Source of the DNA: Taeniopygia guttata
Lineage: Eukaryota > Chordata > Aves > Passeriformes > Estrildidae
Direction of reading: 5' to 3'
Assembly (NCBI RefSeq): GCF_048771995.1
Contig: NC_133032.1
Coordinates: forward strand, 14,512,501-14,576,500
Length of the DNA: 64,000 nt
Shown: piece by piece, positions 1 through 64,000 of the stretch
Layout: every line of letters starts with the position of its first letter
Numbering within the stretch: the first letter of the stretch is position 1
Program-made: the position numbers and the translations under genes
Notes under the pieces: generated by a model
Database searches by the model: none
Told to the model about the DNA's origin: nothing
The model's input: the letters and a program-made list of their open reading frames with translations, nothing else

Positions 1-272
1 GACAGTGTTTGTCTCCCCAAGTCACTGTTACGTGTGGTGCAGCCCTGGCTGTCCTGGAGGTGGCTGAGCAGCAGCCTGCCCATGGGACCTGGTGCATGGA
101 TGCCTTGTTTGGCTTTGTTTGTGTGCAAGGCTTTTATTTTATACATTAAATTGTCTGTACCTCAACCCCTGAGTTCTGTGTCTTTTACCATTCAGTTCTC
201 TCCCCGATTCTGCTGGTGGGGCAGTGAGCAAGTGACTGTCTGGGGCTTGGCTGCTGGCAGGGATTATTGCCC
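1..272 (+). mobile_element. 3' part of an old avian ERV LTR
   Basis: The stretch reads like the downstream half of a common avian endogenous-retrovirus LTR on the + strand. It has a T-rich segment with a TTTTATACATTAAA motif, then a CTCAACCCCTGAG block, a CTCTCCCCGATTCTGCTGG block and a terminal GGGGCAGTGAGCAAGTGACT segment, ending near a CTGCTGGCAGGGATTA block. These blocks occur in this order in LTRs of passerine and chicken elements that I recall as ERVL-like; the exact family is uncertain. The window starts inside it, so its 5' part is not visible, and no internal retroviral region follows. It is an old, broken fossil. Confidence 0.55.
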
Positions 273-3200
273 CTAATAGGACAAATGGTTGTCACACACA
301 TACAGGACTAGAAACAGATGATAAAAATTACCAAATTCACCTGAAAGTATCACATCTTAATGTCTTGGAACTCTTTCACTTTTAGAAGCTTTACTGCATT
401 ATGCAAGCCAGACTATCATTTTTAAATTCTTAAGATAAATGCTCTGGTGTATTCTCCCAGCCACAATTCTCAGGTAGCTGCTTACCCCAGCCTGTAAAAA
501 ACTTGAGCTGAAAGGAAAGCCATACTGACAGAATTATTACTTTTTCCTTATTTAGTATTCTCCCTATCAGTCTCCTTGTTGAAAAATCGCTCTTAACTTA
601 AACTTCATTAGAGAAAACAAGGAAATCTTTAACAGGTTTGTGTGAATCCAAACATTTTGTCTTTCCAATTAAAGAATGAGGGAGTGCAGCAATAAATAAA
701 TAAAATAAGCACTGTGGTGGGGACTGCCTGCCACAGCTGACAAGGATTAGGAGACACACTCAAAGCACGGCAGCCTCAGAACAGCACTGCTGCCAGTCTG
801 CAATCCAGTCTGGTTTGGGAAGACAAGGAAGAGCAAGAAGGGAAGCCTTGATGCATGCTAAAAATCCCAATCCTGATATCAAACTCTTATTGGATTATTT
901 TTAAGGCTTCCTTTTAATACCAAAAGTAATGCTAATGTCTGAAATGATGTGCCCATGCACCCTAAATAACAGCCCTCACATTTTAAAAGAATTCTGAATC
1001 CCAGCAGGACCACTGACTCCACTGGAGCCACATTAATACACTGCAGAAAACTCATCACATTCTTGTAAAAATCCTTTTCCTGCAATACAGAAGGAGAGTT
1101 GAAAGCAGTAATACCATGGACTGGCAGTAAAAATGACAAAGAGCAGATTGGGAGGCCCTACAAATGAGTTCACTCATCCAATGAATTTTAAATCAAGCCT
1201 ACACAGTCACCACTGAGTCTGTGAGGTGGGAGATCTTACAGAAAATTAGTGAAACTGTGGATATTATTTCATGACCTGCTTAAAAGAGTATAACTAAATG
1301 CTGCTAAAAGGTTAGGCTCGGTATTCCCTCTACCTTCAATTCTCAAAGAAATATTCATTCTGTGTAAGCAGAGACCAGAGAGCACTTTCATGTCCTCTGT
1401 GGCAGGCCCTGAACACATGTAATGCCCAAGGACTAACATCTCTGGTTAGCACTGTCCTTTGCTTCTAAGGAGGCTTTTCTGTAAGAGCTCACAGAGCATA
1501 TCCTCCTTCTTCCTTCCTAGCACCTTAATTATCTTGTGGTTATACAGAATTAATATTTCATTGGCGAGCTAATCAAAATCAATTAGCCATAACTTTGATT
1601 AGTAATCACAAAATTATTTCCCTTCTTAAGAAGAAAGATGTCATTGTCCCTATAAATTAAATTACAAAAAACTATAAATTAGAAATATAAATTAAACTAT
1701 GAATTAGATTACAAAAATTATGATTGACTTTCTTGACAATAAGGACATATCAGGCTTGAGATAAGCAGCTTCTGAAGTTGTAAATTAATCTCATTCAGAA
1801 AAAAACATTGTACATCATTGCATACACTGGAAAATGGGTCCTCTGTTAGGGCATCACCAGCATACAAATATACTGTGACTTATGATGAAATCATTCAATG
1901 AGGAAGAAAGTGAAAGGAGGCAAATTATCTCAGAGGCAGGAAAGTGAATTCAGTGGCATTACAGTCCAAATATCTTTACAGAAGTTTAATGGAAAGACGT
2001 AGTGAGCAAATATGCTCCCCACCATGACTGTCTAGAAGGTGCACAAACCCCGTCCCTTCCATTGAGATCGTTTCAGTAATGAAGCAAATTAAAGTAGATG
2101 CCTTTATGCCAAATTAAACATTCCTCTTTTATGGGCAGGGTGGTGGGATTGCTTTGGTTCTGTGTTTAATATTGTCAAAACTGACAACCAAGGCTACGCC
2201 TGTGTTGACTGATCCCAGCATACCAGACTGTAACACACTGAAGCTCCCATGTGCTGAACTACAGGAAGAAGAAATACAAAATGCATTTACTTCCAGGAGA
2301 TACTCACAAGCTCATCATAAAAATAATTTGATGCAATAATATTAAATATTCATATATTCAAGAGAGTTATAACTGCTCCACTAAAACATTTTTCCTTATG
2401 AAGGCACATGGCAATACTTACTAAAATAACTGAAATAATGTAAACAATAAATATTAGTAATACTGTCTTTCATGTGGAAAATCCTTCTCATGAAAGTCTC
2501 AGAAAGATGGTTGAGATAACTACAGTATACTTGTTTCAAGATCCCTCAGTATGGAACTCCCTTCTAACTTAGATGCAGCAGTATTATGAATAAAATCCAT
2601 CATACAGAAAACAATGTCATACATCATTTCACCAGCCATTCCTGAGAGACGTTAAATGCAAAATTAAGGCATCCTATGTATTTTTCTCTATAATGGAGGG
2701 TGAGTGATTAAGCACAGTGAGCTCTGGTTTCTAGAGTTGGAGGGGTGACCATCCACTGTCACCAGCTCGGCTTCTAAGGGATGCCACTGTCTCTTGCAAT
2801 CACATAAGGGTTATTTCCAATTAATTATAATAATGGAATTATTATTAACATATTCATAACACATTCTTTCCAACAAGCTAGCCAGTTGCAATTTTTCAAT
2901 TTGAAAATAACTGACCAATTAAAGAGTTACCCAATTTGAGTGAATCATACCATAATCCTGGGAATTTCAACCAGATTTGTAACACATGTTGCCAAGGCTT
3001 GCTCTGCTGACAAGTTCACAAAATGGTACTGCTTTGCACACTGATTCTTATATTCCTGCCAAGATGAAGCTGTAACAGTTACATGTAGCTGCAATTCAGG
3101 GCTCATAGAACACTGCCTACAGTGATGAGGTTATAAACCCCTTACTTCCATTTCACTTGCTCTATCTGTGCAGGAAAACCTCCCCCAGAATCCTACTTTG

Positions 3201-5375
3201 AAATAATCATCTAACTCAGAACTCCTTATTTAAACTCAAGTATAAGGGATTTTTGTTAAAACTCAACAGTAAAACTATTTTTTTTGTGCACCCTCCTCCT
3301 GCAATATATTCCCAAAGACATTTATTAACTGTCAGCCAAATACAAATGTAGAACAGACGGTCCCTAAAGTAGACAGGTAATGTGCATCTCTGGGTCACCT
3401 TTTATCATAACCATGAGGAACAAGTAGCGGTAATTCAGGTTATGTCATTATAGATTTTTTTCCTGATTCTCTGTAGAATGAGATCTATGTAGCAAAGAGA
3501 TCTATGTAGAATTTCTCTCCACTTTCACTAAGAACAAGTTTACGAAGAAAGCCACTTTCAGAGGACTGAAATGTACATAAAATAGCCTCACAATGACTGT
3601 CCTTGAAGACTTACCACGAATGACAGAAAGCTGGTATTAATCAAGAAAATTCTTATTTTAAAACATAATCTTACTGTTAAAAAAATGTAAGAGATGAAAT
3701 AGATTTTCTTAAGCAAAAGCTAAATACAATAAATTGCTTAATTTCCTCTGTAGTTCCAGTTAGGCTGCTTTAAAATTATATAGGAGCATTCTACCAGTTC
3801 ACAAGGACAGACCTGGGGGAGTGCATGGAAATTGTGGAGGTGTAGCAGTGAGATGGATAATCCTCAGAACAGGGATTTCCACTCAGCAATATTTGCCATG
3901 AGCTTTCTGAACTTTCAGTTTAAAACACACCATGAAACAAGAGGCCTAATTCCCTGTCACCTTGTAGTCATTTAGCCATGATCAAACTTGAGACAGGGAA
4001 AAATCCTGCACAGTGATTTGGCAATTCTGTGTACTACCTACAAAGAAGTAAATATAACTGGCAAGGGCAAGATAGAGGACATTCTACACACAGACTTTTA
4101 CCCACCTCTCATTAGACACCAGACTGAAGCATGAGTCACATACAATCAACTTGCAGCATAATAAGTTTTATTCCTGTATAAGTTTTGTTACTATTTCAAA
4201 GGTATGAGGGAAAACTGAAAGAGTTTTAAAATAAATTTGTTATTTTGTACATTCTATGGTCTCCTGTTTTTAAGGCAAGATTTCATATCATTTTTATATA
4301 TTACAAAAAATGTGGCACAAGAGTGGAACAAGAGAGTACCTTAGTGTATTGTACTCTTTGCTGAAGAGTCCTTTAAACTTCTGTTGGACAAGGAGCTTTA
4401 GACTGAAAGTCAAAAAAGTTTCAATTACACTAAAGAAGGAAAAACTAGTGTAAATCAAAGAAAACCAAGCATGGCATGCCAGAGATGACTGAACACTTAT
4501 TCCTGCCCAGCTAGCTATGCAGGAAAACCTCAAGTTAACCAAGTAACTGAGAGTAACAATGTAAAACAGGTGCTGCCTATGTGTGGGTACAGCATAGTAC
4601 CCCCAAAAATATGTCCCTAATGACACCAAGTCATTTGGGGAGAGGTTGCAGAACATGCTGTGTCCTTGTCTTCCTGGCTGCAGTCCTTGGAAGAGGAATT
4701 CTGAAGGCAAGGTTTGCTGTGCTTAGGAGCACATGCCTGCTCACCAGGTCAGCAGCCCAGAAAACCCAGAATTCAGCTGTTTTTCCACAGTGCTGAGGTC
4801 AGTAAATGTCAAAAGGCAGCACCTGTTGACCACAGTCTTCACCTGATAAAATGCAATTGGGACAGATGTGGACAGAGTGAAAAGGAGTAGAAGATCTTAG
4901 AAAATTTTTCTAATGTTTTTCCTGTATGACTTATACTCTGTACTTTTGGTCCACAATGAAACTGTTTAAAAGCAATTCCACCTATTGTTAAGAAAGCCAG
5001 CTGCATTGGAATGTGGTATCTTTTGATGGTTTGAATTATATTAATTGACATAGTACTTTATTATCCCTTTGACTTACAACTTACCAATTGTGCTTTTTCT
5101 CCAAACCCTTCCTAGGTACTTAAGAACCAACAATTTTTTACTGGAAGGTGCTTTGTTTCCTGCCAACAAGCACTGAAACAAAAGCTGTTGCCTGCAGCCT
5201 TTGCCAGTGCTAAGCAGTGTAAGGTGAGCACACACAGCACAGCCAGAGGCAGGGCAGAAAGCATACCTTACCTCCATGCCTCACTAAATAATACATTGGC
5301 AACGCAAGCACGCAAGAGATTTGGTGTCCTGTAACTACTGTCAGACGTGTGTCCATCAAGCCTCATGTTCGTTAG
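273..5375. other. AT-rich stretch without a recognised gene
   Basis: No exon, RNA gene or clear mobile element was recognised. The sequence is AT-rich, with only short open frames that lack coding character. It is either intron 5' of the recognised XIRP2 exons or intergenic DNA; the first XIRP2 exons may lie here unrecognised or before the window. Two segments, about 1,540-1,640 and 2,815-2,960, are unusually rich in TAAT and ATTA homeodomain-type cores and could be conserved non-coding DNA, but this cannot be judged from one sequence. A short imperfect duplication around a GAGATCTATGTAG motif lies at about 3,480-3,512. Confidence 0.5.
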
Positions 5376-5489
5376 TCAAATGAGACCAATGAATTAGAGA
5401 ATGTTCAAAATGGTCTTTCTTTAAATCTGCTCAAAATGAATGCAGCACAGCCACAACTGGAAAACTTGACTGAGAAGAACACAGCGGTA
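5376..5489 (+). CDS. XIRP2: possible 5' exon of XIRP2 (38 codons, phase 0/0)
   Basis: A stretch of 38 open codons lies between an acceptor-like TGTTCGTTAG and a strong donor (GCG followed by GTAAGA). Its reading contains LENVQNGLSL and LENLTEKNTA. It starts and ends in phase 0, so it could be spliced directly to the exon at 10,126, which also begins in phase 0. An in-frame ATG at 5,436 could serve as a start codon. LIMA1 (EPLIN) has a weakly similar Asn/Glu-rich segment (NTENL) just before its RKGTL block, which matches the next exon here. The similarity is too weak to be sure, and the polypyrimidine tract is only moderate. It could be chance. Confidence 0.3.
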
Positions 5490-8400
5490 AGAAACTCACT
5501 GCAAATATGCAGTTTGTGCTTTTTAATTTGGTTGGTTTTTTTTGTTTTGTTTTGTTTTCATAACTAGGATGTCTACTGGGGGGCCTGATACTGCTCATGG
5601 AATAAATGAGAATGATAGGATAAAAAGAAAAATAATAAGCATGTCTTTCCTCAATCCCATTAATATGAATTATGCACCTTCTAGTCCTCTCTTATTAGAT
5701 GATAAAATGTGTTGATTTTGCTAGTAAAGTATGAGAAATTATTGTTTCAGTGTGATTTGCCTTAAAATACTGGAACCTTGTTACACCAGCTAGAACAGCA
5801 CCTGTGATAAAGTTGAAACAACATTTAAAGCTTTATTACTTACCTATGCATATTTGTATCAGGATAAAGGTTGGCATGTTAAATGATAGCCCCAAATAAT
5901 GTATTTTCTCAAAATATGACTAGGAATTTGGAAGTGCTTTACATTTTATAATAATGAAGAACAATTTCAGCTCTTCATAAACTTGTCTGAGTTGCTTTTG
6001 TTAAGAAGTGTCTGAAATGTAAATGAAGAAATGTTACAGATACTGGAGGCTCTGCTTACCTGCAGCAGAAACTGCAAGTTTTTCAAGCAACGGTGTCAGA
6101 AACGTGCACATGAATGCTATACAGTCCTCATTTGCAATGTGCTGTTTTTTCATAATTTATCCCAATATGTCCTATGGAGCCTCATGCCAGGGATTCCTGA
6201 GAGTGCAGATTAATTGGAATCAGAGTGAAACAGAAAGGGAGGTCTCAGACACAGGAGCTGGATGAAGTAGTATGGCAGATCATGAAAAGGACTTGTCAGA
6301 TCTTGTCCTCAAAAGATTTTTGGGGTTTTTGGTATGAGGGTCTTCTTTGTGTTGTGGTTTGTTTTGTTAGGGGTTTTTGTAAATTTTTTGTTTGTTTGGG
6401 TTTTTTTTTTTTTTTTTGTCAATTGAGAAGGAAATTCAACTCAATATGCAGTGGCAATTGCCGGTTATTTGACAACAAACTTTTCTAAAGTTAGTAGAGG
6501 ACTAACCAATATAATATGCGTGATCGTATCATCCCATGGGGATACAAGCAACACTGTTCACAAATAGTTCTACAAGTAAACTGCATCAGTTTGATCTTCC
6601 CTAGTGAACAAATAAAAGAATTTACATGTAAAAAACATTTAAGATAGCAAGAATATGATAAAGACGCAGGTAGCCATTTTGCCAAAGGAATGCAGAGCAG
6701 AACATACATTGTTTTCCTCAACAGCTTTTCTTGAATGCAAATGTTCATCTACTAATGGAATACACAGTCTGTGAACAGTAGAGGAGGGCATGTCTCATTG
6801 ACAGTGCAAGAAAAACAATACCAATTCAATATCCTACTGTGAAGACAGATTTATCAACAATTTCTGATTTAAAAAAATCCGGACATTTACCAGATCCCTG
6901 CAATCCATGAGCCTACAGAATTTACAGGCCTTCCTGTTGCTCTTTGTTCAAGAAAAGTATAAATCTATCAGGTTTATGACATGAAATAAAGAATTACTGT
7001 AAGTCCCTTATTAAATTAATAGGAGACAGATACAAAAGACCCCAGAGAAAAAACACACACCAAAAAAAGAAAACCTATAATGTGACTGCAGTGTTTGAAT
7101 GCTGTACCATCACTGGCCTCATAAAACAAACACATGAATGCAAAAGGCTTATAGGTAACGTTCACAAAGACCTACTTGTGAAGGTTCTATAGCATTTTAG
7201 GTACTTTCTTCACAAAAACTCCATCATCCATTTCTGCTAGAATGACTGCTCATGATTTTTTCATACTGTAACCTTGACTTTTCCACTTTCTGCCACAGAA
7301 GCACACTTGAGTCTCCAAATCAAGGAAAATGAGAGGACAATGCTTCCTGCAAAATTTTAATCTGACTGAAACCTTTGTCCTATCACATTAACAATAAATA
7401 CATTGCTCATTTTTATGGGATCTTACTTACCTATTATGAGCAGGCGTGACAGGACTGAAAACATGACAGTAACAGACTATAAATTCTGCCTTGCCACCAG
7501 TTCCATTCATGGGTGGGCTCCTATTATGCCCATCCTGGGAAGAGGAAAGTCACAGACCCAGATCCAAATTTGCCAGCATTTCAGCTAATTGGATAATGTA
7601 GTATGTCTATTGTCACTATGAGATAGTAAATCAAGATATGTTTGGGGGAGAAATAAATAGGCCAGAGGACAAATATAAACAGCTGAGAGACAAAAATAGC
7701 AGACACAAAAGAAAAAAGCTTGATACTTGATAAAATCAGAAGTATCTGTTCTCCCTGTCATTTAAATAAGATAATATTACAGATAGACAGTAAAAGTTAA
7801 AAAACTACAACCAGCAGAACCAGTATGAAATTATAATAATGACTTAGATGAAAGTCAAAATCTGTTCTTTTCTCATTTCCTTTATTTTCTTCCTACGTTT
7901 TCAGAAAGGCACTACATTTCAGTAGTGCCTAAAGATGCTAAAAAAGCTCAGGTAACAATGAAAATAAATTACAATCCTAGATATCAAATACGTTACTTGA
8001 CATAAATTATTGTTAGTATTCTACAGTGGTTGAATCTACTATGAACAAGTAGGGAAAGAAATTAGAAGATCAAAGACACCAGCAATAAAAATTTTGAAAA
8101 CCTCAAATGACTTCTAGAGCACTCCCAAACCTAGTTTGGGTTTTTTGTTTTGTTCTCCCCTCCTTCCCCAAGTTTCAGAGGTACATTTTCACTAAAATAC
8201 ATATTTAGAAAGTGACTAAAAGTCAAGTTTGGGCCTATGTTCAAATTTATTCTGGACACAAATGCAGAATTACAATGAAATCTCTTTTGGGGTTGGAATC
8301 CAATTTTATAGATTACTGAATTTCCACACAATTTTCCTTCATCCAATGCATGCACTTGAACAAGGCAGATATTCATTTTATCCACTATCAGGCACAGGTA

Positions 8401-10125
8401 CCACACTAGACAAGAGTAAAAGAAGCTACCACGATTGTTAACAGTATTTTGAGATCTGTGAGGGAGAGGCAGGTGCACTCCAGACTATTTTTGAAAGAAG
8501 CGTAACACATACCCTGAAAATTACTGAAACCAGCAAAAGGACCTACCAACAATGAAGCAAAATACAGGAGAATGTGGGTATTGCATAAGCACTCCCAAGC
8601 AAATTAGGAAAACCCTTCTCCACAGCCTAAAGTCAGTCCTTAGATGCAACATAAATCAGGTGTATTTCTAACCTACAGCTGTGAGTTAGGATAAACATTC
8701 TTGCAACTGGGGAATTAACAGCTGTTCTTCATTTTGGGCCAGAAGCCAGACCCATTTAGCATCTTCACTGTAAGAAATATATATGGTAGGGGAAGGAAGG
8801 ATGTCACTCTAGCTTGAAGGAAGGGCTGGGAGACAGCTGGTATCAGTTAAGGAAAACTAGCAGGATATTAACCACAATCACAATGTAGTTCTGACAAAAA
8901 ACTAAAGGAGAAATAAGTCTTGGGACAACTTCTGCTTGTACAGAAGATGGAAAATGTGAGTGAAGAAACTCCTTTCCATATTGTTCAAGAAAAGTGGACC
9001 CTGAAGTCTCCTTCTAAAATTACTCTTGGAATACATCAAGTACCCAGCACTCCTCATGTATTTTTAATCCTAAGTAAAATATTACAGACCACATTAATTC
9101 TGGTTAAAAAAATTACTTAAAAACTAAAGTCAACTCCCAACAATGCAGATTAAATTAAACTCTATCAAACATAAGAAGATGTTACACACATAAAAGAATT
9201 CCTTTCCAAAAGAAAGGAACTCATGAATTGAGATTTTAGTTAGTAGTTGGGCTAAAGCCCTTGTTAACAGTTCTTTCTCATTGCTATTTTAAATTCACAT
9301 TATTTTTACTTAAATCTCCTTTAGAATGAGATGCGAAAACTTACATTGGAGTGTTTGCTACAGGGCAAAAAAAAAAAAAAAATCAAACCTGTTGGGAGCC
9401 GACTTCAGGAAAAGGGGAGCAGAATTTGTCAACTGGTGCAAAATAACAGAACAGGAATTTTCCTTCCCAAGTGTATCATAAGAAAGACAGAATAAGTCTT
9501 TGTGATCTTTGTGAGATCAGAAAGGCTGGATATCAACACTTAGCAATTTACCTGACAAGAGTTACAGTGCAATTAGGAGAACTACCCTGGGTTATGTTTC
9601 CAGGCTACCCAAGCAGTCTCTCAGCTAATGCAGTAGCCCTTCTCTCCCAGCTGATTTAAAATGCTATGACTCAACCCACAACACAGACAGCTGTATCAGG
9701 TCTTAAAGAAATCAGCAGTCACCTGTCACAACAGCTTTCACGCAGCACACACTGATTACCAGGCACTCATTCATTAACCCCACTTTGTTTGGAATTCTCA
9801 CTAATTGCATGCTTGCTCCTTTTCCATTCATGATAGACAGCAATTCTGCTGTCAAGCTGAAGAATGAAATGTCTAAACAGCACCTTTAATTCACTCTATA
9901 ATTCACATATTCCTCTTGTATGAACACACTGAACCCTTTCACCAATTCCTACTGGATCTGCTCTTACTGGATCTCACATCTTCCATTGGGAAGTGGCTTC
10001 TGTCCCAGCCACCAGTTTGTGTCCCAACCTGTCCTGCGACCCACAAGGGCTCCTGAACTTCTCTGTGGTGGCTTCTGCTGGCACCATGCACTGGCCTCTG
10101 ACCCAGGTGCATTTTGCATTGGCAG
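5490..10125. other. probable intron or 5' flank of XIRP2, no gene seen
   Basis: AT-rich sequence without a convincing exon. It holds simple tracts such as a T/G-rich run at about 5,526-5,560, a run of T at about 6,401-6,417 and a run of A at about 9,367-9,382. GC content rises sharply from about 9,990 towards the exon at 10,126. No RNA gene or intact element was recognised. Confidence 0.5.
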
Positions 10126-10410
10126 GGCATGCTGGAGCTGGCAGACTTGCCCCTGCAGAAGGGCTCCGTGGAGCTCCTCAAGCAGAGATGGGAATCTGCC
10201 AACGCTACGAGACCAGGCCTGATGTTCCAGCACTCGCCACTCCCACCATCCCTGGTGCCAGACAGGATCGCCCTGGAGAAGATGCCATCAGACAGCAGGA
10301 GGGCAGATGTGTTTAAGGAGGAGACCCCAGGTGGATCTCAGCTGGTGGAGCACGTCCCTGTCACCGTGGAGGAGCTGCGGAGCCACTTTGAGGCACTGGG
10401 CGGCAGGAAG
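10126..10410 (+). CDS. XIRP2: XIRP2 exon, EPLIN-like N-terminal part (residues 1-95 as numbered here)
   Basis: An open exon of 95 codons between a GCATTGGCAG acceptor and a strong GTGAGT donor, phase 0 at both ends. It carries LQKGSVELLKQRWES, which corresponds to the RKGTL...LKKKWEN block near the N-terminus of LIMA1 (EPLIN). Close to its 3' end, VPVTVEELRSHFEALG corresponds to EPLIN's NVPLNRLKMMFEKG. It therefore looks like two EPLIN N-terminal blocks in one exon. The second codon is ATG, so translation could start here, but an upstream exon is as likely. The exon is GC-rich, unlike every later exon of the gene. I do not recall this part in the human XIRP2 reference protein; an EPLIN-like N-terminus in a bird XIRP2 is an inference from the phase fit and the strand. 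Confidence 0.7.
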
Positions 10411-10726
10411 GTGAGTGGCTGGGCGGGGGGGATGGAGAGGGCCCGGAGTGGCTTTCCCAGGCTCACACTGCCCCTCTGCTCTGCCCTGCTGGGAATGGGA
10501 AGCACTGGCCACAGTGCCCATGGATGTCCTGTGGACTGTTTGCATCTGTTAACAGTGATTGTCATTATCTATTATTATCTATCGCTTTCCTTACTGTGTA
10601 ATTTTATTGGTCTGTTTCATTTTAATGGTTTCTGACTGGTGCTAATTGCCAAGCTATCAGGTAAATTAGTGTGCAGTTGTGTTTGGCTTGTGCTTTTTAG
10701 AAGAGGAAATAGCCAAGATATTTCAC
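10411..10726 (+). other. XIRP2 intron start, GC-rich
   Basis: The intron directly after the exon continues GC-rich to about 10,540 and then becomes AT-rich. No other feature is visible before the SINE that begins at about 10,727. Confidence 0.6.
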
Positions 10727-10868
10727 AGAATCACAGAATAATCTGAGTTGGAAGGGACCCACATGGATCGTCAACTCTTAAGTTAATGGCCTGAGCAGGG
10801 ATCAAATACACAACCTTGGCATTATTAGCACCATACTCTGACCAACTGAGTGAATCTCGGGGTCTCAT
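10727..10868 (-). mobile_element. TguSINE1-type SINE (tRNA-Ile head, CR1 tail)
   Basis: Read on the minus strand, the element begins with a tRNA-Ile-like head. There is an A-box-like CACTCAGTTGG, then GGTGCTAATAATGCCAAGG, which matches the anticodon-arm region of tRNA-Ile(AAU), and a degenerate B box, TATTTGATCCC. After a linker near TTAAGAGTTGA comes a CR1-type 3' tail with GGGTCCCTTCCAACTCAG and two copies of ATTCTGTG at the end. This tRNA-Ile/CR1 chimera is the structure of TguSINE1, described from zebra finch and other passerines and moved by CR1 machinery. The copy lies in the XIRP2 intron, about 315 bp after the exon ending at 10,410. It differs from the family at several sites, so it is not recent. 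No clear target duplication was seen. Confidence 0.88.
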
Positions 10869-13042
10869 ATTAATGCTGAGAGAAGAATTCCCAAATGAAA
10901 CTATTGACAAACACTCCAAAACTTTCTGAAGCATTTGCTTATTTTTAGAGCAGTACTGGTTCCCTTCCGATGAGAAGCTTGCTGTCATTTTACACATTGG
11001 CTTTCCCTGGCATTAACATGACAGGCCTGGTCAAATTGCAACCTTTATTTGGCATCAGATTTTTGTCTGAGAAACATCTCTGATTTCTTTGAACTATATG
11101 GGGAGAAGCTAGACTTTTTTTGGAACATAAAAAATGCTTCATAGAAGTAAAGGATACTGAAAAGGTTAGTAATCTTATTTAAGATAAGGTGACTTCATAC
11201 ATTATTGTAGCTAGAAAATCTTTCACCAACTTTTACCTCTTCTGCATGAAAACTGAAATTCCCCTGCAAGGTTTGGTTCCTGATGGAGTATTTTATACCT
11301 TCCACATTTTAATTCCTCACTTTTTGTTCACTATCAGTTTAAAAACAAAAAATAAATAAAAAATCCCCTTTGAATAACTTATATCCCACTTCACAATTAA
11401 AGACATATTAATACTTGATTTTATAATGTGTTCTGCTTCAGGATGACCCTGCCAGTCCATGCAGTCAAGTCATTTACCCATTTCATTTTAATACCCAGGG
11501 TGATTTAAACATGGCTTTCTGGTCCAGAAACTGCAGTTCAGAATAATACATGCTGACAATTATATAATTCATACACAAAACTGAGGTACTAAAAGGTATT
11601 ATAAAGCTTTTTTATGTGAACAGTAAAATACAAATACATGTGATTCATGAAAAAATCTTTTCATTGGCTTTAAACATATAACACACAAAGTAACAGGAAC
11701 CAATAAAGTAAAGGTTAAAACTTTAAGGGGTTATTGAGCACTTTAAAGACCATATAAAATAGCCATAGACTGCTTCCAAGTGGCATGCTCAAATGCTTTT
11801 TATGTGGAGACCTTTTTGGTTGATCCTAGAATTTTTTTAAGGTCTCAAAATAAACTTTTTCCCTCTGAAACAAATCATTCAGTTTTGCAAACACAATCAA
11901 TCTTGTAGGAGCAAATTGGTTCTATTTTTAGTCTTATTGGAATGAAGAGTTCCTTACTGAGTGAGAAAGAATAATATTTTGGACTTAAACAGCATTATTC
12001 TCTTGAGAGAATTAAAGACTTTTCTTTCAACAATACTGAAGATATTTAAAGGTGTCTATTAAGCATTTGATGTGTATCAAGCTAATGCTAAAGACTTAAG
12101 AGGTTAGAGTTAACAGTAGTATTTTTTAATATTAATTATTGCTAAGTATTTTAGTAGTTAAATATTATATCATGAGATAAAAAACTTACCATGAAAAACA
12201 AAATTTGTATTAGGATGCCTTCAGAAGGTACATCTTGACTATTCTTCTATTATCAAGTAGTGACTGACACAAGAAGATACTTATATCACAATATAGTAAA
12301 AGGCCATGGAAAGGTTTCAGCTCTCTGACTGCTTAAGATTCAATCTCTTTCAGCCACAGTACATTTCCATGGGCAGGAGGAGGGAAAAATGAAGAATGAG
12401 ATGATGCATTTTCCCTGGATTTTTGTAGCAGTTTCACCCAGAAGCCATCAAGAAGGCTAGAACAAAATTAGAAACAGCAATATGTAAAACTAAGTCAAAG
12501 CCATAGAAATTCACAGTGAAATCTGAAAAATTTAAACAAAATGCCAGTGAACTACATCAGTTACCTTATGCACAAAGGAGTATCTTTACTGTCATTATAC
12601 TCAGAAAAAGACTGCCAAATGTTGGACCCCTATTTGGACTATCTCTTGACTAACCAGACTTTCAACACTGGGTCTGGTTTATTACATTATTCCACAGGAA
12701 AACCAGATTTTATTTTGAGGCAAAATACTGCTGATTAAACATTCTAAAATCTCTCACTTTGGTTGCATTTTCACTGCAGTGCTATTATTTGTATATGTAC
12801 AAAATTAATAGAGAAAATCAGGTCAATTAAATCACACTAAACCATAAACCCACTTCTTAAAGAACTAGATCAATCCTATCCAGAACATTCTGATGCTTCA
12901 GAAGAGAAAGACATCATTACAGACAGCTGCAAATGTATTAAGACTTTGCCCAACCCTGTTTATTTGGATGAAATGAATGCTTCATATTGCAATAAATAAC
13001 ACAAAACGAGGAAATAGTCAGTAAATACCAAGTTCAGTGATT

Positions 13043-13087
13043 TTGAAACTAAATTACTTGGTTGTTGAAACTAAATTACTGAGGTTG
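13043..13087. repeat. 22/23-bp tandem duplication
   Basis: Two adjacent copies of a unit starting TTGAAACTAAATTACT and ending GGTTG. The second copy carries small differences including one extra base. It is intronic and no function is suggested. Confidence 0.75.
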
Positions 13088-13340
13088 TCCCAGTAGAACT
13101 TGGATGTATTTCTTTCTTAGGAGTATTAATAAGTTAATAATCGAGTCTAGTTTTGGAGCCTTTTAATTTAGGCCTATTGTATCGGGTCTGTCTGTATCTT
13201 TTCATTATTTAGACATAAACTCTTAAATAATCCCATTCTGTTAAAATGAAAAGTACTTCCCCTTTTCTATAGGAAAAAATATTTCTTAGGAAGAAACAAT
13301 GTATTAAAACATCAATTTACTATACTGGTAAGTATAGTAA

Positions 13341-13390
13341 AGACATGGAAATGCCAAAGCAACTAAGACATGGAAATGCTAAAGCAACTA
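13341..13390. repeat. 25-bp tandem duplication
   Basis: Two head-to-tail copies of a 25-bp unit beginning AGACATGGAAATGC and ending AAAGCAACTA, with a single mismatch between them. The high identity suggests a recent slippage duplication within the intron. Confidence 0.9.
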
Positions 13391-14423
13391 AGGCCCATGT
13401 TTTCTGCAAAGTAATTATGTATGTTTTTCTTAAAATATGTGCAAAAATCCCAACTGACGAAGTAATTTCATGCTTACTTCTTAGAGAAACCTATTCAAAG
13501 AACTCATTAAAATAATTCATTTAAATAATCTGGTATATGGTCATAAAATTGTGTCCTTTGCTGAAAACACATGAACTGCTGCCAGAAAGTAAATGAAGGC
13601 AACTGATGTTTAATGTAAAAGGTTAGACCTTCATTAAAATTGTCTAAACAAGCAACATCTTTTTTTCCTTTAGCACACTCAGAAACATTTATATTAATTT
13701 AGCATAGCCACATAATGTGGAAAAGAATGGAAACCCCATGAAAACTGTAGGCCGTTTTTGTACCCTGTTAGCACTTGCATTGTTTCTATTTTTGCTATGG
13801 ATGAATGAAAGGGAATGAGTACACAGGATAGCCCCAAAATTCCCCTTGTTGAAAAGCTTGCTATTAAGGGGAGTGCTGTATGGTCAGCCATACAGCACAT
13901 ATGGATTAGATAGAAGCATACAGATGGATTTTGGCTTCATCTCTTCCTTAACTCATTCTTTTTGTTACACATGCATTCCCCCTTACGTTTTCATCAACAT
14001 TTTCTAATGTCAAAATATTTCACAAGGAAAGACCAAATTAAAGGAACTTTAATTGCAGATCATGAAGAATAGCTTTTGGTTAAAACTCCATTTTTTCTTC
14101 TTTTTTTCCCATTAAGAGGAAAGCTTTTTAATTTCTAAGTACATGTGTCAGCTCTTTACAGGTGACTTAAAATTATCTGAAGAAACAATCATCATCTCAC
14201 TTCAGTTATTCTTATTTTACTCTTCTCTCAACTTGCCTGGCTTTTCACAGTTTGGAAGATGTATTAAATTTTGCCTTTCTAGAAAGCGTATGTCAGACTT
14301 CTCACTGGCATTTGCAATGTTTTACATTAGGAAAATCAGCTGTTCTAATGGTAAAAATGAAGCTTCCCAAACCTCCTTTGTTCACAAACAGTTCCCCAAA
14401 ATATTACACTATGTAATGCATTT

Positions 14424-14460
14424 GTGTGTATATATATATATTTATATATATAGATACATA
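14424..14460. repeat. TG/TA microsatellite
   Basis: A run of alternating TG and then TA dinucleotides, interrupted by a TTTA and ending in TAGATACATA. A simple intronic repeat, probably polymorphic. Confidence 0.9.
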
Positions 14461-16319
14461 AAGTACATTGTATAATGTACTGCTGTTCCTCCCTATTTAA
14501 TCAGTGAATTGGCACAGACTCACATTCCATCCCTGTTCATCACCTGCAGTTCTTCAGCTATTCTGAGGTATATTCTACATTACACCATTCCACTTGTTGG
14601 TATAACTTTATGCAAAACTGGATTTGAAATTAGCACAAATGGTTCACTCTTGGGACGCATCAACATGTCAGACCTCCTCCTCCACCATACCTGTTAAATG
14701 GTTTCTCTAGAGGTCCCTGCAACTTGTTTCACTACTTGCCTAATTATTAAGCAACCATGCTTCGGTCAAACTTTTGTATGTGTTCCAAATAAAAAGTGAT
14801 AATATTTTTCTTTAGCAGATAATTAAGAACGCTTTTATTCTTCTACCTTCAATTCAGCTTTACCATTCTGTGCTTTATTTGGAGGTGTGGACAGCAGAGG
14901 AAACAATCTGTAATGGGATCTCACCTTACAAGGGTAGAATCATCCCCTTTTCCTCACAGTGAGAGAAGTTACTGATTGATCTGCAGCTCATGACAAGTGC
15001 ATCAAATGCCACTTCCCAGGATGACTGAATTTCCTAGGAAGGCAATCTAAAGATCACAGTTATTTCTGGAACAGAGAAGTATTTAAATAGGACTCTTTAA
15101 AACCACAAAGCACATCTCTAGGAGATTAGGTCCAAATTATTTAATGCTGTTAAACACCATAATTACATGGTAACAGATATCCCTACAAACTTGAAAATAT
15201 ATACAACAGATTAACAGGTATTGTAGAAGTCTAGAAAATGAAAAGAGTGTATAACACAAAAGACTTTTTAGAAATGAAAGGCTTCTGACAGTTTTTGAGA
15301 TTTCCAGGATTTCTACCCATATCACTACAGATATGACAGAGTTTTGCCTTTAGGTCTTTCAGTAAAGACCATTGGTGTTAAAGAGCAGTATCATTCTATT
15401 TTGTGATTATTAAATAGAGCAAACAGAGAAGAATCTCATTCACTTCAGGAAAACTGACAAAAAGAAAATATCAAGTTGAGTTTTTCTTTCAATGCTAGTA
15501 CCGTAATATAAATCTATTTGTAGAATAGACGTATCTATGTTTCTACATGAACCATATGAAAAAACAATAAAGTGTATGGAAATAAAGACAAACATGTTTC
15601 CTTTTGCTCTTCCTCTCATTTTTTTTAGAAGGATTTAGAGGAGTGTGATTTTACTTTTTTTACAAAAAAAAGCTGTGGTGGTTGCAAGAAGAAACTAGAT
15701 TTTGCAACTAGCTAACTGCATTTTTTAAAAATGGTAATTTCATTCCAAACAGAGAGGAGATTTGATATTTTTCATATTTCTTTAAGGCCTGATTTATAAA
15801 TTACCTTCTGCTAAGTTCAGGATTATAGCAGACTGGCTATTCTTTGGCTCAAGTCTCAAGTCAAGAAGGCAGAGAAAAGCAAAGAAGCTCTGCCTTCATG
15901 TGCACATGCTATCTCTTATGTGACTGTGTGTTATTAAACAAGCACACCAAGAGGATGGGGAAGGGAGGAATATGACACTTGGGACTCCTTAAGAAAGGCA
16001 CACAGAAACACACAGACACAGAGTCATGAAAGTATTCTTTAAAGATATAATCACTTATAAATTATCCAAAACCTGGGTGTTGTAAAAATAATCGTTAACA
16101 TTTTTAAATCTTCAAGGATCAGTAAAGCTAAAACCTTTTAACTTAGAAACAAATCGCCCTGCGCATTGTGTTTTGTACAGTTTGATCTTAAGGGTGAAGG
16201 ACTGAGTTTCCTAGGTCATCAAAAAAAAATTACTTCTTCCCTTTCTGACACATAAGTCAGTAAATACCTCATTTTAGCCAAGTCTATTTTTGTTGTATGG
16301 TTTCCAACCTATTAACCAG

Positions 16320-16421
16320 CAGCATCAGAGCTTGATAACCTCTGTGGGAAATAAACCACAGAGCACTTGGAAAGGCACAGCTCCTTCCCACAGTCAGTGG
16401 CCAGAAAATGATGTTTCAAAG
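16320..16421 (+). CDS. XIRP2: possible additional XIRP2 exon (34 codons, phase 0/0)
   Basis: A 102-base open stretch lies between a well-formed acceptor (T-rich tract, CTATTAAC branch-like motif, then CCAG) and a GTATGT donor. The reading includes HQSLITSVGNK and SQWPENDVSK, a Ser/Gln/Pro-rich composition typical of the linkers in EPLIN-family proteins. It is phase 0 at both ends, so it can be inserted between the exons at 10,126 and 25,851 without disturbing the frame. I do not recognise a homologous sequence in mammalian XIRP2 or LIMA1. It may be a real, possibly alternative, exon or a chance open frame. Confidence 0.45.
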
Positions 16422-19400
16422 GTATGTTTTATTTATAATATGTTCTTTTCCTTCATCCCCACATTTAGTTTAAATTTAGTTTGTAATATTTTATAGACAA
16501 TACTTCTTATCCTAAATAACTGCTTGAGTATTTATCCTGTGTGTCAGAACAAATCTCAAAATATTTTCACTTTCATTCTGTCTGCTCTATTTGGAACATT
16601 TTACCAGCCTGTGGTAGCTCAATCAATTCTTGAAGTATGAAAGTGATGTGGAGAGATGAGAAGTAAATATGTCATTACTATCATGTCTTTGGAAATAGCA
16701 GTTGTAGGAAAACATAACACTGAGTGGATTAGGAAGGAAATAAGCTCGTGACATAAAGCCTGAGAAATCAGGCATACAGGTTCTGGTATGCAGGAGAGAG
16801 CATATCCATAAATTAAACAAGAGTGAAAGAGACATTGCTTGCAGAGTACAACATGTAATGTGTCAAATGAACATGATCAAGTTAATCAAATAAGCACCTG
16901 CACCATTCTCATAATTAATATTTCAACAGGCTATTATACAAGTAAAATTATATCTCCAATATGTCTATTGTCTTTCCTCCACCCTAAACAGCATTTGTGA
17001 GAAGAAACTGTTAACAATTCTGTTATTCTCTGACCGTATCTAGGACAAAGAGAAATGGACTCACCGTGTTTCTTAAATGGTGAGGCTGAAGTGAATAGGT
17101 CCAAACAAACCATACTCAGGAGCTGCATGTTACTGCTGTGAATCTTCATGAAAGCAGAACAGTTTCTCTGTTTTCAATGTATGGCATAGAAGACTTCCCA
17201 TCTTCACATGTCCAAGGCACAGGTAGTACCAGTTTATGGATAGTTATCAATGTTGGCCATTATAGGGTAGATGGTACAAATCACCTGCTAAATACATTTT
17301 ACTACATCAGCCATCTTAACAGAAGAGCTCCTTCAGGAATCCTTTTCATTATAAAGATCTCACCTGTGTGCTTCTGTCTCTGCTCCTTTAGCTCTGTCTT
17401 TCCCCTGTTGGCAGCAATTCTGCTTGCTCTGTTGCCTCTTTCAAAAACATGCTGTGGAGATGCTTCCCAGATGTTCAATGCCTAGATTTAAAGCAACATG
17501 GCATGTTATCTCAAAGCTTAGCAATTACGAGGCATTTAGCAAATGGGAAATGAAACTTTAAAAGAATATACCACTACCACTGACCACTGTTTCTTTTTCT
17601 TGTTGTGATGGTATGTTTGTTTCAACTGTAACACCTGATTAACAAGTTTGGAATAATAGATATAACTGCAGATTAGACAGTCTGTGAACTGTGTATACCC
17701 AGGGGTTCAACCTATGCAATGTATTTCTCTAAAGGTGTTTATATGAAATTCTGTCACAGATATTAACTATCACTGTTGGACTGTGGATATGAAAATGGTC
17801 CAGAGTAATACTAAATTTGAGACTCTCCCTAATTATACCCATTGACTCAGAAACTCCATCATTTATAGCTCATCTTGAATTCCCTGCAGCTACATCTCTT
17901 ACATAATAACCTCTTTATATGTTCATTGTTAATCATCCATTGTCGAGTATGTTTCATTTTTCCTTATTGCTCATTTTCAAACATCAGTCCACTATCTGAC
18001 CAAATAAAATGCTATTTCCTAAAAAAGTGAATGCTGATAACCCATAATTTTACTATCTTTTATAGATAGTAATATTGTGGGGAAAAAAACTACTTTAAAA
18101 ACATGCAATGAATATTAGACAAAAAAAGACTTTGTTAAAGATAGTTGCTGTCTAGAGCCTATACAACTATTCTATTAAAAATAATTTAAAAAAGCAGTGG
18201 GGTAAAACTTAATTTAGCTCACTGAGAAAAAGTTTACAAGGAATTTTAAGTTCACGAGTGCTTTGACCACCAAAAATCCCAGCATGCAATTCTCTGGTGA
18301 TGTACAGAGCAAATTATGTTGAAGGTGCTCTGTATAATTCCTGAACAAATGACAAATGCTGGGCACTGGAACATATATTACTTTCTGTAATTTTGGAAAG
18401 AACATCAGAGAATGGACCACATATTTAATTATTTTAAAATTATTATATGTTTAACGGAAATAAATACATTTAAGCCTTGATACTGTGTCAACTACTTGGA
18501 CCTGGTACTAAGGGAAAGACTGCAGCTAGACTTAAACCTGTGCATTTACTGTTGGCTCTTGACTACAATAGAGGATCTGCATCAGTTGCTCAAACAACTA
18601 AAGGAAAACACTTCTGTCCACTTCAAGAAGTGGTATCAGTGAAATATGGGAAGCAGCTTCACAGGAAATTGGCAAATCTTAGCACCCAGGCAACATTTTG
18701 GAAGGAAACAAAGGGGAAGGTTGAGGAAAGAGTGAATGTGCAGCTGAAACAGAGTGCCTACCATGAGCTAGAAGTACTGGCCATTCTTCAGCCATTTGTT
18801 TCCCCACTCTGCTTTTCTTTCTGCTTTTTATTTTTATTTTCCGTTCCACACCACAACATACTTCTAATAATTTGCAGCTATTTAAAATAATGACAGAAAT
18901 CCTGAAATAGCAAATGACTGTGGAAAATGACAACAGAAAGAAGGTAAATGTCTGCAGCAGTACTAGACACAAAACAATTATGTTAGAAAACACCACTTTC
19001 ACAATCATTGTTTTGTTTTGCTGAAAAGCAGAGACAAACATCGAGACATTTTAAGACTGTTGAGAGGTCTAAACCCATAGGCCTCTGCATCTAAGTAAAT
19101 TTCAGCAAGAATGTGCAAAGAAAAGCAAATATGATCTGTGAATTTATAAGAAACAAACAAAAAGCTGGAGCCTCCACATGCTCTCATGAAACCTCCAAAA
19201 AATAATGTTTGTTTCATACTTGCATGCATTCAAACAGTAGCATGTACAGGTGAAAACAGAGAGAGAAATTACATACTTCAATATGCTCTTTAAGAGAAAT
19301 GCAATAAAGAAAAAAAGGATAAACTTAAGTTGACACATTAATTTAGTATACAGCAGTGTTCCTTTTACAACTGCAATGCAAAGAAGATAGTAAGTATATT

Positions 19401-22400
19401 GTGGGCTTAAAATAAGATTTTATTGCACTCAAAAAGACAAGAATTCTATAAAAATGTGTTGGTGTGGATTTTATTTAATATTGTGGTAGACATTTTTCCA
19501 ATTACTTTGTAATTACATAAACAGAATGTGCCAGTTATTGTATTTGATTCAAATGTTTGGTATATATCTCTACATTTAAAAAGGCAGGAGGAGATAGAGG
19601 AAGAAAGCTACTATATTTGATTTTCACTGTGTTTCAAACCTCAGTTTGTGCTACCTATGTGGAGAGTCTTTTATGCTGCCTCAGGTCAGGACTCTGGAAA
19701 AAACCCTCATAATATTCTTGGTTACTAATCACACTAGTTTAGTAAATAATTTCCATGACTTGAACCAAGCCTGGAAATTGCAGCCTGTTAATGTTGGTCA
19801 GAAAGCTGTGCTGTCTCTACTCTCTATAGTCTTTGTTGCTGTTCTTTCTAATAAATTTCATATTAAACACAGCTGTCTCAGATTCAGACTTCTTATTCTG
19901 CATCTTTTTCTGGTTATGTACTGCTAGTTAGTTATGTAGACTTCTAGTACACACTTAGTATAAATTCTCTTTGATTTTTATGTGATTTTATTAAAATTTG
20001 CTTTCAAACGCTGCAGCAAATTTTACTTCTGCTGAGTTGGTGGGTTTTTTTAGTTTTTAGTTTTCATAAATTTTATCTTGATTTTGGTTTTTGATTATAC
20101 TTTACCTGCCCGCCTTTAAAAAATGTTACTCAATCACTATAGTGTAATACTTACAAAAAGACCCATTCAAACTTGTTTGACTATTGTCAAATTACTTGAC
20201 TGCGGCCTCAGCTTCTTTATGTGCTTATAAAACACACAAGTATTTTGACTGCCAATAATACCAGTAGATATGGACCACTGCACAGGATTGGTTTAAGCAG
20301 GGAAGTTTCTGTACCTACTGTAGTCCTCCCGTTGTTATTTAATCCATTGTCAAGCTGCTGATTTAGCACCAATCTTCATTATCATGCTGTGAGAAATGCT
20401 GTAACATTTCAAATCAATATAATACAATTTGCTGCATATAACTGTGTGTGACCCCAGCAAAAACTGAAACATCACATTACCCAGCACTGTTTACAATACA
20501 AATTCAAAACATACAAGCTACTGTGAAAAAAAAAAATTTAATTATATCCTAGCCCAAATGGCAATTCTGCTAAAGTTTCCTCAGGTTGTCTCAAGCTCTT
20601 TTCATGGCCTCTACTTCATGTGCACAGCACAGCTATTTTATACCCTTCCTCCAAATGAAAACAGTCTTATTTTAAGGTTATGTATCTGGAGATAAGATGA
20701 ATGAGCAGGTTCCAGGCAGCTAAAGGGATTCTCTTCAAAGCCTCCAGAGAAATTCTGTTTTAATGCAATGGAGCATTGCAGAGCATCATGAGAACCATGG
20801 CTTTGACTCAACAGTTTCCTTACTGGCTGCAGAGAGTTTATGTAGCAGGTGTTATTAGCACTCCTCTCTAATAGTCACTTGAGGGAGTCTGTCATCAATC
20901 TTAATAATGCCATCAGCATTCCAGCAGATGGCAAACATGATTCCATGCACTCCCATTGCACCAGAATGGATTCTCACCACAATTTTAATTACAGGTGAGA
21001 AATGTATCAGAAAGAGGCTTTTCTCATGCTGGTATTTCCAAAGTTTTTTTTCCAGACAGGACAAAATTGTACTGTTTTATCTTTTTTGTTGTTTTTTTAT
21101 TATTATTTCACTATGATTGAGGGATTTGCAGATACTACCAATTTGCTCAGCACAAGAATTGGCCTCAAATAATTTCTGTGTACTCTCCAGCAAAGCAGTC
21201 TTGTTTTGAACTAGAATTTGAGATACCAACATTTTGTAGACCTTGTAAATGTTAGCAAATGTTAGGAGTCAGTTCTGCAAAGAGCATTGAAACAATTATT
21301 TGAAGAGAACCCTAACTTAATATTAAAACCCAAGTAAAATGCATTAACAGATCAAGATTTTATGTAACTTTAAAGCAACATATTTGATTTGCAAACACTC
21401 ATCCTACTGCTCCACTCATGTCCTACCTCCCTGTACAATTATCAATTTATTATTTTCCTTTCAGCTTATGCTTTTATCTTTTCTCTTTGGGCCTATTCCT
21501 TCTACCCCTCTTTGTCCATTCTTACACATGCATCCTTTTAGTAGTCACCACATATAAAATGAAAGTTAGGTGTTAGACAGCTTTCCTTTAGGTAGCAAAT
21601 GTAATGAATAAAGTCAACACACACAATGAGGAAGAATGCATCTTCTGAATACATTTAAAGATATCCTTTAAAAAATATTAAATACCTTAAATATTATCAG
21701 CAGATCTGAAAATCTACTGTATTTGCTGAATGCAAATTCTCCTTGCAATCCAAGGTAATTCTATTTATGCAGAAAAGGTAGTAGTAATTTGGTAAATAGT
21801 TTTCCTCTATTTAAAACTTCATGTGTTCTGGCTTACTGACTTTTAGATTAGTACAGAACTGGATAGCAAGTGGAAAATTCACTATCTAAATGAAGCATAG
21901 CCACTCAGTAGGCCAGTGAAATTGAAATCTTTACTGTTGGCATTTCTAACTGCAATGATTGCATATTCCTTGAAATTTGGCACTCCAGTGCCAAATTTAT
22001 TCTTTTCATCATGTCTAGAGTATGAGATCAGAACATAAAAATAGCTTCTTGTGTCACCTTTTTCTGAGAAGTACATACAAAAATAGAATACATTATCAGA
22101 GGCAGTACATAAACCTGAAGTAATTACATGACAGGAAGTTACTTGACTATGGACAGACTTCAACAAATTATATCCAACAAAAATGAAATTGTATAAATGC
22201 TTTTTACAGGGTGCTCAACAGAACAGTTTATATCCCAGTTAAATACCTTATTCCCACCAAGACCACACATAGTTACAAAAGCTTGATATGAACAGAATGC
22301 TGCATTAATCAGAAAGAAAAAAAATCCTTACTTTTCATTTGTCAAGTTTTGCAAGAGTTGCATATATTAGCCTCTAATTAAGTACCTCTTGGCACTACCT

Positions 22401-25400
22401 CAGTGCCTTTTCAAATGTTAATTCTGTCCTTATTAAGAAGATGTCTTTGACATCCTCTGTCATTAGGTTATCTGTATAGATACCCCAACAGAAAAGAATG
22501 TAAATTAAATCTATCCTGATTAAACTGAGTTTATGGTAATCATAACACTCTTCAATAACTTTTTCACAGTAGGAAATCCTGTGAAATTCTGAAAATAAAT
22601 CTGAGCTCTAGCACTGCAGCTGGAGCCATCATGCAAGAAAATCATTGCCCCAAGGCCCTCACTAAGGCAGGGATGCTCTTTGCAAAATGGGGTTAGAGCA
22701 GCTTGAGACTGAAAGTACCTTCTGCCATAGTAGCCCACATCTTAGAAGTATCTCCATAAGAGAAGTTACATGAAAACCCCCAGTAGAGCCAATATTCCTG
22801 TAATTCATATTAAAAATGGTCCAAAAAGATATACTAATATTTTCTAAATTCCTATTAAAATTCATGTGTAAAATACTAAGTTATTTAAATTTTATAGGTA
22901 ATGAAATTGTTACCACAGAGATGTAAATTTGAAAAAAAGCATCATAGATACATGCTACAAGTTAATAAAATTCAGAGTTAAGAGAAATGCAAATCAAATT
23001 TATATTGGTCCCTGGTTTCCAAGAATAATAGTAAGAAACAGTAAATTCTGAAATTTTTAGCTATTACTGGTATCTACAGAAAAAAAACAAAAAAGGATTA
23101 GAAATCACAAAACAAACAAACAAAATGACAATTACCAAAAAAACCAATTACAAAACAAAACCAAAACAGAAAAAAAACCAAAATAAAAAAGCCCAGCCTA
23201 GATGAGTTTGTTCTCAGTGATGCCAATGGTAATTGAAAACACAGTAAATTTTGAGTTGTCTGTTTTGTTCTAATACTGTAGAAGTTAGAACATCATTAAA
23301 GTGATTCTCTGGTGTTCACTTGGGAAAGCACATATAATGCTGGGGCAAGATGATCCTGAGGCTGTTCTCATTTACACAGGTACTGGCTGCCTGCAGTACC
23401 TGGAGGAGCCAAACGTGACCTAACAACATAGACAGCTGCATTTTCTTTTAATTTCTTCTCTTGCTCCCCATCCTTCATTTCTCCTCTGCAGAGTCATTTC
23501 TGCATCATGGATTGTCTATAAGACAATAGTGGTCAGCTCTTGAGTGGTTTTAAACCAAAATACCATAATTAATACTGGGCTGTAATTGTAACTTTTAACC
23601 AACTCTGAAAGAGAGTACAAAATTAATAGCATTTTTAAGCCACAGCCCTTCCCACACAAAATACTCTATTCCTTTCAGCCACGTGCTGTCTCCTGCTACC
23701 CCTGGCACACAAGCATGTCATTTTTCTCAGCACACTCACATTATGGCCAGGCTCTCTCTCCTACCTGTGCTGCCACCACCACTGCTGTGTATTGTAACCC
23801 AGGCTGGTCACAGAGCTTGTGTCACTGGCACTGCGCCACTGTACCACTTCTGACTGGGGTGTACACCCTGAGAGTATCAACAGACTAGTGAGGAAAGAGC
23901 ATGGAGGTCTCATGGAGCAGAAGAACAGCTACTTTCTTCCCTCCAGAAATCTTTATCTTGCTATTAGCCTCCAAAATACTTTCCATAATAGTCAAGGAAA
24001 ATATGCTCCTAACTGTAAAAGCAGTAAAAGAATAATTAGAATTAGTTTAAAACCAATTATGTTTTGTTTATATTATTGCATCTGTCAAACTGATAAATAA
24101 AAGGCAACAAACCCCAATATTAGTATTGGCTAATATCCTCTGGACCACGTTTAGGTAAATTTGTTTAGGTTTTCCAGTGTATCATTTGTACCTCCTGGCC
24201 TGTCTGCTAAAACCACCCACCATATCAGAGATCATTTTTCAAGTTTAATTCAGGAGCAGCTGTGGTTGTTGGGAGGAACAAAGTGGGAAGAGGGGACAGA
24301 CTGGTGTAACAAGATAATGGATGATTGGTGATACCTTAGGTATTTTATCCAGAAAAGGGGGCTTTACAATACTCCTGGTAATAAAACACCTTTAGCCTCT
24401 GTGGTCGAATATTTTTTTTCAGTGCTGACACATCATGCAAAAACTTCCTGCAGCTGTCAAGCAAGAGCTACTGTAAGGCACAGAAGTAGGCAGACTGTTA
24501 AAAAATGGTGGATTTCCACAAGACATAACCTATTGTACATGTGCTGGAAGGAACACTCCTGCAATGAATGACTGCTGGCCAGGATGTGAAATACAACCCA
24601 TATTTAAGATAAAAACTAGCAGCAGGTCTGAGAAAAGCATAAATTTATTAATGATGGGTGAAGCACAATTGTCCTTGATTGCCAGTGATGCACTCATTTA
24701 AAAAGTACATTTTCAATGTTTGCTCACTTTTAATTTCATAAAATCCAAGGTGAACACATATAAATTGCTTACATTTTACTGCAAAAATGGCTTTTACAAT
24801 TTATTTTTCATTATTTCATTTGTAAGATTTGTATTTGAGAATTCGCTAATTTCCAATGCTTTTTTTTTTTTTTTTTTCAGTAGTTATGGGAAAATACTCT
24901 CCAGCCTAGGATAATCAACTCAGGGGTCAAATTATTCTGCTTCTTACACAAACCATGCATATTATCTAAGTCTAAAAGCAGTTAGAAGTTACTTCAGTGA
25001 GATCACATACAAGGATAGCACAAAATTTGTATACAATAATAAAGCAGCCTGCAAACAATAAAAAGGAAGTAGTCTAATGAAGCCTGTACATTTTGAAAAC
25101 TTACGGCATTTAATTAATTAGGGCTCTAGCAGATAAGAGCTGCAAAATCTTGCTGGAGAGATTTATGCTGTCACCAGACCAAGCAGCTAGTCACTTTTTA
25201 TTTATTCTTTATTTATTCTTTTTCAGGACAACAGAAATGGACATGCAGTGAACCTTTCAAGTTATTCTCTTGAAAAAAAAAAAAAAGTCTATTTTTGCTA
25301 CTGGAGCAGTTTCAGTTATTTACTTAACATAAGAGCTGTAGATGAGATTTTACAGCCATTGGATCCAACTCCATACTGACTAGCAAACTGCATGGAAGGA

Positions 25401-25850
25401 AGGAGAAGCACCCCAAAACGCCAAACTGCAACACATTAAAGACTTGGTTAGCAATAATTTACCCATTTTGCCTTGAAGGGCCGAGGCCACAGAACGATTA
25501 TGAGATGCTGATGATATTATGTAAACTGTATGGAACATTGGCCCACTACTGTGATAACCTAAATTCAGTCGTAAAGTCACAGCAGAATTGAAAATTAAAT
25601 TTCTGAAGTACAAAGCCTATGTACATCTGATTACCAAGACCTCGCTTGCTGTTTTTACATATTCTTACATAATGATAAATCCAGTTAATAAAATTCCCTC
25701 TGTCAACTTTTCTGTGTACAAAAAGTGTTTAAAAGAGCAACTGGTGTTTAATCCATTGGCTCTCTGTACACTCCTTTTGCCCCAAAATCCACATTTCTTT
25801 CCTACTTAATAATGTGTAACATATATCCTGCTCTTGATGTCTTCTAACAG
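16422..25850 (+). other. large XIRP2 intron
   Basis: AT-rich intron. A run of about 137 open codons at 18,477-18,890 has no recognisable homology and no clear splice sites. An AAAC/AAAAC-rich low-complexity stretch lies at about 23,098-23,190, a T run at 24,860-24,878 and an ATTT-rich run at about 25,194-25,226. The segment at about 24,950-25,200 reads like moderately complex, non-repetitive DNA and may be conserved non-coding sequence, but this was not tested. Confidence 0.55.
23098..23190. repeat. AAAC-rich low-complexity tract
   Basis: Loose repetition of AAAC, AAAAC and AAACC words on the + strand with few other bases. A simple-sequence stretch in the intron, without sign of an element end. 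Confidence 0.75.
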
Positions 25851-26004
25851 GAAACAGAAAGTGAGAGAAATTCACTTTCATCACCATTGAAGAGTCAGCC
25901 TGGGAACCAGTCTGCCATTTCTCAGGAGGAGTCTAGCGTGAAAAGAGGGAGAGCAATCTTTGAAAAGATGTCATCAGAAAATGGCCAAAGCAACAGCTCA
26001 GAAG
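25851..26004 (+). CDS. XIRP2: XIRP2 exon (residues 96-147)
   Basis: Bounded by a TCTTCTAACAG acceptor and a GTGAGC donor, starting in phase 0 and ending in phase 1. The peptide is Ser/Gln/Glu-rich and includes EESSVKRGRAIFEKMSSENG. The RAIFEKMSSENG part corresponds to the SRIFEATAGPNK region near the start of a human XIRP2 isoform, as recalled, and its place before the KERMA exon is the same. In LIMA1 the equivalent region is the Ser-rich linker before KDRMAKYQAAVS. Start and end phases fit both neighbours exactly. A hAT MITE sits only 35 bp downstream in the intron, clear of the donor. Confidence 0.82.
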
Positions 26005-26038
26005 GTGAGCATTACCACATTGATACTTTGCTTTAAGA

Positions 26039-26316
26039 CAGTGGTCTCCAGACCTTTTTGATGGCCACCTCTACCATTAACATATTTATGAGTCTGCCCT
26101 CCCAATTTTTGTACATTTATTTACAAATAATGTGCCTGTACTACTCTACTAGTACAACTGTAGGCAAAATGCACCAAAATAAAAATTAAAGTAGGATGGA
26201 TTAAAAATTAAGCATTTAAAAAGTGTTTATTCACAAAAAAATATTAGATTCCTGCACCCCAAAGGACTGTGTTGCACATCCCCTGGGGTACAGATATTCT
26301 GCTTTGGAGACCAATG
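26039..26316. mobile_element. hAT (Charlie-like) MITE with 8-bp target duplication
   Basis: A 278-bp non-autonomous DNA transposon. Its ends are inverted copies: CAGTGGTCTCCA on the left and, read inwards from the right, CATTGGTCTCCA (11 of 12 identical). The 8-bp flanks CTTTAAGA (26,031-26,038) and CTTGAAGA (26,317-26,324) match at 7 of 8 sites, as expected of a hAT target duplication. The terminal motif is the classic Charlie-type end seen in vertebrates. There is no transposase open frame. One mismatch in the ends and one in the flank point to an old insertion. Confidence 0.85.
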
Positions 26317-26324
26317 CTTGAAGA

Positions 26325-29300
26325 TATTAAAAAGTGGCTATATCTGTGCTTTGGTTTGTTTTAACAGAGAAAGAATATGCACAATCAAATTTATGATTAG
26401 AAACCACTTATTGACTTCTGGGTGTCTAGGACTTGACCTTATATAAAATAACAGATTACCCAAATAAATAGCATTAAAAGACTTGTCCAGTCTCCCAATA
26501 AAATTAATAAGCCTTCTACAAAATATCAAACAACTATTGATTCCACTCTTTTTTTGATCGGAAAATGTTTAGACTGCATATTTATCTATGTCAGATAGAT
26601 AGAGAATTTTAAAGGGAAAGGGAAATTTTAATTCACAAGACCTTTTCTAGTTATGCTGCTAAGTTTATTAAGCTCATTGTTCAAACTACAGACCTGCTCT
26701 TTTATCAAATTTCATTTTCAGCCATTGCCTATCTGTTTTCCTTTTTTTCCCTACCACACTAAAGAGACCTTTAATACCCCCTCATTTCGTCTTGGAAGGA
26801 TAATTATATATTATATATATAATTATCACCATATCACTCCACAACTATCTAACATTAACTAGACAGCTACAGTTCTCTCTGTGGCAGTATTTTTTGTGCC
26901 TCTTTTCTGCATCTTCTGATGTTTTTTATGTATCTTTGAATTTAAGAACTATTTTGGGAGTGTTTTCCCCTTCTCCTTTTAGAGATTTCTAGCACAAAGC
27001 CTTTTTTTCCCTCTCTGACGAGAAAACAGAATCCTCTATTCCATATCCACTTTGCCTCTGAGTCTAAATATGGCGCAGCATATTTCAGAAGCATTTTTTG
27101 ATCCACCAGGAATAACAAAGAATATGATTTATGCAAAAGTGCACATTCATACCTCTTATGCATTAAGCTTTTTCCAAAAATGTGACAGCCCCATAGGGAA
27201 TAATGTTTTTCCATGTTCCTGTGAGAGCCATAATATTTCATTTTGCATTCAGTCTTATGAGATGTAAATTCCCTATAGATTCATTTTAGTTTGAAGCCAC
27301 TGGTGAAAACCCTTAAATTTCTAATAGCTGAAGTCAGGCACTGAAATCTGCAACTCTGCACTTGAATAAATACTCAGGTCCTGAAAAAAAATAAAATAAT
27401 GCTGATCCATAGATTATTTCTCCCATCACCGTGAGATTTGAGTTTTTTATTAACAATAACAATATATGCCAACTTGCTTGAATTTTTCAGCAAGAATAAT
27501 ACCCTCAAACCACTTAAGTGTTATGGAAGTTTTTCCTAAATGTTTCAGTTGTGCCAAAACCTTATTTTCCTAGAAGAGGTACTGAGCAAAATCTACTGCA
27601 AGCTCTATGACTGAGTACCAACAACTTCTGTTGTCTCCACTGAAAAACAATGAAGGCCATGCTCATATTGCTGTTCAACCTCCTATGAAAACCTGTATAA
27701 GCCCTTATTGGATAGCTATGCAGGCATATTGCTGGAAAAAAAAAATGGCAAAAATAGAGAATTCTCAAGTTCTATTATGCACAAATGATTTGTCAAGCTT
27801 CATTTACTTTATAGAATTAATGTAACTCACGACTAATAAAGTAATTGAATTCTCTAAAATAGATACACTATCGTACAAGCCCAATATGACAAAGGCAAAC
27901 AGATTTTGTTGGCATAGCTCAGCTTGATAAGACTCTTCTTACCAACTAGTTCATTTTAAAACATACATTTATCTCTGAAAGAATCAGAATATATTACACC
28001 TTCAAGTTCACTTGAATGAGCAAAGATTAGAGCAAAATGAATGAGGAAATTTTAGATCATATAATCTCTCATACCTCTACAAAGAGTTTCACATTATGTT
28101 ATAAACTAACTAGCTTCTTAAGACAAAAAAAAATCTGTTTAAAGCTTTTAAAGGTAACAAGAGAATAGTTTCTATTACCTTCACTCCCCAGGTGGTTAAT
28201 AATATGTAGCTATTAAAATGTTTTTTTAAAACAGTACATTAAATTCATTGGCCTCATATCAGCAAGGAATTAAACCACATCTAACTTCATGCACACGAGT
28301 ATTCCCACTGCACTTAATGAAACCATTTGCATGCTTATGACTACATACAGTCCAAAAATCCCTTGTTGAACCAAAATAACAAGAAAGATTTTTAACTCCT
28401 AAACATTCTTAACAATTAAAGCAATAGCATAAAAATTTCATTCTGGTGTGTTACATAATTCAATCTGCCTTTAAAAATGTATTGACACATTTTGGCTGTG
28501 GTGGACTATACCTCTGTGTTGCCAAACTTTCAATTTTTCTATGGTTTTGGTTAGCTTTGGTTTAATGAACAGACTTCTTATTTGAAAAACAGCAGATTTC
28601 TCTCTCTTCTGATTTCTACTTTCCCTGAAAATCCTTCTTTTACTTTCAGCTGACTTTCACTGACTCTTTCACTACTGCTACTATTATTTCTTGAACTGTA
28701 CCATTCTTTTGTCTATCATGATAATATAAAATATGCAAAATTACTGCATGGGATAAGCATAATAAAAAATTTTCCTTATGTAAGTTATACTTGAGTAGAG
28801 TCAGGTAAAACTGAGTATATTTATACTGAGATCACTCTTCTATGCATGTCTGCATCTGATTTTTACTGAAGATTAGAATTACATGTTATATTTACTTGCT
28901 ATATCTGAACTAATGCCAGCTTAACAATTTTAGAGGGAACAAGCAGAAAGGCCAGATGTGCCTTGGAAATCTTCCCTCTTTGGTGGGATACCCCTTCCCT
29001 GGAACTATGTTCTATGCCAGATGAACCGACAGTTGTTCCAAAGTCACTTTTTTTTTTGTTGCATTTCTCCTATGACAGACAAGAGAGATGATCACAACGT
29101 ACTTTTCCCCTTTGTCTAAAAGAAGGAAAAATATCTTTACACTAAATTTAAGGCACTTTTTGGGGTGCATGGAATTCTTTTGACACAGTCAAATGAGTGC
29201 AGAAAGCAGCAGAAGAACCTCCTAGTGCAAGTAACTCAGAGCTGCTTTTTTGGGAGTACTGAGCTGTTGTCTCCACGTGCACTGTAGCTGAATTGAAAAT

Positions 29301-29848
29301 ACTTCTAGATAAGTCTATAACCTCTTCATACCTTGAAACAAGGTTAAAATGCAGTTATCAACGGAGATAATGTTCTACAAGATTTTAGTAATATTATACC
29401 AACTAAAATATACCCTAATGTAAGGTCAGTAAATAACTGAAATCTACAATAGACTGAGAACAGACTCTGATAAGCAAATTAATACTAAAAAGTCTAAGGC
29501 TAATTAGAACATATCTAATTATAATAGAATACTTGTAGTACTTAAAATTACTTTTTACAGTATAAAATAATGTAAATATAACACTATCAGAAAAATACTA
29601 TGCTTGTTGTCTAAATTGTGTATTTTTTATTTAAAAATGCTTATTGTTTTTTACCCAAGGAATCTCCCCCCCTCTGAAAAGTTTCATTGACTCAAATTTT
29701 TCTGTAATCTCTAAGCTCTGTATTGAAAATAAGATAAATTTGTTTAAAAAATGATATTTCTACTTTCTGCTACTGCTTTTATTTCAAGATTTAGAAAAAA
29801 TTTAGCTATTTTCTTCTTAGAAAATGCCATGCCTGTTTGTATTTACAG
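26325..29848 (+). other. XIRP2 intron
   Basis: AT-rich intron without a recognised exon or element beyond the MITE at its start. A self-complementary run of TA and ATTA words lies at about 26,803-26,826. The last 30 bases form the acceptor of the next exon. Confidence 0.6.
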
Positions 29849-29985
29849 TGGAGTCTCGCAAACTGGTAAGAGGACTATCTAAAGAGAGTGCTCCCAGGGC
29901 TGATAACACACTGCTGGATTTCCAGGAGACTGTCTCCTTTAAAGAAAGAATGGCTATGTACAAGGCTGCTGTGTCCTTTGCCCAT
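29849..29985 (+). CDS. XIRP2: XIRP2 exon with the KERMA.YKAAVS motif (residues 147-192)
   Basis: Acceptor GTATTTACAG, donor GTAAGA, phase 1 in and phase 0 out. The peptide ends in ETVSFKERMAMYKAAVSFAH. This is the signature shared by XIRP2 (VSLKERMARYQAAVS) and LIMA1 (TSIKDRMAKYQAAVS), a helical segment in the N-terminal part of both. The ATG at 29,950-29,952 corresponds to the methionine used as the start of the human XIRP2 reference protein, so internal initiation here is possible. Upstream residues (ESRKLVRGL, RADNTLL) also resemble the acidic stretch before this motif in the family. The identification is firm. Confidence 0.92.
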
Positions 29986-32250
29986 GTAAGATATCACTGG
30001 TTTCTTACCTTCCTACCTTTCCATTTGCTTTGCACAGTGACATATCCTGCCCTCTTTATTTATCCAAGCTGACTGACCGACCATTATGGGGATCAAAATT
30101 TGAAACCTAAATTAACAAACCTACTTTAAAAAGTTATTGATGCATCAGTCTCCATCTCTTCTGAGGGAGATTTTTCATGCTATAAAGCTCTGGTAATCTG
30201 GAAAATTCCCTTTAACTCATTAGAAGGACTGGGTTTTTCTTTCACTGCATTTATTAGGGCTATCAGCATGTGATAGCCAGCAGCTTCTGCATTACTAAAA
30301 TTATTACTAAATAATAAAATCATATTCAAAAACACTTTAAGTTTAGACCTCTTGCTGTTCAAACTAAAGAATTTTAAATTGCTGCATTTTAAAATAGTAG
30401 CTCTATGAGACAAGGGGTATGAATAAGTATTGTTTTGTAATAAAATTATTTAAAATCAGCATTATATAAAAGAGTAGTTACGAAAAAAAATACTTATTAA
30501 TTTTGTTTTACATCTTTCTCTAAATATCTATCAATATGATTAAGTATTTTTCTGCAAATTTTAAAATATTGATACCAAGTAGCATATAATGTATTTGGTT
30601 AACAGAATTTGTAAACTAGTAAAACAGACCTCCTCACTACACATTGATTTATCAGTCAGGAATATCTGAAAACTGTCTCTTCAGATCTCAGCCAGGAAAA
30701 TCTTCCTCAGTTCTGCAGAAACATTAAGGGTTAAAAGTGGTTTTTTATCATATTTAAAATCCCAGCTAGAAGTTGCAGCTCAGATCCCTTGTATAAGGAA
30801 AGGAAGGCATTTTGAGGGCTTGCTCTAATGTGAGAATGACAAAGGTCTTTGTTTACACCAAACTTTCAGCACATTCAAAGAATACCTTCTTCTCACTGTA
30901 AACTAGACCAGAGTAATTTCTGTAAATCAGAGACCATATCTGGCAAAAGAAGGACTACAATTCAGCTCTCACCAGACATTATCTTCATCCATATGCAAGT
31001 ACAGTTGTAGAGGATTCCCAGTCTTACCTGCACTTCAGTCTTGGGAAAAAGGGTTGGCATTACCTGAAGGGACCTTCTGGGTCCCTGGATAATCCAGAAA
31101 CCACATAGTGAAAACAGCCATCAGAGTCCAAGTGTTTTCCAGCCATCAAACTCCTGCCTGATGACCCAACTGCTTGGTGTTTATTTGGAGCAGATTCCTG
31201 CATTTCATCTGTCTGAGAAGGTCCCAATTCCCTAGTCCAGCAATTAGAAACTTTGCTGAAGTTAGTACCCTCTGTCACAATGAAAAGAACTGCAAGAAGC
31301 CTGACCCAACCTAACTGTGTTGAGCACATAGGAACTATTTCATTTATACTCAGAAACCTCTTGCAATTTCTTGCTGAAATGGATGGTTGACTGAAAAAAG
31401 GAACTTTATATTTGGTTCCATTAAAGGGAATTAATACATTTCAATAGAGGACCCATAACTGCATTTACCTGTTCAAAATATCTCCAAATGGCTGTTAAGG
31501 TTGACCTGAAATGTTAATTATTAAAACAATTACTTTCCACATTCACATATTCATATACATATATAATCATGCAGCCTTCATCACAGGGAAAAAAACACCT
31601 GTTTTTATGATCTGCTTACTCACTCATATATATATATAAGTAGTAAATCTAACTTTACTTAGTAGCTTCATTACAAATGCATTGCTAATTTTTGGGTGGG
31701 CTTTTTTCTATATAGCAATTAATACATTAAAATCCTGAAAGCCTCATCCAATGCCATCTAAAAAGTATGACAAAAGGGACAGAACTAGAACAGGAAGCCC
31801 GAGGCTAAGTGCCCCCTTGTGACTTTCATTGCGGTTGTTGGGAAGACAGGTCATCCCACAAAGCATGAAGCATTCTGCATGTTTTCCAACAATTCCTGTT
31901 CAAAACACAGAGAGGGCCAGGTGGAAACTCTGAATGCCATGGAATTCTGAAGAGACAAGTAGAAGAGGGAACAGCAGAAAGGTTATTCTGGAAAGTGGTT
32001 GTTACTGCCAATCAAGCATATGGGACTTATTTTGGTGCTCAAGATTCAGTCTAAGCTTACCTTTAAGCTGTCTAAATCATCAAATACGTCTCTTGTGCAG
32101 CAGCCTATGAATTTGCCAAAACCAGTGTTTATGATTCTCTCAGTCACTCCTGAATACTGCTGTTAACTAGTTAAAAATAAAGAAAACTACGTCATAGAAG
32201 TGTGCTTTAGGTGCAAATAGATAACAATTGATCTTATTTTATCACTCTAG
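29986..32250 (+). other. XIRP2 intron
   Basis: AT-rich intron with a short TA microsatellite at about 31,624-31,639. No exon or recognisable element was seen. The segment at about 31,060-31,330 is somewhat richer in GC and open on the minus strand for 89 codons, without coding character. Confidence 0.6.
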
Positions 32251-32382
32251 AGTTCACAGAAGACCAAGTTCTGTACTGTGCCTGGTGGCCTGGCAGCAGT
32301 GAGGAAACAATTTGAGAAAGTACAAAGGATGTCTCCAAAAAAGACCTTTGTTCAGTACCAGCACCAGCATAGATCTCTACAG
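32251..32382 (+). CDS. XIRP2: XIRP2 exon with VPGGLAAVRKQFEK (residues 193-236)
   Basis: A 44-codon exon between a T-rich acceptor (ATCACTCTAG) and a GTAACA donor, phase 0 at both ends. It contains VPGGLAAVRKQFEK followed by KKTFVQYQHQHRS. Human XIRP2 has VPGGLAKVKKQFED and NTFAQYQYQHQNRS at the same place, directly after the KERMA segment. LIMA1 lacks this block, so the exon marks the gene as XIRP2. The sequence shows no break and is strongly conserved relative to the human protein as recalled. Confidence 0.94.
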
Positions 32383-35300
32383 GTAACAGCATTTTAATTC
32401 TAACAAATTAGGTCTGCCCTGCTAGATAACTGAGGGGAAAAAAAAAAGATTGCTTGCTTTACTGACGAGTTTTCATTATGAGTAAGGCAATATTTTTCTA
32501 ATGCTCATAGTCATAGAATTTTATATTTGTAATGCACCACAGGATTCATATATTTTTTATGCAGATGAACACTCACTATATTTTAGACTCAACTAGACTC
32601 AGATTGAGTAAAGCAAATGATTACTATAGCAGTATTTTATACCGAAACCTGTCTATAAGATTTTTTATTTATACATTATCATTTGTCATGGTGATATTTT
32701 GTATTTATTGCACTTGTTAAGTTGTTCTCTTTCAATAGGAGTTTTCTGCTTCCATTGAATTAAATTAATAAATTTCCCTAAGCAGATCAAAAACTGCACA
32801 GAAGAACCCAGACATTACATGAGAGTAGAGCAAAGCAGTAGCTAAGTGTTGCTTCAGATGAAAGACCTTTACATTTCATTGCTTCATTAGGCTATACCAT
32901 GCAAAATTGTTGTAGGAGATAACGATTTTGGACTATGTGAAATCCCCTGCAATAAAGCGCTGTACAATCTGTCCTGTGCACTCTGAAAAACAGTAAATTT
33001 CTTTACCATCCTGCACTTCTTGGAGAGATTTTTTAAGCAATATTGTTCTCCCAGCTTTTTAGAAAAAAACACATTAACATTTTTCCATAGGTTTATTTTC
33101 ATGTTAAATAACTATCATTGTATCTACCACTCATCTCTCATTTCTTACACATTAATACCTATATCAACAATTTTCACAGACAACAAGCAAAACTCCAGTT
33201 TGTAAGGAAGAAGACAGAGTTTGCTGCAGAGGTATTAATCCATCTTTAACTAAGCAGAAAAATGCCATAGTGGGTCATACTCACAATGGTGCATAATCTA
33301 CAGTAATGGAAGTGTTTTATGAACCTACTTTTCTGATGACATGGCCCACTCTACGTGCCAGTTTTCTGGGTGAATGAATACAGAACCCTGTAGAGAAATT
33401 ATGTGACTTTTCTCTTACGCAGAACCCAATAATTTCATTTCTGTGATGTGTAGATGCATTTTCCAGGACATCCATCTCTCCACAAAGCCACTAGAATGGT
33501 TCCATTTCTCCAGTCATGATGTGACCTCAAAGCATACTTATCCATGAATTTTTCCTCTGTGGCTAGTTGAGGAGGCTCTCTCAAACCACCAGGAGAAATA
33601 GCCACATACACTGGAAAATGAAATCTCTCAGACCATACAGAACCATCTTTAAATTTACATTAAATAACTTATTGCAAGACCATAAAATCCCATTTCTATG
33701 TAACATAACTGCACTTTCATGGAAAATGGGATTATACACTTAAGTAGTTGAAAGATTATTCAAGGTCACTGAATCTATCCTGGGGCAAAACAGAGAAAAC
33801 ACATAGTTTGAAGACAGATCTCCAGATCTGGATAAATTCAAATTATTAATCCAAGATAAAATAAGAACACAAATTTTTAAACAGTAATCTAAATACTTAA
33901 TATTCTACTACATAGTAAATTATTGTTTAAGGTGTTCATGACTTTTCATTCAAAATATTGTCATAAAATATGCAAACAATAACTATTAATCTCCCTGTTT
34001 TTCTCAGGCAGCAGCTATCACTCTTGGCTCTCTACATTGTACTGGAAATTGGTTCTTTGTAATAGTTGCCATAATACCAGTAGAGCTCAATAAACTTGTG
34101 TCCAAAATGGTGAGCAGCAATGAAAACTGACCAGAGACTTGCCCTGTGCTCATGAATTCAACCAAAGTCTGAGTAGACACCTGGTCTGTGTTCTGACCAC
34201 TGACATCATGAGCACCTTCTAGCTCAGCCACCACGATGAGAAGAGGCCATGAGCTTTGGTGTCACACCTGTGCAGGTGCCAGCCTGGAGTGCTTTGCTAC
34301 CCCAGCTCAGCCACCTGACAGCTCAGGCACAGCCCCAGTGCCTGGTGTCAGAAATGAGCCTTAGCTGGCAAGTAAACTGAACCCCCAACACAGCAAAGGA
34401 GTGGAACACAGAGAAATCATCTGATATTCACTCACCCATACAGTACAGAACGTCAGAACTCACACGGGCATAGACACCCCTCTTAACTCAGGGTCATTCC
34501 AGAGCAATTTTCTAAGATGGCTACTGTTGCAATTGCCAATTTTCTAGCAATTGCAGAGAATAAAATTGAATAACAGGACAATGTCAGCGAATGGTGAAAA
34601 CCTCACATTTTAATAAAAATCTTTCATACAGTGCCCAAGACACCCTAAGTATATACATACAAATAAGCAAGGCTGACAAATCATAGGGATGAAGTGCAGA
34701 TAAGTGAAATTCTTATACGAAATTTCTGCAAGACTCTTACTGAGCTTATGTGCAATGAGACCGTGCTAAAGAACATACATAGGTAAAAAAACATTGCTTT
34801 GAGGAAGAAATGAAGATCCATGCCAAATAGCCATTCCATTGTCACTAACTTTGTACGTGAAGTTTCAGGCTCACAATTTACTTCCATTGCTGCTTACAAG
34901 TTTGTACATACTGTTCATTTAGAACAGAAAGTTCTCAATTTGTCAATACATAAGCCAACTTCTGAGAAATTATATGTTGATATAATGTCATGTTTATATA
35001 ATCATATGTTGTACCATTATGTGCAGTTCAACATTATACATCGGTTGTGAGATAGTAAAAGACTTGTGCTTGGATGAACCTCTGAGCCATTTGATCCCCT
35101 TGAAATACATACTTACATAGATAGAGAACTGTATACATGTCTTATGTATATATACATATAATGTACTGTACATATTATGAGCTGAAAAGAATTCTATTTT
35201 TGAAAGTTAAAGTGTGTTTTAATTGTTATTTGAACAGAAGGAAACTAAAAATATCAACACAAAAAAGCAAACCTTGGTCTAAATTACACAGAACAATTAC

Positions 35301-38183
35301 TGATAATTCAAATCTTGGCACATTTTTCAATAAGAATTCTATCTAAATTATTGCAGTACAGAAGTACTAAAATTGTTGTATAACCCACTACCATAAAATG
35401 TGTGTAGCAATTACAGCTCTCTTCAGTAACAAAATGTGAATGCCGACATAAAAAAACACTCCTCTAACAACATTTATACAGACTTGTTCTCGGACTTACA
35501 TGTTTATTTTTAAATAGTATTTTTAGGTTAGAATGACTTATTACCCAGAGACACAACAGTACACAGTAGGGCTCTGTGTTAAGCACCATACAGATTTGCA
35601 AGGGAAGGCCAGCAGCCCACACAAAGGGTGACAGGAAACAAATGTAAGAGACTGGAGGATAAAGAATTCTGAAAGAAAATTTAAAAATTGTAAGAAACTA
35701 TTCATGAGCAAGCAGCATGCCAACAATCATCCAGCTGACAGGGTTTTCTGAAGCTTACTCATGATATGCCATAAACAAAATGTAATTGACCAATTTTACA
35801 GAATATACTACAAAGTCCATGGGATCTACAAAACATGCCACAAAGCATAATGGGGTAGACTAAATTAATCATACCTACACAAATGCTATATCCAACAGTT
35901 GGCAGTTCTAGAGGAGGGATGAAACCACAGATCTTCTAACTCTCCACTTGTTCAGAGTAATAAACCAGCAGCATTTAACACCCTGGAATTTCAATTAGCC
36001 ATTTTGTCTGACACACAAAATAAGAAATCCTCCATGTCCCTCTACCTCCCAGCATGCCCAGAGCAAGGCTGTGTAATTATATCATCAAAATCTGGCTCAT
36101 AATGTTTGGGCTGTATTTTCGACGGCCATTGCTATAGCATTAAATTATTATGGTCTTTTGCAATATGGCAACTACTTCATAAGCAGTACCAAAGTTACAG
36201 CAATAAAGCACTAGTGACATTCAGATTAGATATGCTTCCTGACTACATTAAGTCTAATTATATTTCTTTTTTATGCCCCACACCATTCCAAGGACACATA
36301 ATGACTACTCTGAACATATTTCATGTCTCATGAATGAGCTTTTCCAGTAATGAGAGCTTGAATTACATATCTAAAACATGCACATTAGAACAGAAAGGCA
36401 TATCTTAAATGAAAAAAGCATATATATGCATAAATATATTAAAAAGCATGTCCATATAGAGTGAAAAGGCATATTAGACATACACCTACACAGTCATTAA
36501 ACAGAGAATAGATGGAAAAATTTTCATTTCATTCTTTTTGAACTGCCTCTTTTCAACCTGGTATGTGGTTAGCTCTACATCTCCTCACATGCAGTGCAGC
36601 TCCCCCACAGCTGTTATGTACACAGGACCTGCAAGTGTACAACAGGACATCCTGTAAAAGCAGGACATGCTGTGACCTGCTCTCCTCAAGCCTCAATGCA
36701 CTCCGACAGTTCAGACAGGATTGCTTTTGATACTGGTAATACACTAAATCATTTACTGGGCCAGCAATAAGAAAATTTATTCTACCCTTTGTTCGTACAA
36801 TTTTAATTCATCTTATAGCTGAAACAGGATTTGGCAGCACAGAAGTGGAAAAGAATTCCTAAAGCCCATGGTGGGAATGCTCATTGTTTCTCTGCCATAA
36901 ATCTAAGAACCCTTGCTGCCTACTGCATGGCAGAAATTACAGGCCAGGCAGTAGATGACCCCTTATTGATTCAGCAGTATTAATGGAGATGCAAGCTGTG
37001 TAAGCATTCCTTAGTTTGAAGGTGGAATAAATCCATAAATATATGCTTTCTCATGGCATGACTAAGAGAAAGAAGTAATTTCTTGCCCCACAATTAACTG
37101 TATTTCAAGTAGTAATCAGGACTTGAGATGCAGGAAGTTTACAGCTCTATGTTGCACTAGATGTGCACCAGCAATCTCAGAAACACAGTACTGCCACCAT
37201 TGATGCTCAAGTTACATTGAACACTTGGGAAACTCTTGCTGGAGGGACCAGAAGCTCATTTCATTTGAAAGCTTATTATCAGTAGAAAACAAGCTTCCTT
37301 CTAACAAATGAAGAAGAAAATATAATTTGACATGAGTGAAATTATTTGTTAGATGGCTCTGTGTGTATGGGTGAAGCCCAGGACTGCTTAATAATATCAA
37401 TCTTTCAGATTTATTTCTTCTAATCACTAAGCCTCAAAGTACCCCATGGACGCTGGTAATGATGTAACACAGGTTTGGTGGCAGTCTTCAAATAAGAAAA
37501 CAAATCACTGTCAGAATCTGAAGCCTAACCAAACACAGATTCAGAAATCAGTTTATACAGACATCTTGGACAGTGCTTTAAACTCCTGAAGATACACTCT
37601 GTTTATTACACTGCAGTTGTCAGGCTTGTAGTTGCAGTGCTACCCTCTATATTTTACAGAATCTCTGGTTACTCTATGGGTCATATTTTTCACAATTGTA
37701 ATTCAGCATGATTTTTGCATTGAAAGAAGTTTATAAAGCACATGCAGGGAGTCATCACCTCATACAGACATATCACACTTCCTTTTATAAAGTTGCATTA
37801 GCATTATGTCCCCTGCAAGGCAACAAGTTGGAGGCACAGCATATAAAGCCAGAACAAGTCCTCCTTGTCACCTCTACCCCCTCCCAGTCCAATTATGCAT
37901 TTTATCTATTCATGAACCTTGCCATATCTGCTGGCCAGCATCTTGCTGCAGTAACAAAGACTTGACATCTTCTGTGTTACAAAAAAGCCAGTTCCAATGT
38001 TGATAGCAAAAAATATCAAAGATAATAACAATGGCATTCTGCTGTAAAATGGCTGCTCTAGTTATACCATTTCCATTAGAATTAATTTCTGACAGCCCTT
38101 CAGGCAAAAAAAAAAAAAAAAAAAGAAAAAAAATCTGATTTACTATTACCTGTTAATGTGATTTTTTTTTTATTTGTCTTGAG
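32383..38183 (+). other. XIRP2 intron
   Basis: A long AT-rich intron. A more GC-rich segment at about 34,000-34,520 stands out and may be a worn mobile element, but no family could be named. A mixed A-rich tract lies at 38,106-38,134, just before the next exon, and a T run forms part of that exon's polypyrimidine tract. Confidence 0.55.
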
Positions 38184-38291
38184 GAAACATCAAGCAGCAG
38201 GCACCACACAGTATCAAATAGCACCAGGGAAGCTGAGTGCAATGAAATGACCTCCAAAGAAAGTCAAAAAGAAGCTTCTCAAACACAAGAG
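38184..38291 (+). CDS. XIRP2: XIRP2 exon (residues 237-272)
   Basis: A 36-codon exon, phase 0 at both ends. It has a long T-rich acceptor ending TTGAG with the exon starting GAAACATC, and a GTAACT donor. The reading is Ser/Glu/Gln-rich (ETSSSRHHTVSNS, KESQKEASQTQE) and lies where human XIRP2 has a similarly polar stretch (TSRSSQEMARNEQEGSK). Conservation is weak, as expected of a linker, but the open frame, splice sites and phase all agree. The acceptor has GAG rather than the usual CAG or TAG, which is less common. Confidence 0.8.
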
Positions 38292-38641
38292 GTAACTATA
38301 TCATTTAATAATCATCTTATTGGACAATTACACTGATACTGATACATACCTACTTTGCTTCTTCTCCTTTACCTCTTGGTACAGCAAGATCTGGATTTTC
38401 TGCTGAGAGCTTATCTCATTACTCAGGGCATAATAACTTTTAAAGATGTTTTACTACATGAAGGTATTATTTAATGCAGTTAAATGTATTAATTTTTAAT
38501 GTATTATTGTTCTATCATGATAATTTTTGTATTTACATTCATATTTTTCATTGATGCAATATTTTAAATATGGCTTCAGAAGTATGTAAAATTCTTATGC
38601 ATTGCACTAAATCATGAGTAAAGTGAAGGTTTTGTGCACAG
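38292..38641 (+). other. short XIRP2 intron
   Basis: A 350-bp AT-rich intron between two short exons. Nothing else is visible in it. Confidence 0.75.
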
Positions 38642-38708
38642 GTTTCTCCTCATGAGCAAGTTATTCATGAAATGAAAATGGCTCCTACATTCACTCAGCA
38701 CGACACAG
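38642..38708 (+). CDS. XIRP2: XIRP2 exon (residues 273-295)
   Basis: A small exon of 67 bases with a TTTTGTGCACAG acceptor and a GTAAGA donor, phase 0 in and phase 1 out. The peptide VSPHEQVIHEMKMAPTF lies where human XIRP2 reads TEMVSHLEKHTEE and onwards, a weakly conserved helical linker. The phase-1 end is completed by the TA at the start of the next exon, giving Val. Alone it would be uncertain; the phase fit to both neighbours makes it likely. Confidence 0.78.
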
Positions 38709-39392
38709 GTAAGAAGTGGCATGAGAATAAACGCTCACAAATGAGCAATGGCAAATGTCTTTACTCACACAAGTGTACTGTTCTTAGCATATAAGCATGA
38801 AAACACACACTGCTCTGAATTCTCAGCAAAGCTCATTCCTTAACTTCAGTGGGACTGAAGAAATGAGTTTAGAATTCAGTATGAAGAGATTATGTTTGCA
38901 TAAGGATGTGGTTTTAAGTATAGTCTGAGTTGCTTCAAAGAATGGGGGACTTGACAGCTTGTCTGAAAATATAAGCAAACACCAGTCCATGTACATACAA
39001 AGCTGTGGATGGGTAAGGTTCAGTTTGCAACTGACCTGAATAACCCTGCAGAATATCACAGTGAAGAAGATCACAGTGTTAAGACACTGCTGCTGCAGCA
39101 GTTTAGCCCTTGAATGAGAATTCATGCCTTTCACTCGCCCACACACCTCAGTCACCCTTGGCCCTGCCATACCATGCAGGTATGGCAAAGCAGTAGTTTA
39201 TATCATGTCCCTTAACAATTATTCTAACATTTTCTCTATGGATTTCTGTACTGATCAAGTGACCCTCTAAACTTCTACAAGGCCAAACAATTTTTCCAAG
39301 ATAATGATGTTTTATAATTCACTCATAAAGTCAATTTCATAAAATGCAGGTTGGAGGAAAACCAATCTTTTTTATTCTTCTTCCCATTGCAG
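38709..39392 (+). other. XIRP2 intron
   Basis: Intron of 684 bp, AT-rich, ending in a good polypyrimidine tract (TTATTCTTCTTCCCATTGCAG is split over its last 21 bases). A 121-codon open frame on the opposite strand has no coding character. Confidence 0.7.
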
Positions 39393-39526
39393 TAATCAAT
39401 TCAGCTCAGAATGAAGAGCTCCCAAAGACTGTAACAGAGATTTTAAAACAGCAGATTGAGAAGGCAGCTCAGGAAAAGGCTGTTCACTCTGTCAGAGAGA
39501 TCACAACTTCTGCTAAAGAAGTAAAG
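39393..39526 (+). CDS. XIRP2: XIRP2 exon with EELPKTVTEILKQQIEKAAQEK (residues 295-339)
   Basis: Starts in phase 1 after a strong TTCTTCCCATTGCAG acceptor and ends in phase 0 at a GTCTGT donor, a rather weak consensus. It contains LPKTVTEILKQQIEKAAQEK and ends REITTSAKEVK. Human XIRP2 has [20 protein letters not shown] and KEMTTPAKQIK at this position. In mammals this exon is followed by the giant Xin-repeat exon in the long form, or is spliced past it in the short form. Because it ends in phase 0, it joins in frame to the LIM exon at 45,249, which starts in phase 0. Confidence 0.93.
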
Positions 39527-40254
39527 GTCTGTATTTTTAATAAGAGCAATCTTTCCTAATGCAAATGAGCAGTTAAGATACTGGTCTGTCATGCTGTCTG
39601 ATTTTCTACTTTGAATAATTATGATTAAAAATGTACCTTATGGAAGTGGTGGGAATATACAGACTTCAGGAATTAAGTGCACATAATGTAATATGTAATA
39701 CATTAGAAGGCTCCATAAGTATTTCAAGTATGTGACAAAACCAAGTCAAGGTAAAAACTTCTGCATTTTCTCCTCCTCTGATGAATAGTCTCCTCTTCCC
39801 TTGTTTTGAATCTCTAAGTATGTGTAATTTGTCACCGCAGACCCTCAAAAAATACCACTTTCAAAAGAAATTAAAATGACCATAAGCGACAGCTAAAGTT
39901 TGTTATGCTTATAATGCAAAGTCTGCATTTGTTGCATCAAAATCTCTAAGACTGCTCAATCATCATTTTGCATGAATTCCACATTTCTTTTCACATATAT
40001 CCTATGATGCAAATATCACAGCTCTTAGCTCAAAAGATTGGTTTTATGCATTCTGAGCAATAGCTGATAGATTGTGTCTTTCCAGATCCTATTATAATCC
40101 TATTGCTTGGATCTTGCAGAACTTGCTTTTGTGCAGAAGAGAAAAATTGTTTTCTATATTACTGTGCTTAAAAAAAAAGAGGAAAAGAAAAAAAAATAAA
40201 AAAGAGGGAAAAAACCACAACCATAAACCACAGAAAACCCAACATATTTGCCCC
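39527..40254 (+). other. intron before the fossil Xin exon, with an A-rich tract
   Basis: AT-rich sequence with no exon. An A/AAG-rich low-complexity tract occupies about 40,170-40,216 and directly precedes the first recognisable remains of the giant exon. The former acceptor could not be recognised and may be hidden in or replaced by this tract. Confidence 0.6.
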
Positions 40255-41310
40255 TAAAGATGGAAAATACATACCAGGAAATCACATTAACTTCAACAGT
40301 TCATCTGCTACTGCTACAACTTCAGGAAATTCAGACTACAGGAAATTTCTACACCATGGAAAAAACAGGATGGAACTTCTACCTCTGCTATTATTTGCTC
40401 CTGGTACATGGAAGCACAGGAAAACTTCCCAATACTTATGCAAAAGCTCCAATGGAACTGTCAATGTATTCTGAGTCTATTAGACCAGCCAGCTCTCCAA
40501 CAAAGTCCATTGTGTCCATGGATCTGTACCCAAAGCAATTTATGTGAATTAAGACATTTATATAATTTTTTACACCCAATATTAAGAAAACACTTAGAAA
40601 AACATTTTCTAATATTTTATGTCATGGATCTGAAACACAGAATATGACTTTAGATGTGCAGCAGGTAGATCTAAATGGCTTTGCCTTCATCATTCAGATG
40701 TTCACAAGGCCAGAAAAATGATGCTTAGTGGCATAAAATCCAGAGAGGAGAGGTCCTCTCTCTAAGGTGAGAGAATCAGCCTTTCATTCCATTTAAGATG
40801 ATCCTCCAGACCCAGCTGAAGCTAGAAGTACTGCACAGAAGGAACCATTGCAGGAAGAAATGTTAAAATATTCAGCCTGAATGTTTCAGATGCAGCCTCT
40901 TGCCGTGCTGCATGCACATGCCCCAGGCTCTGCAGGAACTATGGACAATATCCATGCATTAGGTAGAGGAGGTGTTGGTGCAGGCAGGTGGGTGTTTGAA
41001 ATGCAGCCACTGAATTATATGAATAAAAATCCCGAGAGAGGAACAAGTATCAGCTGAAACACGCATCTAAGAAGTTTCTAATGGTGCTGTGAAGATTCAG
41101 AGGTACATGCTGGAAACACAGAATCCGGATAAACTTCAGCAGCTCAATCCAGTTATTTCCCTTAACTGCTTGCAGACAAAGCCTGAGCTGAAAGGGAAGC
41201 TGAGCTCTTCACAGAAGGGTAAAGAGAAGTATAATATGTTTTATACAGCCATTGTGTGTTACCAGAGAGAGCTTCAAAGATGGGAGAATGAAGCTGTCCA
41301 TGGATAAGAC
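40255..41310 (+). pseudogene. XIRP2: decayed Xin-repeat giant exon of XIRP2
   Basis: In mammals this place holds one exon of roughly 9 kb coding for the long-form region with some 28 Xin repeats, each a short F-actin-binding unit built on W.FETQPLD. Here only about 1.1 kb is recognisable and it is not open. A Ser/Thr-rich start is followed by SIVSMDLYPKQ and, in another frame, ELRHLYNFLHPILRKHLEK at 40,546-40,602, matching human XIRP2 ELKRLYKHIHPELRKNLEK. LDVQQ follows (human SADVQQ). Then come remnants of about five Xin repeats in order: ENQPF (40,771-40,785), MFQMQPL (40,881-40,901), RWVFEMQPLNYM (40,986-41,021), RYMLETQNPDKLQQL (41,101-41,145) and NMFYTAIVCY (41,232-41,262). Between them are in-frame stops (for example after LKHRI at 40,645 and before MFQMQPL) and at least three frame changes. 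The rest of the exon is missing or unrecognisable. Confidence 0.88.
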
Positions 41311-42743
41311 ACTGAAAAGAGGCATCACACAATAACACACCAGATGAATGCAGCTTTTACCTGTGAAAATAAAACTCCTATGTGTAATCTTAGTGGAGGA
41401 AAACATACAGTGCTACACACATGGCAAAAAAGCTGAAATAAAGCCTTGACACACATAGGATCCAAAGGAATTAAGTCCAGCTGAAACATCCACTACAAAA
41501 ATCAGACAAGCAAGATCAAGATCCCATAAGAGATGCAACAGCTCCTGTAACACTAGAGCAAACCACAGATTCTGACTCTGACTTGGATGGCAACAATACC
41601 CAAGTATACAAGAATAAGACATAGGAATTCAAATAGATAGATTTCCATGAAGTCCAGAAGACTGAGAAGCTGAAGATGCAGGAATTTAGGATTAACACTA
41701 AGAGATCTATCCTGAAGAATTACATGCAGCAAAACAAAAATATACTAAAAATAAATATTACAATTATAATTGCATTACTGTTCTATTTGAAATACATTAA
41801 CATGCTAGAAAATGTGCACAGAATGCACCTCACTTTTCTTGTTTAAAATTAATACATCCTCTAACCGGAAGTAAAATGTCCGTATAAAACAGCTGTGGAG
41901 ACAAAATAATGCTCATATTTTGTGCACATCCATTTTTAGTGTAGTAAAATACAAGATATTACTTTAGACAAAGTGAACTATGTTTCAGTGGATTTTCTGT
42001 TCGAGTAAAATTACTGAAATGGTTTAAAAATTACTATGCAATTAAAAAAAAACCCCAAACTGCTACTTCCTGATATGTGATTTAACCAGTTCATAAAGCT
42101 CTAGTCTGAATTTAGGCAATGAAACGAGATGTAAGGGTCCTGGTTTCACAATACTAAGGAGTGAAGCTGCTCAGTGTGTCTGTCAAAGAACTGAAGCCCA
42201 TTATTTGTTTCATATTGAACAAAATTTTAAACTATATGATGTGAATACATATATATTTCTAACTGAGTATGAAGCAAACATGGAAAATTAAGCATGACTT
42301 CTTTCTTATGGTGCATGTTTTACTTAAAAATTATATTAAAATAGCATTTAGATTGCAAAGTTATGGATTTAAAACATAGAATATGTTACATATGCTACTG
42401 AAAGATGAACATCAGTGTCCTCCTTTTTTTGCATCTATTTTGGGCACTGAGTACGGATGGGATCCTGCAGGAAGACCAGATGTTGCTTTAGCCATTTGAT
42501 AGATGAAGCAGGTGCTTACGTTTGAACAGCAGAGCAAACGTCAGAACAAAGCTAAACACTCCTGCAGCAGCAAAAGTGCAGAGTTCACTATTCCTGAACA
42601 GAGAGCTTTGCTTTGGGATCCCAGCACTGTGCACCATGAGAGGGGTGCTACCTCTGATCACACTAGGAGCAGAATTGGACATGAGTGGGTTGTGAGCCTG
42701 TAAGAAGAGGCACGGCCTAGCAGCGATCCAACAAAATACTTCA
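41311..42743 (+). other. region after the fossil exon, possibly holding its far end
   Basis: Mostly AT-rich intron-like DNA. At about 41,499-41,745 one frame reads as protein-like sequence, with two in-frame stops: LEQTTDSDSDLDGN, then FHEVQKTEKLKMQEFRINTK and RSILKNYMQQNKN. This may be a second remnant, from nearer the 3' end of the giant exon, with the middle deleted. I could not match it to a remembered stretch of XIRP2, so it stays a suggestion. Confidence 0.35.
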
Positions 42744-43287
42744 TGTGGTGGGCTGGCTCTTGGTGACAGCTAAATCCACACCCACTTACCCACACCCCAC
42801 GGGGGACTGGGAGAAAGAATCAGAAAAGCAAGAGAGCTTGTTGGCAGAGGAAGAGAGGTTAATAGGGAAAGCAAAGCTGGGACATGAGCAAAGCAAAAGA
42901 AGTAACTGATGTCTTGTCACTTCGGCCTCAAAATGCACAACTTTTACTTGAAGGACAAACACTCTGAATGTCCCTTTTCCTTCTTTCCCTCCAAAGTTTC
43001 TATTGCTAAGCGTGATGTCACATGCTGTGGAATATCCCTCCAGACAGCTGGGGTCGGCTCTCTTGTTTGTGTGCTCTCTCAAGTATCTTGCAAATCCCCA
43101 GTCTACCTGCTTGGGACTGGGCAGGAGGGCACAGTGGGAGGAAGAAGGGACTGTGACACTGGGCAAGTACTGTTCAGCAACAGCTAAAACATTGTGTGTT
43201 ATCAGCACTCGAGCCCAAATTCAAAACAGCACTGAATGGGCTGCTATGAAGAAAACAACTGCATCCCAGATAGTCTCAATAAAAGCA
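42744..43287 (-). mobile_element. old solo LTR of an avian ERV (ERVL-like)
   Basis: Read on the minus strand, this matches the plan of a widespread avian LTR. The left part includes TTTTCTTCATAGCAGC and TGCTGATAACACA, followed by CTGTTGCTGAACAGTA. In the middle are GGATATTCCACAGCATGTGA and a region where the family has its TATA box. Near the 3' end are TTCTGATTCTTTCTCCCAGT and a terminal segment ending CCAGCCCACCACA. No internal retroviral region or second copy accompanies it, so it is a solo LTR. It is diverged along its whole length, hence old, and not functional. Target duplications were not recognised. The family name is from memory; ERVL-like is the best guess. Confidence 0.75.
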
Positions 43288-43443
43288 CCTATGTTAAAAG
43301 TGAGTAGAAATACCCAGTTCCAGTAAAAAAAGGGAGTTTTCTAAAAATCAACCCTCTGGATTTTGTTTTTAATCTCTTTCTATATTGATGACCTCAAATA
43401 GCAGACCAGCCTTTTCCTCACTGATTTTGCAGGACCATTCACA
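43288..43443 (+). other. spacer between two LTRs
   Basis: A 156-bp stretch of intron separating two solo LTRs of different families. No further structure is seen. Confidence 0.6.
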
Positions 43444-44241
43444 TGTGGTAGGTTGACTTCTAGCCACTGTTCCATTCCGTCTCCTCCACAAGATATGAAA
43501 TGAAAATAGGATGAAGAAGCTCATGGGGCAATTTAAAGACAGGGAACAACACAAGGACACTTACCAATTACTTTTATAGCCATGGGAAAAAAATATTTGC
43601 CAATTAAGATAGATTCAGATTGTGAGAAAAAAAAAAAAACACTGCAACACCTCCCCTTCTGCCATCTTTTTTATAGTCTCAGCTTTACTCCTGCCTCTTC
43701 CTCATCCCTCTCCCACCCCCAGTAGCATCCCCAGTAGAGGGGAAGGGGAATGGGGGGCTGGGGTTAGTCCATACCAGTTCCTCTCTGCTGCTCCTTCCTT
43801 CACACACCTGTCCCTTGCTTCAGCCTGGGCTCTCCATATGCCACAGGTCCTTCTGGGAATACCCACCGTGGCGTTCCCCAGAGGCTGTAGGATCACTGCT
43901 CCTGCGTGGTCCTCTCCCAGGCTGCAGGGAAGTACCTGCTCAATACCTGCTTCCCTGGTTGCCTCCACAGGCTGCAGGGGAATCTCTGTTGCAGCCTCTC
44001 CTCCCCTTGTTCTTCTCTGACCTTGAAGTTTACAGGGCTGGTTCTGACACTTTTGCCCCCCAGTCCTGGCTGCATGTGCAGCTTTTTGCCCTTTTGGAAC
44101 ACGTTTTCCCAGAGACAGGAGGAGCGTGGCTGAGCGGCCCCGCCGTGCATCCAGAGCTGGTTGTGCCCAGCACGGGCAGGCCCTGCTGCTCCTCACAGAG
44201 GCTGCCCCCAGCCACGAAACTGTGCCACTAACACACAATAT
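43444..44241 (-). mobile_element. second old solo LTR, different avian ERV family
   Basis: On the minus strand this follows another well-known avian LTR, one with tandem-like GC-rich blocks. It has a TTAGTGGCACAGTTTCGTGG start, a segment with AGCAGCAGGGCCTGCC, a CCCTGTAAACTTCAAGGTCA block, several copies of CCTGCAGCCTGTGG-like words, a TAATTGGTAAGTGTCC block near the 3' part and the end GTCAACCTACCACA. It is shorter than the family's usual length as I recall it. No internal region is present. An open frame of 244 codons that lies within it on the minus strand is a by-product of its GC-rich composition. An old, broken fossil. Confidence 0.75.
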
Positions 44242-45248
44242 GCGATTCAATTTCAAAGGGATGCATGTTGCCTCACCATTCAGTCCTGGAAGTTGTTTTG
44301 GGATAAATTTCCCTTCAATTCCCTCTGCTTTCCTCTTCTCTTGATTTGCCTTCTGAGGCACAACACTCACTATCAATTTTCCAACTAAGCAAAGTAACCA
44401 TTCAATGAGACCGTTCTCCTGGATAGATGTCACCATTCTTCCCCTCCTAATTACCTTATCTCCTTCCTCTCCCCCCTCTACATTCAGAACACTTGAGTAC
44501 CTAAGAATATTCAGCTGAGTCCTGGTGCTTGGCTCACAAATGGTCCGTGCAAACAGGCTGCCCTTACTGGTATGTGAGCCCCTTGCTGGTATGAAACTTT
44601 CTAGTCATGTTTTGTACTTTATAGAGAAATAGCTTTCTTTATAATTAAATATGCTTCACATAAGAATTTATAAAGCTATTAATATAAATGTAGCTACCTT
44701 AGTATTAAAAGTCAACTGAAAAAAGTATCAGGCCTGACAACTAAAATTGTAAAAATCACAAATAATTATGTCCAGTGCACAGTTTGGAGGTTACCACAAA
44801 AGGGGTAACCCCTATTGTGCATTTGGCATGGCTAAGCAAAAATTCTGCATCGGAATTTCAAACATCCATCCCTACTTACTGATCTTTAAATCACGTGGTA
44901 CATTCAAAGATTACACATACAGTATACTCAATTCCACTTATTGGAAAACCCTCTATTATTCTACCACATTTCACACAATAGTTAGTTATTACAAATAAAT
45001 GGAAGATATTGTACCTGGTAAAGTTCTTTCAAATGCATGGATTCCTGCAAAGGGAAAGGTAAGTAGTTTTTAAATTTCCAAGTATTACTGTTAGTTGAAA
45101 AAAAATAGAAGCCCTACAAAAAACAACTGAGATACCAGTTGGCAGAAAATGGAAAATGTTCTAACAAAATATATGGACTGATACTGCTCAAATTAAATCA
45201 TAACATGTGGCTTATACTAATTTGTAACCTTTTATTATGTGGTTGTAG
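44242..45248 (+). other. XIRP2 intron before the LIM exons
   Basis: AT-rich from about 44,600; the first part (44,242-44,590) is pyrimidine-rich and could belong to an unrecognised repeat. The acceptor of the LIM exon ends at 45,248. Confidence 0.55.
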
Positions 45249-47898
<2,650 letters not shown>

Positions 47899-48040
47899 GT
47901 ATTTCTTCAGCCTATTTATTTTAGTCTTTCATGGAGAATTTAATATCCAGATATTACACAAAAAATACAATTATATTGTCAATTACCCAGACTTTATTCA
48001 GTTAGTTTATATTTAAGACAATAAAGATGTAGATTTTTTC
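47899..48040 (+). other. XIRP2: 3' UTR with AATAAA polyadenylation signal
   Basis: A canonical AATAAA lies at 48,020-48,025, about 120 bases after the stop codon, followed by a T-rich stretch suited to cleavage. A second AATAAA at 48,753-48,758 could end a longer transcript. Which is used cannot be told from the sequence. Confidence 0.6.
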
Positions 48041-51000
48041 CATCTGTAATTATAAAATAATTCTTGTTTTTCTATGTTCCTGAGCATTGCAAGGAATATT
48101 TTACTACACTGTCCTGGAGAAACACAATCCATTTCAATATTTATTATTTGTAACAATTTCAGATGTGAAGCACCTGGTGTGCACAAAGGAAGAAAAAATA
48201 CTTTTATTGTTTTTTCTAATGTATTATTATTCTAACTGAGCTGTTGCTCCATGACATATTATGTACACTGGTTGTGTTAGCTCATGCTAGAAAACCTGGG
48301 GTTTGGTTGAGATTTTTGGGGGTTAATCTTTTTTGTTTTTGTAGTATCATGTAATACTTAGTTTGAACTGGATAATTATTGAATAGTAACCACAGCAGGC
48401 TGGTGAAGAACACTGTTTTGCTATATTGCTACAGCTGCTACTAAGTTATACTGAGTAACAGGGGAGAAAAAAGTGTGTAAATTTTAACATTGGATAAAAC
48501 CAAACATCCTAAATAGAACTGAAACAAGGTTTGGGGGCACTGGGCAATGAAGACTAGTGGTTGTTTCAGTAATTCATTCAAAGTCACTTTAGCTGAAGCA
48601 GCTCTCCAGTGTCATACTTAAACCTGTACAAACTTTTGCAGATCTTGCACTTTTTTCCTTAAAACCTATACTTATGGATTAACATTTGCTCACTTAACAC
48701 TACTCCATCTTGTATGAAACAGCAATATATCATTTAACTGTTGATAATGCATAATAAAAAAAGCACTTTACAAAAAATATTTTGTGAATTTTTTGTTGAA
48801 TTTATACATACTATTTTCCTTAGAGTTTGTGAAATTCTTCATGCAATGCCTAGTTTAAGCCAAAGTATCAGAGAGAAAGGGAATCATAATCAAAATACAT
48901 TTTTCAAAATAATTCCTGAAGGACCCAACAAAGACATGCATTTGAAATAATTTACAGGAAAGACAAGCTGATGTTAAAACATTTAAGAAAGTGTGCCTCA
49001 GACTTCTAGAACAAAACATTATCTGCACTACCACTCATTGCCCAAAGCAACAGGGTTGTGGGTAAGTGGGGAATCCACATGTGACTCCTCTATACCCACA
49101 CACAAACAACCATAAACTATACACACACATCAGAGAACTATGAATAACATTTTTTCCACAAGTATGCGTCAAGAATATATTGCTCCAAAGTATTCTCGGT
49201 AAAAGCAGAAATATAAGATCTCTTTAAATTAATGTTACCAGAACAGCCTTTTGCACAAGACACAGCAATATCACTGTATTTGAGAACTTTATTAAAAAGC
49301 ATTAGCCTACAGCTGCTTTTGAACATCTTAGAATCATTTCAGCAAGATTTCTCCCTTTCTGTTATTGCTTCCCCCATTTGGGTGTAACCATCATAATTTG
49401 TTTTTAAAAAGCCAAGAGATTACTACATAACACTAAATTACTCTGCTCTCTTTTTTGAGTAGATAACACAAGTAAAAATAACATCAACAAAATTCCTGCT
49501 AAGACAACAAAAAAAACCCAGAAAATGCATGCCTGAAGAAAATAAAGGGAATTTGACTGGCATATTTAGACTTCTACATGAATTAAAATTTTAAGTCTCC
49601 CCCATTTCTCAAAATCTCTTATTAGATAGAAGATTGGTATCAGCTGTACTAGTTAGGAAAGAGGAGTTATCTTGAAGGCGAAGCTGTGGTGTTTAAGTGC
49701 ACATGTGTAGGTGTGAGCATATGCAAGTTAATAATTCAGGAAAATGCTAACATGGCTGCAATATTTGTACCTGAAGTACAGTCCTATGCCATTTGTCATC
49801 CTCCTGCATATTCTGATGAATTTAATCTTGCATAAACTACAATCTAGAGAAGTGACAGATGTCAATTATGGTAATAAAAATTCACACCAAGAAATTAGGA
49901 CCTCTGAAACTATCCTTGGAAACTATAGACCTTTTAGCTTCCCCCCAAAAAAATAAAAAATGAGTCACAGGAAAAGTGTGTTCCTTATGGCCAGCTAGAT
50001 ATAACTAAAACAAAGGCTTTGTTGAAATAGTATAAAAAAGCAAGACTACACAGAAATTTTTACTCCCAGAGAGACTATTATGTAAAGTCAACTTACATAA
50101 ATAACATACCATATGGGGTAAATTTCTTTGGATATTCCATGACTGAGATTCTGTTTAGTATGGGACAGACACAGAAGTGCAGAGACTTCCTCTAGTGGAT
50201 CCTCCAGCTTTGCATTCGCTTCTCTTACTGAGTGGCTTTTTTACTTCCACCAGTAGTGAGGACGAATGTTAAGGAAATTAAATTATGTTGCAGAATTATT
50301 TATTTGAAGCGCAAGCCCTATTATATTGTTTTGGGATCCTTATACAAATCATAAGGATGACACGCTCTAAACTTGTTCTAGAAAACGAACAGCCATGGGT
50401 AATAACATATTGTAGAAAAATGTAAAAAAAAAAAAAAAATTTAAGTAGAGCTCTTCAGGACTTCAGCCAAAACTTAGTGTAGAAATAATCAGAGGTGAGA
50501 TAAGGCTTAAACTCACTGAGTCTTAAACTCTTTTCCTTCCAAGGCTAAAGGACGGGAGATGTCACCCTGATGTATACATACCTTGCTACTGCAGAAGTCA
50601 TACTGTGGAGAGAATGCATACAGCAGCTGAAAGTGAGATTGAGATAAAGTGTGTAGAAAGTAGCAGCCTTATAGGTTTTCTGTAAATTAAATACTAAGGA
50701 TTCATTTACTTAGTAAATTACATAGAATAATAACTCCTTAGCTGCTAAAAAACCTCATGCATTTTAGTGAACCCATACAGATTTACTGAAGCCAAGTATA
50801 ATAAGAACTAGCATCAATTAGAGTTGTATTTCTGTGAGGGGAAGTTGCTATTCTAAGTATGTTCAAGTTATCCTCTAGGTTTTCCAAGTTTTGCTACCTG
50901 AGTTTAAATAACCAGCCATCAGTCTATAAAAGTATCATTCTGATCTTCTCAGGAGAAGCTTGATGGCTCCTGGGAAGAATTTTGGTACTGAACCTCCAAT

Positions 51001-54000
51001 TCTCTCAGCAGGATAGCTTCCTCTGGCTACTTCTAAGTTTCATCCCATGGACAGGACACTTACCCTAAGAAAGGGACCTTACAGTCATGGAGGGCAGAGC
51101 TGATTCATTTCCAGCACAGCTGCAGCCAAGCGCTGTTCAACAGTAAAGCTGCACTGACGAGTAGCACTAAAACAAAACTTTTCCACACCATTATTTAGTA
51201 CAGGAGACTTGCAGTCTGAGAAGTATATTTGCACTGGCTATTATTGGATAGTGAAGATGTCCTACTGCTTTTAGAACACAGCAGGGTTCATGCATTCTTC
51301 TATACTGAAAAGCACCAATTAGAGAGATTAAAGAGCCTGATTTAATGGCTGGGCCAGCGCTGAATTTTAGAGGACTTCTAAATTTGCAGTCCATTTGCAA
51401 TTTCATTAACATAATTGGCAAAAAGACTTACTTAGATTTACTTAAATTGTTTTTATAGGTGCAGCATATCAACTAATTCTTTTGAAGCCTTTGTAGAGTC
51501 AGGAGCATCCTCAAAACTCTTTTTAAAGAGACTTAAGTAACACTTTAGCTGTACAGCTGAAGTGGACTCCTCCTAAGTGAAGGACTTGCTGAATGCAAAT
51601 GCTGGATTACTTGGAATAGTTTAAATACCTTGTCTGTCTTCTGTTGAGCACTTATCTCCTTCATATGTATCAGCTGGCAGGCCTATACTGGTTATCTTAA
51701 ATGACACAGTGCTCAGGGTAGACAACTAATCCATGCTATGGATCTGCCTGGTTCTAAAACAACATGTCTTGAAATATCCCTCCCATAAATAATTATAGTT
51801 CAGGCCTTATTTTCAAAGTGCAGAATAATTAGTAGAATTACTTATAAAAGATTTGGGTTGCTTCAGTCAAGTATACCTCCAACTGGTAGGTATAATTGCA
51901 AACACATTAAGTACCCTGGGTACACTCATAAAAACAGGAAAACATGAAGAAAAAACATAGATGAAAGCCTTTGTCTCTTTTCATGCTTTCTTCCATTAAG
52001 AGGAACCTAAGTTAAATCCTTTGGGTAAATTCTATTGCCTTTCACAAACATTTCACCTTGTATGTGGATTACATTTGATGATTTTGACATGAAAAGCATT
52101 TTTAAAATGTTTTAAAGAGAGGATCTGTATTAAATTTGGCTTAGAAGCATAATCAGACTGACCTTACTTTTGGGCTTTTTAAAACAGGAAATTACAATTC
52201 AGCCATGAAAGATCTGAATTTTTCAGTATAGTCCTTAAGCAAAAAAATCAGGCAGCTCTGTAATGTACTATTTTGGGGAAAGAGGAGAAAAATTGCTGTT
52301 TCCCATTGCTCCCTCACCTCTCTTCTCCTAAGGTTGGGTATGAGAGAGAAAGAGAATAAGGTCTTCTTAAATTCTTAAAAAGAATAAGGCCTAATAAAAA
52401 TAAAATTTATTTTTAATCTGTCATTAAGTACATAAATTGTAATTTTACTAAAAAGAGACATGAACAATCTACTACACATTTCAGCAGGTGATTTTCAAAG
52501 TTACATAATCTGTTTAAATAAAAAAACCCAAGGCAAACCTCAGAATTTCAACCCACTTTACCTTTTGACTCTTGACACTGCAGCCATCACTATCAGTATC
52601 CATATAAAATTACTCTTAGACTGATAAAATGATACCTGTAACAGATGCTGACAAGGAATAATGTCCTATCACAACAAATACCTATGAAGGAGCCATTCCC
52701 TCCCCACAGAAATTGTACATTCCAAAGCAAAAAGCAGGCTGTTTTTCCACTAAATCTTACTAGGAAAAAAATTGACCAAACAAATTTCTTGATCAAGAAG
52801 ATCTCTCAACAAAAATAGAGATGAATTTTCAGTAAACGAGCTGAAATAGTTAAAATAAGGGGGAATAAAGGTGTAGCTCTACCATGAGGGGATGGAACAC
52901 TAAACAAAGTACTTCAATATACTGCTTGGTAAATTAGATTGTCATCCTAATTGTAATACTGGTGCACATATCATAATAAATATTAAAACAAATCTATATG
53001 AAATATCATCTTACCACTTATGCTTCCAGTTTCTCTCTGTAATCACAGTTAAGACCTCTACAGGACATTAGATAAAAAGGAAGAAATAGATAGCTATAAA
53101 GTCAGCCTGTGCAGATGGACACAGAAAAAAAATTCTGCAGTTCCAATCTTAAGAGCTTTTGTGCAGCTATTCATAAAGCAATATTAGAGTGGAAATAGCA
53201 CATAAACAGTGTCATATACTGTTCTAAACAGTGTTTAGATATCTTTATTATCTCCTATAAATTGCTTTTCTGCTTTGGTAGGACAGTACTGCTACACAGA
53301 TTGGGTCTGGTGGCTTGACTGAGAAAACCATTTTGCCAGCAGTGGTTCTTCTGTGCCCAGAGAGAAGGTAATGAAAAGTTGCATTACCAGGCACTGGCAG
53401 CTGTCCGTGCCAACAGCATGCCATAAAACAGCAGCAGCGTGGACTCAGCTTCTTGGGCCAGAATAGGAAGCCTAAACCTTTTCTTTTTTTCAAAATAAAA
53501 CATTAAGACAGCAACCAAGAATACCTTTCTATGTTTCTGAAGGCATCATGATATAAATATTTGGTTAATAATGTAAGGCAAACTATATCTGAAAATACTA
53601 ATGTTATAAACTGAGATTTATAAACTGACATACTGCAGAGCGCACCATTATCTTAATTTTTTATTTTTAGAGAAAGCAGATGTGCACTATAGGAAAGAGA
53701 GGAAATTAAGGAAAAAAATAGGGCTAATTTACCTTATTTTTAAGGACCTTTAAAAACTAAGCTTTATAAACTTCTTCCAAATAGTTTCCAACCAATTAGG
53801 TGGGGTTTGGATTAAGCGTCCAGATATTTATGCTCTTTGACATTTCAAGACTACTGCAGCACTCCAGAAAACAAACCATTTTCTTTAACCAGCTACAAAT
53901 GTCATCATCACCTACAAGAGACAGAAGTGACATAGCATTGCTTTTTTTTGACATGAAGACCCAGCTACAGAGAGAAGATGATTAACAAATGAAATTCTGC

Positions 54001-57000
54001 ACCTCCTGTACCTTTACTGAGTTTGTTTAAACATGTGTACATGTATTACCATATTTACTAATACCCACTGTATTACTGATTCATTCATTACAGACCCCTA
54101 TTTCTCAAAATTAATCATAATTTACAGGGTCAGGAAATAAGGTCAAACAGACAACTTCAATTTTACCACAGCCCAACATCTGAGTGCTTGAATTTGAAAC
54201 GTTTATGTTCCTTTAATATATCTGCTGAAGACATACTCACATATGCACCACATACAGTTCAAGTGATTGAGTTCTGGAAATTCAAAAACTGGATCAACTT
54301 AAAAGTCATGAAAACTGTTAAAGACTAACATCAAGGTATCACACTTTATGGATTTCTGCACTTGTAAAATATTAGGGGTAATTCCTCCCCATTTTCAAGT
54401 CTTTGAAGGATAAAAAATAAATCATAGAATTTCCAAGACCTTTCTAGAATGACTCTTCTTTAACACACATTGAATGCTTTGGTGGAGCAAAAAAAAACCC
54501 CACCTACACCTGTCTGGGGTGGTTTCTGTAAATTATACACTCTTCCTCAAGCTAAGCTGTAATGTTAAAGTCTATGTTTTATTCTATCCTACACAGGCAA
54601 TTATGTATTTTAATTGTGGGAAAATGTAATGTCATTCTAGTAATGGTTTTGCATACTTGCCTTTTAAAAAATGAAACTTGTGATTGTTGATAATTTTGTC
54701 TTGTTATCCACTTGGGGAGAAGCTTTCTGCACATAGGAAAGGACAGACAGACTGATTTACTTTTAAAGCTGTACCAAAAGGCTTTTTTTCATTTCCAGGA
54801 AAAAAACCTGGTACGAGCATAGATTTTTTTTTTCCCATTCTAAAAAAAATATCTTTCAGCTGAAAAAAATTAAATCTATTGCCTCACCTTTGATCTGGTT
54901 CTAGTCTGACCATATTTGCAATATAGCTTTCCATTTCATCATGTCACATAATTTTTTTTATGGCATGAATCACATTCTCTTGATATACAACCAGGAAAAT
55001 ATTTTTGTTAGGACTTCTTTCCGAATTGGTGCAGCAGCTAGAAGATAAATTAGAGATTGCAATCAATAAAGCCTGAGGTAATATTTTTAATAATTCAATA
55101 AATCAAAATATTAAATAATTGTGTAAGTGGCAGGATTCATCCCTTCTATGCTCTGAACAAGGTAAGAGTCCCAAGAAAAACACTATGCAATCACAAAAAT
55201 AAAGACTATAATGATAGCTTTTGAGTTCAGGCATTCTCATTTTCAAACTTAACGATCTTTTAATGTAATACATGAGTATAATGTCTGTAAGCATATAAAT
55301 ATACAGACACTCATGTATACATAAGTAGAACCACAAGCAATCAGCAAATTACTGTAACACCAGCTGTGTATATATAGAACTAGGAAGCTCAGAGTCACCA
55401 AATCGCTTCATAATGTGGTGGCTTCACTGCTTTCCCCTCCCCTCTCTCCTTCTATCATACATTCTGTGCTTCCTTTGGTTGCTCTTGTACTATCATTACA
55501 AGCTCTTTGGGACTGAGACTTTAAGCAACTTTTTTTCTTCCACATGATAAGGAAAAGCACGCAGCCAAATATTTCTGGTGTAGTTCTTTTATCTTTGAAT
55601 AAATTCTGGTACCAATATCCTCAGTCCTTTAGTGGGCAGACATCTTTATCTATGAGGATGCCACTCCAGTAACAGAAACATGTGAGTAATTTTTCTTAAA
55701 ATGCTCTTCAATGAAAATAAGGGTAACAGAAACTTTCCTGTGTGTCAGTCATAAAATAGTCTCAGATGACAATTCCAAGCTTTGCAGTGTTAATAGCAGG
55801 GAACATGACTCCTGTATTCCGGTAGCCGTGTACTTCAAGAAAATGGAAATTATGGACCAGTCACATTCCACTACTCGTTGCATCCTCTTGCTGATAAGCA
55901 ATCAGATGACACAGAACCAAGCTCTCTGGTTTATGAGTACCAATTGCCAAATCATCCTCCAAGAGGATGAAAAATTGAAAAAAAAAATGCATGCAAAATG
56001 ATAAAATAAGTGAGAACATTAATCATAATTAAACAGAAGCACATTGATTTTTGCCAGCTGGATTCAGCCACAGACTGTGGTGGGAAGGCTCTTCTCTCTT
56101 GGTTAACCCTCCTGAGAACTGTATTAATTCTTTATAATTAATTTCTTAGGTAATAGTGCAAATATTTGTCAAAACAGTTGATCCACCACAAAATTAAATA
56201 TGGGGTGGGGAATAATGAAAACTCTAATATATTCAAAACAAAGATAAAAATACCCAAACTGACTGGGTCGATGGAGGGGGGAAGAGAAAATGTTCTTTAT
56301 ATGAATCGGTCACTCAAGCAAAGCAGAATTCCTTGGATCTGAAAAATGGTTCACCACCCATCCATTCCTCTACACAAAAGGCCTATCTTACACCACTGTT
56401 CAAGGCAGTTGCAATTAAATATATATTTATAGAGTCTTTAAACAAAGTATATTCATTATGTTCACAGTGACATTGCTCTGAAGGACGCTGCATAAATGGA
56501 AGCTGTGCTTACAAATGATCACTGCAGATAAACAAATATCTTGAAGGACTCACTCTGCACACAAAGGAAGTTGCCTTGCTTTGTTTATGGGGAGATTAGC
56601 TCCCTCCAGCTGACATAATACCTGGGAGATAAAATAACAAAAGGAAACACTTTGTCAAGAGTGTGAAATCAGATCCCAATGCACCTTCAGGAGAGTGCAT
56701 CTGGGGCAAGTTTGTGGGGGCAAGAACCCTTTGTCTCCTTACGTGTCTATATAGCACATAACTGTGATTTGCATCTCACAGCATACATCTACATGATATT
56801 AACAAAAGGGTTACCAAATAAGGCTGAATAATGCTAGCAAATTGTAACACGGTAAAAAATAAATAATCAAATATTCCTCCCCCAGATCTACAAAAGCAGT
56901 GCTGCATCCATGCATCAGTTAAGTATTCAAACCCTATCAGAAGGGAGGAGTGAAATGATGTTTATCTCTAAGAGGTAATTTTACAGTTTAATGTAAAAGA

Positions 57001-59529
57001 TCTGCCAATTATAGTACACTTCAGTACTAGAGTACTGTTCTCCTAAAACCTGAAGTAAAAATCTAAAGGATATACAGCAACTGTGTTTCTTTTCTTCATA
57101 AAGGAATTTCAGGATAGTTCCTACCATCTGCCAGAATCCCCAATACCAGCATTTAGCCCAAAGTTCACATCTTGTTGGCTGTCTTAACAGCTAAAACAAT
57201 GATTTTCCTAGGTGTGATTCTTAACTTCTATCACACCTGTTGATCCAGGACAGAAAGGACTCCTGCTTACAGAGCTGTAGGGAAATTAAATTTCTTATAC
57301 TGTTTCAGCTATGAATAAGAACAGCTCAGCTCATGTATGTCCTTTAGTGCTTTCCAGGAGTACAATAAAAAGAACTGCTGAACTGTCTTATGGGACTGAA
57401 GGCTAAATTACGGTTTTGTGGGCTGAGATATAGGAAAAAAAATGCCCCTAGTTTATCGGGGGGACTGCTAAACTTTAGAATATATTATTTGTACTGTAAA
57501 GCACTTTATTTCAGCAGTATATTTCAGGTGTACTGCTTTTTTTTCCTCATCTCTTTTCTGCTTTTAATTTTTTGGTGCTTCTACACCTATAACAACATCT
57601 TCCTCTGAGTTGTTTTGTCTCATAAACAGGATATTTAGTTGAAATGTAGTTTTGTCTTTCTTGATAAGGATTTAGCTAACTTACACACTGAGGTGTGCAT
57701 ATGATTGCAAAAAGCTGCAGTAGAACTTAAAAGTCCACTCTTTAATATGAACATAAAATTCAGATATGATTATCTGAATGTCTGTTTGTATTTTTGGATA
57801 AGTTTACAGTATTAAAACTAATCACATGTATGTTCTGCTTACTAGAAAGAAATTACTTTAAAAAGATTATTTTTAATATTTCCTCCTTCTCTGCAGGAGT
57901 TATAAAGCTATAAGTGTACAATGCTCTAGTCAGTTCTGTAATATCTGTAAAACTGTCCACAGTAAATAAAGTGTGTTGGGTTTTGGGTTTCTTTCAAGAT
58001 AACAATATGGCTCTTACCAAAAGTTTAAAAAAAACCCTGTTTTAACAAAGAGTAAAGAACCTCATATCTTTTCTTAAGTATAAAATGCTACTTTTAAAAA
58101 TGTACTTTCTTAAGGCTTATAAAGTATATAATAAGCAATAAAACCCATTTCCTAGAAGAAAACATCTCTGACTGAGCTGTTGCACAGTGCCTAAGCACAT
58201 AAGCATTTAAAACATTTCTTCTTATTTCATTCCAAACGAAAATGAGTGCATTGAGTCTTCAGACTGGACACTGCAAACTCAATTGCCACCAAAAGAAAAA
58301 AAAAAGTAAACTGTTGAAAAGTGTGAGGTAAAGGGCATGACTTTCACATTGTTTAACAGTACCAGCAGTTCTGAACTCAGCACAGATGAGGGTACCTGCA
58401 TCTGGTACAACTAAACAAGGAATTTGGTCTATAAATTGTATCTAATATTGATATTAAAAATATTTCATTAAGGAATTAACAAACATTTGCTTATAACCAG
58501 ATTAACTTGATAGATTATTTGATTTTAGAAACCTTTCTTATTAGGCATGAAATACAATGGCAAGCCACTAGGAATCAATAAATCTCCACACCTTTTCGAA
58601 TCAGCAAAGAAAGCATGGAACTAAACAAGGGGTTCTACTTGACAAGCAAGTTCCAAAACAGGGGGTAAAGACCATCAACACTGAAAGGAACCTAGGAGTA
58701 AAATACATTTCTGAAACGTTTTCAAGCATTCCACATTGTTTTTTAGACACTAGAAAAGAGGGAAGAGACATTTATTCTTAGTATAACTGAAATCTTAAGA
58801 GTCTAGTTATTAGTTCTAGAAGAAGAGTAGTAAAAATGCAGTTGAAGTTGTTGTACTCCTCTCCTGCTGTTACATTCCCTCTTCCCCTGGATCTCCTGAT
58901 CAGTGTCCTTCCACCCTAATGCAGACGGGTGATAACAGTGACTTTGTGAGCATTTGGAGTCCTTGGCCAGAAGTCCAATGTTTAGGTTTATTATTTCTTC
59001 CCCCTCCTCTGGTTTCCCGTTAAGATAATTTTTATCTTTGCAAGCAAAGATTCTTTACTGTCTTCACTTGTTTGCAGCTCTAATTCTGCACCTGCATTTA
59101 GTATGTTATCTTTTAGATATATCAGGTACTGTATCTTTGCAACCTCCAAACCCACTTTTGTCCAGCTCTAGACTTGCATTTCTTTAAGTGACTGTAGGCG
59201 AGCCATTTACCACCACGGCCCTCCAGTACCACGCCCATGCCCCTTCCCTTAGTGCCTTATACCAATAATCCTCTACGGCTCATCTTCGGTCTTCACTTCT
59301 CCAGGGCCTGTGGTACCTAGCAGACCTGTTCACCTGTACAGTACATCACTGTGGTTCGGGCCCAGAACACCTCGTTCTACACAGAGTAACAACAAAATGC
59401 AAACCTATGGGTGCACCACATAAACAAAAGTTAGAAACAGGCACCTGGTCCGCTGGCAAAACCCGCTGCTACAGCTGAACCAATTTAAACACAGGTGCGG
59501 GCAGGTGGGCACTGCCAGTTCTGAGCCCT
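48041..59529. other. intergenic stretch between XIRP2 and the CpG island
   Basis: About 11.5 kb of AT-rich DNA with no convincing exon or RNA gene. The segment at about 56,490-56,830 is of higher complexity and contains an ATTTGCAT octamer (56,767-56,774) and CTTTGTTT/ACAAAGG words of the SOX type; it could be a conserved enhancer, but this is only a guess. A run of A lies at 50,425-50,441. A TATAA-like stretch near 55,368 is not accompanied by other promoter signs. Confidence 0.5.
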
Positions 59530-59574
59530 TGTGAACTCGCCGCCGCAGCGCAGTGGCAGCCGTAGCGATGGAGG

Positions 59575-59625
59575 GTCCGGCACGGCACGGCACAGCCCGG
59601 CGCGGCACAGCACGGCAGCGGGGCA
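59575..59625. repeat. GGCAC-type short repeat in the CpG island
   Basis: Loose tandem copies of CGGCA and GGCAC words within the island. A simple GC-rich repeat, probably variable in length. Confidence 0.6.
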
Positions 59626-59990
59626 GCAGCCGAGGACGCGGTCCTGTGCCCGCCGCGGCCGCGCCAAGGTCGGCGGCCGCCGGCAGCAGCCGCAGGGATG
59701 TTGCCGGCGGACACGGTTTCAGCTCAGTGGAATTCCCCTGGAAAAAAGACATCTTCCACTAAATGTTTCTTATTTTGAACAAAGCGCCCTGGTGCGAAAC
59801 TCCACATTGCTGCGCTCGCGGGGAGCGGGCAGGCACACGCTCCCAGCCGGCCGCTGCACGGCCGCTCCCCAGCCCGCTCCCGTTTCCCAGAGCGGCCGGG
59901 CAAGGTTGGCCCAGCCGCGCGCGTTACCAGCACCGGCACCCTCCGCCGGGGCTGGAGCGCGTCCCGGAGAGCCCGCGGCGCTGCCGGGCG

Positions 59991-60078
59991 GGGACACCGG
60001 CCGCGGGCACAGCGAGCACCCCGCCCGGCGGGGACAGCGACCGCGGGCACAGCGAGCACCTCATCCGGCGGGGACACG
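59991..60078. repeat. 40-bp tandem repeat (about 2.2 copies) upstream of the promoter core
   Basis: Units start at 59,991, 60,031 and 60,071, exactly 40 bp apart. Each begins GGGACA and the two full copies share CCGCGGGCACAGCGAGCACC. The third copy is partial. The array lies just 5' of the NF-Y/CRE/GC-box cluster. High identity between copies suggests a young or still variable minisatellite. Confidence 0.9.
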
Positions 60079-60229
60079 GGCGGCACGGCCGCGGCGCGGC
60101 TCCCGCCGCCCGGAAGCGGCGCTGCCGCGCGGAGTGTCTCCCATTGGCCTGTTCCCGTCACGCCGTCCCGCCCCCTCGGCGCGGCGCGGGCGGCCATTGG
60201 CTGGCGGCGGTGCCAGTCGGCGAGGGCGA

Positions 60230-60369
60230 GCTCCGCCGGTGCCCGCGCTCGCGCGGCGCGCGCTCTGCCGGCTGGTGCGGCTGCGGGCGGAGCAGGGATG
60301 CGCCCCGGCTGCGGGAGCGCGGCGCGGAGCGGCGGCAGCCCGGGCGGCCGAGGGCGGCGAGCACGGCCG
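60230..60369 (+). other. candidate first exon of the downstream gene (splice donor at 60,370)
   Basis: A CCG/GTAAGG donor at 60,370 follows the promoter core at the distance expected of a short first exon. The start at 60,230 is only an estimate. The exon contains one ATG (60,298) that stays open for 24 codons up to the donor, but the Gly/Arg/Ser-rich reading looks like a by-product of GC-rich DNA. It may be a 5' UTR exon; B3GALT1 is the candidate by synteny. It could also be the start of a non-coding RNA. Confidence 0.4.
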
Positions 60370-61060
60370 GTAAGGTCCGGCGGGAAATGCCCGTCGTCGT
60401 GCGCATCTCGTGCGTACGGTTCTGAAGGGGCCGCTGGCAGCGCCGGGGAGCGGTGCCGGCACGGGAGGAGCGGAGAGCAGGCGGGATGCTGGGATGCCGG
60501 GATGCCGGGGGCGGCCGGCGGCGCTGGGCCGCGGCGGGCAGGGGTCGCGGGCGGGCGCGGTCCCCTACCGCCCCTCGCCGTGCCCTTCGGCGCGGGGGTC
60601 CCCGGGCGGGACCGGCGGTGCGGTGGGAACTTCGTCTGCCCCCGCCCGGCTGGCGGCGGCCGGTGGCGCCGGCGGGTGCCGCGGCGGGGGGCGACATCAG
60701 CCCTCCTTAGGGGCTGCGGCGCTGCCCCCCCGCCCCGCCGCCCCGGGAGGGCCGCCGAGCGGGGGCCCTGCTGTGGCCGCGGGGCCGCCGGGGGTGCGGC
60801 CGGGGAGGCGGTGTCGCGGGTCCCGGCGGCGGCGCTGCCCCGGGCGCGGCCGTGCCCCGGTGGCGGCAGCGCGGCCGTGCCCCGGGCCCGCGCTGGGGGC
60901 GCTCCGCGCGGCCGCGCTGTCCTGGGGCGGCGGGCTGAACTTCCCTTCGAGCGAGGATTTTACTCGAAGGTGTTCCTGGACGCCCGGCGAGGAGAGTCTC
61001 GCAGCCGAAGGCGGCAGCGGTGCTGCTGTGGCCGCAGACTGGGTCTTAAAGTTGTTAACA

Positions 61061-61290
61061 CAGTTACCGCAAAGAAAAGTTATTTTAAAGTCAGCGTATC
61101 GGTGGCGGCTGGTACATGGCCACTGGCTATTGAGACGGAGGAATTAGAAATAGGAAATCCTTACCTTTATCCTTTATCCTTATGCACTCCTTTCCATTGT
61201 TCTTTTAGCGGTAGAGACAATACTGGAAGGTTTTGAAGTGTTGTCAAATCTTGTTAATTTAGATTAAAACAGCATTCAGGTGTTCTTTAG
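61061..61290 (+). other. edge of the CpG island
   Basis: Transition from island to AT-rich DNA. A pyrimidine-rich run ending CATTGTTCTTTTAG at 61,209 resembles a splice acceptor, but no exon with clear limits follows it. Confidence 0.4.
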
Positions 61291-61420
61291 AGATGTTGTA
61301 AACACTAAGTATCTTGATTATGTAACATTTCAAGGAATCTGCCAAGATGTTGCCAGACTTCGTGATGAAGAACCTGATTTTCCAGTCATGGAAATACAGA
61401 GGAGTTTTGACATTGATTCG
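61291..61420 (+). CDS. doubtful exon-like open stretch
   Basis: A 130-base stretch lies between an acceptor-like CAGGTGTTCTTTAG and a GTAGGA donor-like site. One frame reads VTFQGICQDVARLRDEEPDF and PVMEIQRSFDID, with a composition more like protein than chance. The frame stays open past the donor to 61,549. No family was recognised. B3GALT1 has its coding region in one exon, so this would not belong to it. It may be an exon of another transcript, a remnant of a retrocopy, or chance. Confidence 0.2.
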
Positions 61421-64000
61421 GTAGGAAGCAGGATAGCATCCACAATTAACAGACCAAGAGAAATTAGTTCTTGTTATCTGTTGGTTATTTTACATCTCTT
61501 GGGTTTGGGTTTTTTAAACATTTACACACTGTGCAGAAAATGTAAATAGTGTTTAGTTTGATTCGGGGTATATTTTGGTTCCTCTGTACCTTTAAGTTTC
61601 CTTTTCCACTTTCTAGGAGTGTATTGATCTTGTTCACTTATTCTTGATAGAGTATTCTGATTAGTTAGTTATAAGGACGTGTTCAATCACGTGATGCATA
61701 ACGTGTTTTCAGAAATGTTTTAAATTATGATAGATGCAAGGGTGAATAAGCAGTGCAAACACCATTGCAGCACATGCATGCTCTGCTTTGGGGAGCTAAA
61801 GCCCATTTTTAAAGCTTTGGGGAAGGCACAAGTAAGTGTAAAAAATTGGAGGTGTGGAATTTAGAGCTGGCACAGGTTAAATATTGTTCCCTCCCTGCAT
61901 AACTACTCACTAAATAACATTTTTGGCAGAATATAAATTGTACAAGAACTGATATTGTACATCTCTAATTCTAGATAGATTGTACAGGTTCAGCAAATGT
62001 CATATTGCCAAACCATTTTTTCAGTAAACCTCATTTAGTGAACCTGATTCAGTGTCATCAGAGTATTTTACATTAATGTAGAGAACAATCCTCATCCAAG
62101 TATGTCATACACAGCCACGATGCAGTGTCTGAGATGCACTCAGTTTTGCTCATCTGTCTCATAACATCACCCATTTTTTCCTCATGTGCTTTTTTAGGAA
62201 AGAAAATCCCAAATTTTTGTGGTTGTTTTGTGGAAGAGAGCAGTGAAATCTTTATAGAGATTACAGGCTGAAAACACTAAGCTTTCCCCTCACTCTGCTT
62301 TGTGAGTGACACCAAATTTTAATCTAAATATTTAGCTTGTGAATGGGTAAACTGTAGAACCTTCAGCACATGAGTAGACTTCATTTGTGACAGTCATTTC
62401 AGTGGGGCGGTTCCCAAGAGAACATGTATACAGGAGAATGTATGCCAATGATCTTTGTCTTAAATACCCTTTTTCCATGCACTGCTCTAAGGAAACCTTT
62501 TCTAAACCATCAAAATATTTCAATGCTGTCATGTCAGAAGGGTGCTCAATTCAGTGTTTATTCATCTTTGTCTGTTAGTAAGTAATGAAATTTTTTGGAG
62601 CAGCAATCATTCCACCACTGAAGTCAATATAAGTGTATTAAGTATTTACTTGTTAAAAATATTAATCGGCTGTAAATTTATAAAATTCATAAGTATTATA
62701 ATTGCATAATGCTTATACCTAGTTAAAAGAGGAGAATGCAGAAGTTTCAGAAATTTTTAGCTTGCTTTTCATGATTTTCTTCTGTATAAAAGAAAATTAG
62801 TCCATCTGTATGCCTCCCAACACTCTGAGATATCCTGATTTTTCCAAAGCTGCTTTTGTAGTAGTAATTTTTATAGGATAGTTTCGCCATATGTCACATA
62901 ATAAGAAATCTGGAACTGAAGCAGTCAATTCTGTCATGGTTTCCACCATGTTGCTTATTTAGTTAAACAGATAAAGATGGATAATAAAATAATATTGATG
63001 TAATTTGCCATGACTAGTAAGAAAATTATTTCTTTTGATACAGCTAGGGAAAACAAGTGGTATGCTTTTTAGAACTAAGTGTATTTTAGAAATAAGTACA
63101 TATGTGCATTCAGTTGAACCAATGAAGGGTTGCAGAAGCTCAGGGAAAACATGAATGAATGATGTATCTCCTAGTTGCATTAGATTATACAAATGGTACA
63201 CCGATCTGTTTGGAACAGCTAATGCTGTTTTTGAGCTGCATAGCTGTTAGCCGAGTCTCCATCAAACACAGCAACTCTAAATGCTGATGTATGGCAGCTC
63301 TGCAGAACTCCAGATACACAGAAGTATAAAATGCCTCAGCATCCAAGTGTTCCCTTTGTTGCTTGCCCACAGGCCTCAGATGTTTCCACACAGTGATAGT
63401 ATCTGCTGCTGCCTAGCACTGCCATGGGCATGGTAACCAGGAGTGCTCTGCTTGAACACTCTGTCTCCTGAGAATGCCTTTCAAGGAACTTAGAAAAGGA
63501 ATTAAACAGGAACTTAAACAGGAATTCAGCTCCCAGTGCTGAGAACAGCTCTTCAGCAGAGGGAGAGAGGCAAAGATGGGCAGGTTGTTCTTTGGCTGAC
63601 AGACTGCAGATGTGTTGGTGGAAGAGATCAGCTTTCCCCAGCACACCAGGAGAAAGAAAGGATTTACAAGGGTCTTGGGCCTTTTTTAGCCTACTTTTAA
63701 TACAGAGATGAATCAAGGTGTGATCATGAATACATTACAGATCTTGGTTATGAGACACTCCTCTTCTTGTATCACTACCTAAAATTTAAAATTGCCAGGT
63801 ATTGCATGTGTAGTGGGGAGTGGACACTTTTTAACCCTCTTGCATTCTGATTTTTGTAGCTCTCAAATCAAACTCCCAAACTAGATAGCGGGAACAATCT
63901 AGATATCTGTAATAGTTACTAATTAAAACTTACATTAATATTACCTTAAGGATTAAAATGTGTAATTTAATGCATATATAAGTGTATAATTTAAAGCATC
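61421..64000. other. AT-rich DNA after the island, no gene recognised
   Basis: Probably the first intron of the gene starting at the CpG island. No exon, RNA gene or named element was seen. A stretch at about 63,340-63,720 is more GC-rich and open on the minus strand for 126 codons, but has no recognisable protein features and may be a worn repeat. Confidence 0.5.

Follow-up and report, generated by a model that had tools for sequence, protein, structure and literature searches.

The Xin-repeat exon of zebra finch XIRP2 persists as a decayed relic whilst the remainder of the gene is retained

In the mouse, the short isoform of XIRP2 (Xinβ) lacks exon 7, carries a LIM domain and a C-terminal domain and is located in stereocilia, and exon 8 is translated in a different frame when it forms part of the long isoform (PMC10259482, whose mouse exon numbering is followed here). 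The same two isoforms are found in the zebrafish (PMC3280289). The gene gives two proteins through the inclusion or skipping of a single giant exon, exon 7: inclusion produces a long actin-binding protein which contains all of the Xin repeats and ends in the second frame of exon 8, and skipping produces a short protein with the LIM domain (exon 8) and the C-terminal domain (exon 9). Mice of one line that lack Xinβ have heart defects and die before weaning, and a link between the protein and Hippo-YAP signalling has been described (PMC7494909); another Xirp2 knockout survives with hearing loss by 7 weeks (PMC10259482), and zebrafish tolerate the absence of Xirp1 and of Xirp2a (PMC3280289). For birds, Grosskurth et al. 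(2008; PMC2478706) reported that Xinβ/XIRP2 was lost in the avian lineage, with no Xinβ gene in chicken and probably none in turkey and no 335-kDa band in the hearts of either; how far the loss extends among birds was left open. That cXin is the sole family member in chicken was repeated in 2012 (PMC3280289).

The locus considered here lies in a window of 64,000 nucleotides, by which is meant the whole stretch of zebra finch (Taeniopygia guttata) DNA that was analysed, at 14512501-14576500 of contig C9. Its orthology to XIRP2 is seen in the N-terminal exons, the LIM exon and the C-terminal-domain exon, all of which are present. Three exons (39,395-39,526, 45,249-45,382 and 46,254-47,899) translate into 636 residues which are 100% identical to the NCBI XIRP2 of T. 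guttata (846 aa), and exact peptide matches in the forward frames of the window cover 846 of the 846 residues of that protein. The exons in Table 1 were placed by tblastn with the models P0001 (finch, 846 aa), P0002 (Lonchura) and P0003 (Zonotrichia); the exon at 10129..10410 is not part of P0001, and at 36819-37000 the Lonchura model has an extra exon which is absent from the finch model. An island of very high GC content at 59500-61200, in which long frames are open on either strand, may be the promoter island of a nearby gene. With the low-complexity filter off, XIRP2 proteins also gave weak matches at 46.4-47.5 kb and 59.7-61.1 kb, which were rejected as compositional noise. The C-terminus of finch XIRP2 (47801-47898) is an extension which follows a run of A; the emu and ostrich proteins end in ...EEQIKRNRFYDENE and that of the alligator in ...EEQIKRNRCYDENE. 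Among the first 120 proteins, three have a finch-like end (finch, Zonotrichia and one without a species name), 11 have the older type and 106, many of them incomplete, were unclassed; in some songbirds the XIRP2 tail may have been altered by slippage within the run of A.

Table 1. Positions of XIRP2 exons and exon relics within the 64,000-nucleotide window
Feature	Position	Strand	Evidence and remarks
XIRP2 N-terminal coding exon (MLELADLPLQKG...FEALGGRK)	10129..10410	+	tblastn P0002 97%, P0003 91%; followed by donor gtgagt
XIRP2 coding exon	25848..26009	+	matches P0001, P0002 and P0003; ends approximate
XIRP2 coding exon	29848..29985	+	100% to P0001; ends approximate
XIRP2 coding exon	32251..32385	+	P0001, P0002; 3' end approximate
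XIRP2 coding exon	38178..38297	+	P0001 95%; ends approximate
XIRP2 small coding exon	38642..38707	+	P0002 100%, P0001; ends approximate
XIRP2 exon 6, last one common to both isoforms, phase 0 end	39393..39526	+	100% to P0001
XIRP2 exon 7 relic, part 1	40260..41446	+	homologous to emu XIRP2 ~458-876
ELRHLYNFLHPILRKHLEK motif directly ahead of the Xin repeats (emu YELKRLYKHIHPELRKSLEK)	40546..40602	+	
XIRP2 exon 7 relic, part 2, post-repeat region	41490..41594	+	emu ~2667-2700
XIRP2 exon 8, LIM (short-isoform) frame, open	45249..45382	+	100% to P0001
Exon 8 second (long-isoform) frame, dead	45251..45343	+	TGA 45269-45271 and TAA 45326-45328, before the natural end
XIRP2 exon 9, LIM end and C-terminal domain, 548 codons plus stop, open	46254..47898	+	100% to P0001

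The initial annotation held that, between the exons at 39,393-39,526 and 45,249-45,382, the Xin-repeat exon survives as a decayed remnant, and this was confirmed, far beyond chance, by tblastn, by frameshift-aware alignment and by the controls to both. When 13 intact XIRP2 long proteins of amniotes were used as tblastn queries against the interval 39,527-45,248, all 13 gave matches, the best at 118 bits and E 7e-38; no match came from the reversed interval, and the highest score over 50 shuffles was 27.7 bits. The gorilla long protein also matches the relic, with weaker scores. Matches to exon 7 in the interval between exons 6 and 8 fall mainly at 40,254-41,446 and 41,490-41,594, are colinear and lie on the correct strand, with two alignments beginning as early as 40,164 and those of crocodilians reaching 41,834. 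In the frameshift-aware alignment, emu residues 457-876 correspond to 40,257-41,446 at 50-51% identity over 381-382 codons, with a score of 616. Among the controls, none of 60 shuffles exceeded 106 and none of 42 other pieces of the window exceeded 90; the reversed sequence scored 92 and the reverse complement 48.

In the emu the intact exon has some 3,145 codons (residues 458-3602, as derived from alignments), in keeping with the size of about 9 kb that had been assumed for it, and part 1 of the relic pairs with the first 420 of these residues. The extent that had been claimed for the relic stood in part: the piece of about 1.1 kb is present, with its bounds corrected to 40,260-~41,446, whilst the statement that the rest of the exon is gone did not hold, as a second piece lies at 41,490-41,594. 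This second part was matched by Caretta (E 2.5e-6), Pangshura (1.7e-5), Crocodylus (1.2e-4), emu (4.7e-4) and ostrich (0.27), the reversed interval giving one match at E 0.23. A deletion of approximately 1,790 codons separates the two parts, and nothing clearly recognisable of the exon-7 sequence beyond emu residue ~2,700 was found in the interval between exons 6 and 8.

The AG at 40,258-40,259 is kept directly ahead of the old exon start at 40,260, and the frame which is open from this position stops at 40,547, ahead of the first repeat. An A-rich tandem array is situated at 40170-40205, just 5' of the relic's old splice acceptor. As had been described, the motif ahead of the repeats is retained, the five battered repeats can be recognised by eye in the emu alignment in their ancestral order, and the relic is broken by stops and frame changes: against emu, 7 stops (at 40719, 40768, 40794, 40878, 41068, 41333 and 41345) and 9 frameshifts were counted. 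These counts are the same at frameshift penalties from -12 to -20, become 7 and 12 at -8, and at -30 become 9 stops and 2 frameshifts with an identity of 43%; in plain tblastn the emu protein matches the two main pieces at 35% and 44%. In a neutral simulation, an identity of 50-51% together with 7-9 stops fits approximately 0.30-0.35 substitutions per site, a value which carries no time calibration. The evidence supports the view that exon 7 of finch XIRP2 is a fossil and that the remainder of the gene is retained.

No other locus with XIRP2-type Xin repeats was found in the zebra finch assembly (1.14 Gb, 41 contigs), a check that had been proposed with the initial annotation. The profile PF08043 gave 11 matches genome-wide (106 of 106 candidates scored), all in one frame of 2,569 residues on contig C3 which was identified as XIRP1 from its own sequence, and none at the XIRP2 locus; the DNA of the relic, compared with the whole genome, matched only itself. 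Relocation of the Xin-repeat exon elsewhere was rejected on these searches. That the relic derives from the XIRP1 paralogue was also rejected, as the first 700 residues of finch XIRP1 score 175 against the 616 of emu XIRP2. XIRP1 (Xin alpha, cXin) is a Xin-repeat actin-binding paralogue of XIRP2 at a different locus (C3); in the finch it is intact, with 16 individually significant Pfam repeats, and unlike XIRP2 it is the remaining Xin-repeat protein of this bird. Of the Xin and LIM domains, P0001 has LIM only, and the long proteins of emu and kiwi have 20 significant Xin repeats each. With disabling lesions at the orthologous place and no intact copy found elsewhere, finch exon 7 is a unitary pseudogenised exon.

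The rest of the gene has indeed been kept, and the short LIM-domain isoform is wholly open in the finch. All eight zinc-ligand positions of the LIM domain are present, exons 8 and 9 being taken together, and no lesion was seen in the 846 codons of the short form, compared with 24-42 expected at the lesion rate of the relic. Identity between finch and emu is 89% in the LIM domain, 61% in the C-terminal domain and 56% in the N-terminal part, and it follows from the latter two values that the short form itself has changed fast; for the C-terminal domain, the finch-emu value is close to the 60.5% between emu and alligator. As the retained part is a known separate isoform, one isoform has been lost, rather than a protein maimed.

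The frame of exon 8 that belongs to the long isoform was aligned with the tails of emu, kiwi, rhea, Eudromia, Caretta, Alligator and gorilla; in the finch it is clearly homologous to emu TAASGKGNMHTLSTESLSNGMPSCRQAEFS, yet it holds two stops, and the LIM frame is intact. This frame is where the long proteins of six of the seven palaeognaths terminate; in the ostrich model exon 7 is instead followed by the LIM frame. An Asp codon written as GAT produces the second stop; the LIM frame would be unaffected by this change had the ancestor carried GAC, and GAC is indicated by the Gln of emu in the long frame. The first stop requires a pyrimidine at the third place of one LIM-frame codon, which encodes K in emu. 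Among 115 non-emu bird proteins (116 of the first 120 had the motif and four did not, emu was then removed, and up to three entries without a species name may be included), the residue is N, Y, H or D in 109 (101, 5, 2 and 1, respectively), T in four, I in one and K in one (Alca torda). Of 169 other proteins, 150 showed no match to the LIM-exon pattern; in the remaining 19, long-form carriers whose protein also contains the LIM exon, the residue is K in 15, L in two (gars), S in one and Q in one; with a stricter pattern the figures are 106 of 112 birds and 12 of 14 long-form carriers. Since every codon for N, Y, H or D has T or C in the third place, the data suggest, rather than prove, that the first stop is also present in other neognaths.

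A comparison across birds and other vertebrates by protein searches did not uphold a loss in all birds, because palaeognaths retain the Xin-repeat exon. With the N-terminal part of owl XIRP2 as query and candidates of approximately 1,400-4,470 residues, 112 matches were obtained, 112 of 112 with PF08043; the only birds among them were emu, Eudromia, ostrich, rhea, Nothoprocta, Tinamus and kiwi, and there was no neognath. With emu residues 457-1560 (exon 7) as query, the same seven palaeognaths headed the best 120 of 1,000 matches at 92-95%; next among these 120 came turtles (79-82%), crocodilians (79%), tuatara (78%), lizards (73-76%), snakes (approximately 71%), mammals (mostly 68-72%), coelacanth (69%) and six entries without a species name (69-76%, below the turtles), and again no neognath. 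Either search should have placed a neognath near the top, had one carried exon 7. The seven species, known from predicted proteins, represent all five living palaeognath orders. In a search for the short form, 115 of the best 120 of 1,514 matches list LIM, five list no domain and none lists Xin; emu is the sole palaeognath among them, three entries have no species name, and the 116 other named entries, which include the finch, are presumed to be neognaths (the lineages of finch and ibis were looked up). No member of the Galloanserae is among the long or the short forms listed; for chicken and turkey, the absence of the long form is taken from PMC2478706. These absences should be considered with caution, as DNA was seen for the finch and the other neognaths are represented by predicted proteins, many of them partial and able to omit exons. 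As the exon persists in ostrich-like birds, its loss seems to fall in the lineage that led to most birds alive today.

A second member of the Neoaves, an ibis, carries the same relic. P0085 of Mesembrinibis cayennensis, a predicted and partial protein, has 109 residues of exon 7, which correspond to emu 705-813 (71%) and are flanked by exon 6 and the LIM exon. Finch and ibis were compared with 167 intact XIRP2s over columns which are at least 98% invariant, finch gaps and stops being skipped: both were changed at eight columns, with the same new residue at four (D709G, T712A, T719M and F756L), and a further five were changed in the finch alone and one in the ibis alone. The motif-breaking changes GDV to GGV and FET to FEM are common to both. 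Of residues absent from every intact protein, seven are the same in the two birds and five differ. Under independent neutral decay an agreement of 15-26% would be expected (P 0.0006-0.02 for the 7 of 12; 0.02-0.14 for the stricter 4 of 8). This is a modest test, and as the agreement exceeds expectation the decay of exon 7 probably started before the split of ibis and finch. Within this segment two frameshifts and one stop occur in the finch and none in the ibis model, so the lesions visible in the finch are partly later. Residues 46-154 of P0085 and 386-423 of the Gouldian finch model P0065, homologous to 40956-41268, are relic pieces which have been modelled as coding, likely an annotation error.

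Taken as a whole, these results are best explained by the decay of the Xin-repeat exon 7 in neognath ancestry with retention of the short form, a reading in which we have high confidence. Exon 7 would no longer have been needed and would then have decayed; since its skipping keeps the short form in frame, the latter would have been undisturbed and is still open. The pattern points to a single loss before the radiation of neognaths or of Neoaves. Alternatively, several lineages of birds could each have lost the exon on their own after the radiation, the redundancy of XIRP1 making the loss tolerable. The ibis model, free of stop or frameshift where the finch has two frameshifts and a stop, and the modest strength of the shared-state test speak for such a course, but it is unlikely given that no long form occurs among neognath records in two protein searches able to list one, and that four of the eight doubly changed near-invariant sites, GDV to GGV and FET to FEM included, show the same derived residue. 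A shortened, repeat-poor exon 7 might still be used in some neognaths, for instance the ibis, as a new small insert, as P0085 includes its 109 residues as an in-frame stretch that links exon 6 to the LIM exon, and the Gouldian finch model contains a relic piece. The chance of this appears very small, as only 2 of 120 models match the relic, the Xin signatures are broken, both models look like gene-finder picks of open stretches, and the finch has a stop and frameshifts in that very segment.

That the finding is an artefact of assembly or annotation, with an intact exon collapsed or misplaced, might be thought of for an exon so long and repetitive, yet is hardly credible: in place of a gap there are stops, frameshifts and colinear homology, the window contains no N, the PF08043 and relic DNA searches found no second copy in the finch genome, and no neognath long form is among the matches listed. 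Assembly error is also made unlikely by the 115 further named bird entries other than emu (best 120 matches) for whose XIRP2 no Xin domain is listed and by the occurrence of the same relic in the ibis. It could finally be argued that birds simply lack Xinβ/XIRP2, as published in 2008 for chicken, and that the window adds nothing. The loss in the avian lineage and the missing 335-kDa band in chicken and turkey heart (PMC2478706), and the description of cXin as the sole member in chicken (PMC3280289), favour this, but we regard it as very unlikely, as the finch has a coding XIRP2 gene, XIRP2 entries of another 115 named birds apart from emu stand among the best 120 matches, and palaeognaths retain the Xin repeats. 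In chicken, XIRP2 is annotated on chromosome 7 with missense SNPs (PMC4205046), belongs to the cluster of proteins most strongly enriched in the membranes of chick stereocilia, the isoform not being stated (PMC5005036), and, as LOC772075, is among the genes of a hair-cell analysis of the chick utricle (PMC6855842). The gene is therefore alive in chicken too, which fits a loss of the isoform rather than of the gene; the absence of XIRP2 from birds is contradicted at gene level and stands only for the Xin-repeat isoform in chicken.

The decay of exon 7 in neognath ancestry would have consequences for both isoforms. XIRP1 may cover the muscle role in neognaths, and the kept short form may act in the stereocilia of finch hair cells as it does in mouse. 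In a wider reading, which we favour with some reserve, XIRP2 was split by loss before the neognath radiation: the Xin-repeat isoform of muscle and junctions would have been permanently discarded, XIRP2 would have become a dedicated stereocilia-maintenance protein, and XIRP1 the sole Xin of heart and muscle. If this is true, the dual-coding exon 8 was thereby released from one of its two frames. The Xin-repeat isoform is well conserved elsewhere (emu and sea turtle 82% identical, emu and coelacanth 69% in the Xin-repeat region), and neognath birds appear to live without this conserved Xin-repeat copy of XIRP2. They would provide a natural separation of the two jobs of XIRP2, at muscle junctions and in stereocilia upkeep, and of two overlapping reading frames of one exon. 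A comparison of hearts and hair cells between neognaths and palaeognaths could show which of the functions of Xinβ are indispensable and what has taken their place.

Whether such a loss had already been described for birds was raised with the initial annotation, and the answer is in part yes, in the 2008 absence of Xinβ in chicken, but as a whole-gene loss. No description in print of the exon loss was found among open-licence papers, including the passages on avian Xinβ in PMC2478706 and PMC3280289, and it may be new in print. The chicken described by Grosskurth et al. (PMC2478706) resembles the finch in being a bird without a Xin-repeat XIRP2. The difference is that a gene loss in birds was concluded there, whereas at the finch locus the gene is kept and one exon is lost, with its relic visible, and palaeognaths keep that exon. 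A better description is that in neognaths the isoform with Xin repeats has probably been lost, whilst the gene survives in a short form of the hair-bundle type, and the result corrects the claim that chicken lacks XIRP2.

The finch gene resembles the source of the short isoform of mouse and zebrafish in its exon order, its LIM exon, its C-terminal-domain exon and the frame in which exon 6 joins exon 8; in the mouse, however, the short form is one of two isoforms (PMC10259482), whereas in the finch it is the sole isoform that the locus can make. A similar distribution among birds has been described for STK33, lost as a whole gene in neognaths and kept in palaeognaths (PMC4509753). Like exon 7 of XIRP2, the STK33 unitary pseudogene is functional in palaeognaths and has been reduced in neognaths to deleted remnants which bear stops and indels. 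In STK33, however, the whole gene was lost, whilst in XIRP2 the loss concerns one alternative exon within a living gene, together with the overlapping frame of the exon that follows, which is dead too.
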